Part shown: piece after piece, positions 1-64,000 of the stretch | Layout of the letters: the number at the start of each line of letters is the position of its first letter | How positions within the stretch are numbered: the first letter of the stretch is position 1 | Translations under genes and position numbers: made by a program | Assembly: GCF_900660755.1 (NCBI RefSeq) | Contig: NZ_LR215050.1 | Span: 1,116,001-1,180,000, forward strand | Direction: 5' to 3' | DNA from: Acholeplasma hippikon | Lineage (GTDB): Bacteria; Bacillota_I; Bacilli_A; Acholeplasmatales; Acholeplasmataceae | DNA: 64,000 bases | Notes under the pieces: model-generated | What the model was told of the DNA's origin: nothing | What the model saw: the letters and a program-made list of their open reading frames with translations, nothing else | The model's database searches: none

Positions 1-1094
1 AAGAAGGCTTCAATGATATGACCTAATGTGAAGTGTTTTTCTAGTGGAACATTATGTTTCTTAGCTAATGCAACTGCTTCATTTAAATCATTGATTTCAA
101 AGAAGTTAACACCTGTTTGTTCTTTAATTAAATCAACCATGTGGGCACGTTTGAAGTCTTTTAAGTGAATAGTTACATCATCAAATACAACATCATAAGT
201 TCCTAAAACTTCCATTGCAACACTTGACATACATTCTTCAACTAAATCCATCATGTCAGTTACATCACCATAAGCCATGTAAGCTTCAACAGTAGTGAAC
301 TCAGGGTTATGTTTAGCATCAATACCTTCATTTCTGAATAATCTACCAATTTCATATACTCTTTCTAAACCACCAACGATTAAACGTTTTAAAGGTAATT
401 CAGTAGCAATACGTAAGTAGAAGTCCATATCTAATGCATTGTGGTGTGTAACGAATGGTCTAGCAGCAGCACCACCTAAGATTGGGTGTAAAACAGGAGT
501 TTCAACTTCCATGAAGTCTTTACTATCAAAGTAGTGTTGGATTGCTCTAATAATCTTAGAACGTAATTTAGCAACTCTACGTGCATCTTCATTAACAATT
601 AAGTCAACATAACGACGACGTCTAGCCTCTTCTTTATCTTGTAAACCATGGAATTTATCAGGAAGTGGAGTTAATGCTTTAGTTAAGTGAATGAATTCAT
701 CGGCTTTAACAGTTAACTCGTTAGTTTTGGTTCTGAATAGAATACCTTTGATACCAACGATATCACCTAAGTCAGATTTTTTGAAAATATTATAAGCAAA
801 TTCACCAACATGGTCTAATCTAACATAAACTTGGATTTTAGAATCTCTATCTTGGATTTGGATAAATCCAGCTTTACCTTGTTCACGTTTTAAAATGATA
901 CGACCAGCAACAGTAACTTCTTGTTTCTTTTCTTCTAATTGATCGTGGTCAAATCCACCAAATTCGTTATGGATTTGAATTGCTGTGTGGCTTCTTACAA
1001 ATCTTGAACCAAATGGATCCACACCTAAACTTCTAAGTTCTTCCATTTTTTCGCGTCTAATTCTTTGTTGTTCGTTTAAATCTTCAGGAAACAT
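1..1094 (-). CDS. lysS: Lysyl-tRNA synthetase, class II (C-terminus outside window)
   Basis: Charges tRNA-Lys with lysine in the cytoplasm. The first 364 codons are present, starting MFPEDLNEQQRIRREKMEEL, and the reading frame runs off base 1, so the catalytic C-terminal end is missing only because of the window edge. An OB-fold anticodon-binding domain (about residues 55-150) precedes the class II core with a typical motif 2 (RLFRNEGIDAKHNPEFT). A strong AGGAGG lies just before the ATG at 1094. It follows rqcP after a terminator-like hairpin, so it probably also has its own A/T-rich promoter at about 1105-1140. The same lysS neighbourhood occurs in Bacillus. Identification is firm. Confidence 0.96.
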   Translation of the reverse strand, partial: MFPEDLNEQQRIRREKMEELRSLGVDPFGSRFVRSHTAIQIHNEFGGFDHDQLEEKKQEVTVAGRIILKREQGKAGFIQIQDRDSKIQVYVRLDHVGEFAYNIFKKSDLGDIVGIKGILFRTKTNELTVKADEFIHLTKALTPLPDKFHGLQDKEEARRRRYVDLIVNEDARRVAKLRSKIIRAIQHYFDSKDFMEVETPVLHPILGGAAARPFVTHHNALDMDFYLRIATELPLKRLIVGGLERVYEIGRLFRNEGIDAKHNPEFTTVEAYMAYGDVTDMMDLVEECMSSVAMEVLGTYDVVFDDVTIHLKDFKRAHMVDLIKEQTGVNFFEINDLNEAVALAKKHNVPLEKHFTLGHIIEAF

Positions 1095-1134
1095 ATTGTA
1101 CCTCCTTAAATACATCCTTATTTTAATATATATT

Positions 1135-1165
1135 CCATGAAAAAACGATCAAACCGATCGTTTTT
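1135..1165 (-). terminator. Hairpin terminator after rqcP
   Basis: Ten-base arms (AAAAACGATC at 1141-1150 and GATCGTTTTT at 1156-1165) enclose a 5-nt loop. On the minus strand a run of six T follows. It overlaps the last codons of rqcP and would separate it from lysS, perhaps incompletely. Confidence 0.7.
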
Positions 1166-1397
1166 CTTCTGATATTAATTCATACATGTCAGCATCTTTA
1201 CTTGGTGTAAGTGAGGTGATTTTGATTGAAATCACCTTTAAACCGAGGTGTAATTCAACAATATCACCGATTTTCACTGTTTTACCAGGTTTAGCTAATG
1301 AGCCATTAATATAAATTCTATCAGCGTCAGCAACATTTTTTGCAACTGTACGACGTTTAATAATCCTTGATACTTTTAAATATTTATCAATTCGCAA
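1149..1397 (-). CDS. rqcP: S4-domain RNA-binding protein RqcP/YabO
   Basis: An 82-aa protein that is essentially a single S4 RNA-binding domain ([20 protein letters not shown]...). Members of the RqcP/YabO (HslR-like) family bind 50S ribosomal subunits with peptidyl-tRNA and help RqcH add C-terminal Ala tails to stalled chains; that role is known from Bacillus and transferred here. It overlaps the end of ftsH by 11 bases, so the two are translationally coupled, and it ends in TGA inside a terminator hairpin. The size and start match the family. HslR-type heat-shock protein is the only close alternative name. Confidence 0.88.
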
Positions 1398-3306
1398 CTT
1401 CAGTAGACTCCGGATTTTGATTATCCCACCATGCTAATTTACCAGTAGCAACGATTTCATCAATATCGTTACGAGTTAATGTTTCAACTCTAATTAAGTA
1501 CTTAGCGATGTTGTCTAATAAATCTTTATTTTCAAGGATAACGCGTTTAGCTTCTTCGTAACAATCTGTAATAATTCTTCTAACTTCTTTATCGATTTCA
1601 AGTGCAACTGCATCAGAGAAGTTTTTATCTTTTAAGTAATCTCTACCTAAGAATACACTACCTTGTTGTGATTCGTATTGGATTGGTCCTAATGCAGACA
1701 TACCATATTCAGTAACCATTGCACGTGCAATACGAGTTGCTTGTTGGAAGTCACCATAAGCACCAGTTGATACATCATCAAACATAATTTCTTCTGCAAC
1801 ACGTCCACCTAAAGCAGAAGTGATAGCTGCAAGTAATTCAGTCTTAGATTGAGTGAATTTTTCTTCAGCAGGCATATGCAATGCATATCCGCCAGCTTGT
1901 CCACGAGGGATAATTGTTACTTTTTGAACGATTGTTGCATGTCTAACTTTAACGCCGATGACAGCATGTCCAGCTTCATGATAAGCAATCATTTCTTTTT
2001 CTTTTGGAGTATATTTTCTTGATTTCTTAGCAGGGCCCATAGTTACACGGTCAGCTGCTTCATCAATATCTTGCATTGTAATAACTGTTCTATTTTCTCT
2101 TGCCGCTAGTAATGCAGCTTCGTTAAGCAAGTTCTCGATATCAGCACCAGTGAATCCTGGAATTCTAATCGCAACATCACTTAATTTGATTGATGGATCT
2201 AATTTCTTAGTTCGTGCATGAACCTTAAGAATCGCTTCTCTAGATTTTTGGTCAGGAACTTGCATTGTGATTTGTCTATCAAATCTACCTGGACGAAGTA
2301 ACGCAGGGTCTAACACGTCTGGTCTATTTGTAGCAGCCATAATGATAATACCTAAGTTTGCACTGAATCCATCCATTTCAACTAATAATTGGTTAAGTGT
2401 TTGTTCACGTTCATCGTTTCCACCGCCTAAACCAGCACCACGTTGACGACCTACAGCATCGATTTCGTCGATGAAGATGATACATGGAGCATTTTCTTTA
2501 GCAGCTCTGAATAGGTCTCTTACACGTGAAGCACCAACCCCAACGTATAATTCTACGAAGTCAGAACCTGAAATTGAGAAGAATGGAACATCTGCTTCAC
2601 CAGCAACTGCTTTAGCAAGTAAAGTTTTACCAGTACCAGGTGAACCAACAAGAAGAACCCCTTTAGGAATTCTAGCACCCATTTCAGCATATTTTCTAGG
2701 ATTTTTTAAGAAGTCGATTAATTCAACCATCTCAGCTTTTTCTTCATCAGCACCAGCGACATCATCAAATTTAACTGTTTTACTTCTTGATAATTTAGCT
2801 CTATTCTTAGTGAAGTCTTGAGCTCTATTGTTTTGTGAAGTCATACTTCTGAATAATATAAACACCATAACCACTGGAATTGCAATCATTAAGATTGTTG
2901 AGATAATTGACCAAATATCGATTGATACATGTTCATTTACTTGTAATTCAATTGGTGTTGTAGGGTTTGCAATATTATAGTTGTGTACTGCTTCGTAAAT
3001 TAATTCTAAGCGGTCACCATGAATATTAAATGTGAATCCTTTATAACCCTCTGGTGTATTTGAAACAGTAAATTGACCACTTACTTTGTAAATATTTTGA
3101 TTGTCTCCACCAAGGAATTCAATTTCAATATATGAAATCTTATCTTCTTCGATAGCTACAAGTAATTCACTTTCTGTTAATGGATAAGGTCCTTTTTGCA
3201 TATTGCTTAAAAGGAAGAAGAAACCAACAGCAGCAAGTAAGATTATGAAAATAACTAATAAATCTGAACGAAAAGGTGATCTTTTTGGATTTTTTTGTAC
3301 ATTCAT
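1387..3306 (-). CDS. ftsH: ATP-dependent zinc metalloprotease FtsH
   Basis: Membrane-anchored AAA+ protease that degrades misfolded or regulatory membrane and cytosolic proteins. The 639-aa product has two transmembrane segments (about residues 15-35 and 132-152) flanking an extracytoplasmic domain. An AAA module follows, with Walker A GSPGTGKT (about 222), Walker B IIFIDEID and a second region of homology ending in arginine fingers. The metalloprotease motif HEAGH lies at about 440. Full length for the family. It lies 18 bases downstream of hpt, as in Bacillus, and overlaps rqcP. Its short, charged C-terminus ends TEVAN. Confidence 0.98.
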
Positions 3307-3324
3307 ATTTTGTTTCTATCCTTT

Positions 3325-3864
3325 CTATTTTTGATATACGCTAGGTTTTAACACTCCAACGTAGGGTAAATTTCTATATAATTCTTCGTAGTCTAAACCA
3401 AATCCAACGACGAATTTTTTAGGTATTGTTTTTCCAATATAATCTGGAACAAACTCAACTTTTCTACCTGCCGGTTTATCAAGTAGTGTTGCTACCTTAA
3501 CTGATTTAGCGCCTCTATGAAGAAGTAGTTTTGTGATTGTTGATAATGTTGCACCAGTGTCAACGATATCTTCAACAATAACAACATCTCTACCGTTTAC
3601 AGATGTTTCTAAATCATATTTAATTTTTACGTCTCCAGATGATGAAATACCACCATGATAAGATGATACTGCCATAAATTCCATTTGAGCCGGGATATCA
3701 ATATATTTGACTAGTGAAGCCATAAATGGAATACATCCTTTTAATAATCCAACTAAAATTGGTGTTTTACCAGCGTAATCTTTAGAAATATGAGCACCCA
3801 TTGATTTGCTAATTTCTAAGATTTCTTGTTCTGATACTAAGATTTCTTCTATATCTTGATGCAT
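3325..3864 (-). CDS. hpt: Hypoxanthine-guanine phosphoribosyltransferase
   Basis: Purine salvage enzyme converting hypoxanthine or guanine plus PRPP to IMP or GMP. The PRPP-binding motif VVIVEDIVDTGATL is intact. I place the start at the ATG at 3864 (MHQDIEEILV, 179 aa): AAGGAG lies correctly before it and it begins 5 bases after the tilS stop. A frame-compatible upstream extension would overlap tilS by 73 bases and adds residues not found in the family. The tilS-hpt-ftsH order is conserved in Firmicutes. It works with the guanine-riboswitch permease at 9260-10654. Confidence 0.96.
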   Translation of the reverse strand: MHQDIEEILVSEQEILEISKSMGAHISKDYAGKTPILVGLLKGCIPFMASLVKYIDIPAQMEFMAVSSYHGGISSSGDVKIKYDLETSVNGRDVVIVEDIVDTGATLSTITKLLLHRGAKSVKVATLLDKPAGRKVEFVPDYIGKTIPKKFVVGFGLDYEELYRNLPYVGVLKPSVYQK

Positions 3865-3869
3865 GATTT

Positions 3870-5090
3870 TTACTCCTTTATAGATAGATAAATTTGGTTT
3901 GAATCTCCCAATGTTTTGTTTATGTATAATCCAGGAATCCATAATATGGTTTCACTTTGATCAACCACAATAATCAGATTGTCACGTAAGTACTTTGGAA
4001 CTTTCTTATCAATAAGGAAGTTCTTTAATTTCTTATGACCAAACGGAAATGCTAGTACATCCCCAGGTAATCTAGTTCGAATCTTAATTGGAAAATCTAA
4101 TTTATTATAACATAATTCTATTGAATTATTAGGTGCTTCGGTTTTTTTGTGGGAAATATACAAATTAACGTTTAAAGTGTTATTTTGAAGTTCCGATAAT
4201 TCCTTTAAGATTACCTCGTTATATTGTTTAATTAGGATATGTGTCTTATTTACTTTTATCTCAATATTCGGCTTTTTAGAAGATAATTGATTAATGATTT
4301 TATAGATTTTTTCAAATGAACGAAGCGCATTTGCTTGTTCTAAAAGATAACTAATGATATCAGTTTTGACAGCCTCATGTAGATTGTTAAATTGATCTAG
4401 ATTGAATGATTTTGAACCATTTAAAAATTTTTTGGTTTCTGAGCGAATGAAATCACTTGCTAAATAGGTTTGTTTGCTAAAGTTTGCAAAATGAGATGCA
4501 AGGTCATTTTCTTCTTTCAAAATAGGCAAGACATTATTTCTAAGTCTGTTTCTAAAGTAATCATCAGATTTATTGGAAATATCCTCGTTAAATAAAATAT
4601 TATTCTCATAGGCAAAAGTATAAATCTCATCTTTTGTATATGAAATTAAAGGCTTATGATAGATATATCCGTTGTAGTTGGTCTTTTCTCTAATACCAGA
4701 ATAGCCTAATAGGTTAGAACCACGAATGATTTTCATTAAAACAGTTTCAATTAAATCATCTGAATGATGTGCAGTAATGATATCTTTTGTTTGGTATAAA
4801 TCAGCTATTTCAGTTAAGTGTTTATATCTAAGTTCTCTTGCTTTTTCTTGAAAATTGCCATTTTTGATTGATAGTTTGATATAATGATAGGGAATTTTAT
4901 ATTTAGATGTCACACTTTCAACTAGTTCATGATCTAAAAATGATTCTGCTCGTTTTTGGTGATTGAAGTGAACTACAACAATATCGTAATGCGCTAAAAT
5001 AAGTGCATGTAAAAGCACCATTGAGTCTACTCCGCCGCTTACTGCAACGATATATTTATTTTTCTTATTTAAATTAAAATGTAAGTTCAT
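3870..5090 (-). CDS. tilS: tRNA(Ile)-lysidine synthetase
   Basis: Modifies C34 of the CAU-anticodon tRNA-Ile to lysidine so it reads AUA, using ATP and lysine. The PP-loop ATPase motif SGGVDSM is at about residues 19-25 and is followed by the N-type PP-ATPase domain, including the HHSDD motif (about 107). The C-terminal half contains a TilS C-domain-like region (IRTRLPGDVLAFPFGHKKLK). The 406-aa length is normal. GGGTGA precedes the ATG at 5090. It is first gene of the minus-strand tilS-hpt-ftsH-rqcP run and is divergent from maf. Confidence 0.95.
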   Translation of the reverse strand: MNLHFNLNKKNKYIVAVSGGVDSMVLLHALILAHYDIVVVHFNHQKRAESFLDHELVESVTSKYKIPYHYIKLSIKNGNFQEKARELRYKHLTEIADLYQTKDIITAHHSDDLIETVLMKIIRGSNLLGYSGIREKTNYNGYIYHKPLISYTKDEIYTFAYENNILFNEDISNKSDDYFRNRLRNNVLPILKEENDLASHFANFSKQTYLASDFIRSETKKFLNGSKSFNLDQFNNLHEAVKTDIISYLLEQANALRSFEKIYKIINQLSSKKPNIEIKVNKTHILIKQYNEVILKELSELQNNTLNVNLYISHKKTEAPNNSIELCYNKLDFPIKIRTRLPGDVLAFPFGHKKLKNFLIDKKVPKYLRDNLIIVVDQSETILWIPGLYINKTLGDSNQIYLSIKE

Positions 5091-5145
5091 ATGTCACCCA
5101 AAATATAAATATATTTATATTATATCACGTAAAGGATGCCAAAAA

Positions 5146-5703
5146 ATGTTAATATTAGCCTCAACTTCACCAAGAAGAATTGAATTAGTACAATCAGCTG
5201 GTTTAGACTTCATCACAGCATCTCCAAAGTTTAATGAAAAAGAGATTAGTACAAAAGATATTGCAGTAGAAGAATATGTTCAACTGCTTTCTAAAAATAA
5301 AGCACTATCGTTAGTAAATGATTATAAAAATGATGTTATTCTAGCTGCTGACACAATCGTTGTATACAATAATGAAATTTTAAATAAACCAATAGATGAA
5401 GAAGATGCTTTCCGTATGTTAAAAAAATTAAACGGAAAGAAACACTCTGTGTTAACAGGAGTATGCATTATAAAAGGTGATTTGATTGAATCATTTTATG
5501 AACGTTCTGAAGTAACCTTTAATAAGATGACTGATGAAGAAATTTATGCATACATTGAAACAAAAGAACCAATGGATAAGGCAGGAGCTTACGCTATTCA
5601 AGGCATAGGGTCTAAATTTGTTAAAAGTTATGATGGAGATTTTCATACCATCATGGGATTGCCTTTAAAAGAAGTACTAAAAAAATTAAAAGACTTATTA
5701 TGA
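5146..5703 (+). CDS. maf: Maf-family nucleotide pyrophosphatase
   Basis: Predicted hydrolase of non-canonical or canonical nucleoside triphosphates (Maf/YhdE house-cleaning family, linked to septation control in Bacillus). The N-terminus LILASTSPRR is the signature binding loop, and ILAADTIVV and KAGAYAIQG are further family motifs. 185 aa, full length. AAAGGATG precedes the ATG at 5146. It is divergent from tilS, with only 55 bases between the two starts, and convergent with hslO across a shared terminator. The final TGA codon is one of several showing that UGA is a stop here. Confidence 0.93.
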   Translation: MLILASTSPRRIELVQSAGLDFITASPKFNEKEISTKDIAVEEYVQLLSKNKALSLVNDYKNDVILAADTIVVYNNEILNKPIDEEDAFRMLKKLNGKKHSVLTGVCIIKGDLIESFYERSEVTFNKMTDEEIYAYIETKEPMDKAGAYAIQGIGSKFVKSYDGDFHTIMGLPLKEVLKKLKDLL

Positions 5704-5733
5704 AAAACGCCTATCAAACGATAGGCATTTTTT
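5704..5733. terminator. Bidirectional terminator between maf and hslO
   Basis: A perfect 7-bp stem (GCCTATC at 5709-5715, GATAGGC at 5720-5726) with a 4-nt loop has T runs on both strands, so it can end both convergent genes. Confidence 0.9.
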
Positions 5734-6607
5734 ATTTCTTTTTATTAAGGATTTCTTTTAGTTCGTCTTCATTAAAAATATATTTTTTATTACAGTACTG
5801 ACAAACAATTTCAGCTTGTTTATCTTCTTCGATAATTTGTTGTAAAGTGGCCTTATCAAGCCTTCCAAGAGCGCTTCTAAATTTAGGTTTTCTGCATCCA
5901 CAGTGATATTTAATTTCTCTAGTTTCTAGAATTCTAGCAGTTGAATTTGATAAGGTATCTATTAATGCTTCTGGCGATGGATTATGCATTAAAAAATCTG
6001 TTACTGAAGGAACTTTTTTTAATGATTCTTCCAATTTATCTAAAGTTTCATTTTTACAATTAGGTAATACTTGAATAATGAAACCACCCGCAACTAAAAT
6101 CTTCTGAGTTTTATCTACTAAAACACCAAGACCTACAGCAGAAGGTGTTTGTTCACTTGTTGCATAGTAGTATGTAAAATCATCAGCGATTTCTCCTGTT
6201 TGAAGTGGAGCTGATGAAGTGAAGAAGTTACCGTTCCAGTCTTTTGTTACATGTAAATAACCTAAACCTACTGCAGCACCAACATTAAGCTTGCCTTTTT
6301 TTGGACCATCTTCATATACCATGTAAACATATGGATTTTTAATTGTAGATTTAACCACGCCATCATGCGCATCAACAGTCATTTGACCAATTGGTCCATC
6401 ACCTTCAATTTTTAACGCTAAGCGTTCTCCATCTTTATACATTAAAGACATCATTGCAGAAGCAGTTAAAAATCTCCCCATTGCAGCTGATGCTGTTGGA
6501 TGTGTATTGTGGAATTTACGTGATTTTTCCACAAGTTTAGTACTGTTTGATGCATAAATACGCACTTGATCATCGTATGCAAGCGCAATTACTGTATAGT
6601 CTTTCAT
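5732..6607 (-). CDS. hslO: Redox-regulated chaperone Hsp33
   Basis: Cytoplasmic holdase chaperone activated by oxidation of a zinc-binding four-cysteine centre. The centre is intact: HCGCRKP followed about 30 residues later by CQYC near the C-terminus. The N-terminal three quarters carry the substrate-binding fold. 291 aa, typical. AGAGGTG precedes the ATG at 6607. The gene is divergent from dusB, and hslO, dusB and lysS are also close neighbours in Bacillus. Confidence 0.95.
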   Translation of the reverse strand: MKDYTVIALAYDDQVRIYASNSTKLVEKSRKFHNTHPTASAAMGRFLTASAMMSLMYKDGERLALKIEGDGPIGQMTVDAHDGVVKSTIKNPYVYMVYEDGPKKGKLNVGAAVGLGYLHVTKDWNGNFFTSSAPLQTGEIADDFTYYYATSEQTPSAVGLGVLVDKTQKILVAGGFIIQVLPNCKNETLDKLEESLKKVPSVTDFLMHNPSPEALIDTLSNSTARILETREIKYHCGCRKPKFRSALGRLDKATLQQIIEEDKQAEIVCQYCNKKYIFNEDELKEILNKKK

Positions 6608-6657
6608 AAAACACCTCTTAAATCATTATATATGATAAAATATCAAAGGTGAATAAA

Positions 6658-7659
6658 ATGAGTTTTAAATTAGGAAAATATGAAATAAAAAACAAATTAA
6701 TCTTAGCGCCAATGGCAGGTGTTTCAAACTCACCATTTAGATTACTCGCTAGAGAGTATGGTGCAGGCGTTGTTTTTGCTGAGATGGTATCTGATAAGGC
6801 TGTCTTTTTTCAAAATGAAAAGACATTAGATTTGCTTTTCATGACACCAGAAGAAAAACCTGCAGCTCAACAAATCTTTGGTAGCGATGTAAAAACAATG
6901 GTTGAAGCAGCTAAATTTATTGATGAACATTCAAACTGTGATTTTATTGATATAAACATGGGATGTCCAGTTCCAAAAGTAGCCATTTCTGCACAAGCAG
7001 GATCAGCAATTATGAAGGACCCTAACAAAGCATATGAAATTGTTAAAGCAGTCAAAGAAGCAATTTCTAAACCAGTTACTGTAAAAATTAGAACAGGTTG
7101 GGATGAAAATTCAATAAATGCTGTAGAAGTTGCTAAAATGGTTGAAAAAGCTGGAGCATCAGCAATTACTGTTCATGGTAGAACACGTGCCCAAGGATAT
7201 TCAGGTGAACCAAACTTAGATATCATTAAAGCGGTTAAAGAAGCAGTTTCTATTCCTGTTTTTGGTAATGGAAATATCGTTGATGGACCATCTGCTAAGT
7301 ACATGTTAGAGTACACAGGTTGTGATGCGGTGATGATTGGACGTGGTGCATTAGGTAACCCATGGATTTTTAGAGAAATCAATGCTTACTTAAATAATGA
7401 ACCAATTCCACCAAGAAGATATCATGAAGTAAAAGAATTAATGATTAGACACTTTGATGACTTATCAGCAATGAAAGGTGAACATGTAGCATCGTTAGAA
7501 ATGCGTTCACATGGACCATGGTATTTAAAAGGATTACCAAGTGTTACTGAAGTTAGAGCTAAACTTGCAAAATGTACATCTCGAGCCGAGTTTGTAGAAC
7601 ATGTTAATCAGTACTTCAGTCAATTTAAAGAAGACGAAATAATTAAAGGCGAAAATTAA
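6658..7659 (+). CDS. dusB: tRNA-dihydrouridine synthase
   Basis: Flavoenzyme that reduces uridines in the tRNA D-loop. FMN-barrel motifs are visible: LILAPMAGVSNSPFR at the N-terminus, INMGCPVPKV with the catalytic Cys, ITVHGRTRAQGYSG, and VFGNGNIVDG. The start is taken at the ATG at 6658 because AAAGGTGA sits at ideal distance. The GTG at 6649, which adds three residues, overlaps that site. 333 aa. The paralogue letter (DusB) is taken from the Firmicute family and gene neighbourhood. Confidence 0.92.
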   Translation: MSFKLGKYEIKNKLILAPMAGVSNSPFRLLAREYGAGVVFAEMVSDKAVFFQNEKTLDLLFMTPEEKPAAQQIFGSDVKTMVEAAKFIDEHSNCDFIDINMGCPVPKVAISAQAGSAIMKDPNKAYEIVKAVKEAISKPVTVKIRTGWDENSINAVEVAKMVEKAGASAITVHGRTRAQGYSGEPNLDIIKAVKEAVSIPVFGNGNIVDGPSAKYMLEYTGCDAVMIGRGALGNPWIFREINAYLNNEPIPPRRYHEVKELMIRHFDDLSAMKGEHVASLEMRSHGPWYLKGLPSVTEVRAKLAKCTSRAEFVEHVNQYFSQFKEDEIIKGEN

Positions 7660-7672
7660 TTTACTAGATTGC

Positions 7673-7701
7673 TTGCATATTAAAAAGTTCTTTGATATAC
7701 T
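7673..7701 (+). promoter_or_regulatory. Sigma-70-type promoter of the first nucleobase permease
   Basis: TTGCAT at 7673-7678, a 17-bp spacer, then TATACT at 7696-7701. This predicts a transcript starting at about 7708 and a leader of roughly 115 nt. The spacing and boxes are near consensus. Confidence 0.75.
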
Positions 7702-7707
7702 TTCTAG

Positions 7708-7791
7708 GAATGTAAGTCCTAAAGAAGACACACCCTGCCTCATTATGGATTTTAACAGTCTCATAATAGGACACTTCAAGTGTCTTTTTTT
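7708..7791 (+). promoter_or_regulatory. Attenuator-like 5' leader, ligand unknown
   Basis: The leader can fold in competing ways. One hairpin pairs CCT-ATTATG (7738-7747, one bulge) with CATAATAGG (7762-7770). A terminator pairs GACACT with AGTGTC (7770-7783) and is followed by about ten T. The terminator's right arm plus T tract (7780-7790) can instead pair with an upstream AAAGAAGACAC (7721-7731, 11 pairs with one G-U). GTCCTA (7716-7721) can pair with TAGGAC (7767-7772). Mutually exclusive structures before a permease suggest attenuation. It does not match the purine riboswitch consensus or the conserved PyrR-site loop. Confidence 0.6.
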
Positions 7792-7822
7792 TTTGGAAAA
7801 TTATATTCAAGGAGGAGAAAGA

Positions 7823-9238
7823 ATGCAAAAAGAAAACGTGATTGGGTATTTACCTGATGAGAGACCTAGTTTTGGTAAAGCTTTAGTATTTGCTTTACAA
7901 CAATTCTTGGTTATGTTACCTGCAACGGTGCTTGCAGCGATTATTATGAATGGTTTTGGATTAGAATTATATTCTATTTCAGCAGCTATTCTTGCTAGTG
8001 GAGTGGCAACAATTGGTTTCCTATTAATTACCAAATTTCAAATTCCACTCTATTATGGTTCATCATTTTCATATATTGGTGCTGTTTCAATTGTTGTAAG
8101 TTATGCGGTTGATCAAAACAGTTCCAGTGCTTCAGTATTGGGGTCTGTACTTATCGCTTCCGTAATCTCAGGATTAATGTCGATTGGTGCAGGCCTTTTA
8201 ATTAGGTTTTTTGGCAAAGATAAAATAGATTTAGTCCTTCCAGGTCATATTACAGGAATGATTGCGATGATTATTGGTTTAAGTTTATCAGGAAATGTGA
8301 TGTCCAACATCTTAAATGTTAGTTCAAATGGAGTCGATTGGATTAGCGTTTTTGTATCACTAGTAACATTCCTAACAATTGCCATATTGACAGTAAAACT
8401 TAAAAAAGGATTTATCTCTCAAATCCCAATCCTTTTAGGATTAGCAGTCGGTATCGTGGTAAGTTATTTACTGTGGGTTCCTAATCAAGGAAACGGATTC
8501 TCATTTAGTAACTACCAATCCTATTTTCAAGGGATTATTTCTCATCAACAAGTAAGAATTGTTGATGTCATGCCATGGGTAACGATTAAAGCTGCTTTTG
8601 AATCACCTAACTTAATTGGAATTGCAATCATTGCAATCTTCCCGATTGCCTTTGCAACGATACCTGAATCAGCAGCACACGTAAATCAAATTGATTTATA
8701 TGTAGATTCCTTAGCAAATCAAAAAGGTAAAGAAGGATACGGTATTAAAAATAAATTAGATATGAACTTAATTGGTGATGGTGTTGGCGATATTATTGCA
8801 GTTATGTTAGGCGGACCTGCAGGAACAAACTACGGGGAAAATGTTAGTGCCTCAGCAGTAACAAAAAACTTCTCATCATATGTATTTATGATTACTGGAG
8901 TGATTGCGATTATTGCAGGAATTTTATTAGAGGTTTTAAATATTGGTAATTTAAGTTTAATATTAACAAATCCAGTTGTTCAAGGTATCTCATTATACCT
9001 ATTCGGTGCAATTGCAGTTCAAGGTATAGCTTTAATGATTGATAAGAAAGTAGATGTTTTTGATCCAAAGGTAATCGCCGTGATGGGTTTCATCGGTATT
9101 GTTGGATTGGGTGTATCAGAAATTCCTGTAAGTCACAACTTTGTGCTTCCTGGAATTGGAGTAGCTGCTATCGGAGGTATCATTTTAAATATCTTCTTAA
9201 ACTTAATAACAAATAAAAAAGGTGTTGCTTCAGCATAG
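7823..9238 (+). CDS. Uracil/xanthine permease-family transporter (NCS2)
   Basis: Integral membrane nucleobase importer of the UraA/PyrP-XanP type, with about 12-14 hydrophobic segments over 471 aa. Family landmarks are the N-terminal DERP segment, FALQQFLVMLPATVL in the first helix, a central FPIAFATIPESAAHV (the acidic nucleobase-binding loop region) and GGPAGTNYGENVSA. Start: the ATG at 7823 after GGAGGAG; an in-frame extension to 7673 would cover the promoter and attenuator and is rejected. The substrate (uracil or xanthine) cannot be decided from sequence alone. Its leader looks attenuated, and its stop lies within the terminator stem. Confidence 0.88.
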   Translation: MQKENVIGYLPDERPSFGKALVFALQQFLVMLPATVLAAIIMNGFGLELYSISAAILASGVATIGFLLITKFQIPLYYGSSFSYIGAVSIVVSYAVDQNSSSASVLGSVLIASVISGLMSIGAGLLIRFFGKDKIDLVLPGHITGMIAMIIGLSLSGNVMSNILNVSSNGVDWISVFVSLVTFLTIAILTVKLKKGFISQIPILLGLAVGIVVSYLLWVPNQGNGFSFSNYQSYFQGIISHQQVRIVDVMPWVTIKAAFESPNLIGIAIIAIFPIAFATIPESAAHVNQIDLYVDSLANQKGKEGYGIKNKLDMNLIGDGVGDIIAVMLGGPAGTNYGENVSASAVTKNFSSYVFMITGVIAIIAGILLEVLNIGNLSLILTNPVVQGISLYLFGAIAVQGIALMIDKKVDVFDPKVIAVMGFIGIVGLGVSEIPVSHNFVLPGIGVAAIGGIILNIFLNLITNKKGVASA

Positions 9239-9252
9239 CAACACCTTTTTTA
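9221..9252. terminator. Bidirectional terminator between the two permease genes
   Basis: GGTGTTGC (9221-9228) pairs with GCAACACC (9238-9245), with A/T tracts on both sides. The stem covers the last codons and stop of the plus-strand permease and lies just past the stop of the minus-strand permease. Confidence 0.9.
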
Positions 9253-9259
9253 TATACTG

Positions 9260-10654
9260 TTATAATTGGAATCCTTTAGAATATAAAATAAAGTAAACAA
9301 CAAACGCAACTGAGAAGATATAGATTAATGGATGAACTTCTTTACCACGTTTTTGAGCAAGCATTGCTACAGCGTAAGAAATAAATCCAAATGCAATCCC
9401 GTCAGCAACTGAATAAGATAGAACCATACCAATAATTGTTAAGAAACTTGCTAAGGCAACAGCTTTATCTGACCAATCAATTTCAGCAATTTGGCCAGCC
9501 ATTAAGACACCGACTAAAACTAAAGCCATTGAAGTAATCGGGAAGATATTAAAGATTGGCATTAATGGATAAAGTAAAATTGATAATAAGAATAAAATAG
9601 CTACAACAATATTAGAAAAACCTGTTCTAGCACCTGATTCAACACCTGTCGAAGACTCAACAAATGAAGTAATTTCTGGAGTTCCTAAAGATGAAGAAAT
9701 TAAAGTACCAATAGCATCAGCAAATAATGCTTTTTCTAAGTTAGGGATAGAACCATCCTCATTTTGAATACCAGCAACTTTTGTTACACCAACTAATGTA
9801 CCAGCAGTATCGAAGATATCAACGAATACTAAGGCAAATAAAATAACTGGTAAAGTTGTTAATTTAGCAGAAGAAGATAAACCACCTTGTGTATCTTGAA
9901 ATAAAGTTCCAAATCCCTTCACAAAGCCAAAGAAAGATTCTTTAAAACCGGCTAAACCAGCATATCCGTTAGGATCAATATTCACTTCTTGAAGACCTTT
10001 AACACCAGCTAAACTTAAGATAACATAAAGTAATGCTGTTGCAGCAATTGAAATAATAAATGAGAATCTTGAAAGTTTATTTTTTAGGTTATGTAAAACA
10101 ATAATTAAGATAATACCGAATAAAGCAACTAAAACTGAAGGATCAGTTAAATTACCCACTTTTACTAATGTTGCAGGATCAGCAACAATAATTTTTGCAT
10201 TATTTAAACCAACAAATGCAATGAAGAAACCAATACCAGCGCCAATTGCAGCTCGTAATCCAGCAGGGATTGCTTCAATTAATTTTTGGCGTAATGGTGT
10301 GAATGTAATAGCAACGAAGATTACACCACCGATAAATGAAATAGCTAATGCCTCTTGCCATGTATAACCAATTGTCATTACAATTGTGAAAGTGAAGAAG
10401 GCATTAACTCCCATTCCAGGTGCTAAGGCAACTGGATAGTTTGCAACAAAAGCCATAACTAAAGTTGCGATTGCAGCACCAATAGCAGTTGCTAAGAATG
10501 CTCCTCCTAATGGAATACCAGATGCACTGATCATGCTTGGGTTTACAGCTAAGATATAAGACATTGCTAAGAATGTCACAAGTCCACCGATAATTTCAGA
10601 CTTGAAATTCGTTTTGCGTTCTTCAAATTTAAAGAACTTTTTAATTGAGTTCAT
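9260..10654 (-). CDS. pbuG: Guanine/hypoxanthine permease (AzgA/PbuG family)
   Basis: Purine base importer with about 12-14 membrane segments over 464 aa. The start MNSIKKFFKFEERKTNFKSE followed by IIGGLVTFLAMSYILAVNP is characteristic of the PbuG/PbuO branch. Central motifs include PVALAPGMGVNAFF and VFVDIFDTAGTLVGV. A guanine-class riboswitch with terminator lies directly upstream, which supports guanine/hypoxanthine as substrate. GGAGAG precedes the ATG. The gene functionally complements hpt (purine salvage) in the same window. Confidence 0.94.
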   Translation of the reverse strand: MNSIKKFFKFEERKTNFKSEIIGGLVTFLAMSYILAVNPSMISASGIPLGGAFLATAIGAAIATLVMAFVANYPVALAPGMGVNAFFTFTIVMTIGYTWQEALAISFIGGVIFVAITFTPLRQKLIEAIPAGLRAAIGAGIGFFIAFVGLNNAKIIVADPATLVKVGNLTDPSVLVALFGIILIIVLHNLKNKLSRFSFIISIAATALLYVILSLAGVKGLQEVNIDPNGYAGLAGFKESFFGFVKGFGTLFQDTQGGLSSSAKLTTLPVILFALVFVDIFDTAGTLVGVTKVAGIQNEDGSIPNLEKALFADAIGTLISSSLGTPEITSFVESSTGVESGARTGFSNIVVAILFLLSILLYPLMPIFNIFPITSMALVLVGVLMAGQIAEIDWSDKAVALASFLTIIGMVLSYSVADGIAFGFISYAVAMLAQKRGKEVHPLIYIFSVAFVVYFILYSKGFQL

Positions 10655-10701
10655 AGTACTCTCCTTTTTCTTTATTGGTTTGAAAAGAATGTCAGAAAAA
10701 T

Positions 10702-10740
10702 AAAAAAACCTTTTTGACTTGCTGAAGGTACAAAAGGTTT
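10702..10740 (-). terminator. Riboswitch-controlled terminator (expression platform)
   Basis: On the minus strand AAACCTTTT (10740-10732) pairs with AAAAAGGTTT (10715-10706) and is followed by a run of T ending at about 10702. It lies 34 bases beyond the purine aptamer and before the permease start, as expected for ligand-induced termination. Confidence 0.88.
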
Positions 10741-10773
10741 CTATCTACATGACAACTTAAAAAGAAAAAGTTG

Positions 10774-10848
10774 TTCATCGTAGTCACTTCTTTTACGGTG
10801 AAGTGGTAGAAACTCTGGCTACCATATTTAGCCAATTATACGACAAAA
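10774..10848 (-). ncRNA. Purine riboswitch, guanine class
   Basis: Read on the minus strand, the conserved purine-aptamer core is all present. J1/2 is TATAAT; P2 is TGGC/GCCA around ATATGG; J2/3 is GTTTCTACCA; P3 is CACTTC/GAAGTG with the CCGTAAA loop; then GACTACG closes P1. The specificity base is C (GAC-TAC), the equivalent of C74, which selects guanine or hypoxanthine rather than adenine. The downstream hairpin with T tract makes it an OFF switch. It controls the AzgA-type permease. Confidence 0.95.
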
Positions 10849-10866
10849 CTTATCAAACACGGTTAG

Positions 10867-10895
10867 AGTATATCATGCAAAAACGGTCCTTGCAA
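10867..10895 (-). promoter_or_regulatory. Promoter of riboswitch-permease transcript
   Basis: On the minus strand TTGCAA (10895-10890), a 17-bp spacer and TATACT (10872-10867). Transcription would start about 10 bases before the aptamer P1 region. Confidence 0.8.
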
Positions 10896-10908
10896 GGAAA
10901 GTAATATA

Positions 10909-10942
10909 GAAAAAAAGAAGGCGATGTATGAAAACGCCTTCT
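10909..10942 (-). terminator. Terminator of hflX
   Basis: AGAAGGCG (10917-10924) pairs with CGCCTTCT (10935-10942). On the minus strand a run of U follows, just past the hflX stop. Confidence 0.88.
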
Positions 10943-10945
10943 TCA

Positions 10946-12196
10946 TTATTCGTTGATATATTTTTTATATTGTGCTGCTTGGACCGGAGTTAAAACAACG
11001 CGTACTTTAATGCCGTCTTCAACATATTCACTATCTAGAACTCTAGTATGTTCTTTAAGTTGTTGGAAGATGTTTCCTTTATTAAACGGAATCACAAATG
11101 TATAAATTCTACTTTCTGGATAAAGATTGGAATCTATTGCTTGAAATAGTTCATCCATACCCTCACCAGTTTTATTGGATATATAGATATATTCTTCATT
11201 TAATACCGGTGCACTTATTCTTAAGTCACGTTTAGTAACAACAAGTAATCGTGGAATTTGGTCAACGCCTAAACTCTTTAATATTTGTTTAGTTAATTGA
11301 ATTTGTAGTTCAGAAGGATTCTTACCATCAATAATATGAAGAATTAAATCTGCCGAAGTAATATCTGATAATGTTGATTCAAATGAAGATACGAGTTCAT
11401 GAGGTAATTTGTTAATGAAACCAACAGTATCAATTAAGATGAATGCTGGATGATTATCTTTTTTAATACGTTTTGCTTTTGTATCTAAGGTTGCAAATAA
11501 CATATCTTTTTCAAATACTTTTGTTTTATTTTCACCAAACTGTTCTGTGAAATAATTCATTAGTGAAGACTTACCTGCATTGGTATATCCGACTAATGCG
11601 ACAACTGGCACTTGATTTTGAATTCGTTTTTGAACGTTAATTTGACGTTCTTTTTTTATTTGTGATATTTCATATTTTAATTGTGAAATTTCAGCACTTA
11701 AACGACGTCTATCAAGTTCTAATTTGGTTTCACCAGGCCCTTTAGCGTTAAAAGAACCACCACCTTGACGTGACAATGAATTACTCATTCCAACGAGTCT
11801 TGGTAGCATATATAGTTTTTGTGCGAGTGCAACTTCCATCATTGCCTGTTTTGTCTTTGCACGTTCTGCAAAGATTTGAAGAATTAAGAATGAACGGTCA
11901 ATGACTTGTACATCTAAATATTTTTCTAGGTTTCTTAATTGACCAGCCGCTAAAGTATCATCAAAGATAACTAAATCAATGTTTAATACATCAATCATTT
12001 TTTTAATTTCTTCAACTTTTCCACTACCTATATAGTATCTTGGATCAATTGAGTCACTTGATTGAATGACTTTATCGATTGTTTTAATATTACAAGCTAA
12101 CGCTAATTCTTCAAGTTCATCAACTGATTCCTTTGTAATTTGTAAACTTGTTCTGTAATTTAGAGCAACAAGTAAAGCTCTATCTAATGTCTGCAT
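10946..12196 (-). CDS. hflX: GTPase HflX
   Basis: Ribosome-binding GTPase that splits stalled or hibernating ribosomes (known for HflX in other bacteria). The 416-aa protein has the N-terminal HflX domain with the glycine-rich GGGSFNAKGPGETKLELDRR segment (about 150-170). A coiled-coil linker follows, then the G domain with G1 GYTNAGKS (about 207), G3 DTVGF and a G4 variant TKRD in place of NKxD. Single-gene transcript between a terminator and a 273-base intergenic region. It is divergent from the cdaA operon. Confidence 0.94.
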   Translation of the reverse strand: MQTLDRALLVALNYRTSLQITKESVDELEELALACNIKTIDKVIQSSDSIDPRYYIGSGKVEEIKKMIDVLNIDLVIFDDTLAAGQLRNLEKYLDVQVIDRSFLILQIFAERAKTKQAMMEVALAQKLYMLPRLVGMSNSLSRQGGGSFNAKGPGETKLELDRRRLSAEISQLKYEISQIKKERQINVQKRIQNQVPVVALVGYTNAGKSSLMNYFTEQFGENKTKVFEKDMLFATLDTKAKRIKKDNHPAFILIDTVGFINKLPHELVSSFESTLSDITSADLILHIIDGKNPSELQIQLTKQILKSLGVDQIPRLLVVTKRDLRISAPVLNEEYIYISNKTGEGMDELFQAIDSNLYPESRIYTFVIPFNKGNIFQQLKEHTRVLDSEYVEDGIKVRVVLTPVQAAQYKKYINE

Positions 12197-12469
12197 TAAT
12201 TACTCCCCATGCGATTTGTAGTTTAATACTACACTAATTTTGGTTATGGCCAAAAACGATTTGAGAATGATATATTCTCTATTTTAAATTTGATATATTT
12301 TTTGATCTAAATTGTTCATGGGTATCACCTTATCTATGGAAAATACAAATTGAGACTTTCTCAAGTTGTCACTAAGAAAATTATAACATATGACTAGAGT
12401 TTCTTATGCTAAAGATAACATAATATGTTATACTTTAATTAAAGTTGTAAACGAAAGTGAGTTTTAAAC
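12197..12469. other. Divergent intergenic region hflX/cdaA with three dyads
   Basis: No gene is visible in these 273 bases. They hold three short inverted repeats: GAGAAT-GATAT-ATTCTC at 12263-12279, TTGAGA-CTT-TCTCAA at 12350-12364, and TAACATA-A-TATGTTA at 12416-12430. None has a T tract, so they look like protein-binding sites rather than terminators. Confidence 0.6.
12416..12434 (+). promoter_or_regulatory. Palindrome overlapping the likely -10 box of the cdaA operon
   Basis: The perfect 7-bp dyad TAACATA-A-TATGTTA (12416-12430) runs into TATACT (12429-12434), the best -10 box before cdaA; no good -35 is seen. The half-site TAACATA recurs at 12384-12390, 32 bases upstream. This arrangement suggests an operator, but no regulator is identified. 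Confidence 0.45.
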
Positions 12470-13207
12470 ATGAAAATAACTTGGCAAATGGTTTTAGATT
12501 TTTACATCATATTTATTCTTGTTTTACTAATCTTAAAATTTGTTTTACATAACAAGAGAATTCTCTCAATGTTTATGTTCTACTTAGGAATTTTAGTGTT
12601 AACAGCAATAGCAAAATTATTAAATTTAGAAGTATCTGATACATTCTTCAAAATTTTTCCAATGGGATTCTTTATCTTTATGGTTGTTGTTGCAGCACCA
12701 GATATTCGATTAACGCTTGAGTCTTTATGGAAAGAAACTGTAAAGAGCGGTGTTGTTCAAATGAGTAGTGAGAAAACCAAAAATGAAATAATCAAAGCTG
12801 CAATGGCACTTTCTAAAGAGAGTATTGGTGGATTGATTACAATTGAAAAACATAATACACTTGATCAATATTCTCAAAGAGCCATTCAGTTAAACTCAGA
12901 TGTTTCACGTGAATTACTAATTAACATCTTTACACCAAACACACCATTACATGACGGTGCTGTAATTATTCGAGGCGATAAAATTGTGTGTGCGGGAGCT
13001 TACTTTATTCTTTCAAGCAATGAGAACTTTGATAAAACAACTGGATCTCGTCACCGTGCAGCATTGGGTATTTCTGAAATTACAGACTCATTAACAGTTG
13101 TTGTTTCTGAGGAAACAGGAAGTATTAGCATTGCGATTAATGGGGTCATGACAAAAATGAAAGATGAAAATGCTCTAAATGAGTATTTATCATTATTCAT
13201 GAAGTAA
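12470..13207 (+). CDS. cdaA: Diadenylate cyclase CdaA (c-di-AMP synthase)
   Basis: Makes cyclic di-AMP from two ATP at the membrane. Three N-terminal transmembrane segments (about residues 8-85) precede a DAC domain. Its catalytic DGA motif is in LHDGAVII (about 161-168) and its RHR motif in GSRHRAALGISE (about 195-205). 245 aa, slightly shorter than Bacillus CdaA. It leads a nine-gene operon. In Firmicutes cdaA is normally followed by cdaR (ybbR) and glmM; here it is followed instead by a 56-aa membrane protein and a PAS/GGDEF-like protein. Confidence 0.96.
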   Translation: MKITWQMVLDFYIIFILVLLILKFVLHNKRILSMFMFYLGILVLTAIAKLLNLEVSDTFFKIFPMGFFIFMVVVAAPDIRLTLESLWKETVKSGVVQMSSEKTKNEIIKAAMALSKESIGGLITIEKHNTLDQYSQRAIQLNSDVSRELLINIFTPNTPLHDGAVIIRGDKIVCAGAYFILSSNENFDKTTGSRHRAALGISEITDSLTVVVSEETGSISIAINGVMTKMKDENALNEYLSLFMK

Positions 13208-13214
13208 GGAGCAT

Positions 13215-13385
13215 ATGATGAAAGTTATTAAACAAATTCTAAACTTCATTTTTGAACCCGTAAGATTCGTAGGGTCAAGAAACATTTCAAATGTTATTGT
13301 TAAATTCTTTGATAAACATAAATGGTTAATTTATGTATTAGCACTAGTCATTACAACAGCTGTTTTCATCATTTATTACATTTAA
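13215..13385 (+). CDS. Small single-pass membrane protein (56 aa), unknown
   Basis: Starts at ATG 13215 (a second ATG follows directly) with AAGGAG 5 bases upstream and 7 bases after the cdaA stop. The product has a basic amphipathic N-terminal half (KVIKQILNFIFEPVRFVGSR) and one hydrophobic segment near the C-terminus (about residues 37-56) ending in IIYYI. No family is recognised. Position and topology recall the membrane anchor of the CdaA regulator CdaR, without any YbbR domains, so it may be a remnant or a small CdaA partner; that is inference. The good ribosome-binding site and tight spacing favour a real gene. Confidence 0.72.
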   Translation: MMKVIKQILNFIFEPVRFVGSRNISNVIVKFFDKHKWLIYVLALVITTAVFIIYYI

Positions 13386-13416
13386 AAAAATATTAACAGA
13401 CTAAACGGGGGGAACT

Positions 13417-15000
13417 ATGGAAGTATTTGCTCAACATCCAGTATTTGGAGTTATCATCGCGGTCTTCATCATCATCCTTGTTATAACTGAATCCATTCTT
13501 AAAGAGAATTTACTTAAAAATAGATTAACTTTCTCGTTTATTAATTTAACGATATTTGTTGTCTTACTATTCTTTTATGAATCTTTAATTCTAACAAGTG
13601 AAGATTATTTAATTGCATATATTGTGTATTTATATTTAACTTATGGAGCATTCTTATTAGCACTTTATAAAACTTTTAAAAACGCAATCACAAAAGGTTC
13701 ACAATACCAGTTGTTTGTTAAAGGTATTAAAAATACAAAATGGAATGTTTACTATATTGTCGATCAAAAAGAAAGAATTAAAGATATTTCAACTTCTTTA
13801 TTAAGAGAATTAAATCTAGATAAAGAAGAAGTGAGTGGTAAAAAATTTATGTCAGTTTTTTCATCAAAAGTGAGATTCACTAAGATGAATGGGGACGATA
13901 TTAACGACCGAACGTTAGAAAAGTATTTCATTGATTATAAAAAGCGAGTAAGTCCAAATGAAAGTGAAGAAATGGAACTTAACTTCCAAAATTTCAGAGG
14001 CGATACAACGATACTTCATATGAATATGCAACCTTTATTTGTCTTAGGAAAATATAAAGGAAGAATGTGTATCGGTGAAAAACGCACAGAAGAAGAGTTA
14101 CTTGCGGTTGAAAAAGAATTGAAAGCAACAGATAGAGAACTCGAATCTATTCGTCATAAATTTATTGCTACATTAGAATTATCGGATGAGGGACTATTCT
14201 ATATTGATTTAGATGAAAAGACAATTTGGTTAAATGATAGTGTAACTGAACAATTAAAGTTACCTACAAACGAATTAAGTTTAGCAGATTATAGAAAATT
14301 AATAGAGCCACAAGATTTACAAAAGTATCTTCAAATAACGAGTGATTTAACACCGAATAAACAAATTTATGTTGTAAGTTATCGTTTAAATGTTAACGGA
14401 CAACAAATGTGGGTGAAGGAAAAAGGTAAACGTTTATTTGAGGATAAGAAAAATGCAGTCATTATGGGGATTATTAGTCCTGTAAATACGAGTCATTTTA
14501 GAAAATCAGGCATTGAAGTTCTAGACACAATTAAAGACGAAAATCATTTGTTACCAGATTTGAAATCATTAATTAAAAATGGTAGACCGTTCCAACTTGC
14601 AATCTTGAAATTGTCAAATATCCCACAAATTAATGAAATGCATGGCCGTGAAGTTGGTAACATGCTCATGGCTCAATATATTGCAAAAGTTAAACAATCA
14701 TTTGTAACAGAAAGCTCTGATCTTTATAGATTATCAGGTCTAGAGTTTGCTTTAACAATTACAGATGCTAGAAAAATGGCATCACTATATAACGGAATCC
14801 GCGCAGAAGATAATCACTTAAATATGGTGATGGAATATGGTGCAATAACAGCTGAGGTTGAAACCTTCATTGGTGTTGCACAGATGTATGATGATGCAGT
14901 CAATGCACAAGATTTATATCAAAATGCAATGCGTGCATTAAAAACAGCCCAACTACCACAATTTAAAGGTCAAGGTTGTTACTATAAGGATATAAAATAA
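13417..15000 (+). CDS. Membrane PAS-PAS-degenerate GGDEF protein
   Basis: A 527-aa protein with three predicted membrane segments (about 8-28, 38-60, 65-88), a PAS-like domain (about 105-225), a charged coiled coil (about 228-252), a second PAS-like domain (about 253-355) and a C-terminal GGDEF-fold domain (about 375-527). The GGDEF signature reads SGLEF, and the metal-binding Asp of the first strand is replaced (LKLSN), so diguanylate cyclase activity is unlikely. The order membrane-PAS-degenerate GGDEF matches the front of the c-di-AMP phosphodiesterase GdpP, but the DHH-DHHA1 hydrolase domain is absent. It may be a sensor or regulator for the adjacent CdaA (inference). The stop overlaps the start of fthC by one base. 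Confidence 0.8.
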   Translation: MEVFAQHPVFGVIIAVFIIILVITESILKENLLKNRLTFSFINLTIFVVLLFFYESLILTSEDYLIAYIVYLYLTYGAFLLALYKTFKNAITKGSQYQLFVKGIKNTKWNVYYIVDQKERIKDISTSLLRELNLDKEEVSGKKFMSVFSSKVRFTKMNGDDINDRTLEKYFIDYKKRVSPNESEEMELNFQNFRGDTTILHMNMQPLFVLGKYKGRMCIGEKRTEEELLAVEKELKATDRELESIRHKFIATLELSDEGLFYIDLDEKTIWLNDSVTEQLKLPTNELSLADYRKLIEPQDLQKYLQITSDLTPNKQIYVVSYRLNVNGQQMWVKEKGKRLFEDKKNAVIMGIISPVNTSHFRKSGIEVLDTIKDENHLLPDLKSLIKNGRPFQLAILKLSNIPQINEMHGREVGNMLMAQYIAKVKQSFVTESSDLYRLSGLEFALTITDARKMASLYNGIRAEDNHLNMVMEYGAITAEVETFIGVAQMYDDAVNAQDLYQNAMRALKTAQLPQFKGQGCYYKDIK

Positions 15001-15524
15001 TGACTTCAAAAAGCGATTTAAGAAAGATTATTATCAATAAAAGAAACAGCAACTTAGATGAACAAAACGATGCAGCTAAACTGCATATTTTGGCTGAATT
15101 GGATAAAAATCCAACGTTTATAGAAGCACGATTTATTGGTTTATATTATCCTCTTTCAGTAGAAATCGACTTAAGAGAAATTATTGAAAAATACCCAAAT
15201 AAAAAATATGCATTTCCTAAAATTGTAGACGATAAAATGATTTATATTGAGTATACAAAAGATACAGTTTTTGAATGCAGTAATTTTAATGTATATGAAC
15301 CAGTAGGTAGAGTAGATGTTTCAAATCAATTAGACTTAGTGATTGTTCCAGCATTAGCAATGAATAAAAGAAATTTTAGATTAGGATTTGGAAAAGGATA
15401 TTTTGATAAATTCTTCAAAAAATGCCCGAATCCTTATAAAATTGGTATAATTTATAAAGATGAAGAAATTGACTTTAAGGAAGAAGACCACGATGTAGCA
15501 TTAGATTGTTATTTGATGGGTTAA
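15000..15524 (+). CDS. fthC: 5-formyltetrahydrofolate cyclo-ligase
   Basis: Converts 5-formyl-THF to 5,10-methenyl-THF with ATP (YqgN/MTHFS family). The signature LGFGKGYFDKFF (about 137-148) is intact, with FIGLYYPLSVEIDL upstream. 174 aa, on the short side but complete. Start ATG overlaps the previous stop (TAATG), implying translational coupling within the cdaA operon. Confidence 0.9.
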   Translation: MTSKSDLRKIIINKRNSNLDEQNDAAKLHILAELDKNPTFIEARFIGLYYPLSVEIDLREIIEKYPNKKYAFPKIVDDKMIYIEYTKDTVFECSNFNVYEPVGRVDVSNQLDLVIVPALAMNKRNFRLGFGKGYFDKFFKKCPNPYKIGIIYKDEEIDFKEEDHDVALDCYLMG

Positions 15525-15536
15525 GAGGAGCTAAAA

Positions 15537-15881
15537 ATGATTATTGAAACAGAGTTTGGTAACTTTGAATTAATTAAAAACTATCGTGATGCTTTTGATC
15601 TTCAAAAGTTTACTGAAAAATATGTAGATGTAGCTTTTGATAGATATACATATATCGTTGGTGATATTGCATCAGACATCTTAAGATTAAAAGGATTCTC
15701 TCAAGATCCCAAAGGTACAAATGGTTATAAAAAGATTCCTGATTATATTAATGAATCATGTAATCATAACTGTCCATTCTTTGTCTTAAAGAGAATCAGA
15801 AAAGAAAACGCTAAAGAAGCGAAAGAAACAAAGGTGCTTGAAGGAGAAGAAAAAATCGTAGAAGTCGTTCAAGCAGAATAA
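15537..15881 (+). CDS. YutD-like protein (DUF1027)
   Basis: A 114-aa protein matching the Firmicute YutD family by its YIVGDIASDILRLKGF core, the PDYINESCNHNC segment and FVLKRIR. The molecular function is unknown. Three cysteines cluster in or near CNHNC, which could bind metal. The C-terminal tail is charged and low complexity. AGAGGAGC precedes the ATG, 12 bases after fthC. It is followed by a NifU-domain gene; yutD and yutI also occur close together in Bacillus. Confidence 0.8.
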   Translation: MIIETEFGNFELIKNYRDAFDLQKFTEKYVDVAFDRYTYIVGDIASDILRLKGFSQDPKGTNGYKKIPDYINESCNHNCPFFVLKRIRKENAKEAKETKVLEGEEKIVEVVQAE

Positions 15882-15902
15882 TTTATTTGTAGGAGAAAAA
15901 AC

Positions 15903-16127
15903 ATGGAACAAAGAGAACAAGTAGAAAAGATCATTAGTAAATTAAGACCTTATATCCAAAGAGATGGTGGAGAAATCGAGTTAGTAAATATTGAAGACGG
16001 CATCGTTTATGTAAAGATGGGTGGAGCATGTGATGGATGTTCTGCAATTGATGTCACATTAAAACAGGGAATTGAGTCAATGTTACTTGAAAATGTACCA
16101 GGTATCATTGCCGTGGTTACAGTTTAA
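15903..16127 (+). CDS. NifU C-terminal domain iron-sulfur scaffold protein
   Basis: A 74-aa protein consisting of the NifU/Nfu domain, with the cluster-binding CDGC motif (about 45-48) and the typical LRPYIQRDGGEIELV start. It likely carries a transient Fe-S cluster for delivery to apo-proteins; family members include Bacillus YutI. GGAG precedes the ATG. The stop overlaps the next gene by one base. Confidence 0.92.
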   Translation: MEQREQVEKIISKLRPYIQRDGGEIELVNIEDGIVYVKMGGACDGCSAIDVTLKQGIESMLLENVPGIIAVVTV

Positions 16128-16594
16128 TGATTTCAACAGCAAACGCTGTCATTATTATTACGATTTCTGCAATGGTGATTGCGCAAGTCTTAAAATTCTT
16201 TATCGACTTCGCAATTAACAAAAAACCTAATGAGTCGATTTTAATTTCCACAGGTGGAATGCCATCAAGCCATAGTGCATTAGTTACATCTTTAGTTACA
16301 GCAATCGGTTTATTTCAAATTTATGATACTGGCAAGATTGGATTAGAGTTTGCAATTAGTTTTGTTTTAGCTTTAGTCGTTGTTCATGATTCAATGGGCA
16401 TTCGTTATGAGGCAAGTAAACATGCTAGAGCATTAAATGAAATTAAACTTAGATTAAACTTAATTGAAAATATCGATATTGAAGAAAAAAAATTTAAAGA
16501 ATCATTAGGACATAAACCAAAAGAAGTGTTAGCGGGTATTCTTTTAGGATGCTTAGTTGCAGTACTTGGGTTTGTGCTTTTTAGACTGATATGA
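16127..16594 (+). CDS. Divergent PAP2 / YuiD-family membrane protein (DUF212)
   Basis: A 155-aa protein with about four membrane segments and the DUF212 signature GGMPSSHSALVTSL (about 42-55) plus VVHDSMGIRYEASKHA (about 85-101). The first recalls the PAP2 phosphatase active-site PSxH motif, but the family is divergent and its activity is not established. Start overlaps the NifU gene stop (TAATG), and its own end overlaps the DegV gene by four bases, so translation is coupled. Confidence 0.87.
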   Translation: MISTANAVIIITISAMVIAQVLKFFIDFAINKKPNESILISTGGMPSSHSALVTSLVTAIGLFQIYDTGKIGLEFAISFVLALVVVHDSMGIRYEASKHARALNEIKLRLNLIENIDIEEKKFKESLGHKPKEVLAGILLGCLVAVLGFVLFRLI

Positions 16595-17391
16595 GAACAT
16601 TTGGGATAGTCGTTGATTCACTTATCAATTTAAATTTCAAGGAAAGAATATTTCAAGATGCGAGTATCGTATCGCTTTCTTTCATGATGAATGAAAAACT
16701 CTATATTGAAAATAATAAAGAAAAATATAGAAAAATTAATAAGAAGGATCAATTAAAACCTATTCCAGTTAAAACAGAAAGTTTCATAGAAGTATTTAAA
16801 GAACAAAAAGCACTTGGCTATGAGACTGTGATTTACTTAGCAAGTTCTACATATTTTATAGATACAATCAATCAAGCAAATTTAGCGAAAACAATATTAA
16901 ATGATCCGAATATTTATATTATTGATACGCAGTCATTTGGACCAGGTATTGAATATTTGCTAGAGATTATAAATTTTAATAAAGACAAAAAAATAAAAGA
17001 TTTAATTCAAATAATTTATGAAAGTATTGAAAAAGTAAACATTTTATTTTTAAAAGAAAAAGTTATTAATTTAGGAGTTGCTAAAATCAAATTACCGCTT
17101 TATGAAGCCGTTTTATTCAAAGGTGAATTCTTTAAATACAAAACAATATTTAAATCAAAAACACTACATTTTATGAATGAATATATTAATCGTAATATTA
17201 AGATTGGTGATAAACCATATATTAAAGTGTTTGCCGCAAATAAAATGGAAGATGCAAAAATCCTACAACATGAAATTCACACTTTTAATAAAGATGTTGA
17301 AATTTCAAATTATGGCGTTGTGCCACTTGTTGTAGCGTATTATTTAAAAGAAGGGTCCGTAGGAATTTTATACGGAAATTATGGTGAATAA
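16591..17391 (+). CDS. DegV-family lipid-binding protein
   Basis: A 266-aa DegV-fold protein. DegV/FakB proteins bind single fatty acids and present them to the FakA kinase. Visible landmarks are the N-terminal VVDSLINLN strand-loop, the central IYLASSTYF with candidate lipid head-group serines, and IIDTQSFGPG. It is divergent from better-known FakB sequences, so the ligand is uncertain. ATGA overlap with the previous gene. No FakA homologue is in the window. Confidence 0.78.
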   Translation: MRTFGIVVDSLINLNFKERIFQDASIVSLSFMMNEKLYIENNKEKYRKINKKDQLKPIPVKTESFIEVFKEQKALGYETVIYLASSTYFIDTINQANLAKTILNDPNIYIIDTQSFGPGIEYLLEIINFNKDKKIKDLIQIIYESIEKVNILFLKEKVINLGVAKIKLPLYEAVLFKGEFFKYKTIFKSKTLHFMNEYINRNIKIGDKPYIKVFAANKMEDAKILQHEIHTFNKDVEISNYGVVPLVVAYYLKEGSVGILYGNYGE

Positions 17392-17393
17392 CG

Positions 17394-17924
17394 ATGGAAC
17401 GTTCGTTACGTCAAAGAATTATGTTTGTCATGTTTGCAATTGTATTAGCATCAGTATTATATGCTGGAATATTTATTGGAGATTTTGATTTTATTATTTC
17501 AAATCTATACTTAGTGTTATTCCTTGCGGCACTTTATATGGATCATACTGATCGAAGTCGAATTGTTTTAGTACTTTCGGCAGCTGTATTAATTGTTAGA
17601 ATTATTTTAGGGTTTGCACAAAATCCAAGTGTTGCACTATCACTTCCAGGGATTGCTCAAATTGTACTCTATGTTGCTCTATATTTATTTGCTCAAAGTT
17701 TTTTAAGTAATTCGTTTAGAAAAAATAATACAACATACATGATTATTATCTTGGCACTTCCGGCAGCAATTTTTACAGCGAGTGATTTCCTATCAATCTT
17801 TAGAGCAGTTATTGGAAATATTAATTTATCTTCTGTATTTATACTTGCATACGCATTGATCGATTTAATTTTCCCAGTATCAATTATTACTTACACAGCA
17901 TTAAGAATGAATAGAATTGATTAA
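17394..17924 (+). CDS. Unknown polytopic membrane protein
   Basis: A 176-aa hydrophobic protein with about five or six membrane segments and short polar loops. Family not recognised. It starts 2 bases after the DegV-gene stop with no separate promoter, so it is the last gene of the cdaA operon. Its terminator, immediately after the stop, is split by the IS element. It contains a DHTDRSR loop after the second segment. No function can be assigned. Confidence 0.75.
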   Translation: MERSLRQRIMFVMFAIVLASVLYAGIFIGDFDFIISNLYLVLFLAALYMDHTDRSRIVLVLSAAVLIVRIILGFAQNPSVALSLPGIAQIVLYVALYLFAQSFLSNSFRKNNTTYMIIILALPAAIFTASDFLSIFRAVIGNINLSSVFILAYALIDLIFPVSIITYTALRMNRID

Positions 17925-17926
17925 AT

Positions 17927-17938
17927 AATACCCTTCGT
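17927..17938 (+). terminator. Left half of operon terminator split by IS
   Basis: AATACCC (17927-17933) plus TTCGT here, and GGGTATT (19293-19299) plus a T run beyond the IS, form one terminator once the IS and one TTCGT copy are removed: a 7-bp stem, a TTCGT loop and T tract. The arms are now 1.36 kb apart. Confidence 0.85.
17934..17938. repeat. IS target-site duplication, left copy (TTCGT)
   Basis: The same five bases recur directly after the right IS end at 19288-19292. Confidence 0.85.
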
Positions 17939-17974
17939 TGAAGTAGTCAATACTTTGTAGACATAAAAAATTAT
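17939..17974 (+). repeat. Left terminal inverted repeat of the IS
   Basis: Roughly 26 of 36 positions match the right repeat; the orfB stop codon lies inside it. Confidence 0.8.
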
Positions 17975-18807
17975 TTAAACCTCAATTCAGTTCTATACTG
18001 TATTGGGGTTTTATATCTTAATGAGTATGCTAATCTTTCATTATTGAAATACTCAACATACTTTTTTATAATCTCTAATGGATTATCACTGTGATAAAAA
18101 TTATAGTCATATTTAAGTTCATCTTTGATCCAACCATTTAGGGATTCAATAATTGGATTATCTGTAGGGGTTGCTATTCTCGACATTGATCTTTTTATGG
18201 TATGATTAAATAAAGAGTTGAATCCTCTTGAGGTATATATTGCTCCTTGATCAGAATGCACAATCGTGTCAAGGTTCATATATCCTCTTTTTTGTTTTTG
18301 TCTTAAAAAGTTTTTTGCAGCTGTATAGTGATTTGAAGGACTTGCACCATAATTACTGCGTCTAATATCGTAAGATATAATCGTATGATCAAATAAATCA
18401 ATATATAGATTCCAGTCATATTTACCACTTTTATGCGTTAGTATTGTTGTATCTGTACATACTTTCTCAAATGGACGACTTGTATGAAAATCATGTAGTA
18501 AATTAGGATATATCTCGTGTTCTTTTCCGGACTTGTGGCGCTTCATTCTTGCTTTTGAACGAATACCTAATAATTTACAGCACTGATGGCATAAAAGGTC
18601 TGAAAAGTATCGTTTTGTTTTATTCCTAATATGCTCCGCTCTATGTTTATAACCCCATACTTTATGCTTCTTATAACTTTCTTTGATTTCTTCGATTAAC
18701 CATAATCTGTTAATTTGGTACCTGTTTAAGGTACCTTTTCTTTTTATCCATTTATAATATCCTGATCGTGATACACCCATATATATACATAAATTTTCAA
18801 TATTCAT
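17971..18807 (-). CDS. IS3-family transposase OrfB (integrase domain)
   Basis: Carries the DDE catalytic domain that cuts and joins the IS ends. The product (278 aa from ATG 18807) begins in the typical HTH_21 region (MGVSRSGYYKW). It has the three acidic positions in CTDTTILTHKSG, VHSDQGAIYTS and PIIESLNGWIKDE, and it ends with the LAYSLRYKTPIQYR tail. The frame is open upstream of this ATG to the A7 slippery run and encodes KVKKKIQSEYEIIALLSKE, typical of IS3 OrfB, so the active product is most likely an OrfAB fusion made by -1 frameshifting. Confidence 0.93.
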   Translation of the reverse strand: MNIENLCIYMGVSRSGYYKWIKRKGTLNRYQINRLWLIEEIKESYKKHKVWGYKHRAEHIRNKTKRYFSDLLCHQCCKLLGIRSKARMKRHKSGKEHEIYPNLLHDFHTSRPFEKVCTDTTILTHKSGKYDWNLYIDLFDHTIISYDIRRSNYGASPSNHYTAAKNFLRQKQKRGYMNLDTIVHSDQGAIYTSRGFNSLFNHTIKRSMSRIATPTDNPIIESLNGWIKDELKYDYNFYHSDNPLEIIKKYVEYFNNERLAYSLRYKTPIQYRTELRFK

Positions 18808-18824
18808 TTCTTTACTTAATAAAG

Positions 18825-19208
18825 CTATGATTTCGTATTCGCTTTGGATTTTCTTCTTAACTTTATTTCCATCACCTCCTCGGTTGTGTATCCTTTTTTT
18901 AAACGTTCATTCTCTATTCTTAATTTCATGTTTTCATATTGGAGTTGTTCTAATTCTGTTAGGTTTTTCTTTAGCATAAATTTAGAAAGTGGATTCCCTG
19001 GCTTTCTCTTATTCTCTAGTGCATCTATGCCACCTTCATTATATTTTCTGACCCATGTTGAAATCATTCCGTTAGATATATTATTCTTTCTTCCTAATTC
19101 CAGTGCACTACATTCGCCCGATAGAACCAGCTTAACATATTCATACTTAGCTTCTTTACTCCAGTATCGTGATTCAGTCTTATTCTTAACACCTTTTGGT
19201 CTTCCCAT
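18825..19208 (-). CDS. IS3-family transposase OrfA (helix-turn-helix)
   Basis: A 127-aa DNA-binding subunit: an N-terminal HTH (about 18-60, ALELGRKNNISNGMISTWVRKY) and a leucine-zipper-like C-terminus (LTELEQLQYENMKLRIENERL) typical of IS3 OrfA. AAAGGAGG precedes the ATG. On the minus strand, the codons TTA AAA AAA GGA at 18902-18891 form a slippery run. A -1 slip enters the orfB frame, which stays open from there. Confidence 0.9.
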   Translation of the reverse strand: MGRPKGVKNKTESRYWSKEAKYEYVKLVLSGECSALELGRKNNISNGMISTWVRKYNEGGIDALENKRKPGNPLSKFMLKKNLTELEQLQYENMKLRIENERLKKGYTTEEVMEIKLRRKSKANTKS

Positions 19209-19251
19209 AGTTATGCCTCCTTTTACTTAAATTATACAAAAAAAGATGCTA

Positions 19252-19287
19252 GTAGTTTTTTGTGTCTACTAACATCTTACTATTTCA
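19252..19287 (-). repeat. Right terminal inverted repeat of the IS
   Basis: Read on the minus strand it begins TGAAATAGTAAGATG and contains GTAGACACAAAAAACTA, matching the left end. This is the transposase 5' side. Confidence 0.8.
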
Positions 19288-19304
19288 TTCGTGGGTATTT
19301 TTTT
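19288..19304 (+). terminator. Target-site duplication copy and right half of split terminator
   Basis: TTCGT (19288-19292) is the second target copy. GGGTATT plus the T run (19293-19304) is the downstream arm of the terminator interrupted by the IS. Confidence 0.85.
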
Positions 19305-19417
19305 GTAATTAAGGCATTTATCACAAAATAATGAAAACATTAAGAAAAAGGCTAAATTTCTACCGTTTTCATGTGTATTCTCATGTTTTTTTCCTTTATA
19401 AGGAGTATGATAAATGA

Positions 19418-19423
19418 TATAAT
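19418..19423 (+). promoter_or_regulatory. -10 box for the S1/pgi/tsa operon
   Basis: TATAAT with a weak TTTATA 17 bases upstream, 30 bases before the S1-protein ATG. It is downstream of the IS, so this operon keeps its own promoter. Confidence 0.55.
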
Positions 19424-19453
19424 AAGTTGAAAAATAAGAGAGGTTAGTGGGTT

Positions 19454-19786
19454 ATGGAAAAAGGCATTATCTTATCATGTAAAATAACAGGTATTCAATC
19501 TTACGGTGTGTTTGTTGAATATGAAGATTATCAAGGACTTATCCACATTTCAGAAGTATCAGATCGTTTTGTTGCAGATATAAACAAATTATTTAATGTG
19601 GGTGATTTTGTAAATGCCAAAGTCATTGATTTTGATGATGCTACAAAGAAATTGCAACTTTCTTATAAGCAAGCCCAACAAGTTAACCAACGTGTTTCTC
19701 AACAAGTTGACATAAAAATCGGATTTAGATCCATTGAAAAGAAAAGAAATGAATGGATAAATCAAAAGAAAGAGGAAATAAAATGA
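19454..19786 (+). CDS. S1-domain RNA-binding protein (YugI/GSP13-like)
   Basis: A 110-aa protein made of a single S1 domain (about 1-72: GVFVEYEDYQGLIHISEVSD, with FNVGDFVNAKVIDFD) and a short basic tail. Relatives (Bacillus YugI, CvfD of Gram-positive cocci) bind RNA or ribosomes and affect cold growth or virulence genes. GAGAGG lies upstream of the ATG. The stop overlaps the pgi start (ATGA). Confidence 0.85.
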   Translation: MEKGIILSCKITGIQSYGVFVEYEDYQGLIHISEVSDRFVADINKLFNVGDFVNAKVIDFDDATKKLQLSYKQAQQVNQRVSQQVDIKIGFRSIEKKRNEWINQKKEEIK

Positions 19787-21057
19787 GTTTAAAAATCGAT
19801 ATCAAAAAAGCGCAACAATTTTTAGATAAAAAAGTCACAATATTGCAACCAAGAGTAAATGAAGTTCACAAGATGATTAAAGAAAAAACAGGCCTAGGAA
19901 ATGATTTTTTAGGATGGTTAGATTTACCTTATGCATATAATAAGGAAGAAGTCGAAAGAATCTATAAGTTAAAAGAACAATTTAAGAATTTAGATGTTTT
20001 AGTGGTTGTTGGTATTGGTGGTTCATATTTAGGAGCTAAAGCTGGTTTAGAATTTGTTAAAGAACCTTTCAAGAAATCAAAACCTGAAATTATCTTTGCT
20101 GGAAATCACTTATCAGCAAATTACTTAAAGAATTTATTAAAATACTTAAACAAGAAAAACTATGCAATCAATGTTATTTCTAAGTCTGGTACAACAACAG
20201 AACCTGCAGTAGCATTTAGATTCTTAAAACAACATATTGAAGCTAAATATGGTGTAGAAGAAGCAAGAAGAAGAATTTTTGCTACAACAGATAAAGCACG
20301 TGGTGCATTATTCCAACTAGCAACACAAGAAGGATATGAAAAATTTGTAATTGAAGATAATGTTGGCGGTCGTTTCTCAGTATTATCTGCAGTAGGTTTA
20401 TTACCATTTATTTTTGCAGGTGTTGATGTTAAAGAAATTTTAGCTGGTGCACAAAAAGCTTATGATGATGCACAAGACCCGGATTTAAAGAAAAACCCAG
20501 CATACTTATATGCTGCAACACGTTATGCTTTATATGAATCAGGTAAAGCAGTTGAATATTTAGTAAACTATGAACCACGTTTAGGCTTCTTCGCTGAATG
20601 GTGGAAACAATTATATGGTGAATCAGAAGGTAAGAATGGTAAAGGTTTATTAGTTAACTCAGCATCATTTACAACTGACTTACACTCATTAGGTCAACAA
20701 ATTCAAGATGGACAAAGAATCATTTTCGAAACAGTTATGCAAGTTAAGAAAACTGATAAATTAGCTATTCCATTTGATGATGCAGATTTAGATAAATTAA
20801 ATTATATTGCAGGGAAAGAAGTAAGTTATGTTAACTTACAGGCTTTACTTGGTACACAAATGGCACACGTAGATGGTAATGTTCCAAACATTTTATTAAC
20901 AATTGATAAGATGGATGCTTACCACTTCGGATACTTAGTATACTTCTTTGAAATTGCTTGTGCGATGTCAGCTTACTTATTAGGTGTTAACCCATTTGAT
21001 CAACCAGGGGTTGAAGCTTATAAGAAGAACATGTTTGCTTTATTAGGGAAGAAATGA
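19783..21057 (+). CDS. pgi: Glucose-6-phosphate isomerase
   Basis: Second step of glycolysis: glucose-6-phosphate to fructose-6-phosphate. Signatures are VVGIGGSYLGAKAGLEF, VISKSGTTTEPAVAFR and VGGRFSVLSAVGLLP. I choose ATG 19783 (MSLKIDIKKAQQ, 424 aa) because AGAGGAA precedes it and it overlaps the S1 gene stop by four bases; an in-frame ATG 30 bases upstream lacks a site. It is followed with overlap by tsaE. Confidence 0.97.
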   Translation: MSLKIDIKKAQQFLDKKVTILQPRVNEVHKMIKEKTGLGNDFLGWLDLPYAYNKEEVERIYKLKEQFKNLDVLVVVGIGGSYLGAKAGLEFVKEPFKKSKPEIIFAGNHLSANYLKNLLKYLNKKNYAINVISKSGTTTEPAVAFRFLKQHIEAKYGVEEARRRIFATTDKARGALFQLATQEGYEKFVIEDNVGGRFSVLSAVGLLPFIFAGVDVKEILAGAQKAYDDAQDPDLKKNPAYLYAATRYALYESGKAVEYLVNYEPRLGFFAEWWKQLYGESEGKNGKGLLVNSASFTTDLHSLGQQIQDGQRIIFETVMQVKKTDKLAIPFDDADLDKLNYIAGKEVSYVNLQALLGTQMAHVDGNVPNILLTIDKMDAYHFGYLVYFFEIACAMSAYLLGVNPFDQPGVEAYKKNMFALLGKK

Positions 21058-21500
21058 GAAAGTTTACAACAAACTCAAGAGAAGAAACAATTGAATTAGG
21101 CGAAAAAATTGTTAAAGCTTTACCTAAAGATGTAAAAGTAATTCTTTTAGATGGTAACTTATCAGCAGGTAAAACAACAATTACTAAAGGTATCGCTAAA
21201 GCACTAGGAGTTAAGGGGATTGTCAATTCCCCTACTTTTACGATTTTAAAAACTTATCCTGGGGATGTAACGCTATATCACTTAGATTTATATAGATTAA
21301 ATGAAGTAGGCAACGACTTTGATTTAGAGGATTATATTAATGATGAAGATGGATTTACAGTCATTGAGTGGCCTTATCAAGTCAATCAACTCTTACCAGA
21401 TAGATACGTCGAACTGAAGTTAACGTTTATTAATGAAGACACACGAGAAATTGAAGTTCACTCACATCATATAAACGATGAATGGGAAGCCAACATATGA
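21054..21500 (+). CDS. tsaE: tRNA t6A biosynthesis ATPase
   Basis: Works with TsaB and TsaD to place threonylcarbamoyl on A37 of ANN-decoding tRNAs. A 148-aa P-loop protein with GNLSAGKTTITKG (Walker A, about 36-48), followed by SPTFTILKTY and DLYRL motifs typical of YdiB/TsaE. Overlaps the pgi stop (ATGA) and the tsaB start. The tsaE-tsaB-rimI-tsaD order is the usual Firmicute cluster. Confidence 0.95.
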   Translation: MRKFTTNSREETIELGEKIVKALPKDVKVILLDGNLSAGKTTITKGIAKALGVKGIVNSPTFTILKTYPGDVTLYHLDLYRLNEVGNDFDLEDYINDEDGFTVIEWPYQVNQLLPDRYVELKLTFINEDTREIEVHSHHINDEWEANI

Positions 21501-22087
21501 AATATTTATTAATTGATACATCAACAGATGTTATGGTGTTGATGTTACACGAAAATAACAAGTTAATCGACAAAATATTTAGAAAAGGTAAATCAGATCA
21601 CCAAGCATTTATCGTTCCTTTAATTGATGAATTATTAAAGAAAAATAAAACAGATATTAAAGAAATTGATGAATTTGTGATAGGGATTGGACCAGGTTCA
21701 TATACCGGATTACGTGTTGGATTAATGACAGCGAAGATGTTGTCATATACTTTAAACAAGCCGTTAATGAAAATTAGTAGTTTAGCATTTTTAGCTTCAG
21801 GATATGATGATGAATTAATCATTTGGCATGACGCTAGAAATAACGATGGATTCCAAGGTGTCTTTAAAAAAGGTGAATTAATCGGCGAAGAATCCGTTAG
21901 AAATTTAAATGATTTATCAGAAGAAGAAAAAAATAAATTATTAATCATTAAAGAAGATACTATTAATATCGATAGTAATAGAGTCATCAAAAACGCTATA
22001 TTAGTTAAAGATGTGTTTGCGATTGTACCAAACTATTTAAGAAAGACTGAGGCAGAAAATAAACTTGATCAGGAAAGCAGATCTTAA
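21497..22087 (+). CDS. tsaB: tRNA t6A biosynthesis protein TsaB
   Basis: Non-catalytic ASKHA-fold partner of TsaD. The N-terminus MKYLLIDTSTDVMVLML and GIGPGSYTGLRVGLMTAK are family signatures. Start taken at ATG 21497, overlapping the tsaE stop; an ATG 15 bases upstream is possible. 196 aa, somewhat shorter than Bacillus YdiC. Its end overlaps rimI by 23 bases. Confidence 0.93.
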   Translation: MKYLLIDTSTDVMVLMLHENNKLIDKIFRKGKSDHQAFIVPLIDELLKKNKTDIKEIDEFVIGIGPGSYTGLRVGLMTAKMLSYTLNKPLMKISSLAFLASGYDDELIIWHDARNNDGFQGVFKKGELIGEESVRNLNDLSEEEKNKLLIIKEDTINIDSNRVIKNAILVKDVFAIVPNYLRKTEAENKLDQESRS

Positions 22088-22496
22088 AGATCTAGAAACA
22101 ATTGTTAAATTAGAAGAAAAAATATTTAACCATTCATTAGGTTATTCATTTTTACGTCAAGAGATGTTGGAAAATCCATTTTCACGCATCTTTGTTTATG
22201 AAAAAGATGATATGATTATTGGATATATTTCATATCGTGTGATTGATAAAAATGCAGATATTATTAATTTTCTAATTGACACGCCTTATCAAGGTTTAGG
22301 TCTTGGCAAAGAATTATTTAAAACAATTACGTATGAAATGAAGTCAGAAGGTGTTGAGTCACTTGTCTTAGAAGTAAGAAGTAAGAACACTAAGGCGATT
22401 CATTTATACGAACAATTTGGTGCAAAACATATTCGCACACTTAAAAATTATTATGGCGATGATGACGCCTATATGATGATCATGGAGGTAAAATAA
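22065..22496 (+). CDS. rimI: Ribosomal-protein-alanine N-acetyltransferase (RimI-like)
   Basis: GNAT acetyltransferase, presumed to act on ribosomal protein S18 or another N-terminus. The acetyl-CoA site appears as [15 protein letters not shown] (about 73-87), and [14 protein letters not shown] is the usual C-terminal motif. It starts with TTG at 22065; no suitable ATG exists near the N-terminus and [12 protein letters not shown] is the family start. GAGG lies 13 bases upstream, further than usual, so initiation may depend on coupling to tsaB. It overlaps tsaD by one base. Confidence 0.88.
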
Positions 22497-23509
22497 TGAT
22501 TATTTTATCAGTAGAAACTTCATGCGATGAAACTTCAGTAGCTATTACTAAAGATGGAAAAGAAGTCTTATCAAATGCAGTTTTATCACAAATCAAAACA
22601 CATGAACGTTTTGGTGGTGTTGTCCCAGAAATCGCTTCAAGAGCACATATTGAGATGATGCTTTACATGTTTGAACAAGCGATGAAAGATGCAAATGTAA
22701 CAGTTAAAGATATTGATTTAGTTGCTGTGACACAGGGGCCAGGATTAATTGGTTCATTACTTGTTGGAATTAATGCAGCAGCAACCTTTGCTTATGCAAA
22801 TGACTTACCAATTATAGGTGTTAACCATTTGATTGGACATATTTATGCATCACAAATCAATCACGAAATGAGATTTCCCTCACTATGCTTATTAGTGAGT
22901 GGTGGACACACAGAATTATTATTAATTAAGGATCATATGGATATTGAAATTCTTGGTACAACTTTAGATGATGCTGTAGGTGAAGCATACGATAAAGTTG
23001 GTAGAATCTTAGGATTAAACTATCCAGCAGGACCAATTGTTGATAAACTTGCACATATTGGAGAAATTAAATATAAATTACCTAAACCTTATTTAAAAAA
23101 TGAACCATTTAACTTCTCTTTTTCTGGACTTAAAAGTGCCGTGTTAAACTTAGTACATAATATGAAACAAAGAAATGAAACGTTCAAGGTTGAAGATGTT
23201 TGTGCATCATTCCAAGATGTTGTTACGGAAGTATTGGTTGAAAAAACTTATGCAGCAGCAAAAGAATTAAATGTTAAACAAGTTATTGTTGCTGGTGGAG
23301 TTTCAGCAAATAAAGGTTTACGTCATAGATTAGTTTCAACAATTACCGATTTTGAAGTTATATTTCCAGAATTCCAATATTGTACTGACCAAGCTGCGAT
23401 GATTGGTATTGCTGCATATTATCAAAACAAAATTCAACAGGCTGAAAATAAATACGGTATCAAAGGTACCTCAAGTTTAGCTTTTGACCACTTTAAAATA
23501 AATAGTTAA
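22496..23509 (+). CDS. tsaD: tRNA N6-threonylcarbamoyladenosine transferase
   Basis: Catalytic subunit of t6A synthesis (Kae1/Gcp family). The N-terminal [13 protein letters not shown], the metal-binding HLIGHIYA (about 111-118), the [10 protein letters not shown] loop and [12 protein letters not shown] are all intact. 337 aa, standard. AGGAGG-like GGAGGTAAA precedes the ATG. It is last in the S1-pgi-tsaE-tsaB-rimI-tsaD operon and is followed by a hairpin. Confidence 0.97.
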
Positions 23510-23520
23510 GCAAAATATAG

Positions 23521-23545
23521 AGAGTATTGTTAAAATACTCTTTAT
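23521..23545 (+). terminator. Probable terminator after tsaD
   Basis: AGAGTATT (23521-23528) pairs with AATACTCT (23534-23541), with a short loop and a weak T-rich tail. Confidence 0.65.
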
Positions 23546-23573
23546 AATTATATTAAAGGTAGGGGGGAGAGAA

Positions 23574-25232
23574 ATGAAATTAATTTTTAGATTAATCAAG
23601 ATTATACTATTGCTAATTACGTTATCACCATTTATTTTATTAGCAATAATGTACAAAGGGTATACAATACCAGCTGATGACTTTTTAGTCACAGAGGAAC
23701 TATCATTTACTGATATCGCAGCAAGAAACTTAGATTTATTTTTAAGTGATCCAAGTAAAGAATCATTTGAATTCACGCTCACTAAAAATGAAGCAAATGC
23801 TGCAATGAAGACTTTATATGCTAAAGATAATCCTTCATTCATGTCAGAAGATGAATCTCTTCCGAAAGAAGACAGGTTATATGCAATTAAATTTGGCAAC
23901 TTTGGTGGTTTCAAAGGAGCAAATATTACATTTGCTGAAGATGAATTAACAATTACTGCTGGAGCTGATGCAGGATTTAATGGTATATACTATAAAACAA
24001 CATTAAAAATTACATTAGGATTAGTGATTGATGCAGTTGAACTTGAAGATGGCACGACACAAACCGTTATCAAGTTAGCAGTTAAAAGTGTAAATATTGG
24101 TAACTTACCAGTCTTTTGGATGTATGATGGAGCAAATTGGTTAGTTAAACAAATATTCAAAAAATCAATAAATGAATTTATTCAACAATCTATACAGGGT
24201 TTAGGTAACTTTGACTTAGACACACGTACAGTTGTTATCACATCAAAAGATATTTTAGGATTTGTTAATAATTCTAATGAAAACGCAATGTTAGATGCTG
24301 TGTTTGCGATGGTAGATGAATTAGAATTAATTGAATCAACCTTTACGGATACACATGGTGGATTGAAACTTGAATTAGGTAAACTAAGATCAACTGATGC
24401 AGGCTATGTATTAACAAGCCAACTTCAAAATGATCAAGATGTTGAAACATTATTTACAGGTCAACTATCAAGTTTACTTGTATCAACTTTATTATCAAAT
24501 GAATCAACATTAAAATATAACATGCATGAAATGGCATTTAATCAATTACTTGATTATTATGTAAGAGATTCAATGAATATTTCAGAAAAAATTGAATTAG
24601 GTGGAGAAGCTTATCTTATTCAAACAGAGCCACTCTTTGCTCGCTTTGTAAATAACCAAGTTCATTTTAATATTATTTTAAAGATAGTTAAGGAAAGTGA
24701 CCCTACGAAGCAATTTAAGACAAGTTTTATCTTAAAAACTACACCTTCAGTTAATGCTTCAGATTTAGTATTTACAATTACTGAAGTAGGTATTGGAGAT
24801 ACTGAAACAGTATCAAGTGCAACAATTGAAAAAGTATTGAAACTTGTAGGCGAAACAGATATCATCCAAGGAAATCAAATTATTTTAGAAGATTTCTTAA
24901 ACGAATTTGCTACACAAGGTGTGACTGTTAAACAAATCAGTGTTAACGGAAGTTATTTAGTATTTGAATTAGAACCAAACGGAACAAATGCTTCAGTCTT
25001 AGCGGAACTCCAAGATGCAATCTCAGATGCTTTAAATGATGTTTTACAAGATCCTGAATATGCAGATGTCTTAGATGCCTTTGAAGATTTCTTAGCAAAT
25101 CCGACTAGCAATGATACAAGTGGAATTTTAGATGCAATCAATAATTTAGACCCTACCCAACAATCTTTATTATTTGATCAATTACTAGATTCGCTTGGTG
25201 ATATTAGTAATTTAGGCAATTTAATCCCATAA
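23574..25232 (+). CDS. Membrane-anchored extracytoplasmic protein, unknown (552 aa)
   Basis: One N-terminal hydrophobic segment (about 7-28) and no lipobox Cys, so it is probably an N-in anchored protein with a 520-residue outside domain. That part seems built of two similar beta-rich halves: FTLTKNEANAAMKTLY (about 65) and MHEMAFNQLLDYYV (about 320) each lead into strand-rich stretches. The C-terminus is acidic and low complexity (about 485-552). A distant likeness to YpmS/DUF2140-type membrane proteins is possible but unproven. Strong AGGGGGGAGAG ribosome-binding site; single-gene unit between two terminators. Confidence 0.75.
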   Translation: MKLIFRLIKIILLLITLSPFILLAIMYKGYTIPADDFLVTEELSFTDIAARNLDLFLSDPSKESFEFTLTKNEANAAMKTLYAKDNPSFMSEDESLPKEDRLYAIKFGNFGGFKGANITFAEDELTITAGADAGFNGIYYKTTLKITLGLVIDAVELEDGTTQTVIKLAVKSVNIGNLPVFWMYDGANWLVKQIFKKSINEFIQQSIQGLGNFDLDTRTVVITSKDILGFVNNSNENAMLDAVFAMVDELELIESTFTDTHGGLKLELGKLRSTDAGYVLTSQLQNDQDVETLFTGQLSSLLVSTLLSNESTLKYNMHEMAFNQLLDYYVRDSMNISEKIELGGEAYLIQTEPLFARFVNNQVHFNIILKIVKESDPTKQFKTSFILKTTPSVNASDLVFTITEVGIGDTETVSSATIEKVLKLVGETDIIQGNQIILEDFLNEFATQGVTVKQISVNGSYLVFELEPNGTNASVLAELQDAISDALNDVLQDPEYADVLDAFEDFLANPTSNDTSGILDAINNLDPTQQSLLFDQLLDSLGDISNLGNLIP

Positions 25233-25235
25233 AGT

Positions 25236-25273
25236 AAAAAAAGGGTTGAAGATATAATCTTCAGTCCTTTTTT
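25236..25273 (+). terminator. Terminator of the 552-aa protein gene
   Basis: AAAAAAGG and TTGAAGAT pair with ATCTTCA and CCTTTTTT around an ATA loop; a T run follows directly after the gene. Confidence 0.88.
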
Positions 25274-25279
25274 CTATGA

Positions 25280-25370
25280 TATAATGTAATAGATAATTTA
25301 TAAGATATTCTTATAAAAAAACAATTAATGAATAATTGTTTAACTTATTATAAGTAAGAAGGTGCAATTC
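25280..25370 (+). promoter_or_regulatory. glnS promoter and hairpin-rich leader
   Basis: An extended -10 (TGATATAAT, core at 25280-25285) is followed by three dyads before the ribosome-binding site: TTTATAAGA-TAT-TCTTATAAA (25297-25317), ACAATTA-ATGAA-TAATTGT (25321-25339) and ACTTA-TTA-TAAGT (25343-25355). None is followed by a T tract. Confidence 0.5.
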
Positions 25371-27005
25371 ATGGAAAATCAATCTAATTTTATTAAGTCA
25401 ATTATGGAAGAAGATTTAAAAACTGGCAAGCATAGTAGCATTATCACAAGATTCCCACCAGAACCAAATGGATTCTTACATATTGGACATGCGCGTGCAA
25501 TTATCACTAACTTTGAATTAGCTAAAGCATTTGGTGGCTATACTAATTTACGTTATGATGATACAAACCCATCTAAAGAAGATGATATTTATGTTAAAGG
25601 TATTTTAGAAGATGTTAAATGGTTAGGCTATGAACCACATGGCGTTTATTTTGCGTCTAACTATTTTACAGAAATGTATGAAAGAGCAAAACTTTTAATT
25701 AGAAAAGGTTTAGCTTATGTTGATGATCAAACAGCAGAAGAAATCGCAAAAACTAGAGGAGACGTTGTCACTCCAGGTATTCCTTCACCATATCGTAATC
25801 GTTCAGTTGAAGAAAACTTAGAACTATTTGAAGCAATGAAGGAAGGTAAGTTCAAAGAAGGGGAAAAAGTTTTAAGAGCTAAAATTGATATGGCTAGCCC
25901 TAACATGAACATGCGTGACCCAGTTTTATATAGAATTAGTTTTGCACATCACCATAATACAGGTGATATGTGGAAGATTTATCCTATGTATGACTATGCA
26001 CATCCAATTGAAGATGCGATTGAAGGAATTACACACTCACTATGTTCATTAGAATTCGAAGACCATAGACCATTATATGACTGGGTTGTTAGAGAAACTG
26101 AAATGCCTTTAGTGCCAAGACAAATTGAATTTGGTCGCTTAGGTATTGAAAACACAGTGATGTCAAAACGTTACTTAAAATTCTTAGTTGACCAAGGTTT
26201 AGTAGACGGATGGGACGACCCAAGAATGCCTACAATTGGTGGTTTAAGAAGAAAAGGTTATACAAAAGAAGCAATTCGTGCATTTATTCTTTCAACTGGT
26301 TTAAGTAAAGTGAACTCAGAAGTTTCTGTTGATATGTTAGAATCTTTCGTTAGAGAAGACTTACAAGCTAAAACGAAGAGAGTGTTTGCGGTAGTTAACC
26401 CACTTAAAGTGACTATCACTAACTATCCAGAAGATAAATTAGAATTTGTTGAAGTTGAAAATAATCCAGATTTATCTATTCTAGGCAGAAGAAAAGTTGC
26501 CTTTGGTAGAAATATCTACATTGAAAAAGATGACTTTGTTGAAGTAAAACCTGATAATAAATTTAAACGTTTAAGTTTAGGTGGCGAAGTTCGCTTATTC
26601 CACACTTACTTCATTAAAGCCTATGATGTCATAAAAGATAAAAATGGTGAAGTTATTGAAGTTTTAGCAACTTATGACCCACAAACAAAATCAGGTTCAG
26701 GGTTCAAAGATAGAAAACCAGATGGAACAATCCATTTTGTTGAAGCGACAACTGCAATTCCTGCACAATTCAATTTCTATAAGAACTTATTATTAGATGA
26801 TCAATCATTACCACTTGAACAACGTTTTAATAAAGATTCATTAGAAATCAAACATGGTTTTATTGAAAGTGCATTAAAAGATGTTCAACATCAAGAAAAA
26901 TTCCAATTCGTAAGAAATGGATACTTTAACTGTTATTTTGACAAGAAACATAAAAATCATTATGTTTTCAATGAAGTTGTTGCCTTAAAGAGCAGTTATA
27001 AGTAA
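25371..27005 (+). CDS. glnS: Glutaminyl-tRNA synthetase
   Basis: Class I synthetase charging tRNA-Gln directly. The HIGH motif is in [12 protein letters not shown] (about 36-47), and the second signature is VMSKRYLKF (about 263-271), the GlnRS form rather than the GltX form. [14 protein letters not shown] is also GlnRS-like. The C-terminal beta-barrel anticodon domain is complete. 544 aa from ATG 25371 after AAGAAGGTG; a GTG three codons upstream is part of the ribosome-binding site. Many Firmicutes lack GlnRS and use GatCAB, so its presence is informative. Confidence 0.95.
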
Positions 27006-27020
27006 GATTAAGGAGTTATA

Positions 27021-29108
27021 ATGACTGACTGGTTAAGTAAATTAAATGACCAACAAAGAAAAGCTGCGACCCATGTAGAGGGTCCGCTTTTTGTTGTTGC
27101 AGGAGCAGGAACAGGTAAGACAAGAACATTAACGACAAGAGTTGCTTATTTAATTGAACAAGCAGGTATTAGTCCCGAAAGTATTCTTGCGGTAACATTT
27201 ACAAATAAAGCTGCAAGAGAAATGAAAGAACGTATCATTGATATGGCGGGTCCACATGCCGTAAAAACATGGATTTATACATTCCACGCTTTTGGTGTGC
27301 AAGTCTTAAGAGAATTTATTGACCGATTAAATCAAGGATATAAAAAGAACTTTAATATTATTGATGAAGATGATGCGAAAGCAATCATTAGAGATTTAAT
27401 TAAGAGTCAAAACTTGGATAATAAACAATATAAAGTAAATGATATTAGAAATAAGATTTCAGATTATAAATACTTTAAAGAAGATAAGTTTGATGACTAT
27501 CATGAAAGAAATATCTATCAACTTTATCAAAAAAATCTAGTTGAAAACAACCTATTGGATTTTGATGACCTACAAGTATTAACACATGAACTTTTATTAA
27601 CAGATGAAGTAACTAGAACGTATTATCAAAATAAATTCCAGTATATTTTAGTTGATGAGTTCCAAGATACAGACCATATCCAATATGAGATTATTAAGTT
27701 GCTAGGAATGAAACATAGAAATGTGTTTGTTGTTGGGGACCCCGATCAAAGTATTTATGGTTTCCGTGGTGCTGATTATAATAATGCTAATAAATTCATG
27801 AAAGACTTTGGTAATCAAGTTGTCTTGGATTTAAACTATCGTTCTACAACACATATTCTTTCATATGCAAATAGATTAATTAAAAGAAATCAAAATCGTC
27901 CTTTTGAAAAGGATTTAAAATCTAATTTAGGTGATGGTATTGAACCAGTTATTTGGTCAGCTCAAAGTGATTTTAATGAAGCTAATATGGTAGCCAATGA
28001 AATTAAAAGATTAGTAAGTGACTATCACTATAACTATGAAGACATAGCGATTCTTTATAGAAATAATGCTTTATCTCGTACGTTTGAAGATACCATGATG
28101 AAGCACAACATTCCATATGTTATGTATGGAGGTATCTCATTCTATCAAAGAAAAGAAATCAAGGATGTCTTAGCATATATTAGAGTATTGTTAAACCCAA
28201 ATTTAGATTTTTATTTCAAACGTATTATCAATGTACCTAAACGTGCAATTGGTCCAACTTCAGTTCAAAAGTTAGAAGCTAAAGCAAAAGAATTAAAAAT
28301 CTCAATGTTTGAGGCAATCGATCATATTGATTTTTCAGGTAAAGCAAAAGATGCATTGCATGAGTTTAAATCATTAATTCTAGAAATGTCAGATAAACTA
28401 AACTACATGGAATCTCTTGAAGAAATTGTTATGTATGTTGCATATCATTCAGGTTATATCGCAATGCTTGAAGAAGAAAAAGATGATATTTCTGAAGATA
28501 GAATAGATAACATTAAAGAACTGAAGTCAGTCTTTGTTCAAGGTGAACAATTCTATGAAGGGAATTTCGTTGAGCGTCTCCAACAGTTACTTGACCAAAT
28601 CGCTTTATATAGCGATTTAGACAAAGCAGATGATAGAAACGCAATCAAACTTTCTACCTTTCACCAAGTGAAGGGATTAGAGTTTAAAGTTGTCTTTATG
28701 ACAGTTATGGAAGATGAAATTTTCCCATCACCATTATCTACATTTGATCCAAAAGATTTAGAAGAAGAACGAAGAATCGCCTATGTAGGTGTCACTCGTG
28801 CGAAAGAGCGTTTATATTTAACACGTTCTGAATCAAGACTACTTTATGGTAACTGGATGAATCCATCCCCATCTCGCTTCTTAAAAGAAATGAGACCTGT
28901 TCAAGAAGTCTTTACATCTAGAAAATTTGAATCATCTCCTACACAAAAGAATACAACATTCCTTAATGCAGGTGATAAAGTTAATCACATTGTGTTTGGT
29001 GAAGGTATTGTAGTTGGTGTTGAAGATGGTATCGCAACAATTGCATTCAAGATGCCACATGGTATTAAGAAGTTATTAGAAAATCATCCAAGTATTAAAA
29101 AAATATAA
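27021..29108 (+). CDS. pcrA: ATP-dependent DNA helicase PcrA/UvrD
   Basis: Superfamily 1 3'-5' helicase used in repair and in clearing DNA of bound proteins. Motifs are in order: I GAGTGKT (about 29-35), Ia TFTNKAAREMK, II VDEFQDT, III VGDPDQSIYGFRGAD, IV LNYRST, V TFHQVKGLEFKVVFM, VI RRIAYVGVTRAK. It has full 1B and 2B insertions. The C-terminal tail carries the VFGEGIVV region seen in PcrA. 695 aa. Starts 15 bases after glnS with AAGGAG. Confidence 0.96.
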   Translation: MTDWLSKLNDQQRKAATHVEGPLFVVAGAGTGKTRTLTTRVAYLIEQAGISPESILAVTFTNKAAREMKERIIDMAGPHAVKTWIYTFHAFGVQVLREFIDRLNQGYKKNFNIIDEDDAKAIIRDLIKSQNLDNKQYKVNDIRNKISDYKYFKEDKFDDYHERNIYQLYQKNLVENNLLDFDDLQVLTHELLLTDEVTRTYYQNKFQYILVDEFQDTDHIQYEIIKLLGMKHRNVFVVGDPDQSIYGFRGADYNNANKFMKDFGNQVVLDLNYRSTTHILSYANRLIKRNQNRPFEKDLKSNLGDGIEPVIWSAQSDFNEANMVANEIKRLVSDYHYNYEDIAILYRNNALSRTFEDTMMKHNIPYVMYGGISFYQRKEIKDVLAYIRVLLNPNLDFYFKRIINVPKRAIGPTSVQKLEAKAKELKISMFEAIDHIDFSGKAKDALHEFKSLILEMSDKLNYMESLEEIVMYVAYHSGYIAMLEEEKDDISEDRIDNIKELKSVFVQGEQFYEGNFVERLQQLLDQIALYSDLDKADDRNAIKLSTFHQVKGLEFKVVFMTVMEDEIFPSPLSTFDPKDLEEERRIAYVGVTRAKERLYLTRSESRLLYGNWMNPSPSRFLKEMRPVQEVFTSRKFESSPTQKNTTFLNAGDKVNHIVFGEGIVVGVEDGIATIAFKMPHGIKKLLENHPSIKKI

Positions 29109-29118
29109 TAAACATAAA

Positions 29119-29148
29119 GAAAACACCTTTTTGGAAAGGTGTTTTTTT
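29119..29148. terminator. Bidirectional terminator between pcrA and lipoprotein gene
   Basis: AAACACCTTT (29121-29130) pairs with AAAGGTGTTT (29135-29144) around a TTGG loop, with a T run on each strand, between two convergent genes. Confidence 0.9.
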
Positions 29149-29154
29149 AATGAG

Positions 29155-30552
29155 TTAAAATGTATAAATTTTATTATTGTTTTTTATATCGATAACAGAT
29201 GTAGCTTTACCTTCAACAACAAGATAACCATCATCATATAATTGATAATTTAATATAGTTTCTAGAGTTAAGAAATTTTCACCATTTTTTAAATCGCGTA
29301 TTTTTATTTGATTTAGAGCATCATAATAAATAAATAAGTTTGAGATGATTTCAATTGGTGTTTTTAAAATATCAGTCGCGATTATTAAAGATTTGCCTTT
29401 TATTTTATAAGTTACATATGATGAATATTGTGAATCAACTGGAATTGTTAGATAAAGTTCCTTTGTGATGCTATCTTCGATGATTCTACCAGCATGAGTT
29501 ACATCGTTAAGATGATATATTAAAGTACCATCAATGTGATAGTAGTAGTGAGAAAACTTACCTGATTCATACTTTACGACTAAGAAATAATCAGGATGCA
29601 TAACATCATGAATCGTTCTAACTTTTTCAGGATATAATTTATTACCATTATAATCAAATATTTGTACAGAGTTATTAATATAATCATGACCAATAACAAA
29701 TGAAGGAGATAGTGACAATGATTGTGCAAAAGCCTCTTCATTTAAGATATTACCATCTAAATCAGCAAGATATGAGATTGGTAAGGTAGCGGTTAAATCA
29801 GTGACAATAAGTGTATTATTTGCATAGCCTGTTAGAATGTGCCCTACAGGTAAAATAGGCTCACCCAAATTATTTATATATGTATTTTTATCTTCATAAA
29901 AAATAATATACTTTGTTTGATCAATAATTCGAAGATTATCAATGTCCATCTCATCGAATGATTTTTTAAATAAAATATTCCCTTTTGTGTCAATCACATA
30001 GTGATATTCATTTGATTTATCAGTTAAATAGACTGCACTATGAGAAAATTCATTGAATGGATTATATTTAAAATCAATAACAACTTCTCCTTTTTTATTA
30101 AGTGCCCCATACCCAGTAGAAGAACTTCCAAGAATTAATTCATCTAATACATCATGCAATTGATATTCATTAGTTGTAAAAATTACTTTACCATTTAAAT
30201 CAAGTAAACCATATTCATTATTTGACTTGGCATAAATGATTGAATCAATCGATTCATATCGCGTTAATATTTGATAATTATCAGATAACTTATTTCCTTT
30301 TTCATCAATTACAAAATAACCTTCAAGTGTTTCAACAACAGCAGTTCCTTTGTAGAATTTAGAAGCAGTTAAATAATTATCATTTAATGCAACCTTAAAT
30401 TTATTATTAATATAAACATATCCTTCTTTAGTTTTTATTGGTGCTAAACCATTATTAAATAAAGGATTTTCATCAGATTCATTTGTTTTTATACAACCGA
30501 TTAGCGTTACTAAAGATAAAATCATGAGTAACACAATTAATAGTCTTTTCAT
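29155..30552 (-). CDS. WG-repeat-like lipoprotein
   Basis: A 465-aa protein starting MKRLLIVLLMILSLVTLIGC: a lipoprotein signal with lipobox LIGC, so it is likely anchored outside the membrane. The body is a series of degenerate WG (KWG) repeats, for example GYVYINNKFKVAL, GYFVIDEKGNKL, YGLLDLNGKVIF and YGALNKKGEVVIDFKY, expected to form a beta-propeller-like surface domain. Start chosen at ATG 30552, which directly precedes the signal peptide with GGGGA upstream; an upstream in-frame extension is rejected. Function unknown, probably binding. Confidence 0.82.
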   Translation of the reverse strand: MKRLLIVLLMILSLVTLIGCIKTNESDENPLFNNGLAPIKTKEGYVYINNKFKVALNDNYLTASKFYKGTAVVETLEGYFVIDEKGNKLSDNYQILTRYESIDSIIYAKSNNEYGLLDLNGKVIFTTNEYQLHDVLDELILGSSSTGYGALNKKGEVVIDFKYNPFNEFSHSAVYLTDKSNEYHYVIDTKGNILFKKSFDEMDIDNLRIIDQTKYIIFYEDKNTYINNLGEPILPVGHILTGYANNTLIVTDLTATLPISYLADLDGNILNEEAFAQSLSLSPSFVIGHDYINNSVQIFDYNGNKLYPEKVRTIHDVMHPDYFLVVKYESGKFSHYYYHIDGTLIYHLNDVTHAGRIIEDSITKELYLTIPVDSQYSSYVTYKIKGKSLIIATDILKTPIEIISNLFIYYDALNQIKIRDLKNGENFLTLETILNYQLYDDGYLVVEGKATSVIDIKNNNKIYTF

Positions 30553-30664
30553 CCACTTTTCCCCGTATTGTAAATACAAATATATTGTAACATATTGAAA
30601 AAAACCAAACATAAAAAAAGTAATAATTTATAAGGTTAACTAATATAGTTTGAGGTACAACTAT

Positions 30665-31801
30665 ATGAAGTTAAATAATGAACAAACAAAAGCGGTTTAT
30701 CAAGATAACAATCATATCTTCTTACTTGCTGGTGCAGGAAGTGGTAAGACAAGAGTTATCATAGAAAGAATAAAATATTTACTTACTAAAGTAAAACCAA
30801 GCAACATACTTGCGATTACTTTTACAGTTAAAAGTAGTATAGAAATGAAGAAGCGTTTAGGTAATAAAGATGTTAATGTTTATACTTTTCATGGTTATTG
30901 TTATCATGCATTAAGTCAAGGGAAAAAACTAAATATTTTTCTTAATAATGATCAATATACAGAGGAAGAAATACTTGCTATTCAAAACTATAAAAATAGT
31001 TTATTTCAAAAAGCTAAACCAGTTATATATGTAAAATATCAAAAATATTTAAATGATAATGAATTACTAGATTTTGATGATTTAATCATTGAAGCACTAA
31101 AGATTAGACATAAGAAATATAAATATATTTTTATTGATGAATTTCAAGATACAAACCTTTTACAGTATGAGCTAATTAAGAAACTTAATCACGCTAAATG
31201 TAAGATATTTGCAGTTGGAGACCCGGACCAAAGTATCTATAAGTTTCGTGGTGCAAAGGTAGAAATCATTAATCAATATATTAAAGATTTTAATGCTGAA
31301 GTCTTAAAACTAGAAGAAAATTATCGTAGTAAAAAAGAAATACTTACTGCATCAAATGAATTAATCAAACACAACTTAAATCGCTTCAAGAAGACATTAT
31401 TCACCAATAATTTAAATGAAGGAAATGTTAATATTTATTATTTAAAAGAAGAGGAACAAAATAATCATATACTAAATCTAATCAGAAAAAGAACATATAA
31501 AGATATCGCAATCTTATTTAGAAATCACTACCAAGTGTTTGAACTAAAAAAACTACTTGAAAGTCACTATATCTATCATGTTAATTTTTACTCTTTTCAT
31601 GAGTCAAAGGGATTAGAATTTGATACAGTTATTATTTACGGTGCTGAAGTTATGCCTTATCAAAAAGAAGGAACCTATCTTCAAGAAGAGGAAGAAAGAA
31701 GATTACTTTTTGTTGGGATGACTAGAGCGAAGACAAATCTATTAATTTATTCAAAATATAAAACAAAGTTTTTAAGAGAAACTAAAATTAGGCCAAAGTG
31801 A
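30665..31801 (+). CDS. Compact UvrD/PcrA-type helicase
   Basis: A 378-aa SF1A protein retaining all helicase motifs: I LAGAGSGKT, II IDEFQDT, III VGDPDQSIYKFRGA, IV EENYRS, V SFHESKGLEFDTVII and VI RRLLFVGMTRAK. It has only about 100 residues between IV and V, so the 2B domain and much of 1B are absent, and it is about half PcrA size. The arginines and Walker residues look intact, implying an active ATPase. GAGGT precedes ATG 30665; a TTG five codons upstream is less likely. A distinct paralogue, not a fragment: it has its own start, stop and terminator. Role unknown. Confidence 0.85.
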   Translation: MKLNNEQTKAVYQDNNHIFLLAGAGSGKTRVIIERIKYLLTKVKPSNILAITFTVKSSIEMKKRLGNKDVNVYTFHGYCYHALSQGKKLNIFLNNDQYTEEEILAIQNYKNSLFQKAKPVIYVKYQKYLNDNELLDFDDLIIEALKIRHKKYKYIFIDEFQDTNLLQYELIKKLNHAKCKIFAVGDPDQSIYKFRGAKVEIINQYIKDFNAEVLKLEENYRSKKEILTASNELIKHNLNRFKKTLFTNNLNEGNVNIYYLKEEEQNNHILNLIRKRTYKDIAILFRNHYQVFELKKLLESHYIYHVNFYSFHESKGLEFDTVIIYGAEVMPYQKEGTYLQEEEERRLLFVGMTRAKTNLLIYSKYKTKFLRETKIRPK

Positions 31802-31816
31802 GTTTGGCCTTTATAT
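31790..31816 (+). terminator. Terminator of the compact helicase gene
   Basis: AGGCCAAA (31790-31797) pairs with TTTGGCCT (31803-31810), overlapping the stop codon, with a T-rich tail. Confidence 0.8.
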
Positions 31817-31853
31817 TTAATAACTTTTATTAAATATGATACATGCGGTTGCG

Positions 31854-31862
31854 TGGTATAAT
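31854..31862 (+). promoter_or_regulatory. Extended -10 promoter of the ligA-uvrA operon
   Basis: TGGTATAAT at 31854-31862 matches an extended -10 (TGnTATAAT); no clear -35. It lies 18 bases before the ligA start. Confidence 0.6.
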
Positions 31863-31880
31863 AAAAAATAGGTGAATATT

Positions 31881-33860
31881 ATGATAATTAAAGATAGAAT
31901 TTTAGAACTAAGAAAAATGATAAATGAAGCAAATATTGCATATCACACTGAGGATAAACCTTTAATCAGTGATTTTGAATATGACATGATGTTAAAGGAA
32001 TTAAATGAATTAGAAGAACAATATCCTGAGTATGATGATCCTAATTCACCAACTAAAAAAATTGGTGGTGGTATCTTAGATGAATTTCAAAAACATACAC
32101 ACTCAACACCAATGATGTCTTTAGGCAATGTCTTTAATGAAGAAGAGTTAAGAGGATTCTACAACAAAGTTAATAAAGTTGTAGATAATTTTTCTATCGT
32201 TTCTGAATTAAAGATTGATGGTCTAGCAGTATCTTTAATTTACGAACAAGGTAAATTTATTAAAGCTGCAACACGCGGGAATGGATTAGTCGGAGAAGAT
32301 GTGACACAAAACGTTAGAACGATTAAATCATTACCTTTAACTTTAAAAGAACCAATTGATATTGAAGTGCGTGGAGAAATCTATATGTCACACGCATCAT
32401 TTAAAAAAGCAAATGTAGAACGTCTAGAACAAGGATTGGATTTATTTGCAAATCCCAGAAATGCTGCAGCAGGTACGATTCGTCAATTAGATAGTAAAGT
32501 TGTTGCAAAACGCGATTTATCTATTTTCCTATATGCAATTGTTAATGCAAAACAATATGTTCAGACTCAAGAAGAATTATTAAAGTATTTAAAACACTTA
32601 GGTTTCCCGGTGAATCCATATTTTAAAGTCGCTAAAAACGCTGATGAATTAATTTCATACATTAGTGAATATGATGATTTAAGAAAAACTTTACCTTATG
32701 ATACCGATGGGATTGTTGTAAAGGTTAATGAACTTAGTTTACATGAAATGATTGGGTATACTGCAAAATCACCTAAATTTGCAACCGCTTATAAATTTGA
32801 AGCAGAAAAACAGGAAACAGTAATTAAAGGTATTGCCTTTCAAGTAGGTAGAACTGGAGTTATTACACCGGTTGCTGAGTTAGAACCAGTTTTAATTTCT
32901 GGTTCAATGGTTTCTCGAGCAACACTACATAATGAAGATTATGTTTTAGGTAAAGATATTAGAATTAATGACTATGTATTAGTTCATAAGGCAGGAGAGA
33001 TTATTCCTGAAGTACTAAGTGTTAATTTAGATAAAAGAACAAATCAAGAACCATTCAAAATGATTGATACATGTCCAGTTTGTGGAAGTCATTTAGAGAG
33101 AAAATCAGGTGAAGCAGATTATTACTGTATGAATGAAAATTGTACAGGTAAAAATGTATTTTCACTTATTCATTTTGCAAGTAGAGTTGCTATGGATATT
33201 GAATCACTTGGTGAAAAAGTTGTTTTATTACTCCATGATTTAACTTATCTACAAACCATTCCGGATATCTATAAATTGCATTTATATAAAGATGAGTTAA
33301 TGGAATTGCCTGGATTTGGTAAGAAAAAAGTAGAAAACTTATTAGATGCAATTGAAAAATCAAAGACACAAACATTTGATCGCTTCATCTTTGGTTTAGG
33401 TATTAAACATGTGGGTGCAAAAGTGGCTAAGCTCTTATTAAAGCATTTCCCAACAATTGATGATTTAATGAATGCATCATTTGAAGCATTAATTGATATT
33501 CATGAAATTGGTGAACAAATTGCAAGCTCAGTTGTTCAATATTTTAGTAATGAAAAGAACATTGAAATGATTAATGAATTAAGATCATTTGGAATCAATA
33601 TGGCATATCAAGTACAAACCACTAAAGATCATGAATTCAGTGGAAAGACTTTTGTTCTAACAGGAACATTAGAAAGTTTTTCAAGAGACCAAGCATCATC
33701 AATCATTGAGAAACTTGGAGGAAAAGTATCTTCATCAGTATCAAGTAAGACAAACTATCTCTTAGCAGGTAGTGATGCTGGGTCAAAACTTAGAAAAGCA
33801 CAAGACCTTGGTGTTTACGTTATGAGTGAAGAAGAATTTAAGGAAAAGACCAATGAATAG
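31881..33860 (+). CDS. ligA: NAD-dependent DNA ligase
   Basis: Seals nicks in replication and repair using NAD+. The 659-aa protein has the adenylation Lys in ELKIDGLAVSL (about 112-122), an OB fold, a four-cysteine zinc finger (CPVC...CMNENC, about 398-420), helix-hairpin-helix repeats (LPGFGKKKVENL; GLGIKHVGAKVA) and a C-terminal BRCT domain (FSGKTFVLTGTLESF). AGGTG precedes ATG 31881; the GTG three codons earlier overlaps that site. It overlaps uvrA by eight bases. Confidence 0.97.
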   Translation: MIIKDRILELRKMINEANIAYHTEDKPLISDFEYDMMLKELNELEEQYPEYDDPNSPTKKIGGGILDEFQKHTHSTPMMSLGNVFNEEELRGFYNKVNKVVDNFSIVSELKIDGLAVSLIYEQGKFIKAATRGNGLVGEDVTQNVRTIKSLPLTLKEPIDIEVRGEIYMSHASFKKANVERLEQGLDLFANPRNAAAGTIRQLDSKVVAKRDLSIFLYAIVNAKQYVQTQEELLKYLKHLGFPVNPYFKVAKNADELISYISEYDDLRKTLPYDTDGIVVKVNELSLHEMIGYTAKSPKFATAYKFEAEKQETVIKGIAFQVGRTGVITPVAELEPVLISGSMVSRATLHNEDYVLGKDIRINDYVLVHKAGEIIPEVLSVNLDKRTNQEPFKMIDTCPVCGSHLERKSGEADYYCMNENCTGKNVFSLIHFASRVAMDIESLGEKVVLLLHDLTYLQTIPDIYKLHLYKDELMELPGFGKKKVENLLDAIEKSKTQTFDRFIFGLGIKHVGAKVAKLLLKHFPTIDDLMNASFEALIDIHEIGEQIASSVVQYFSNEKNIEMINELRSFGINMAYQVQTTKDHEFSGKTFVLTGTLESFSRDQASSIIEKLGGKVSSSVSSKTNYLLAGSDAGSKLRKAQDLGVYVMSEEEFKEKTNE

Positions 33861-36675
33861 TAAAGATTTTATTAGTATAAGGGGAGCCAGAGGGAATAAC
33901 TTAAAGAATATTGATTTAGATATTCCTAAAAATAAACTCGTTGTAATGACGGGTGTTTCTGGTTCAGGTAAGTCGAGTTTAGCATTTGATACGATCTATC
34001 AAGAAGGTCAAAGAAGATATATGGAATCACTTAGTTCATATGCTAGACAATTCTTAGGCAACTATGAAAAACCTGATGTAGATTCAATTGATGGGTTATC
34101 ACCGTCGATTTCAATTGATCAAAGAACAACTTCAAATAACCCACGTTCAACAGTAGGTACAGTTACCGAAATTTATGATTACTTTAGACTTTTATATGCA
34201 AGAGTAGGTACACCTTATTGCCCAGGTACTGATGTACCAGTCACTAAACAAACTATTGAAGAGATGACATTAAGAGTGTGTCAATTGCCTGAAGGAAGTA
34301 AAGTAATGATTGTATCTCCGGTAATTGAAAGACAAAAAGGTACACATAAAGACAAATTACAACAATTCTTAAAAGATGGTTTCACAAGAGCTTGGGTAGA
34401 CGGTAAGGCAACCTTAATTGAAGAAATGGAAGATTTAGATAAGAATAAATTCCATGATATCGGATTAATTGTTGATAGAGTTGTTATTAAAGATGAAGTG
34501 CGTTCAAGAGTATATGATGCAATGGAACTTGCAAGTAAATATGCGAATGGTAGAACAAGAGTTATTGTGAATAATGAACAAATATTAAACTTCTCACAAA
34601 ACTATTTCTGTGAAGGTATTGATTTTACCATTCCAGAATTAGAACCACGCTTATTCTCATTTAATACGCCAATTGGGGCATGTCCACATTGTAATGGTTT
34701 AGGTGTAAAACTAGAAGTTTCTAAACAACTAGTTTTAAATAAAGAAAAAGCTATTTTAGATGGTGGAATCTTACCATTTAAATATGCCGATGATGGTAAC
34801 TTAAACCTTCAAGAAATTGAAGTCGTATGTAAACATTACGGTATTGATACAAATGTTCCAATCAGAGAATTATCTGATGAACAGATTGATATTATTCTTT
34901 ATGGAACCAAAGAAAAAATTAATTTCCAATTACGTTCTAACTCAGGTCGTTCACACGAAAAGTATGAAAAATTTGAAGGTATCATTACGCAATTAAACAG
35001 ACGATACTTAGAAACTACATCTGATTGGATTAGAACTTGGATTGAATCATACATGACGGAATCAACATGTCCAGTATGTCACGGACATCGTTTAAATCAA
35101 GCGGCATTATCTGTTAAGATTAATGGTTTAAATATTAGTGAACTGATGGAACATGCAATTGTTGATTTAATTCCACTGTTAAAACAATTAACATTAACGA
35201 ATGAACAACAACAAATTGCACATTTAGCTCTACAAGAAATTGATAGTCGCCTAAGTTTTTTAAATGATGTCGGGTTAGGCTATTTAGATTTAGCGCGTTC
35301 AGCAGGTACATTATCTGGTGGCGAAGCACAACGTATTCGTTTAGCAACACAAATTGGTTCTAAACTTTCAGGCGTGTTATATGTCTTAGATGAGCCATCA
35401 ATTGGCTTACATCAAAAAGATAATGAACGCTTAATTAACTCACTGAAAAAGATGCGTGATTTAGGTAACACATTAATTGTTGTTGAACATGATCACGACA
35501 CAATGGAAAGTGCAGATTACTTAATTGATATTGGACCTGGTGCTGGAATTCATGGTGGTAGCGTCATGGCAGCTGGTACACCTGAAGAAGTTAAGAATAA
35601 CCCAAACAGTTTAACAGGTAAGTACTTAAACGGAGAATTAAAGATAGATGTACCCAAAATAAGACGTAAGGGTACAGGTAAAGATATCTTAGTGATTGGT
35701 GCTAGAGAAAACAACTTAAAAAATATTAATGTAAGTTTCCCAGTGGGTAAATTAACATTAGTAACTGGGGTATCAGGCTCTGGTAAATCAACACTCGTAA
35801 ATGAAGTCTTAATGAAAGGCTTAAGAAATAAAATATATAAATCTAAAGATATCGCTGGTACACATGATATGATTGCGGATTATGGATTAATCGATAAGAT
35901 TATTGAAATCTCACAATCACCGATTGGATATAGTCCAAGAAGTAACCCAGCAACATATACAGGTGTATTTGATGATATTCGTGATGTCTTCGCTCAAACA
36001 AATGAGTCAAAAATGAGAGGATACTTAAAAGGAAGATTCTCATTTAACGTTAAGGGTGGACGATGTGAAGCATGTTCTGGTGATGGTGTTAAGAAAATTT
36101 CAATGCACTTCTTACCGGATGTATATGTACCATGTGAAGTATGTGGAGGTACAAGATATAATCACGAAACACTTCAAGTGAAGTTCAAAGGTAAAAACAT
36201 TGCAGAAGTCTTAGATATGACTGTAGAAGATGCATGTGATTTCTTTGAAAATCATCCAAAGATTTACAAACAATTAAAAACTTTAAAAGATGTGGGATTA
36301 GGCTATATTAAATTAGGCCAAAGTGCAAACACATTATCAGGCGGGGAAGCTCAAAGAGTTAAACTTGCCTCAGAATTATATAAACGTATTACACCATCAA
36401 CACTTTATGTGTTAGATGAACCAACAACAGGATTACACACAGATGATGTGAAGCGTTTAGTGAGTGTACTTCATCAAATTGTGGATCAAGGAGCAACAAT
36501 AGTGGTCATTGAACATAACTTAGACGTTGTTAAAAATGCAGACTACATCATTGATTTAGGTCCGGATGGAGGCGCAAACGGAGGGTATGTTGTAGCAACT
36601 GGAACACCAGAAGAGGTGGCACAAGTTGAGGCAAGTTATACAGGTCAGTATTTAAAGAAAATACTTAATGGGTAA
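33853..36675 (+). CDS. uvrA: Excinuclease ABC subunit A
   Basis: Damage-recognition ATPase of nucleotide excision repair. 940 aa with two ABC modules: Walker A GVSGSGKSSL near the N-terminus and again near the middle (GVSGSGKSTL), signatures SGGEAQRIRLA and SGGEAQRVKLA, and zinc motifs CPHC, CPVC, CEAC and CEVC. Start at ATG 33853 after AAGGAAAAG. It overlaps ligA, so the two repair genes are coupled. uvrB is not in the window. Confidence 0.97.
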   Translation: MNSKDFISIRGARGNNLKNIDLDIPKNKLVVMTGVSGSGKSSLAFDTIYQEGQRRYMESLSSYARQFLGNYEKPDVDSIDGLSPSISIDQRTTSNNPRSTVGTVTEIYDYFRLLYARVGTPYCPGTDVPVTKQTIEEMTLRVCQLPEGSKVMIVSPVIERQKGTHKDKLQQFLKDGFTRAWVDGKATLIEEMEDLDKNKFHDIGLIVDRVVIKDEVRSRVYDAMELASKYANGRTRVIVNNEQILNFSQNYFCEGIDFTIPELEPRLFSFNTPIGACPHCNGLGVKLEVSKQLVLNKEKAILDGGILPFKYADDGNLNLQEIEVVCKHYGIDTNVPIRELSDEQIDIILYGTKEKINFQLRSNSGRSHEKYEKFEGIITQLNRRYLETTSDWIRTWIESYMTESTCPVCHGHRLNQAALSVKINGLNISELMEHAIVDLIPLLKQLTLTNEQQQIAHLALQEIDSRLSFLNDVGLGYLDLARSAGTLSGGEAQRIRLATQIGSKLSGVLYVLDEPSIGLHQKDNERLINSLKKMRDLGNTLIVVEHDHDTMESADYLIDIGPGAGIHGGSVMAAGTPEEVKNNPNSLTGKYLNGELKIDVPKIRRKGTGKDILVIGARENNLKNINVSFPVGKLTLVTGVSGSGKSTLVNEVLMKGLRNKIYKSKDIAGTHDMIADYGLIDKIIEISQSPIGYSPRSNPATYTGVFDDIRDVFAQTNESKMRGYLKGRFSFNVKGGRCEACSGDGVKKISMHFLPDVYVPCEVCGGTRYNHETLQVKFKGKNIAEVLDMTVEDACDFFENHPKIYKQLKTLKDVGLGYIKLGQSANTLSGGEAQRVKLASELYKRITPSTLYVLDEPTTGLHTDDVKRLVSVLHQIVDQGATIVVIEHNLDVVKNADYIIDLGPDGGANGGYVVATGTPEEVAQVEASYTGQYLKKILNG

Positions 36676-36680
36676 TCTAT

Positions 36681-37172
36681 ATGAATAATGATAACGATAA
36701 TAAAGATATAATCGATGAAATCGATAAGGCGTTAGAAGATAGAGAGAAAAAAAGAACCTATAAACTAGGATACTTTTTACACAACAACTTTAGTATTCAC
36801 ATCCTTTTAACAGTCATAGTGAATTTATTTAGTTTTGGAATTGTGATGGGATTTTCAAAAGAGTTTTTTGAAATTGCAGATATTTCATCAATTCAAGGAT
36901 TTTTCCTTGTAGTTGTCATGTATAGTCTATTTGAAACAACCATAAAGATGCTTACGATTAGTCTCTTTTATAAAGTTGTCATTCATACACTAGGAATTAT
37001 TTTCTTAGTTATTAATATGGTATTGTTCTGGATTATTAGTTTAATCGTTCATGATTTTACATTCTTTAATAACCCGCTCAATATATTTACATTTACGATT
37101 TTATTTATGATTGTAAGAACACTATTCACTGTTTATGTAAGAAAAACAAAGTGGATTCAAGGAGGAGCTTAA
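36681..37172 (+). CDS. YvlD-like membrane protein
   Basis: A 163-aa protein with an acidic/basic N-terminal stretch (about 1-25) followed by four membrane segments. Size, topology and the location between uvrA and hprK recall Bacillus YvlD (phage-holin-like superfamily), whose gene is beside hprK. Sequence identity cannot be judged here, so this is a tentative family call. It starts 5 bases after uvrA and ends 1 base before hprK. Confidence 0.65.
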   Translation: MNNDNDNKDIIDEIDKALEDREKKRTYKLGYFLHNNFSIHILLTVIVNLFSFGIVMGFSKEFFEIADISSIQGFFLVVVMYSLFETTIKMLTISLFYKVVIHTLGIIFLVINMVLFWIISLIVHDFTFFNNPLNIFTFTILFMIVRTLFTVYVRKTKWIQGGA

Positions 37173-37173
37173 G

Positions 37174-38121
37174 ATGGCAGTTGAAAGATCAATTTCTGTA
37201 AAAAAGATTGCTAAACATATGGAGTTAGCAGTTGTTGCAGGGTTTGAAGGAATAACAAGAAGAGTCAGTGTAGAAATGCTAGCGAGACCAGGAGTTGAGT
37301 TTGCAGGATTCTTAGACTTTTATGACAAAGAAAGAATTTTATTAATTGGTTCAAAGGAAGCACACTTCTTACGCTTGTTTGATGAAGTAATTCAAAAATC
37401 GCGTGTTGAAGCCGTTATTAAACAAGAACCACCAGCAGTAATATTTAGTGTGAATGTGGATATTCCTGAATATTTCTTAGAATTAGGTAACAAGTATAAT
37501 GTGCCTATTTTAAAGAGTAAAGAAAGAACAACGCCTGTTAACTCTAAGTTATACTCATACTTACGTAGTGAATTAGCACCTAGACAATCAATTCACGGTA
37601 CATTACTTGATATTTATGGCATGGGGACTTTAATCATTGGTAAGAGCGGTATTGGTAAATCTGAAACAGCACTTGAATTAATTAAAAGAAACCATATTTT
37701 AATTGCTGATGATCGTGTAGATGTTTATGAAACAGCACCAGGTATTATCATTGGACAAGCACCAAAGATTCTAGAACGTTACATTGAAATTCGCGGAATA
37801 GGTATTGTTGATGTCGTTCAAATGTTAGGTGCTGGTGCTTTTAGAGAAAATAAAAAAATTAGATTAGTTGTTGAACTTGAACCTTGGGATGATAAGAAAG
37901 TTTATGATCGACTAGGTTTAGAAACTGAAGTTTATGAAGTCTTTGATACAAAGATTCCTAAAGTAACAATTCCAGTCTTACCAGGTAGAAATAACGCGAC
38001 ATTAGTTGAATCAGCAGCAATGAATCAAAAGTTAAAATACTTAGGATATAACGCAGCTGAACAACTTGTAAAGAATGTCGCAATCAAGGCAGCAGGAAAA
38101 GGAGAAGACGATGAAGAGTAG
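37174..38121 (+). CDS. hprK: HPr kinase/phosphorylase
   Basis: Phosphorylates HPr on Ser46 and reverses it, linking glycolytic state to sugar uptake control. 315 aa: an N-terminal HprK domain, then a P-loop GKSGIGKSETALEL (about 157-170), DDRVDVY, and the family signature EIRGIGIVDV. GGAGGAG precedes the ATG. The hprK-lgt-ppaX-trxB-whiA neighbourhood is the Bacillus one, which supports the calls for all five. Confidence 0.96.
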   Translation: MAVERSISVKKIAKHMELAVVAGFEGITRRVSVEMLARPGVEFAGFLDFYDKERILLIGSKEAHFLRLFDEVIQKSRVEAVIKQEPPAVIFSVNVDIPEYFLELGNKYNVPILKSKERTTPVNSKLYSYLRSELAPRQSIHGTLLDIYGMGTLIIGKSGIGKSETALELIKRNHILIADDRVDVYETAPGIIIGQAPKILERYIEIRGIGIVDVVQMLGAGAFRENKKIRLVVELEPWDDKKVYDRLGLETEVYEVFDTKIPKVTIPVLPGRNNATLVESAAMNQKLKYLGYNAAEQLVKNVAIKAAGKGEDDEE

Positions 38122-39745
38122 TTTTAAAAAGTATCAAAATTATATCGTGTTTGGTGGTTTTGCGTTAGTTTTCATGTTCTTGGTTTTTATTGCAACATTT
38201 AATCAAGTAGAACGTGCAAAAGCAGGTGGTGGTTGGGATTCAACCTTTAATGTGCCAGGGTTACCTGTTGCATGGTATGCAGTCTTTATTATGGTTGGTA
38301 TTATTTTCGCAACTATTTTAGGATATTTAGAATTTAAACGTGCTGAGCAAGACCCGGAAATTCTTTGGGACGGATTATTGATTTTCGTTTTTGTAGGTAT
38401 TTTAGGGGCTAGACTGTGGTATGTATTTTCTGACATTTTAAGAAGTATAACTGAAGGTACATTAGCAAATAATGATTTCATTAAAAATCCACTTTTAATT
38501 ATTGGATATAATGGTAGTTCATTTGAGTTAGCTGGTTTAGCAATTCATGGTGGTATTATCTTTGTCTTTATAGGATTAATATTCTTTACAAGACGTAGAA
38601 AAATCAGTTACTGGTTTATGTTAGACATTGTTGCACCAGGATTCTTAATTGGTCAAGCAATGGGACGTTGGGGTAACTTCATGAACCGTGAGTTATATGG
38701 GCCAGTAATGAATAATGCAAATTGGTTACCTGCATTTATTAGAGAAAGAATGGATTTTGGTGCTGGGGTTTATAACGTAAATACTGGAACACCTGAGTAT
38801 CATCATCCAACATTCTTATATGAAAGTTTATGGAACTTAGTTGGTTTAATTATTATACTTGCATTTAGACATAAGAAGAAATTTAGATTAGGTGATATGC
38901 TAGCATTCTATTTAGTTTGGTATGGTGTAGGTAGAATCCCAACAGAAACACTTCGTATTTTAGAATCATCATTATCTGGTGAACCTTTATCTGCTGGTGG
39001 TGTGTCAATTTCTATTCTTACATCAATTGGATTAATCATTGCAGGTTTATTAGTATTCTTCTTAAAACGTAAGTATCAAAAGAACTTACCTTACTATGAT
39101 GAATACGGTAAAAAGGCAGTTTTATTTGATTTAGATGGAACACTGCTTGATACATTAGCATTAATTAAAGTTAATACAAGAGAAACATTTAAAAAATTCT
39201 TACCAAATATTAATTTAAGCGATGATGAATTAAAAGCATTCTTCGGACCAACTTTACATGAAAGTTTTAGTTGGTATGAAAAAGATCCAAAGAAAATTGA
39301 ACAAATGGTGACATTTTATCGTGAACGAAACCGAATTAATCATCACGAATTAGGTGTGAAAGGTTTCCCACATGCATATGAGGCATTAGAAGCACTTAAA
39401 AATAATGGTTATTTAATTGGTGTTGTATCAAGTAAGAAAAAAGAATTTGTTGAATTAGGATTAGAACAAAATGATTTATTAAAGTTTGTTGATGTTGTTG
39501 TTGGTAGTGATGATGTGAATAAACATAAACCGCATCCTGAACCAATTTTAAAAGCATTAGAAATTTTAAATGTTACCAAAGAAAACGCCACATATGTAGG
39601 AGATCATGCCAATGACGTCTTAGCAGCTAAAGCGTGTGGTATGCGTGCAATTGGTGTAAGCTATTCAATTCATTACCGCGAATTATTAGCTGCAAAACCA
39701 GATATTGTGATTGATGATTTAGAAAAATTACTTAAAATATTTTAA
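38111..39745 (+). CDS. lgt: Fused Lgt (prolipoprotein diacylglyceryl transferase) and PpaX-like HAD phosphatase
   Basis: A 544-aa single reading frame. Residues 1-325 are Lgt, the membrane enzyme that adds diacylglycerol to lipobox cysteines: seven or so membrane segments, AIHGG and the signature GRWGNFMNRELYG. Residues 336-544 are a HAD hydrolase with DLDGTLLDT (D340), VVSSKKKEF, KPHPEPI and YVGDHANDV, most like pyrophosphatase PpaX. The linker is about 14 residues and holds no start codon or ribosome-binding site. In Bacillus lgt and ppaX are separate neighbours. Start at ATG 38111 after AAAAGGAGAAG, overlapping hprK by 11 bases. Confidence 0.92.
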   Translation: MKSSFKKYQNYIVFGGFALVFMFLVFIATFNQVERAKAGGGWDSTFNVPGLPVAWYAVFIMVGIIFATILGYLEFKRAEQDPEILWDGLLIFVFVGILGARLWYVFSDILRSITEGTLANNDFIKNPLLIIGYNGSSFELAGLAIHGGIIFVFIGLIFFTRRRKISYWFMLDIVAPGFLIGQAMGRWGNFMNRELYGPVMNNANWLPAFIRERMDFGAGVYNVNTGTPEYHHPTFLYESLWNLVGLIIILAFRHKKKFRLGDMLAFYLVWYGVGRIPTETLRILESSLSGEPLSAGGVSISILTSIGLIIAGLLVFFLKRKYQKNLPYYDEYGKKAVLFDLDGTLLDTLALIKVNTRETFKKFLPNINLSDDELKAFFGPTLHESFSWYEKDPKKIEQMVTFYRERNRINHHELGVKGFPHAYEALEALKNNGYLIGVVSSKKKEFVELGLEQNDLLKFVDVVVGSDDVNKHKPHPEPILKALEILNVTKENATYVGDHANDVLAAKACGMRAIGVSYSIHYRELLAAKPDIVIDDLEKLLKIF

Positions 39746-39757
39746 GGGGGTATTGAT

Positions 39758-40657
39758 GTGTACGACATTTTAATTATAGGTAGTGGCCCCGCTGGGATGA
39801 CTGCAGCAATTTATGCAAAAAGAGCAAACTTAAACGTAGTATTATTTGAAAAAGGTGCACCAGGAGGACAAGTTGTAAGTACTGCAGAAGTAGAAAACTA
39901 TCCTGGGTTTAAAAAGACAAGCGGTTATGAAGTAGCAACGAATATGTTCGAGCATGTTCTATCACTTGGCATTCAAGTTAAGTTTGAAGAAGTTATAGAA
40001 GTATTGGATTTAGTCACACATAAAGTTGTTAAAACAACTGATAGTGTTTATGAAACAAAAACGGTTTTAATCACAACCGGTGCAGTCCCAAGAACATTAG
40101 GTGTGAAAAATGAAGAAAACTTTACATATAATGGTATCTCATGGTGTGCGATTTGTGATGGCCCATTATATAAAGATAAAAAAATAGTTGTTGTTGGTGG
40201 GGGTAATTCTGCGGTTGAAGAATCAATTTACTTATCATCACTTGCAAGTCATGTAACAGTCGTTCAAAACTTACCTCACTTAACAGCGGATTTAAAGTCC
40301 CAAGAAATCTTAAGAAATAAAGAAAATGTTGAAATCATTTATGATGCAAAAGTAATTGAATTCTTAGGGGACTTTAATCTAGAAGGTGTTAAAGTTTTAA
40401 AACAAGATAAGGAAATCTTAATTCCTTGTGATGGGGTATTCGAATATATTGGATTAAGACCAGTCACTGACATGTTTAAAAACTTGGGTATCTTAAATGA
40501 TTATGGATATGTTAAAGTAAATTCAAAAATGGAAACAAGTGTTAAAGGTATTTATGCTGCAGGTGATGTGTGCGAAAAACAAATCAGACAAATCGTTACT
40601 GCAGTGAATGATGGCGCAATTGCCGTTCAAAATATCTTAAAATATTTAGAACAATAA
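39758..40657 (+). CDS. trxB: Thioredoxin reductase
   Basis: NADPH-dependent flavoprotein reducing thioredoxin. 299 aa: FAD motif IIGSGPAGMTAA at the N-terminus, redox CAIC in ISWCAICDGPLY (about 128-139), NADPH motif VVGGGNSAVEES, and the C-terminal FAD motif GIYAAGDVCEK. It starts with GTG at 39758, preceded by AAGGGGG; the nearby ATG is out of frame. Part of the hprK-to-acpS run. Confidence 0.95.
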   Translation: MYDILIIGSGPAGMTAAIYAKRANLNVVLFEKGAPGGQVVSTAEVENYPGFKKTSGYEVATNMFEHVLSLGIQVKFEEVIEVLDLVTHKVVKTTDSVYETKTVLITTGAVPRTLGVKNEENFTYNGISWCAICDGPLYKDKKIVVVGGGNSAVEESIYLSSLASHVTVVQNLPHLTADLKSQEILRNKENVEIIYDAKVIEFLGDFNLEGVKVLKQDKEILIPCDGVFEYIGLRPVTDMFKNLGILNDYGYVKVNSKMETSVKGIYAAGDVCEKQIRQIVTAVNDGAIAVQNILKYLEQ

Positions 40658-40674
40658 AAAGGATGTGAATCGTC

Positions 40675-41601
40675 TTGAGCTTTGCCAAATTAGTAAAAGA
40701 AGAACTTACTAAAATTCAAGAACCAAAAGATGTGTCATTAGCTGAATTAGCGGCAATGATTGAACTTGGAACTGAGTTTTCAATCTCAAATGGTCAAAAA
40801 GCACTTTGGTTTAAATCAAACAACACAAATGTCGCAAGACGATTTTTAAGTTTGTTAAAGCAACTCTATAAAGTTGAAAATACACTTTTAACGAAACAAC
40901 AAAGTAATTTTAGAAAAGGTATGCAAATTCAACTAGGAATTACAGAGAGTTTAGAAGAAATTATTTCTGAACACGGTATATTTTCGGATTCAGATGATAA
41001 GGATTTAATTCTACAAACGAGTGAAGCAAAATGTGCCTATTTAAGAGGTGCATTCTTAACGAGTGGTTCTGTGAATGATCCTAAAACTGCAGAATATCAT
41101 TTAGAAATTTATGCAGAAAATAAAAATGTTATCTTACGCATTCAACGTTTAATGAATGACTTGGATTTGAATGCGAAAATAACTACCCGTCGTAAGGGAT
41201 TAATTTGTTACTTAAAAGATGCTTCTAGTATTGAAGATTTCTTAAGATATATTGGTGCATCAGAAACAGTTTTTGAATTTGAAGATATAAGAATTAAAAG
41301 AGATTTTAATAACTCAATTAATCGTGTTTTAAACTGTGAGATTGCCAATGAAAAGAAAACACTTATGGCAGCAAATGCTCAGTTAGATGATATTATGATT
41401 GTGGAAAAGAACTTTTCTAATCTAAATGTTAAATTAAAACAAGCTATCTATATTAGAAAAGAAAACCCAGATGTAAGTTTAAATGAATTAGTTGATGTAT
41501 TTGAAAAGATGTATAAAGAAAAAATTACCAAGTCTGGATTAAATCATCGCTATAAAAAAATAAAAGAACTAGCTGATGAAGTAAGGAGTAATAATGTATG
41601 A
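40675..41601 (+). CDS. whiA: DNA-binding protein WhiA
   Basis: WhiA family protein with a degenerate LAGLIDADG fold (about 20-210, including CAYLRGAFLTSGSVNDP) and a C-terminal HTH (about 255-308). It affects division or chromosome segregation in Firmicutes; its targets here are unknown. 308 aa, normal. Starts with TTG at 40675 after AAAAAGGATG; no in-frame ATG fits. Overlaps acpS (ATGA). Note that rapZ and mgfK/yvcK, usually between trxB and whiA, are missing here. Confidence 0.93.
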   Translation: MSFAKLVKEELTKIQEPKDVSLAELAAMIELGTEFSISNGQKALWFKSNNTNVARRFLSLLKQLYKVENTLLTKQQSNFRKGMQIQLGITESLEEIISEHGIFSDSDDKDLILQTSEAKCAYLRGAFLTSGSVNDPKTAEYHLEIYAENKNVILRIQRLMNDLDLNAKITTRRKGLICYLKDASSIEDFLRYIGASETVFEFEDIRIKRDFNNSINRVLNCEIANEKKTLMAANAQLDDIMIVEKNFSNLNVKLKQAIYIRKENPDVSLNELVDVFEKMYKEKITKSGLNHRYKKIKELADEVRSNNV

Positions 41602-41951
41602 TTAAATCGATTGGAACAGATTTAGTTGAGATTAGTCGTATCAAGGAACTTGATATCAAACGTTTTGCTGAACGCATCTTATCAAGCGAAGAATTAGAAA
41701 TTTTTAATGATATAACAGATGATAATAGACGTCATACATTTATTGCCGGACGCTTTGCTGCAAAGGAAGCATTATTCAAATGTTTCAAACAAGGGGATAA
41801 AACTGCAAACTATAAAGACTTTATCATCTTGAATGATAGTCATGGTGCACCCTATGTTTCATCGAGATTTATTGAGGGTTTAACCTGTCATATTACAATT
41901 ACACACACAAATGAGCATGCAATTGCGTTTGTTGTGTTAGAAAATCTGTAA
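41598..41951 (+). CDS. acpS: Holo-acyl-carrier-protein synthase
   Basis: Transfers 4'-phosphopantetheine from CoA to acyl carrier protein. 117 aa with the two metal-binding motifs: GTDLVEISRI (about 6-15) and GRFAAKEALFKCF (about 52-64). The final HAIAFVVL strand is standard. Overlaps whiA by four bases and ends the ligA-to-acpS run just before a new promoter. Confidence 0.95.
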   Translation: MIKSIGTDLVEISRIKELDIKRFAERILSSEELEIFNDITDDNRRHTFIAGRFAAKEALFKCFKQGDKTANYKDFIILNDSHGAPYVSSRFIEGLTCHITITHTNEHAIAFVVLENL

Positions 41952-41955
41952 AAAG

Positions 41956-41984
41956 TTGTAAATCAAATGATATTTCGCTATAAT
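41956..41984 (+). promoter_or_regulatory. Promoter for the 239-aa membrane protein gene
   Basis: TTGTAA (41956-41961), 17-bp spacer, TATAAT (41979-41984); 34 bases before the gene start. Confidence 0.82.
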
Positions 41985-42018
41985 AGATATGCGTATTTTT
42001 AAAGAAGGATGTGGAAAA

Positions 42019-42738
42019 ATGGCTCGTGCGAATAAAAATGAAGTATCAAAAAAAGAAGTAAAAGAAAAGAAAGTATCAGGAGTTTTAACAGGGGTTAAGG
42101 AAGAATCTCCAAAAGGTGAATTATTCTTTAAAATCGTTTTATACATCATGGCTGCTGGATTATTAGCAATTACACTATACTTTGTAATTGACACAATCTT
42201 TAATAAGTCAGATAAAGGATTCGAACCTACATATCATGCAAACAACTATGTAAATGTTTCTCATGTAAGACAAATTGTTGATGGTGAAAACTTTGAAAAC
42301 ATTGAGCATGTTGGAATTAGATATGCATTAGATCACTATAAATATGTTTATGTTTTATTTATTGCTGATTATGATCAATCAAGCATTGATGAAAAAGCTT
42401 TAGATCGTCAAACTGAAGCGTTAAATGTTGTTAATGAATTATTTGGATTAAGTGTTAAAAAAGAATTAGCTGTTACAAACCCAGATGTTGAAGATTATAC
42501 AATCGTTACATTAGGTGATGAAGTTGCGATTTTCTTTGTTGATGTTACTTTATCAGATAATGCTGCATACCGTTCAGTAGTTGATACTGGCGAAGGTCAA
42601 GCTGCTTCTGCAAGCTTACCTGTTATGTTAGAAGTTACAGATGGAATCGATTTAAATTGGTTTGGTCCTTGGACTGCAATTGATAAAAACCCTTCATCAG
42701 TAACTAAATTAAACAGCGTATTAGAAAGTTTAAAATAA
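42019..42738 (+). CDS. Unknown membrane-anchored protein (239 aa)
   Basis: A basic N-terminal cytoplasmic tail rich in Lys and Glu (about 1-35), one hydrophobic segment (about 41-63) and an outside domain of about 175 residues with mixed alpha-beta character (YVLFIADYDQSS; DEVAIFFVDVTL). The fold region recalls thioredoxin-like or low-complexity surface domains but no motif is decisive. Start at ATG 42019 with AAGGATG upstream, supported by a near-consensus promoter; own terminator. Probably well expressed. Function unknown. Confidence 0.78.
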   Translation: MARANKNEVSKKEVKEKKVSGVLTGVKEESPKGELFFKIVLYIMAAGLLAITLYFVIDTIFNKSDKGFEPTYHANNYVNVSHVRQIVDGENFENIEHVGIRYALDHYKYVYVLFIADYDQSSIDEKALDRQTEALNVVNELFGLSVKKELAVTNPDVEDYTIVTLGDEVAIFFVDVTLSDNAAYRSVVDTGEGQAASASLPVMLEVTDGIDLNWFGPWTAIDKNPSSVTKLNSVLESLK

Positions 42739-42750
42739 TAGAAATGCATT

Positions 42751-42783
42751 AATTAGGGGGAAACTGTTTTCCCCTAATTTTAT
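42751..42783 (+). terminator. Terminator after the 239-aa gene
   Basis: AATTAGGGGGAAA (42751-42763) pairs with TTTTCCCCTAATT (42767-42779) around CTG, with a T-rich tail. Confidence 0.85.
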
Positions 42784-42795
42784 TAGGAGATAATT

Positions 42796-44970
42796 ATGAA
42801 TGAATTGTTAGTTAATAGTGTATCAGAAGATTTAAAGCTTCCAATATCAAAAGTTAAAGCAGTTTTAGATCTTTTAGCGGAGGGTGCAACGATTCCCTTT
42901 ATCGCTCGTTATCGTAAAGAAGTAACAGGCGGCATGGATGAAGAACAAATATTTGCGATTAATCAAGCGTATGAATATGCAACTAACCTTTTAAAACGTA
43001 AAGAAGATGTTATTCGCTTAATTGAAGAAAAAGGCATGTTAACAGAAGCATTAAAAAATGAAATTCTTAATGCAACAAAGTTAGTTGAAGTTGAAGATTT
43101 ATATCGTCCATTTAAGGAAAAGAAAAAGACAAAAGCAACAGAAGCTATTGCCAAAGGTTTAGAACCACTGGCAAACTTTATGCTTGAATTCCCTAAAACT
43201 GAAGTTAGAGAAGAAGCGAAAAAATACTTAACTGAAGAAGTGAAGTCCGTTTCAGATGCAATTGAAGGGGCTAAGTACATTATTGCTGAGAAGGTAAGCG
43301 ATGATGCAAATTATAGAAAGTATTTAAGAGATTATCTATTTAATAATGGTTTAGTGGTAACAACTGTTAAAAAAGATGGTAAGACGATTGATGAAAAACA
43401 AGTATATGATATGTACTATGATTTTTCTATGCCAATTAAACGTATTAAACCTCACCAAGTACTAGCGATTAATCGTGCTGAAGATGAAAAAGTCATTTCA
43501 GTTAAATTAGATGGTACAAAAGAAGCAATGGAAAGTTATTTAATCAAACAAGTAATTAAAAAACCTTCAACTGCTCAAACCTATTTAGAAGAAGCAATTC
43601 TAGATTCATTAAAACGTTTAATCTTCCCATCTATTGAAAGAGAAATCCGATCAGAATTAAGTGATATTGCTGAAAATCAAGCAATTGAAGTATTTGCTGA
43701 TAATTTATCTAAACTCTTACTTCAACCACCTTTAAAAGGTAAAGTTATCCTTGGTGTTGACCCTGCCTTTAGAACAGGTTGTAAGTTATGTATTGTTGAT
43801 AAAAACGGTATGGTATTAGAAAAAGGTGTTATCTATCCACACGAAAAATCAGTTGGTGCGAAAGTAGATGAAGACTTACTATTTAAGGCGCGTTTACAAT
43901 TAAAAGTTTTATATAAAAAATATAAATTTGAAATTGTTGCAATTGGTAATGGTACAGCATCAAGAGAAACTGAAAAGTTTATTGCTGAAGTGTTAAAAGG
44001 TGAAAATATGGATGCTAAATATGTGATCGTTTCAGAAGCTGGGGCATCAGTATATTCAGCCAGTGATATTGCGCGTGAAGAGTTCCCAGACTACTCAGTT
44101 GAGGAACGTTCTGCAGCATCAATTGCGCGTCGTTTACAAGACCCATTAGCAGAACTTGTAAAGATTGATCCAAAGTCAATTGGGGTTGGTCAATATCAAC
44201 ATGATGTGACACCTAAAAAGTTAGATGAAACATTAAATTTCGTTGTTACACAAGTAGTTAACCAAGTTGGTGTAAACGCAAATACTGCATCAAAATCATT
44301 ATTAACTTATGTATCAGGTTTAACAAAATCAATGGCAGAAAACTTTGTAAGTTATCGTAATAAAATTGGTGGATTTAAAAATCGTCGCGATATTTTAAAT
44401 GTTCCAAAATTAGGACCTAAAGCATATGAACAATCAATTGGATTCTTGCGTATTCCTGAAGGTGAGGAAATACTTGATATGACTTCTATTCACCCAGAAA
44501 GTTATGAACTTGCACGTGAGGTCATGAAGCGATTAAACATCACTAAAGAGGATTTAGGAAAACCAACGATTAAACTGTTAACAGAATCAATTGATAAAGA
44601 AAAATTAGCTAAAGAATTAAATACTGATAAATATACATTGGCAATTATTTTAGAAGCGTTTGAGGCGCCATTAAGAGATGTTCGTGATGATTATGATCAA
44701 CCAATCTTAAAGTCAGATATCCTTACAATTGATGACTTAAAAGTAGGTATGGAATTAGAAGGTGTTGTACGCAACGTTACTGACTTTGGTGCGTTTGTTG
44801 ACATTGGTTTAAAGAATGATGGTTTAGTACATATTTCTAAGATGTCTAACAAGTTTATTAAACATCCAAAAGAAGTTGTTTCAGTTGGACAAATTGTTAA
44901 GGTTTGGGTACTAAATATTGACCTCCAAAAACAAAAAGTTGGTCTAACAATGGTAAATAATTTAAATTAG
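42796..44970 (+). CDS. tex: Tex-family S1 RNA-binding transcription accessory protein
   Basis: A 724-aa Tex protein: N-terminal Tex HTH domain (IPFIARYRKEVTGGMDEEQI, about 34-53), YqgF/RNase H-like domain (GVDPAFRTGCKLCIVD, about 321-336), helix-hairpin-helix region (NVPKLGPKAYEQSIGFLRI) and a C-terminal S1 domain (GVVRNVTDFGAFVDIGLKNDGLVHISKMS). Homologues influence transcription elongation and stress responses. AGGAG precedes the ATG. It ends just before the tRNA promoter. Confidence 0.96.
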   Translation: MNELLVNSVSEDLKLPISKVKAVLDLLAEGATIPFIARYRKEVTGGMDEEQIFAINQAYEYATNLLKRKEDVIRLIEEKGMLTEALKNEILNATKLVEVEDLYRPFKEKKKTKATEAIAKGLEPLANFMLEFPKTEVREEAKKYLTEEVKSVSDAIEGAKYIIAEKVSDDANYRKYLRDYLFNNGLVVTTVKKDGKTIDEKQVYDMYYDFSMPIKRIKPHQVLAINRAEDEKVISVKLDGTKEAMESYLIKQVIKKPSTAQTYLEEAILDSLKRLIFPSIEREIRSELSDIAENQAIEVFADNLSKLLLQPPLKGKVILGVDPAFRTGCKLCIVDKNGMVLEKGVIYPHEKSVGAKVDEDLLFKARLQLKVLYKKYKFEIVAIGNGTASRETEKFIAEVLKGENMDAKYVIVSEAGASVYSASDIAREEFPDYSVEERSAASIARRLQDPLAELVKIDPKSIGVGQYQHDVTPKKLDETLNFVVTQVVNQVGVNANTASKSLLTYVSGLTKSMAENFVSYRNKIGGFKNRRDILNVPKLGPKAYEQSIGFLRIPEGEEILDMTSIHPESYELAREVMKRLNITKEDLGKPTIKLLTESIDKEKLAKELNTDKYTLAIILEAFEAPLRDVRDDYDQPILKSDILTIDDLKVGMELEGVVRNVTDFGAFVDIGLKNDGLVHISKMSNKFIKHPKEVVSVGQIVKVWVLNIDLQKQKVGLTMVNNLN

Positions 44971-44972
44971 CA

Positions 44973-45001
44973 TTGACATTAAAATCTAAATAAGTTATCA
45001 T
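44973..45001 (+). promoter_or_regulatory. Promoter of the tRNA pair
   Basis: Consensus TTGACA (44973-44978), 17-bp spacer and TATCAT (44996-45001), 32 bases before tRNA-Ser. Confidence 0.82.
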
Positions 45002-45033
45002 ATAAAGGCACGAGTAAATCGTGTCTTAAAAGT

Positions 45034-45125
45034 GGAGTGATACTCAAGAGGCCGAAGAGGACGCACTGCTAACGCGTTAGACGGATAATACCCGTGCGCG
45101 GGTTCAAATCCCGCTCACTCCGCCA
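45034..45125 (+). tRNA. tRNA-Ser (GCU)
   Basis: A 92-nt cloverleaf. Acceptor GGAGTGA pairs with TCACTCC, the discriminator is G and CCA is encoded. The anticodon loop CTGCTAA gives GCU (reads AGC/AGU). A long variable arm, as expected for serine, precedes a GGGTTCAAATCCC T arm. Confidence 0.96.
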
Positions 45126-45131
45126 TCAAAT

Positions 45132-45207
45132 GGCCCGTTGGAGAAACGGTTAACTCACATGCCTTTCACGCATGCATTCACGGGTTCAAATCCCGTACGG
45201 GTCACCA
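45132..45207 (+). tRNA. tRNA-Glu (UUC)
   Basis: A 76-nt cloverleaf. Acceptor GGCCCGT pairs with ACGGGTC (one G-U), the anticodon loop CTTTCAC gives UUC, the T arm is CGGGTTCAAATCCCG and CCA is encoded. Six bases after tRNA-Ser, so both are co-transcribed. Confidence 0.96.
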
Positions 45208-45222
45208 TTTGAGTGATAAACC

Positions 45223-45256
45223 AAGACTTAAGAGAAATCTTAAGTCTTTTTTTCTT
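45223..45256 (+). terminator. Terminator of the tRNA operon
   Basis: Perfect 11-bp stem AAGACTTAAGA / TCTTAAGTCTT (45223-45248) with a GAAA loop and a long T run. Confidence 0.93.
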
Positions 45257-45316
45257 TTTTTATATAGTTTAGCCATGTTATAATTTAGATGTATGACTTA
45301 CAGATGATGGGATCAG

Positions 45317-45670
45317 ATGAAGAAAATATATATAATTATTGTATTAATCAGTACAGTTATATTAGGAAGTTGTGGATTCAATGATGAATTCTCTTTTAAC
45401 ATGGAAAATAAAATTTATCAGGGAAATACCTATGCAATTAATTACACCTATCTTGGTCATAAAGAGAGTACCTTCAAATCGGAAAATGAAGCCGTTGATA
45501 AAAAAGTTAGATTTAAATCACCTAAATATGAATGATGCATATTTATCTGCACTCGTTCATTACGTAACACTCACAAATCAAAAAGCAGCTAGTGTTAAGT
45601 TTATACCTGAAGTATGATGCTTGATACGGCAAACAAAATTCAATACGTTGTTGATAAAATAATACATTAA
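45317..45670 (+). pseudogene. Small lipoprotein, probably frameshifted remnant
   Basis: Starts MKKIYIIIVLISTVILGSCG, a lipoprotein signal with lipobox ILGSC, but the frame stops after 72 codons at 45535. Protein-like sequence continues in the +1 frame (NDAYLSALVHYVTLTNQKAASVKFIPEV, stop 45617) and then back in the first frame (MMLDTANKIQYVVDKIIH, stop 45670). That pattern suggests a decayed lipoprotein gene with at least two frameshifts. An intact 72-aa lipoprotein remains possible. Family not recognised. Confidence 0.55.
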
Positions 45671-45681
45671 TAGAGGGACAT

Positions 45682-46046
45682 ATGCATATTACAAAAGTAG
45701 AAGTTAACTTAGAATATAATCGTCAATTCTTTAATTATGTTTGGAAACTTCATGATGATTCATCAATGATTATAAAAAAAATATGAATCTAGAAACGGAA
45801 GTTACTGAAAAAAGCGTAAAGGATTTTAATGAATTTATAGATAAGATTCATCATGACATTAAAATGTTTAAGTGGTTAAGTTATTATGAATAACCAAATA
45901 TCCATGATGGATTACAGTGGGAAATTGTATTATCTAATCATCAAGAGGAAAAAATATTTAGTGGAAGTAATAGATATCCTTATCGATTTAAAAAGTTTAT
46001 AAAAGTTTGTAGGCAATATAATTTTTTACCTGACGACATATATTAA
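45682..46046 (+). pseudogene. Decayed gene with frameshift and in-frame TAA
   Basis: After GAGGGACAT, an ATG at 45682 opens 34 codons (MHITKVEVNLEYNRQFF...) that stop at TGA 45784-45786, in an A-rich run. The adjacent frame carries on the protein-like sequence from 45783 (NLETEVTEKSVKDFNEFIDKI), meets TAA at 45891-45893, and continues in the same frame (LQWEIVLSNHQEEKIF) to 46046. Reading UGA as Trp would not help: TAG follows one codon later, and the second stop is TAA. The intact ancestor would be about 120 aa; family unknown. Confidence 0.75.
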
Positions 46047-46134
46047 AAGAATATTGATATATTTATAATGAAATCATAACGTTTATATCTTATAATAATG
46101 GTGGATAGGAAAAAATTTATAGAGGGGTAAGTTT

Positions 46135-46758
46135 ATGTCGGAGTTTAAAGGGAAAGCATTAGATTTATTTGTATGGAACATTATTTTAAGTATCGCTTCT
46201 GGATTCTTCCTTGTTCCACTAGCGTTTGTATTACCAAAATACTTAAAGTGGTTCTTTAGTCAAATTATGATTGATGATTCACAATTAGAGTTTATTGAAG
46301 ATGGTCCGGCTTGGGAAATCTTAATTTGGATCTTATTTGCAACAGTAACATTTGGAATTGGTGCTCCATTTGCTTATAAGAAGATGTTAAAATGGGTTTA
46401 TAATCGTGTAAGAGTTGTTGGTGAAAATGACGGCTTATGTGATTTTACAGGAACTGCATGGGATTTACTTGCTAACGCATTAATATTTGCTCTTGGATGG
46501 ATGTTCTTTATTATTCCAGCAGCATGGACATTTATTATTTTCTATAAGTATATGCACTCTAGTACAGTGATTAATGGTAGAAGTTTAATCTTTGATACTG
46601 AAGCACCATGGTTTGGCGTGATTGGTTGGATTTTCTTTGGGGTAATCACACTTGGTATTGGTTCATGGTATGCTCAAAAGAAAATTTATCAATACATTTA
46701 TCAAAATACACATTTTAGTGTTGATTATTATGTAAGTGAAGAAGAACTCGTTATTTAA
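46135..46758 (+). CDS. DUF898/YjgN-like membrane protein with duplicated halves
   Basis: A 207-aa protein whose two halves (about 3-92 and 103-195) repeat the same pattern: G-x-A-x-DL, two hydrophobic segments, then W..L...F...T.GIG...A.KK....IY. Each half has two or three membrane segments with an intervening outside loop. The pattern resembles the DUF898 (YjgN) family, whose role is unknown. Strong GAGGGG upstream of the ATG; its terminator overlaps the stop. It is followed by a zinc-ribbon membrane protein, also of unknown role. Confidence 0.7.
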   Translation: MSEFKGKALDLFVWNIILSIASGFFLVPLAFVLPKYLKWFFSQIMIDDSQLEFIEDGPAWEILIWILFATVTFGIGAPFAYKKMLKWVYNRVRVVGENDGLCDFTGTAWDLLANALIFALGWMFFIIPAAWTFIIFYKYMHSSTVINGRSLIFDTEAPWFGVIGWIFFGVITLGIGSWYAQKKIYQYIYQNTHFSVDYYVSEEELVI

Positions 46759-46769
46759 CGAGTTTTTTT
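46745..46769 (+). terminator. Terminator of the DUF898-like gene
   Basis: AACTCGTT (46745-46752) pairs with AACGAGTT (46757-46764) over the stop codon, followed by T. Confidence 0.88.
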
Positions 46770-46943
46770 ATTTTCAAGTTGAAAATATTTATATAATTTA
46801 ACAAAATTATCCGATTTATTCATGCCTTATATCAATTCAGTATGATATAAAAAACGTCATGATATAATGATATCGGGAAATATTATCCAGTTAAATAATT
46901 CTTTATACAAGAATATATTTTTATGGATAGATAGGAGATTCGC

Positions 46944-47483
46944 ATGGAATTAAAGGAAAATGAAGTTGCTTGTCCCAAATGTGGTGCAGTTCATCATAAA
47001 GATGAACACTTCTGCAAAACATGTGGTGAAAAGTTAGATAATGATAACGAGAATTATGAATTAAAACCAAGGTTTGCTAGAAAACAATTAATTTCAACAG
47101 TCATAGGATTTGTCTTATTATTAGGTATAATTATTGGCTCTGTATCAATTGCAAACAGTTTAATGAAACCAGTTAACTTTAAAGATAAATATGGTGAAGC
47201 ATACGCAAATGTTCCTTACGTTGAAATTAATAATGAAGGTACATTAATTAGGTTAATATCTGATCCAAATAGTGATTATCCATCAATGAATGGTAACTAT
47301 GATGTTGAAACGAAGGCAGTATTAAAACAAGTCTTAAAAGAATTAGGATTTAAAGATAGTACTTATGAAGAAATAACGACTTCATCAAGCGATGAGTTAA
47401 CAACCATTTTCTCAGATAAATATGTAATCTACTGGAGAAACTCAGATATTCACGGATTAGAAGTATTAATTTTAGTTAGATAA
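46944..47483 (+). CDS. Zinc-ribbon single-pass membrane protein
   Basis: A 179-aa protein with an N-terminal zinc ribbon (CPKC about 10-13, CKTC about 27-30), one membrane segment (about 50-72) and an outside C-terminal domain of about 105 residues. Zinc-ribbon plus membrane anchor is common in Firmicute proteins of unknown function. AGGAG lies upstream of ATG 46944. It has its own terminator, and 174 bases of A/T-rich DNA upstream (46770-46943) hold a likely promoter (TATAAT at about 46862). Confidence 0.75.
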   Translation: MELKENEVACPKCGAVHHKDEHFCKTCGEKLDNDNENYELKPRFARKQLISTVIGFVLLLGIIIGSVSIANSLMKPVNFKDKYGEAYANVPYVEINNEGTLIRLISDPNSDYPSMNGNYDVETKAVLKQVLKELGFKDSTYEEITTSSSDELTTIFSDKYVIYWRNSDIHGLEVLILVR

Positions 47484-47500
47484 ATAGTATTTAAAAATAA

Positions 47501-47527
47501 ACTTGCAGTCAAATGCAAGTTTTTTTC
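47501..47527 (+). terminator. Terminator of the zinc-ribbon gene
   Basis: AACTTGCA / TGCAAGTT (47501-47522) with a 6-nt loop and T run. Confidence 0.88.
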
Positions 47528-47608
47528 TTTTACGAAAATAATAAATATTTAAATTAATATATTATAATATATTCGTTAAGATGTTTTTATATAGAATGGA
47601 TGTGAAAC

Positions 47609-49084
47609 ATGGCTAGATTAGATCAAACAAAAACACCTTTTTTTGATAAAATAAAAGCCTATGGAACTTCAGGAACAACTGCATTAGATGTACCTGGTCA
47701 TAAACTGGGTAGATTAGATTCTGAGTTTAAGAGTTTCTTAGGAGAAAATGTATTTTTATTAGATGCCAATGCACCAAAGGGATTAGATAATTTATCTAAA
47801 CCAAAGGGTGTCATTAAAGAGGCTCAGGAATTAGCAGCAGATGCTTTTGGTGCTGAGCATGCGTATTTTTTAATTAATGGTACTTCACAAGGTATCATTA
47901 CAATGATTATGACGGCTGTACGTGCGAAAGAAAAAATTATTATTCCGCGTAACGTACATAAGTCAGCAATAAATGGACTTATCTTGTCTGGGGCAATGCC
48001 AATTTTTATGAAACCACATATGGATTCTGAATTAGGTATTGCAAATGGTATTAACTTAAGTGAGTTAAGAGAAACTATTATGGAAAACCCAGATGCCAAG
48101 GCTGTTTTTGTTATTAACCCAACCTATTTTGGTGTGACTTCCAATTTAAAAGAAATTGTGAAGTTAGCCCATGAATATGGGATGCTAGTCTTAGTCGATG
48201 AAGCACACGGCGCACACTTTGGATTCTCAGATAAATTACCAATATCTGCCATGGAAGCTGGAGCTGATATGAGTGCTTGTTCAATTCATAAGACCGTTGG
48301 ATCGTTAACGCAAACATCTATATTATTAACACAAGGTAATTTAGTTGATCAGAATCGTGTTCAGTCAACTTTAAATATTTTACAATCGACCTCACCATCA
48401 TCAATTTTCATGGCTTCTTTAGACAGTGCACGTAGTTATATGGCTGTGTATGGTAAAGAAAAGTTAGAAAAATTAATTGAGATGGCTGAAGACACACGTA
48501 AACGCATTAATAAATTAAAAGGATTAAGAGCGATTACGAAAGAATATATCTATAATCATAAGGGTTATGATTATGATGAAACAAAGATTATGGTTCAAGT
48601 CTCTGATTTAGGTATTACTGGATTTGATGCGTATAATATTCTTTCTCAAGATTGTAATATTCAAATGGAACTTGCTGAGACCCATCTCATCCTTGCAGTA
48701 TTATCAATTGGTACAACACAAGAAGATTTAGATAAATTTGTTGAAGGATTAAAACAATTACGAAAGTATAAAACTGATAAACAAATTAGACATAAAATTA
48801 GATTTACATACCCTGATACTTATGAGCGTCCACGTGAAGCATACCACGCACCTAAAAAATATGTTAGAGTAGAAGATGCTTTAAATGAGGTTGCTGCAGA
48901 AAATATCATGGTATATCCTCCAGGAATTCCACTTGTGATTCCAGGAGAAATCATTAACGAAGATATTTTAGATGACTTAGCGTTTTATAAGTCACAAGGT
49001 TCAACCATTCTTTCAGATACTGAAGATGGATACATTAAAGTTGTCGATAAAGATAACTGGATAAAATATGAGGGAGACCTATGA
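47609..49084 (+). CDS. speA: Arginine/lysine/ornithine decarboxylase (SpeA type)
   Basis: PLP-dependent decarboxylase of the aspartate-aminotransferase fold. Motifs are LDVPGHKLG near the N-terminus, LINGTSQGIITMIM, VDEAHGAHFGF and the PLP lysine in SIHKTVGSLTQTS (K228). 491 aa, the Bacillus SpeA length and architecture. Arginine as substrate is inferred from the directly following, overlapping agmatinase gene, giving arginine to agmatine to putrescine. Lysine or ornithine cannot be excluded from sequence. Confidence 0.9.
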   Translation: MARLDQTKTPFFDKIKAYGTSGTTALDVPGHKLGRLDSEFKSFLGENVFLLDANAPKGLDNLSKPKGVIKEAQELAADAFGAEHAYFLINGTSQGIITMIMTAVRAKEKIIIPRNVHKSAINGLILSGAMPIFMKPHMDSELGIANGINLSELRETIMENPDAKAVFVINPTYFGVTSNLKEIVKLAHEYGMLVLVDEAHGAHFGFSDKLPISAMEAGADMSACSIHKTVGSLTQTSILLTQGNLVDQNRVQSTLNILQSTSPSSIFMASLDSARSYMAVYGKEKLEKLIEMAEDTRKRINKLKGLRAITKEYIYNHKGYDYDETKIMVQVSDLGITGFDAYNILSQDCNIQMELAETHLILAVLSIGTTQEDLDKFVEGLKQLRKYKTDKQIRHKIRFTYPDTYERPREAYHAPKKYVRVEDALNEVAAENIMVYPPGIPLVIPGEIINEDILDDLAFYKSQGSTILSDTEDGYIKVVDKDNWIKYEGDL

Positions 49085-49956
49085 AATTAAAAAAAGTAGA
49101 TTTATCATTTCAATCATGCACAGCAGAATATAAAGATGCTGATGTTGTGATTTTCTCAGTACCAATGGATGCAACTACATCATTCCGTCCTGGTACACGA
49201 TTTGCAGGAAATGCAGTTAGAGTAGATTCTATTGGTGTTGAATGGTATTCACCATATCGTGATATGTCTTTAAAAGATTATAAGACTAGTGATGTTGGTG
49301 ATTTAGATATGCCGATTGGTGCAGTTAAAGAATGTTTAGATACAATCTATGATGCAACTAAGACAATTTTAAATGATAATAAAGTTCCATTTATGATTGG
49401 TGGCGAACACTTAGTAACTTACCCAGTTTTAAAAGCATTCAAAGAAAAGTATGATGATTTATATGTTATTCATTTAGATGCACATACGGATTTACGTGAA
49501 GAATTCTTTGGCATGGAAATGAGTCATGCAACATTCATGAGACAAGCACATAAATTCTTAGGTGATCATCATATCTACCAATTTGGTATTAGAAGTGGTG
49601 ATAAAGAGGAATTTGAATGGGCTAAGAAACATATCCATCAAAGAAAGTTTGACTTTGAAGGGTTAGCAGAAGCTGTTGAATTCTTAAAAGATAAACCAGT
49701 ATATATTACAATTGATATTGACGTTTTAGATCCAGCGGTTGCCCCAGGAACTGGAACACCTGAACCAGGTGGTATGCAATATAAAGATTTAATCTGGGCA
49801 TTTGAACAATTTGAAAAGTTAAATAATCTTGTTGGTGCTGACTTAGTAGAATTAAGCCCATACTTAGATCCAAGTGGAGCTACAAACGCAGTTGCAGCAA
49901 AAACAACTCGTGAAATGGTTCTTTTACTTCATAACGCATTAAATAAACGTAAATAA
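49081..49956 (+). CDS. speB: Agmatinase
   Basis: Ureohydrolase that splits agmatine into putrescine and urea using two Mn ions. The metal ligands are visible in GGEHLVTYP, HLDAHTDLRE and DIDVLDPAVAPGTGTPEPGG. 291 aa, standard. It overlaps speA by four bases, so the pair forms a putrescine operon. No spermidine synthase or urease is in the window. Confidence 0.95.
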   Translation: MKLKKVDLSFQSCTAEYKDADVVIFSVPMDATTSFRPGTRFAGNAVRVDSIGVEWYSPYRDMSLKDYKTSDVGDLDMPIGAVKECLDTIYDATKTILNDNKVPFMIGGEHLVTYPVLKAFKEKYDDLYVIHLDAHTDLREEFFGMEMSHATFMRQAHKFLGDHHIYQFGIRSGDKEEFEWAKKHIHQRKFDFEGLAEAVEFLKDKPVYITIDIDVLDPAVAPGTGTPEPGGMQYKDLIWAFEQFEKLNNLVGADLVELSPYLDPSGATNAVAAKTTREMVLLLHNALNKRK

Positions 49957-49960
49957 TATA

Positions 49961-49990
49961 AAAGGGTGAAATCATCACCCTTTTTATATA
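49961..49990 (+). terminator. Terminator of speA-speB
   Basis: AAAGGGTGA (49961-49969) pairs with TCACCCTTT (49975-49983), followed by T-rich sequence. Confidence 0.87.
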
Positions 49991-50014
49991 TAATGATTAT
50001 AGAGAGGTAATTAA

Positions 50015-50251
50015 GTGAAAAAATTAGCTATATATATTACATTATTTATTATTTCATTATTAATTATTATTTTTGGATCTATTTATCTATATAGTTATGT
50101 GTTTGTAAAGCATAACACTGACTTTGATAATCCTTTATTCATTACGGTTGGAATTCTTTTACCAGTTAGTTTAATATCAATGCCTAAATTGTATAGAAAG
50201 TCTAAGTATATATATAAAATGAATAAATTAAAAAATAAAAATAACGTGTAA
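50015..50251 (+). CDS. Small two-segment membrane protein
   Basis: A 78-aa protein starting with GTG at 50015 after AGAGAGG. Two hydrophobic segments (about 5-28 and 40-58) and a basic tail (KLYRKSKYIYKMNKLKNKNN). No family recognised. The stop lies inside a short terminator (AACGTG / CACGTT, 50243-50261, then T run). Confidence 0.6.
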   Translation: MKKLAIYITLFIISLLIIIFGSIYLYSYVFVKHNTDFDNPLFITVGILLPVSLISMPKLYRKSKYIYKMNKLKNKNNV

Positions 50252-50267
50252 ATTGCACGTTTTTTTA
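50243..50267 (+). terminator. Terminator of the 78-aa gene
   Basis: 6-bp stem AACGTG / CACGTT around TAAATTG, followed by seven T. Confidence 0.8.
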
Positions 50268-50282
50268 TTGATAAATCGCATT

Positions 50283-50303
50283 TTTCCAACAAATGTGTTA
50301 CAA
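50283..50303 (+). repeat. 21-bp direct repeat, left copy
   Basis: TTTCCAACAAATGTGTTACAA occurs here and again, without mismatch, at 51223-51243. This copy ends 16 bases before the antitoxin ATG and includes a TACAAT that could serve as -10. It contains the small dyad AACA-AATG-TGTT. Confidence 0.9.
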
Positions 50304-50319
50304 TTAGTTTGGTGATGAT

Positions 50320-50640
50320 ATGAATAAAACAGATTATATTAATGTAAGAGTCAATAAAGAAACTAAGGATAAAGTTGAAGTCATTTTAAAAGAATTGAAC
50401 TTAAAGATGAGCGATGCGATAAATTTATATTTAAATCAAATTGTATTAGATGAGGGAATTCCTTTTAAAGTAAGACTACCTAAATATGAGAAAGCTTATC
50501 AAGAACTTGAAAAGGCGATTGGCTTTAACGCATTTGGTGGTGGAAAACCAAGTCCGTATGCTAGAAACATTCTTTTACTATATGCAAAAGAGGAAATTGA
50601 TTTTGAAACTGCAGTATTTGCATTAGGTAGAGAAAGATGA
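50320..50640 (+). CDS. RelB/DinJ-like antitoxin
   Basis: A 106-aa protein whose N-terminal 55 residues match RelB/DinJ ribbon-helix-helix antitoxins (NVRVNKETKDKVEVILKELN, then SDAINLYLNQIVLDEGIPF). The C-terminal half (about 60-106) should hold the toxin-binding part; its sequence is not recognised. GGTGATGAT precedes the ATG. It overlaps the following Fic gene by four bases, the usual toxin-antitoxin layout, though RelB/DinJ antitoxins normally pair with RelE/YafQ RNases rather than Fic. Confidence 0.82.
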   Translation: MNKTDYINVRVNKETKDKVEVILKELNLKMSDAINLYLNQIVLDEGIPFKVRLPKYEKAYQELEKAIGFNAFGGGKPSPYARNILLLYAKEEIDFETAVFALGRER

Positions 50641-51257
50641 TTAAAGATCCTTACTTATATCCAGGGACCAATGTCCATATTAATGTTGCAGGTATTCAAG
50701 ATAAAGCTAGATTAAAAGAGTATACTGCCAAGCAATTTGCTTTAGCATTAATCAAACTTCAAAAAGAAGACTTTGAAGTGAAGAGTTCAAAAGATTTATT
50801 AACATTACATAAAATATTGTTTAAGCACGTTTTTGAATGGGCTGGTAAAATTCGCATCATGAATGTGACAAAAAGTGAATTCATCTTAGGTGAAAATACA
50901 GTTGAATACGCAGATTACACATTAATATTAAAAGAATTAGACCAGGTTGATCAAAAATTCATGAATCTATCTTGGAAATCATTTACGAAAGAAGAATTTG
51001 TAGATAACTTGACTAATATGATTGTCTCATTATGGGTGATTCGTCCATTCAGAGAGGGAAATACCCGTACAATCATGGTGTTTTTGGACTTTTTTATTAA
51101 AAAATATGGGTATTGTATAGATTTAGAGGAGTTTAAGCGCCAAGAAAGTGAAATTAGAAATGCACTTGTTTGGGCAACGATTGGGGAGTTTTATCATATC
51201 AATTCTATCTTCAATTTAATGCTTTCCAACAAATGTGTTACAAATCAAAAGAAATAA
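50637..51257 (+). CDS. Fic-domain protein with His-to-Arg in the active-site motif
   Basis: A 206-aa Fic/Doc-family protein: N-terminal PYLYPGTNVHINVAGI typical of Fic toxins, FEWAGKIRIMNVTKS (about 71-85) and the core motif written IRPFREGNTRT (about 135-145). Functional Fic enzymes have HPFx(D/E)GN; here the catalytic His is R136 (codon CGT at 51042-51044), one transition from CAT. AMP transfer would therefore be lost or altered. No inhibitory S/TxxxEG/N helix is evident. The last residues (about SNKCVTN) are encoded by the right 21-bp repeat. Overlaps the antitoxin gene. Confidence 0.85.
   Translation: MIKDPYLYPGTNVHINVAGIQDKARLKEYTAKQFALALIKLQKEDFEVKSSKDLLTLHKILFKHVFEWAGKIRIMNVTKSEFILGENTVEYADYTLILKELDQVDQKFMNLSWKSFTKEEFVDNLTNMIVSLWVIRPFREGNTRTIMVFLDFFIKKYGYCIDLEEFKRQESEIRNALVWATIGEFYHINSIFNLMLSNKCVTNQKK
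51223..51243 (+). repeat. 21-bp direct repeat, right copy
   Basis: Perfect copy of 50283-50303, here inside the 3' end of the Fic gene; copies are 940 bases apart start to start. Confidence 0.9.
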
Positions 51258-51320
51258 TAAAAAAGTTGTGTGATTTTTAGAAAAATTGATTTCGAAAAGC
51301 AAATTTCTAGAGCGTCACTG

Positions 51321-51350
51321 AAGCCTTATCTATAAGATAGGGCTTTTTTT
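51321..51350 (+). terminator. Terminator after the RelB-Fic module
   Basis: AAGCC-TATCT pairs with AGATA-GGCTT (51321-51344, imperfect) followed by a T run; just upstream of the PDH promoter. Confidence 0.82.
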
Positions 51351-51354
51351 ATTA

Positions 51355-51360
51355 TATAAT
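51355..51360 (+). promoter_or_regulatory. -10 box before the PDH operon
   Basis: TATAAT 37 bases before the pdhA ATG; the -35 region overlaps the preceding terminator and is not clear. Confidence 0.45.
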
Positions 51361-51396
51361 GAAGGTGCAATAAAAAAGCTTTATAGGAGGAAATTT

Positions 51397-52482
51397 ATGA
51401 TTGCTAAGAAGTATGACGCATCTAAAGATAAACAATTTCAAATTTTAGATCATACAGGTAAAATCGTTAACGAAAAATTCGAACCGAATTTACCAAAAGA
51501 AACATTATTAAAAATGTATAAGACAGCTGTTTTAGGACGCAATGCTGATATTAAAGCATTACAATACCAAAGACAAGGCCGTATGTTAACTTATGCTCCA
51601 AACATGGGACAAGAAGCAACACAAATCGGTATGGCAGCTGCTATGGAACCACAAGATTGGAACTCTCCAATGTATCGTGAGTTAAACGCTCAACTATACC
51701 GTGGTGTAACATTAGAATCAATCTACTTATACTGGTATGGTAATGAAAGAGGATCAATTAGACCTGAAGGTGTTAAAGTATTACCTACAAACATCATCAT
51801 TGGTTCTCAATCAAACTTAGCTGCAGGTTTAGCTATGGCAGCTAAAATTAAGAAAACTAACGAAGTAGCAGTATTCACTATCGGTGATGGTGGTACAGCT
51901 CACGGAGAATTCTACGAAGGTATAAACTTCGCAGCATCATTCAAAGCTCCAATGGTAGCAGTTATCCAAAATAACCAATATGCTATTTCAACACCAGTTG
52001 CTAAAGCTTCTAACTCAGAAACATTAGCTCAAAAAGGTGCTGCATTTGGTATTCCATTCGTTCAAGTAGATGGTAACGATATGTTAGCTATGTACGTAGC
52101 AACTAAAGAAGCTTTAGACAGAGCTCGTAAAGGTGAAGGCCCAACTTTAATTGAAGCGTTCACTTATCGTATGGGACCACACACTACATCTGATGACCCA
52201 TCAATCTACAGAACTAAAGAAGAAGAAAATTCATGGGTAGAAAAAGACCCAATCACTCGCTTCAAGACTTACTTAATCAATAAAGGTTATTGGTCAGAAG
52301 CCGAAGATGCTAAACTAATTGAAGAAGTTAACACTGAAATCGGTGAAACATTCAAGAAAGTTGAAAGCTATGGCGCAAACGTTGAATTAATTGAAATCTT
52401 CGAACATACTTACGCTGAAATGACACCACAATTAAAAGAACAATACGAAGAACACAAGAAGTTCTTAGAAGGAGCTAAATAA
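51397..52482 (+). CDS. pdhA: Pyruvate dehydrogenase E1 alpha
   Basis: Thiamine-diphosphate subunit that decarboxylates pyruvate in the PDH complex. 361 aa with the ThDP motif GDGGTAHGEFYEG...NNQYAIST (about 168-203) and the phosphorylation-loop-like YRMGPHTTSDDPS. AGGAGG lies at ideal distance from ATG 51397. First of four genes encoding the whole complex. Codons are visibly more biased (GCT, GAA, CCA) than in neighbours, as for high expression. Confidence 0.96.
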   Translation: MIAKKYDASKDKQFQILDHTGKIVNEKFEPNLPKETLLKMYKTAVLGRNADIKALQYQRQGRMLTYAPNMGQEATQIGMAAAMEPQDWNSPMYRELNAQLYRGVTLESIYLYWYGNERGSIRPEGVKVLPTNIIIGSQSNLAAGLAMAAKIKKTNEVAVFTIGDGGTAHGEFYEGINFAASFKAPMVAVIQNNQYAISTPVAKASNSETLAQKGAAFGIPFVQVDGNDMLAMYVATKEALDRARKGEGPTLIEAFTYRMGPHTTSDDPSIYRTKEEENSWVEKDPITRFKTYLINKGYWSEAEDAKLIEEVNTEIGETFKKVESYGANVELIEIFEHTYAEMTPQLKEQYEEHKKFLEGAK

Positions 52483-52483
52483 T

Positions 52484-53467
52484 ATGCCAATCGTTACATT
52501 ATTAGAAGCTATCAATCAAGCTCTTGATCAAGCAATGGAAAAAGACCAAAGCGTCGTTTTATTCGGTGAAGATGCCGGATTCGAAGGCGGAGTTTTCCGT
52601 GTTACTGCTGGTTTACAAAAGAAATATGGAGTAGATAGAGTATTCGATACTCCAATCGCTGAATCTGCAATCGTTGGTTCTGCAATCGGTATGGCTGTTA
52701 ATGGCTTAAAACCAGTTGCTGAAATCCAATTTGATGGATTCATCTTCCCAGGTTATACTGATTTAGTAACTCATGCTGCTAGATTCAGAAACCGTTCAAG
52801 AGGTCAATTCCCAGTTCCAATGGTATTACGTGTACCACATGGTGGCGGTATTAGAGCCTTAGAACACCACTCAGAAGCTATTGAAACATTATTAGGATCA
52901 ATTCCAGGATTAAAGGTTGTTACACCTTCTACTCCATATGATGCTAAAGGTTTATTATTAGCTGCTATCAATGATCCAGACCCAGTTGTATTCTTAGAAC
53001 CAAAGAGAATTTACCGTGCTGGTAAGCAAGAAGTTCCTGCTGAAATGTACGAAATTCCATTAGGAAAAGCTAAAGTTGTTAAACAAGGTACTGACATCAC
53101 TGTAGTTGCATGGGGTGCAATCGTTCGTGAAGTTGAAAAAGCAATTAAAGTTGTTGAAGCTGAAGGAATTTCAGTTGAATTAATCGACTTAAGAACAATC
53201 GCTCCATACGATCAAGAAACAATTTTAAACTCAGTTAAAAAGACAGGACGTTTCATGGTAGTAACAGAAGCTGTTAAGACATACGGACCTGCTGCTGAAT
53301 TAATCGCTATGGTAAACGAAAAAGCATTCTTCAACTTAGAAGCTGCTCCAGTTCGTTTAACAGGATTCGATATTACTGTTCCTTTAGCAAGAGGCGAACA
53401 TTATCACTTCCCAAATCCTGATAAGATCGCTGCTTACTTAAGAAACTTAGCTAAAGTAAGACCATAA
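52484..53467 (+). CDS. pdhB: Pyruvate dehydrogenase E1 beta
   Basis: Partner of E1 alpha; together they form the alpha2beta2 decarboxylase. 327 aa with FGEDAGFEGGVFRVTAGL, PIAESAIVGSAIGMA, the VPHGGGIRALEHHSEAIE loop and a transketolase C-domain (VELIDLRTIAPYD). Starts one base after pdhA stop with GGAGC upstream. Confidence 0.96.
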   Translation: MPIVTLLEAINQALDQAMEKDQSVVLFGEDAGFEGGVFRVTAGLQKKYGVDRVFDTPIAESAIVGSAIGMAVNGLKPVAEIQFDGFIFPGYTDLVTHAARFRNRSRGQFPVPMVLRVPHGGGIRALEHHSEAIETLLGSIPGLKVVTPSTPYDAKGLLLAAINDPDPVVFLEPKRIYRAGKQEVPAEMYEIPLGKAKVVKQGTDITVVAWGAIVREVEKAIKVVEAEGISVELIDLRTIAPYDQETILNSVKKTGRFMVVTEAVKTYGPAAELIAMVNEKAFFNLEAAPVRLTGFDITVPLARGEHYHFPNPDKIAAYLRNLAKVRP

Positions 53468-53490
53468 GGACATAAGGAGAAATAAAAAAC

Positions 53491-55095
53491 ATGTTTGAAT
53501 TTAAATTTGCTGATATCGGGGAAGGAATCCATGAAGGTACTATCCTTAAATGGAACTTCAAAGTAGGAGATAAAGTTAAAGAAGGCGATACATTAGTTAT
53601 CGTTGAAACAGATAAAGTTAACGCTGAATTACCATCACCAGTTGATGGAGTAATCGTTGCTTTAGGAAAACAAGAAGGAGAAGTTATCCACGTTGGTGAA
53701 AACGTAGTTATCATTGACGATGGTAAAGGTGCTCCTGCACCAGCTGCTCCAGCTCCAGTAGCTGCTGCACCTGCTCAAGAAGCTCCAAAAGCTCAAGCTG
53801 CTTCAGCTGACGTATACGATTTCAGATTTGCTGATATCGGTGAAGGTATCCATGAAGGAACAATCTTAAAATGGAACTTCAAAGTTGGAGATTCAGTAAA
53901 AGAAGGCGATACTTTAGTAGTTGTTGAAACTGATAAAGTTAACGCTGAATTACCTGCTCCAGTTTCTGGAACAATTCTAAAGATTGGTAAAAATGAAGGC
54001 GAAGTTATTCACGTTGGTGAAACTGTTGTCTTAATCGGTGAAAAAGGTGCTACATTAGCTGCTGCTCCAGCTGCTCCAGCAGAAGCTCCAAAAGCTTCTA
54101 AAGGTGCTGGTGTTGTTGGTGAAATTGAAGTATCTGATGAAATCATCGGTGGATCACATGAAGAAGTTGTTTCTACATCAACAGGTAAAGTATTAGCTTC
54201 ACCAGTTGCACGTAAACTTGCTGCTGACTTAGGTGTTGAAATTTCAACAGTTAAGGGAACAGGTGAACAAGGACGTGTATTAAAAGATGACGTTCAAGCT
54301 GCTAAAGCTCCAGTTGCACAAGCTGCTCCTGCTCAAGCTGCTCAACAACCAGCTGCTGCTCCTAAAGCTGCTGCTGCCGCTCCAGCTAAACCACAAGGTG
54401 ATGTTGAAGTTGTTAAGATTTCAAGAGTACGTAAAGCTATTTCTAACGCAATGGTTAGATCAGTTTACACAATTCCTCATACAACTTTAATTGATGAAAT
54501 TAATGTTAATGCATTAGTTGAATTCAGAAGTAAAGCTAAAGGTGTTGCTGAAGCTAAAGGCATTAAATTAACTTACATGGCATTCATCGCTAAAGCGGTT
54601 GTTATTGCCTTAAGAGAATTCCCAACATTCAATGCTTCATTCAATCATGAAACAGATGAATTATACATTAAGAAATATATTAACTTAGGTATGGCAGTTG
54701 ATACTCCGGACGGATTAATCGTTCCAAATATCAAGAATGCTCAAAACTTATCAGTATTCGAATTAGCTAGCCAAGTTAGAAAATTAGCTGATGATACAAT
54801 CGCAAGAAAGATCTCATTAGATCAACAACAACATGGTACATTTACAATCACTAACTTCGGTTCAGCTGGTATCGCATTCGGTACTCCAGTAATTAACTAC
54901 CCTGAATTAGCAATTTTAGGTGTAGGTAAGATTGAACAAAAACCAGTTGTTGAAAATGGTGAAATCAAAATCGCTTCAGTATTACCATTATCATTAGCAG
55001 TAGACCACAGAATTATCGATGGTGCTGATGGTGGTAGATTCTTAAGCAGAATTAAAGAGTTATTAACTAACCCTACATTATTACTATTAAGCTAA
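53491..55095 (+). CDS. pdhC: Dihydrolipoamide acetyltransferase (PDH E2) with two lipoyl domains
   Basis: Core of the PDH complex, moving acetyl groups to CoA. 534 aa: lipoyl domain 1 (about 1-78, K42 in VETDKVNAE), Ala/Pro linker, lipoyl domain 2 (about 108-185, K149 in the same motif), linker, peripheral-subunit-binding domain (about 230-268, SPVARKLAADLGV), an Ala/Pro/Gln linker and the acetyltransferase domain (about 300-534) with catalytic DHRIIDGADGG. The two lipoyl domains are nearly identical, pointing to recent duplication or conversion. AAGGAGAAA precedes the ATG. Needs lipoylation, for which lplA is 3 kb downstream. Confidence 0.97.
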   Translation: MFEFKFADIGEGIHEGTILKWNFKVGDKVKEGDTLVIVETDKVNAELPSPVDGVIVALGKQEGEVIHVGENVVIIDDGKGAPAPAAPAPVAAAPAQEAPKAQAASADVYDFRFADIGEGIHEGTILKWNFKVGDSVKEGDTLVVVETDKVNAELPAPVSGTILKIGKNEGEVIHVGETVVLIGEKGATLAAAPAAPAEAPKASKGAGVVGEIEVSDEIIGGSHEEVVSTSTGKVLASPVARKLAADLGVEISTVKGTGEQGRVLKDDVQAAKAPVAQAAPAQAAQQPAAAPKAAAAAPAKPQGDVEVVKISRVRKAISNAMVRSVYTIPHTTLIDEINVNALVEFRSKAKGVAEAKGIKLTYMAFIAKAVVIALREFPTFNASFNHETDELYIKKYINLGMAVDTPDGLIVPNIKNAQNLSVFELASQVRKLADDTIARKISLDQQQHGTFTITNFGSAGIAFGTPVINYPELAILGVGKIEQKPVVENGEIKIASVLPLSLAVDHRIIDGADGGRFLSRIKELLTNPTLLLLS

Positions 55096-55114
55096 TTAAG
55101 CTAAGGAGATTATC

Positions 55115-56491
55115 ATGGCTAAACAATACGATATTATTGTCGTAGGTGGAGGACCTGGTGGCTACGTAGCTGCTATTAAGGCTGCTCAACTTGGGGCAAA
55201 AACAGCTTTAGTTGAAAAAGAAAATGTTGGAGGTATCTGTTTAAATCACGGATGTATCCCAACAAAGACTTTCTTAAAATCTGCTAAAGTATTTAAGACA
55301 ATGAAACATGCAAACGACTATGGTGTAACAGCAAGTGGCGAAATCGGATTCGATTGGTCAAAAATTGTTTCACGTAAAGATGGCGTTGTTAAGCAATTAA
55401 CAGGTGGCGTGGCATTCTTATTAAAGAAAAACGGCGTTGACGTATATAACGGATTTGGTGAAATTAAATCAGCAAATGAAGTTGTAGTAAACGGCGAATC
55501 ATTACAAACTAAAAATGTAATTATTGCAACTGGTGCTTCAGCAATCGTTCCTCCAATTCCAGGAGTTGAAGATGCTTACAAGAAAGGTATTGTTGTAACA
55601 TCAAGAGAATTACTAGCAGTTAAGAATTATCCTAAATCAATCTTAATCGTTGGTGGTGGTGTTATTGGTGTTGAATTCGCTACAGTATTTAATTCATTTG
55701 GTTCAAAAGTTACAATCATTGAAAAGATGGATGGTATCTTACCAACTATGGATGAAGAAGTTCGCGTAGCATATACTAAGACATTAAAGAAAGATGGTAT
55801 CGAAATCTTAACAGGTGCTGAAGTTAAATCAGTTAGCGATCATAAGTTAACTTATAACTTAGCTGGTCAAGATGTAACTATCGAAGGTGATTTAATCTTA
55901 ATGGCTGTTGGTACACGTGCTAACTCTAAGGGTCTTGAACACTTAGGATTAGAAATGGATCGTGCAAACATCAAGACTAACGAATACTTACAAACTAACG
56001 TTCCTGGCATTTATGCAATTGGGGATGTTAATGGTAAATTCATGCTTGCACACGTTGCAGAACATGAAGGTATCGTTGCTGTTGAACACATCCTTAAGAA
56101 GGGTCATCAAAAGATGGATTACGATAAGATTCCATCATGTATCTACGGTTCACCAGAAATCGCTGCTATCGGATTAACTGAAAAAGAAGCGAAAGCACGC
56201 GGTATTGACTATAAAGTTTCTAAAGTTCCACTAGCAGCTGTTGGTAAAGCATTAGCTGATGGTGAAAAAGAAGGCTTCATCAAGTTAATCGTTGATAAGA
56301 AATACTTAGAAGTTGTTGGTGTTCACATCTATGCATACAATGCAACAGAATTAATTTCTGAATTCTCAGTTGCTATGGCATCAGAAGCTACAGCTTATGA
56401 AATTGCTCATGCAATTCATCCACATCCAACATTATCTGAATTATCATTAGAAGCTGCATTAGGCGCTATTGATAAAGCAATTCATATCTAA
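55115..56491 (+). CDS. pdhD: Dihydrolipoamide dehydrogenase (PDH E3)
   Basis: Flavoprotein that re-oxidises lipoamide and makes NADH. 458 aa: FAD motif VVGGGPGGYVAAIKAAQLG, redox disulfide in GGICLNHGCIP (about 41-51), NAD motif VGGGVIGVEFA, and C-terminal HAIHPHPTLSE with the catalytic His. No lipoyl domain at its N-terminus, unlike some mycoplasma E3 proteins. AAGGAG precedes the ATG. Last gene of the PDH operon. Confidence 0.97.
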   Translation: MAKQYDIIVVGGGPGGYVAAIKAAQLGAKTALVEKENVGGICLNHGCIPTKTFLKSAKVFKTMKHANDYGVTASGEIGFDWSKIVSRKDGVVKQLTGGVAFLLKKNGVDVYNGFGEIKSANEVVVNGESLQTKNVIIATGASAIVPPIPGVEDAYKKGIVVTSRELLAVKNYPKSILIVGGGVIGVEFATVFNSFGSKVTIIEKMDGILPTMDEEVRVAYTKTLKKDGIEILTGAEVKSVSDHKLTYNLAGQDVTIEGDLILMAVGTRANSKGLEHLGLEMDRANIKTNEYLQTNVPGIYAIGDVNGKFMLAHVAEHEGIVAVEHILKKGHQKMDYDKIPSCIYGSPEIAAIGLTEKEAKARGIDYKVSKVPLAAVGKALADGEKEGFIKLIVDKKYLEVVGVHIYAYNATELISEFSVAMASEATAYEIAHAIHPHPTLSELSLEAALGAIDKAIHI

Positions 56492-56499
56492 TTCATAAG

Positions 56500-56531
56500 A
56501 ACACTTACCCGATTGGGTAAGTGTTTTTTAT
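56500..56531 (+). terminator. Terminator of the PDH operon
   Basis: Perfect 11-bp stem AACACTTACCC / GGGTAAGTGTT (56500-56525) with GATT loop and T run. Confidence 0.93.
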
Positions 56532-56591
56532 TATTTATATAATAAATTGCATAAATAAGGTATAATTGAATATTGAAGGAGGAGGATTATT

Positions 56592-57221
56592 ATGAAACTA
56601 TTTAAACGTATATTACTTCAAGTATTAGGATATTTTATTATGTCTTCAGGAATTGCCTTGATTTTACATGGTAAACAAGGTGCATTTCCTTATGATGCAA
56701 TTTCTTTTTATTTAGCCGAACTGATACCGGTTGATTTTTTAACTGTTGGTAGAGCATCATTTATTATTGGTATTTCATGGACTATTTTAAATTTTATTTT
56801 AATTAAAAACTGGCGTATATTTTTCAGTTTAATTGTTGTCTTTTCAATAGGATCATTTATTGATTTCTTTGATTTAATTGTGTTTAAAGGATTTTATCCA
56901 ACAACATTTTTCATGAATGCACTTATTAGTGTTGTAGGACTTGTCATTGTATGTTTTGCAGTAGGGATTGTTGTGTTAAATAAAAGTTTACCTGCCGCAC
57001 CTAGTGAAATTGCATTAGTTTATTTGAGTTCTAAGATTAAAACAGGTTGGGTACCAAAAATTATTATTGAAGGTGGCCTAGCAGTCATTGCAGTCATCTT
57101 AGGTTTAATATATGGTAATTTATTTCAAATTGGATGGTTTACGATACTTTGTGCATTTGGCTGTGGACCGATGATTAACTTCTTTAGAAAAATATTAATT
57201 AAATATATTCCGGAATACTAA
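56592..57221 (+). CDS. YczE/YyaS/YitT-family membrane protein
   Basis: A 209-aa protein with five or six membrane segments. The pattern GYFIMSSGIALILHGKQGAFPYDAISFYL at the N-terminus and VLNKSLPAAPSEIALVYLSSK in the middle fits the YczE/YitT-like integral membrane family. Function is unknown (some are proposed transporters). Very strong AGGAGGAGG ribosome-binding site. Single-gene unit with a short hairpin (AAAACC / GGTTTT, 57222-57246) after it. Confidence 0.75.
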   Translation: MKLFKRILLQVLGYFIMSSGIALILHGKQGAFPYDAISFYLAELIPVDFLTVGRASFIIGISWTILNFILIKNWRIFFSLIVVFSIGSFIDFFDLIVFKGFYPTTFFMNALISVVGLVIVCFAVGIVVLNKSLPAAPSEIALVYLSSKIKTGWVPKIIIEGGLAVIAVILGLIYGNLFQIGWFTILCAFGCGPMINFFRKILIKYIPEY

Positions 57222-57305
57222 AAAACCCGATTTCTATCAGGTTTTCTTATTTTGTTTGAATGGCGTAACCTTAACTGTTAAAATAAACTTAAGGGGGAAG
57301 TACAA

Positions 57306-58124
57306 TTGAAGAAAATTATATTAGGGGTTATCTTTATCTTTACATTATTCATGCTTATAGGATGTAGTACAAGTGGTGTACCAGCAGATAGAGATGATGA
57401 TGCAAATGTAGGAGAGTTGGCTCAAGAAGTTACTGAACCAAATAGAAAACTGATTTTTAAAGTTACTATGGGGGTTTTAGTAGATGATGTTGAGGCATAT
57501 GTTATTCATATTAAAAAGGCACTTAATAGTGATGAATGGATTGATAGTGAATCAACCTCATTAAATGAGAGTCGTTTAGTTATTCGTGTGAAGACAACAC
57601 GTTTAGATAATTTCTTAGATGAAATTAGTAATGGAAATAAAGTGACGCAATTTGAAAAGACAGCACAAGATATATCTAAACAATATGTGGATATTGAAAC
57701 TCAAATTTTAAATTATGAATTACAATTAGCTAGACTTCAAGAACTTTACGAAAATGCAAGTCTATCTGAAATGATTTTTATCAATGAACAAATTAGTAAA
57801 GTTCAATCTGAACTAGCTAGATTAAAAGGAAATTTATCTAATTTTGATAGTTTGGTAGAGTATTCAACTGTAACGCTTTCTGTAAGCTCAAATCCAAAAG
57901 ATGTAGAAAAACCTAGTTTCTTTAACCAATTAGGAAATTCGTTCATGAAAGGTGTAGACCTTTTAGTAGCGGCATTCAGAGGTATTTCAAACCTTGTGAT
58001 GTTCTTCCTTCCAATAGGTGTCATTGTAAGTGGTGTAACATTTATTGGATATAGAATCAGTAAAAATAAAAAGATGAAAAAATTATTAAAACAACAAAAA
58101 AAGGATAAAGAAAAAGGGGAATAA
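57306..58124 (+). CDS. DUF4349 lipoprotein
   Basis: A 272-aa lipoprotein: signal peptide with lipobox LIGC (C20), an outside domain (about 48-205) with the DUF4349 pattern (RKLIFKVTMGVLVDD; RLDNFLDEIS; KQYVDIETQILNYELQLARLQELY coiled coil; EYSTVTLSV), one membrane segment (about 228-252) and a Lys-rich cytoplasmic tail. DUF4349 function is unknown. Starts with TTG at 57306 after AAGGGGGAAG. Its terminator overlaps the stop. Confidence 0.83.
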   Translation: MKKIILGVIFIFTLFMLIGCSTSGVPADRDDDANVGELAQEVTEPNRKLIFKVTMGVLVDDVEAYVIHIKKALNSDEWIDSESTSLNESRLVIRVKTTRLDNFLDEISNGNKVTQFEKTAQDISKQYVDIETQILNYELQLARLQELYENASLSEMIFINEQISKVQSELARLKGNLSNFDSLVEYSTVTLSVSSNPKDVEKPSFFNQLGNSFMKGVDLLVAAFRGISNLVMFFLPIGVIVSGVTFIGYRISKNKKMKKLLKQQKKDKEKGE

Positions 58125-58140
58125 TTTCCCCTTTTTTATT
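58111..58140. terminator. Bidirectional terminator between the DUF4349 gene and lplA
   Basis: AAAAGGGGAA (58111-58120) pairs with TTCCCCTTTT (58125-58134); A/T runs on both sides serve both convergent genes. Confidence 0.9.
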
Positions 58141-59053
58141 CGAATAATATTTGATATATTTCTGGATGTTTCTTGAGTAATTGATTTAATTCTGTTGGAT
58201 AACATTTTAATCCAACTAAAGAACTAGAAATATTTAATGCAAGTGTACCTTGATGGATGACTATAATATCTTCAATTGTTCCATAAGCAATACTAGCTTT
58301 TACTCGATAATCACCTAAATTTTTATCAATGGTTGATTTTGGACTTTCACCATAGTTCCATTGGTATGTTAAGTAACGTTCTTGTTTTAGGTCTTCAATT
58401 CGTTTAATATCTTTATCAGATAAAGTATGTACTTGATCAGAAGGGACTAAACGTTTTAAAATATAATCTTTAATTTCTTCAATGGACATATTTGTATATT
58501 CAGATAAATTAGTTACGGTTGAACGGTTAGATTTCACGCTGATACTTTCAATTGATGTATCTTTTTGTTTAATAACACCATTTAGTTTTTCAAGGTTCGA
58601 ATTAAATAATAAAGTACCGTGATGAAGCAGTCTATCACCAATCACAGATTGGGCATTACCACTAATTTTTTTACCATTAATTTTAATGTCAGATTTTCCT
58701 TCAAAGCGCGCATCAATGCCTAATTCATTCAGTGCTTTAATTAAATCTTCAGTCATTAATTTATAGTTATTAATTTTCCCTTTGGCAGATGTGATGTAAG
58801 AATAATTTAAGTTACCAAGATCATGAAAAACAGTTCCACCACCAGAAATACGTCTGACTAATGGAATATGATTTTTAACGACGAAATCTAAATTAACCTC
58901 TTCAAATACGTTTTGGTTTCTACCTACAATAATTGAGGTATCATTTTGCCAAAGTAAGAAGATATCTTCATCTTTATAAATGTTTTTTAAAATATATTCT
59001 TCCCATGCTAGATTAAAGTATGGGTCAGTTGAAATTGAAAGAATTGTCTTCAT
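58136..59053 (-). CDS. lplA: Lipoate-protein ligase A
   Basis: Attaches exogenous lipoate to lipoyl domains using ATP. 305 aa: NLAWEEYIL, VRRISGGGTVFHDLGNLNYS (about 67-86, lipoate/adenylate site), KISGNAQ with the catalytic Lys, and a C-terminal accessory domain (about 240-305). GGTGAT precedes ATG 59053; a GTG three codons upstream lies within that site. Its natural target in this window is PDH E2. No lipA/lipB is seen here, consistent with lipoate scavenging. Confidence 0.94.
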   Translation of the reverse strand: MKTILSISTDPYFNLAWEEYILKNIYKDEDIFLLWQNDTSIIVGRNQNVFEEVNLDFVVKNHIPLVRRISGGGTVFHDLGNLNYSYITSAKGKINNYKLMTEDLIKALNELGIDARFEGKSDIKINGKKISGNAQSVIGDRLLHHGTLLFNSNLEKLNGVIKQKDTSIESISVKSNRSTVTNLSEYTNMSIEEIKDYILKRLVPSDQVHTLSDKDIKRIEDLKQERYLTYQWNYGESPKSTIDKNLGDYRVKASIAYGTIEDIIVIHQGTLALNISSSLVGLKCYPTELNQLLKKHPEIYQILFE

Positions 59054-59125
59054 ATATATCACCAGTATTTATCTTATCATATAAAACATGATAAATGATA
59101 AAATAGATTTAGATATAGAGGGATT

Positions 59126-60034
59126 ATGAAAACATTATTAATTTTTAACAGGAAATCAGGTAAAGGAAAAATAAAAAAAGATCTTTATTACATTAAAGAT
59201 TTTTTTGCGTCAAAAAATAAGGTATTAGACCTTTTAGAATTAACGAGTGAAGTTGATATTGTTAAAGAAGTTGAAATAATTGGTGCTTCATATGAAACCA
59301 TCATTATTTCTGGTGGTGATGGGACAATTCATGGTGTTGTTAATGGTGTGATGAAAATAAATAAAGAACTTAGACCAAAGTTATTATTCTTACCTTATGG
59401 CACAACAAATGATATGGCGCATATGCTGGGTATTAGTAAAAATATAAAGAAAAGTTTAAAGACTTATGAAGAAAATGTATGTAGAATGATGGATGTTCAT
59501 CTAGCAAACGATGAATATTTTATCTATGCTGCTGCGGTTGGAAAATTCTCAAGAGTAAGTTATGAAATTGATAGACGAACACTAAGATACTTAGGACACT
59601 TTGGATATTTCTTAAACGTGTTTAAAGATGTCTTTGTCCCATTTAAAATAGATGCGAAGATTATCACTAAGGACGAAACCTATGAGAAAAAGACCTTCTT
59701 TATGATTATGGGGGCAGGGGATAGAATTGCGGGATTTAGATTAACAAAATTCGGTAAAGCAACAAAACTAAATAGTGGTTTGGTAGGGTTTAGAGTTTTT
59801 AATAGACGTCATTTTTTAAGTTGGATTAAGATTGGATGGTTCTATTTATTTAAAGGGAAACACTTCAAAAGTGACCTTCATTTAGATACTGATGAAGTAA
59901 AAGTTGAAATAGATGATAAGTATGTTTGGAATATTGATGGGGAAAAAGGACCAAAAGGTTCACTTACAGTTAAGGTCTTTAAGGAAGAAATTTGCATAAT
60001 AGTTAAGAAAGAGAAAACGCAAATCTATTTTTAG
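59126..60034 (+). CDS. Diacylglycerol kinase-like lipid kinase (DgkB/YegS family)
   Basis: A 302-aa soluble lipid kinase. N-terminal RKSGKGKIKK, the GGDGTIHGVVNGV nucleotide loop (about 68-80) and LPYGTTNDMAHML (about 93-105) are the DAGK catalytic signatures; the C-terminal beta domain ends with VWNIDGEKGP. It probably phosphorylates diacylglycerol for phospholipid turnover (lipoteichoic acid-linked in Bacillus); the exact substrate is unknown. GAGGG precedes the ATG; divergent from lplA. Confidence 0.88.
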   Translation: MKTLLIFNRKSGKGKIKKDLYYIKDFFASKNKVLDLLELTSEVDIVKEVEIIGASYETIIISGGDGTIHGVVNGVMKINKELRPKLLFLPYGTTNDMAHMLGISKNIKKSLKTYEENVCRMMDVHLANDEYFIYAAAVGKFSRVSYEIDRRTLRYLGHFGYFLNVFKDVFVPFKIDAKIITKDETYEKKTFFMIMGAGDRIAGFRLTKFGKATKLNSGLVGFRVFNRRHFLSWIKIGWFYLFKGKHFKSDLHLDTDEVKVEIDDKYVWNIDGEKGPKGSLTVKVFKEEICIIVKKEKTQIYF

Positions 60035-60086
60035 TGCTTTCTTATAGGTTGTGATAATATTGTATCGGTAAGAAGGAGGATATAGG

Positions 60087-60989
60087 ATGGATAACATTTT
60101 AGAAATAACAGATTTATCAAAATCATTTGGTGAAGTTAAAGCTGTCAACCACATTAGTTTTGATGTAAGACGTGGAAGTTTATTTGCGTTTTTAGGTCAA
60201 AACGGTGCTGGAAAATCAACAACAATTAAAATGATTACGACACTGCTTAAAAAAGATACAGGAAATATTTTATTAAATGGCAAGGAAGATGAAGCCTATT
60301 TTAGAGAAAAAATAGGTGTTGTTTTTCAGGATAATGTATTAGATGGTTTATTAACAGTCAAAGAGAACTTAATGTTAAGAGGTGCTTTCTACTTAAAAGA
60401 GAAAGAAAAAGTTGAAGCTAGATATGAAGAATTAATGGCTAAACTTAATTTAAAAGAAATTGAGAACCAAAGATTTAAAACACTATCTGGTGGACAAAAA
60501 AGAAGAGTTGAAATAGCAAGAGCGTTATTCTCAAATCCTGAATTATTAATTTTAGATGAACCAACAACAGGTTTAGATCCTGAAACAAGATTAGTGGTTT
60601 GGGAAGTTATTAATAAATTAAGAGTTGAAGAAGGGGTAACTGTTTTACTAACAACGCATTATATGGAAGAAGCAACGAATGCTGATTATGTAGTGATTAT
60701 TCATAAAGGGAAAATAGTTGCCAAAGGATCACCTTCTGAATTAAAAGATGCACATAGTAAAGATTACTTTAAATTAGTTCCACATAAAAAAGCTGAATTA
60801 GTTAGCTACTTAGAAAAAGAAAAACGTGATTTCTTTAAAAAATCTGATGTTTATTATATTGAAATTAAAGATACAAAAGATGCTATTGGTTTAATTGTTG
60901 ACTTAAAAGAAAACATTAGAAACTTTGAAGTGGTGAATGGTACATTGGATGATGTGTTTGTTAAGATTGTAGGTGAACAAAATGTATGA
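60087..60989 (+). CDS. ABC transporter ATP-binding protein
   Basis: A 300-aa ATPase of the DrrA/Nod-I type with Walker A GQNGAGKST (about 39-47), signature LSGGQKRRVE (about 136-145), Walker B LLILDEPTTGLD and the H-loop TTHYMEE. The C-terminal extension (about 225-300) is typical of ABC-2 exporters. AGAAGGAGG precedes the ATG. It overlaps the permease gene by eight bases. Substrate unknown; drug or lipid export is the usual role. Confidence 0.93.
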   Translation: MDNILEITDLSKSFGEVKAVNHISFDVRRGSLFAFLGQNGAGKSTTIKMITTLLKKDTGNILLNGKEDEAYFREKIGVVFQDNVLDGLLTVKENLMLRGAFYLKEKEKVEARYEELMAKLNLKEIENQRFKTLSGGQKRRVEIARALFSNPELLILDEPTTGLDPETRLVVWEVINKLRVEEGVTVLLTTHYMEEATNADYVVIIHKGKIVAKGSPSELKDAHSKDYFKLVPHKKAELVSYLEKEKRDFFKKSDVYYIEIKDTKDAIGLIVDLKENIRNFEVVNGTLDDVFVKIVGEQNV

Positions 60990-61869
60990 AGTCATTAATT
61001 TAGTTAAACGTGATTTAAAGTTATATTTAAGAGATAAGTTATCAGTTTTCTTTTCATTACTATCTTCAATTATTTTATTAATCATCTATGTATTATTTTT
61101 AGGTAATTCAGTTGGTGGAGAACTAAAAGAACTTTTAACTAATAGTGAGTTAAAATTTATGGTTTACTCAAATATGTTAGCAGGAATCTTAGTATTAAAT
61201 ACAATAACGATTCCACTTGGTGTATTAGGGACAGTCGTAACGGATATGCAAAATAATCAATTAGATGCATTCTTAGTTACACCAGTTAAAAGATATAAAG
61301 TAATTCTAGGCTATTATATAGCTTCATACTTAATTACTTTAGTGTTATCGATTGTTATTTGGTTATTTGCTGTTATATTAATGGGAACTGTAACGGGTAT
61401 TTATTATGATGGAGCAACAGTATTATCAGTGATTCTTTTACTACCAATCTTCATTTTAATTTCTACATCATTCATGGTTCTATTAACTACATTTATTCCA
61501 TCAGTGAACGCATTTGGTGCAGTATCAGGTATTTTTGGTAGCGTCATTGGGTTTGTTTCAGGAATTTATATTCCGCTCACATCAAGTGCTCCAAAAGCAT
61601 TAAATTATATAAGTTCATTATTACCATTCACGCATATGGGAACAGCATTCAAACAATTATTAATGCAAGGCTCTTTAGAGTTACTTGCGGATTTAACAAA
61701 TAATAACCAAGATTTATTAGCACAAGTCAAAGATTCGTTTGGTATGAACGTCATTGGTTTCTTAGGTATGGATGTACCATTATTCTATTTAATCTTAGGT
61801 TCATTAGTCTTAGCTGGTGGATTATTCGCATTATCAACCATAAGATTAAACAAAAAAATGCAAAGATAA
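60982..61869 (+). CDS. ABC-2 type permease
   Basis: A 295-aa membrane subunit with six predicted segments and the ABC-2 signature region in its last third (GSVIGFVSGIYIPLTS then LLPFTHMGTAFKQLLMQG). GGTGA lies before ATG 60982; an in-frame GTG three codons upstream is part of this site. Overlaps the ATPase gene, so the two are coupled into one exporter. Substrate unknown. Confidence 0.9.
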   Translation: MYEVINLVKRDLKLYLRDKLSVFFSLLSSIILLIIYVLFLGNSVGGELKELLTNSELKFMVYSNMLAGILVLNTITIPLGVLGTVVTDMQNNQLDAFLVTPVKRYKVILGYYIASYLITLVLSIVIWLFAVILMGTVTGIYYDGATVLSVILLLPIFILISTSFMVLLTTFIPSVNAFGAVSGIFGSVIGFVSGIYIPLTSSAPKALNYISSLLPFTHMGTAFKQLLMQGSLELLADLTNNNQDLLAQVKDSFGMNVIGFLGMDVPLFYLILGSLVLAGGLFALSTIRLNKKMQR

Positions 61870-61873
61870 AAAT

Positions 61874-61908
61874 AAAACTTCAAACACTATGGTTTGAAGT
61901 TTTTTGTT
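61874..61908. terminator. Bidirectional terminator between the ABC exporter and nptA
   Basis: AAAACTTCAAAC (61874-61885) pairs with GTTTGAAGTTTT (61892-61903), with T runs on both strands. Confidence 0.9.
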
Positions 61909-63570
61909 TTATTTTGAAACAAATTTCTTTTCGTTTTCTTTTTCATCTCCGACCACGTTAATTGTTGTGTAACCAATATTAATCAAGTGGTCGCCAATTC
62001 TTTCTAATTGGCTTGTGAAATCATAGAAGAACTTAGAGTGTTCTAAACTACATTCTCCTGTACGTAGACGAATAACGTGATTATTTTCGAAGTCTGATTT
62101 ACTCTTATCTATAACATATTCTAATACAGATAATTCATTTAACTTTTCAACGGCATCATTTTGATAAATGTCTTCAGCTAAATCATACATTAATAAAACT
62201 TGGTCAGTCATTTGATTTAATTCAGATTCTGCTGCACCAGAGAACTTAGAACCAACCTCAACCATTTCTTCAACGATTAAAATGAAGTTATGTGCGTGGT
62301 CGGCTATACGTTCTAAGTCATTAATTAAGTGATATAATTTACCAATTTCTAATTCATCTTTATAACTTAGATGTTCACCTGATAATTTAACTAAATATAG
62401 CGAGATAGCGCCATTTAAGAAGTCAATTGTCTCTTCGTTCTTTTTCACAATATCAGGATTAATTGGTGTTTGAGATTTAATCGATTGGAAAGATAAAATT
62501 AAGTTTTCTTTTGTTAAATCAAACATGCGTTTAACTTCTTTATGAAGAGCTGTTAAAGCAAACGATGGTGTGACTAATAATTTTTCATCAATAAATTGTA
62601 AATTCATACTTGCAAGACTTGTTGTATCATCTTTAATAATCTTTTTAGAGAATTTTTCTAATTGATTTACAAATAGAATTGCAATAAATGCTGTAGATAC
62701 ATTGAAGAAGATTTGGAATAAAGCAACTTGGAAGTTTGGATTTACATTATTTAATAAGCCAACAATCTCATCTGTAAAGATCCATAAGATTGCAGTAAAG
62801 ACGATTGTACCTAATAAATTAAATATTAATTGAATAAATGCTAAACGTTTAGCATTAGCATTACCACTTAAGGAAGCAATAATACCAGTTGAAGTTGTTC
62901 CTACTTCAGCACCTAAGACAATATACAATGCATATTCAAGTGGAATGGTTTGACTAGAAACAAGAATAATAGCTAATCCAACCACTAAAGTAGAAGAGTT
63001 AACAAGTATTGTGAATAAAATACTTATGATAATCAATAAAACAGGAAAATTAACGGCTTGGAACGCACTAGAGATAAAATCCTTCATCTCTGGTGTTTGG
63101 AAAGAACTAGAGGCAAAATTCAAACCAATAAAAATTAATCCAAACCCAACAAAAATTTGAGCGAACTTTTTCGTTTTTGTTTTTTTAGCAAACATTTCCA
63201 TTAAGACACCAACAAGTGTAAATAATGATAAATAAATTGCATATTCAACTGTTGCAAAACTTGAAATCAGTGCGGTTAATGTGGTACCTATGTTTGCCCC
63301 TAGGACAATTGCGATTCCCTGAGCAAGCGATAGTAAATTAGCATTTAAAAATGAGATTGTCATGACTGTCACTAATGTACTTGACTGCATAACAGCTGTA
63401 ATAAATGCTCCAAAACCAAAGGACAAGAATCTATTATTAGAAACCTTAGAAAGACCTTTTTGCATGCGCTGAGATGATATATTTTCTAATCCTGCTGACA
63501 TCTGATGAATTCCAACTAAGAAGATAGCTAGTCCAGATAACAAGGATACGATACTAGTAATGATTTCCAT
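61909..63570 (-). CDS. Na/Pi cotransporter family protein with PhoU domain
   Basis: A 553-aa phosphate transporter of the NptA/YjbB type. Two inverted Na/Pi-cotransport repeats carry AVMQSSTLVTVMTISF (about 60-75) and NSSTLVVGLAIILVS (about 190-205), with LGANIGTTLTAL and LGAEVGTTSTGI between. The C-terminal part (about 340-545) is a helical PhoU-like domain that probably regulates transport. About nine membrane segments. AGGAG precedes the ATG at 63570. Confidence 0.91.
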   Translation of the reverse strand: MEIITSIVSLLSGLAIFLVGIHQMSAGLENISSQRMQKGLSKVSNNRFLSFGFGAFITAVMQSSTLVTVMTISFLNANLLSLAQGIAIVLGANIGTTLTALISSFATVEYAIYLSLFTLVGVLMEMFAKKTKTKKFAQIFVGFGLIFIGLNFASSSFQTPEMKDFISSAFQAVNFPVLLIIISILFTILVNSSTLVVGLAIILVSSQTIPLEYALYIVLGAEVGTTSTGIIASLSGNANAKRLAFIQLIFNLLGTIVFTAILWIFTDEIVGLLNNVNPNFQVALFQIFFNVSTAFIAILFVNQLEKFSKKIIKDDTTSLASMNLQFIDEKLLVTPSFALTALHKEVKRMFDLTKENLILSFQSIKSQTPINPDIVKKNEETIDFLNGAISLYLVKLSGEHLSYKDELEIGKLYHLINDLERIADHAHNFILIVEEMVEVGSKFSGAAESELNQMTDQVLLMYDLAEDIYQNDAVEKLNELSVLEYVIDKSKSDFENNHVIRLRTGECSLEHSKFFYDFTSQLERIGDHLINIGYTTINVVGDEKENEKKFVSK

Positions 63571-64000
63571 ATAAACTCCTTTATTATTTAAATGTTAACC
63601 AAACTTATTATACATCAACTGAATAAAATGCAAGGAATTTTATAATGAAAACTATGAAAATAAAATCAATTTAGGTTGAAAGTGAATAATTAAACTACAA
63701 ATAGCTAGACTAATCATTTAGTTAAGTGAATCTAAAAAAATGGCTTAATAAAGCCAACGATATAAGTGGAAATTAACAGTAAAAATTCGTTCTGAAATTA
63801 GTTTTATCGCCTTAACAATTCAGTTAAAATAAGTTTAGTAGTTAAAATTCAATCAGTTTATATTTAACCATATATATTTATATATATGGTTATTTATTTT
63901 TTATAATGTCATAAGGTATGATACAGGTATAAATTTACTATACGCTAAAGTGATAAATCGATAACATGAAAAAGTGCTTTTTAAAAGGAGATACAATTAA
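63571..64000. other. 430-base A/T-rich non-coding end of window
   Basis: No convincing gene. It contains a near-threefold recurrence of short T/A-rich words (for example AGTTAA, TTAGTTAA), a perfect 12-bp palindrome at 63865-63892 and, at 63980-63992, TTAAAAGGAGATAC, a good ribosome-binding site that suggests a gene starting just beyond 64000. An ATG at 63967 opens 11 codons to the window edge and cannot be judged. Confidence 0.55.
63865..63892. repeat. Perfect inverted repeat, 12-bp arms
   Basis: TAACCATATATA / TATATATGGTTA around TTTA. On the plus strand it is followed by a T-rich stretch (TTTATTTTTTATAATG), so it could be the terminator of an unseen small RNA or a regulatory cruciform. 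Confidence 0.75.

Follow-up and report, generated by a model that had tools for sequence, protein, structure and literature searches.

The cdaA locus and its products

The window analysed here is a stretch of 64,000 nucleotides from the 1.47-Mb genome of Acholeplasma hippikon, the closest named relatives of which belong to Acholeplasma and include A. laidlawii, A. oculi and A. granularum. We were interested in a diadenylate cyclase (DAC) gene in this window and the genes that follow it:

12470-13207, + strand: cdaA, membrane-linked diadenylate cyclase of 245 aa (TIGR00159, PF02457)
13215-13385, + strand: single-pass membrane protein of 56 aa, candidate CdaR stub (position, dN/dS, likeness to the CdaR N-terminus)
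13417-15000, + strand: sensor of 527 aa with three transmembrane (TM) helices, two PAS domains and a dead GGDEF domain (Pfam, alignment of 28 relatives, AlphaFold model)
15000-15524, + strand: fthC, 5-formyltetrahydrofolate cyclo-ligase (TIGR02727 above its cut-off)

A preliminary description of this DNA had proposed cdaA followed by genes for a 56-aa and a 527-aa protein, and all three ORFs were indeed recovered in these places on the plus strand. Clear Shine-Dalgarno-like sequences precede the 56-aa ORF (aaggag) and the sensor ORF (gggggg). The sensor gene and fthC share one base where the former ends and the latter starts, indicating that the operon probably continues past the sensor, with fthC as the conserved next gene and probably on the same transcript. 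Searches with the cdaA product led to 195.9 bits for the NCBIfam CdaA model TIGR00159 (cut-off 188.8) and 136 bits for the Pfam DAC domain PF02457 (E 6e-40). Its TM helices were estimated at residues 8-26, 31-49 and 58-76, followed by the DAC domain, and both catalytic motifs, DGA (as DGAVII) and RHR (as RHRAAL), are present. It is encoded by the single DAC gene of the source genome. Elsewhere in the window, a purine riboswitch (RF00167, 70.9 bits; 10761-10863, minus strand) lies upstream of the gene for a 464-aa membrane transporter (9260-10654), and an IS3-type transposase-like ORF pair (278 and 127 aa; 17971-19208, minus strand) is found shortly downstream of the operon.

As in the cdaA-cdaR-glmM operon of Firmicutes, a gene for a membrane partner stands immediately behind cdaA. 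The locus described here differs in that its taxonomic order is without YbbR proteins, the partner has about 49-71 aa, the next gene encodes a PAS-PAS-pseudo-GGDEF protein, and the loci inspected have no glmM after these genes. With CdaM of Mycoplasma pneumoniae the locus has in common that c-di-AMP is made in wall-less bacteria; CdaM, however, has one TM helix and represents a DAC class of its own (PMC5508000), whereas the enzyme described here, with its three TM helices, belongs to the CdaA type and its gene is linked to two further genes for membrane proteins. The open-access papers searched included none dedicated to c-di-AMP regulation in Acholeplasma, which is not proof of absence, and none on Acholeplasma PAS/GGDEF proteins or on a phytoplasma diadenylate cyclase. 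A cdaA operon that also encodes such a 56-aa protein and such a sensor is apparently undescribed.

Domains and descent of the 527-aa sensor

Domain profiles of the 527-aa protein agreed with what had been read from its letters, namely membrane segments, two PAS domains, a dead GGDEF domain and no DHH-DHHA1 hydrolase. Hydrophobic helices were located at residues 9-27, 41-59 and 65-83, and Pfam assigned PAS domains at about 113-209 and 252-353 and a GGDEF domain at 378-512 (PF00990, 37.4 bits; cut-off 23.8), with no DHH or DHHA1 match at E <= 10. The GGDEF signature reads SGLEF, K398 and L442 occupy the positions of the first and the second metal-binding Asp, and the RxxD inhibitory site (I-site) is absent, with TESS at 431-434. 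Catalytic residues are lost in all forms of the sensor, the Asp being gone and the motifs being of the SGLEF/TGIQF type, and in no sensor were the GG[DE]EF signature and the metal ligands of an active diguanylate cyclase found. Residues N406, G414, N415, R438, G441 and F444 are invariant across 28 relatives.

The preliminary description had taken this protein for the front half of the c-di-AMP phosphodiesterase GdpP (YybT), with the hydrolase lost and a new role as regulator of CdaA. Indeed, membrane helices, PAS and a degenerate GGDEF domain come in the same general order in both proteins. However, a complete GdpP of 819 aa, with PAS_GdpP, GGDEF_GdpP, DHH and DHHA1 domains and a fused ribosomal protein L9 (PRK14538), is encoded elsewhere in the source genome; it matches PF21370 PAS_GdpP (6e-18) and PF24898 GGDEF_GdpP (7e-25), neither of which was matched by the 527-aa sensor in Pfam searches. 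Comparison of the GGDEF part with ordinary diguanylate cyclases from the same genomes as the sensors and from relatives by hhalign led to a probability of 99.6% (E 1.7e-24), against 1.7% (E 0.03) for GdpP. An AlphaFold model of the sensor (pLDDT 81) gave canonical GGDEF domains as best VIA-align matches (4urg_B: Z 18.6, rmsd 2.4, 148 residues). In addition, the sensor has a second PAS domain and a third TM helix and no DHH-DHHA1, and intact GdpP was detected in 65 of 67 genomes tested, including every sensor-bearing family tested. Descent from GdpP is rejected on the GdpP-specific Pfam models, the hhalign result and the intact GdpP in the same genome, and a split GdpP with a separately encoded DHH half is rejected because GdpP is whole. 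We therefore consider the reading as a converted GdpP front half very improbable. Judged from these sequence comparisons, the sensor resembles GdpP in layout and not by descent, and the 527-aa protein is a membrane sensor apparently derived from a dead diguanylate cyclase. With the PAS-GGDEF diguanylate cyclases it shares the GGDEF fold and the sequence lineage; the sensor family differs from them by the lack of the catalytic Asp/Glu, of the metal sites and of the I-site, and by a gene tied to the neighbourhood of cdaA.

The GdpP-L9 fusion itself (L002:568-3027; G000:C1:944118-946571) carries a complete L9 at the C-terminus of GdpP. Such fusions occur in most families of the clade, and gdpP and rplI are adjacent but separate in f7 (G173), f12, f15 and others. 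Another locus of the survey (L003:518-2400) encodes tandem NrnA-like DHH-DHHA1 proteins of 313 and 314 aa, the genes of which overlap by a few bases.

A dead cyclase domain might also be kept as a putative receptor for another nucleotide (GTP, c-di-GMP or ppGpp), which would couple that nucleotide to c-di-AMP synthesis. In line with this, the base-contacting N406 is invariant in a site that has lost both metal ligands, the five further residues named above are likewise invariant in 28 relatives, catalytic residues are lost in all sensors, and intact GGDEF proteins (RYGGDEF) are encoded in the same genome. The missing RxxD site and the second base contact, which is Asn and not Asp, argue against such a receptor, and we regard it as unlikely.

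Gene neighbourhoods of sensor and CdaR

Conservation of the gene pair beside cdaA, as expected by the preliminary description, was found in a survey of neighbourhoods. The sensor is present in 55 of 88 genomes of the family, one of which (G029) has a broken sensor frame, and in 55/55 it lies behind cdaA, with contig and strand in common. Most of the 33 family genomes without a sensor belong to genus g11, which we identify from genome size and gene content as phytoplasma-like small genomes; these keep cdaA with other genes behind it. As phytoplasmas keep cdaA without either partner, neither the 56-aa protein nor the sensor is needed for CdaA as such. In four phytoplasma-like loci (L100, L101, L102, L103) the gene next to the partnerless cdaA is DegV-like or dnaX-like.

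Five families of the order (160 genomes) have full-length sensors. The order cdaA - small gene - sensor is retained in f2 and f4. In f3, the sensor is on another contig than cdaA, together with fthC, and in f5 as in f3 the sensor stands apart from cdaA with fthC still the next gene. The next gene after the sensor is fthC in 35/37 family loci, and the linkage of sensor and fthC is about as tight as that of sensor and cdaA, also where cdaA is not adjacent. Other orders have a shorter form of the sensor with about 385 aa and one PAS domain. This form lies directly behind cdaA in L160, and both f16 and f24 have a gene for a 780-aa flavin-type oxidoreductase between cdaA and the short sensor. In f7, likewise outside the order but with full-length sensors, mgsA was found between cdaA and the sensor (L146). 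The Pfam assignment of this flavin/NAD-binding protein (L147:1418-3751, with equivalents in f16 and f24) is weak, and its position between cdaA and the sensor is constant. Monophyly of the sensors is supported at only 0.75, and relatives of the pair are spread over several families of the class. In two species pairs, dN/dS of 0.017-0.108 indicated purifying selection on all three genes, with values of 0.02-0.11 for the small and the sensor genes that are similar to cdaA. The locus is a genuine and old variant of the cdaA operon, kept under selection.

The short sensor is also present in four genomes of f23 (G219, G288, G435 and G462, with 97, 92, 82 and 84% completeness; L161), in which no DAC gene was detectable. 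Either these genomes have a diverged cyclase or the sensor operates without c-di-AMP; as it is kept with no detectable DAC, the sensor must act without CdaA at least in f23. GdpP was confirmed in G219 and G288. Therefore, the link between sensor and CdaA put forward in the preliminary description is still plausible, but it is weaker than had been claimed, with the f3 sensor off the cdaA contig and the f23 sensor lacking a DAC.

These findings would also suit a different reading, in which the 56-aa protein is the only partner of CdaA and the sensor belongs to another pathway, merely sharing a conserved housekeeping operon (cdaA, fthC, ispD, yutD and a nifU-like gene). The sensors of f3 and f5 are detached from cdaA yet still followed by fthC, f23 keeps a sensor without any DAC, and the small gene of f3 has stayed beside cdaA. 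On the other hand, cdaA and the sensor remain neighbours in f1, f2, f4, f7, f16 and f24 despite exchange of the intervening genes. A CdaA partnership of the 56-aa protein only appears possible, at a tentative level of confidence.

The expectation that CdaR is missing beside cdaA held well beyond the locus. No CdaR was found elsewhere in the source genome, and YbbR (PF07949) is absent from 160/160 genomes of the order. Among 395 genomes sampled across the class, YbbR was detected in 117, the sensor in 99 and both in 0; the 99 were counted by E-value and include a sensor-like hit in G199 (L163) that keeps SGDEF, groups with ordinary cyclases and is not a true member of the family. The exclusion follows deep clades and so reflects few independent events. 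In f2, f5 and f7, several genomes with a sensor encode a PBP transpeptidase and are thus walled, and they too have no YbbR. Loss of the wall alone as the cause of CdaR loss is ruled out by these members. As walled relatives also lack CdaR, it seems that in this clade CdaR was lost before the cell wall.

The 56-aa protein as a candidate CdaR stub

In each of the 37 family loci that were inspected closely, a small ORF of about 49-63 aa was found directly behind cdaA, and in f1-f4 nearly all inspected loci holding cdaA have the small gene about 0-15 bp behind it. In f3 it stays 7-10 bp behind cdaA with the sensor elsewhere. Because it remains in place even if the sensor is located elsewhere, the 56-aa protein, on which the preliminary description says little, is a tighter partner of cdaA than the sensor. 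Its gene, with dN/dS of 0.05-0.11, occupies the slot taken by CdaR, which was directly behind cdaA in 40 CdaR loci examined from eight families. The protein has no Pfam match and no YbbR domain; alignment of the small proteins showed one invariant proline and one TM helix, and modelling of the 56-aa protein led to three helices at residues 2-19, 22-34 and 36-55.

A profile of 76 small proteins was run against 4105 ORFs, and the best three of 3017 hits to non-family ORFs were CdaR (E 0.0023, 0.015 and 0.06), aligned over about 50 residues with proline and TM helix in register. The median score of five f15 CdaR N-termini (15.6) exceeded those of all 1052 membrane windows, and the CdaR family medians lay above the membrane-window background (p 3e-5) as well as above 146 N-terminal basic-TM windows (p 3e-4). 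For three f15 CdaR sequences, comparison with shuffles of preserved composition led to p 0.002. In the reciprocal search with a CdaR N-terminus profile, 18 of the top 50 among 3472 hits were small proteins. By strict profile comparison the likeness is weak, with an hhalign probability of 22% (E 1e-3) for the small family against the CdaR anchor, and with 1.7% and 9.4% in earlier comparisons, in which the CdaR segment had been badly cut and the families pooled, respectively. The signal comes mainly from f15, being strong for f15 CdaR only, and an unrelated P-type-ATPase-like window with a convergent amphipathic-TM segment scored 12.1. From this weak but specific and reciprocal likeness, the 56-aa protein may be a CdaR stub, and its homology to the N-terminal membrane anchor of CdaR is likely, though short of proof.

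CdaR and GlmM bind and regulate CdaA, and the contact of CdaA with CdaR has been placed in the transmembrane region of CdaA by Listeria work, as cited in PMC8573169, where the mode of control by CdaR is described as unclear. With the contact in this region, a stub could keep it. We infer regulation of CdaA by the 56-aa protein or the sensor, and in the variant operon the slot of CdaR may be taken by a CdaR stub together with a co-expressed pseudo-cyclase sensor that signals to CdaA, a model to which we give a little less than an even chance. The 56-aa protein would correspond to CdaR without its extracytoplasmic YbbR domains, with the N-terminal amphipathic and transmembrane part kept, and it would pack against the TM helices of CdaA and tune the assembly of CdaA into the active oligomer. 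With less certainty, the PAS domains of the sensor might bind a ligand or read the redox state, and the PAS-GGDEF stalk might relay the signal at the membrane, either to CdaA or to the pair of CdaA and stub. Breakdown of c-di-AMP would be done separately by the intact GdpP.

The 56-aa gene is probably the most interesting gene of the locus. That its product is a natural minimal CdaR, from which the pseudo-cyclase sensor took over the sensing, is conceivable and is proposed with some reserve; control of c-di-AMP synthesis in the clade would then lie with a PAS pseudo-enzyme in the membrane and not with an extracellular domain. If true, a CdaR that evolution has trimmed to about 56 residues would reveal the part of CdaR that matters, and structural work would gain in the stub a partner that is small and easy to express. 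The locus supplies concrete candidates for the control of c-di-AMP in Acholeplasma.
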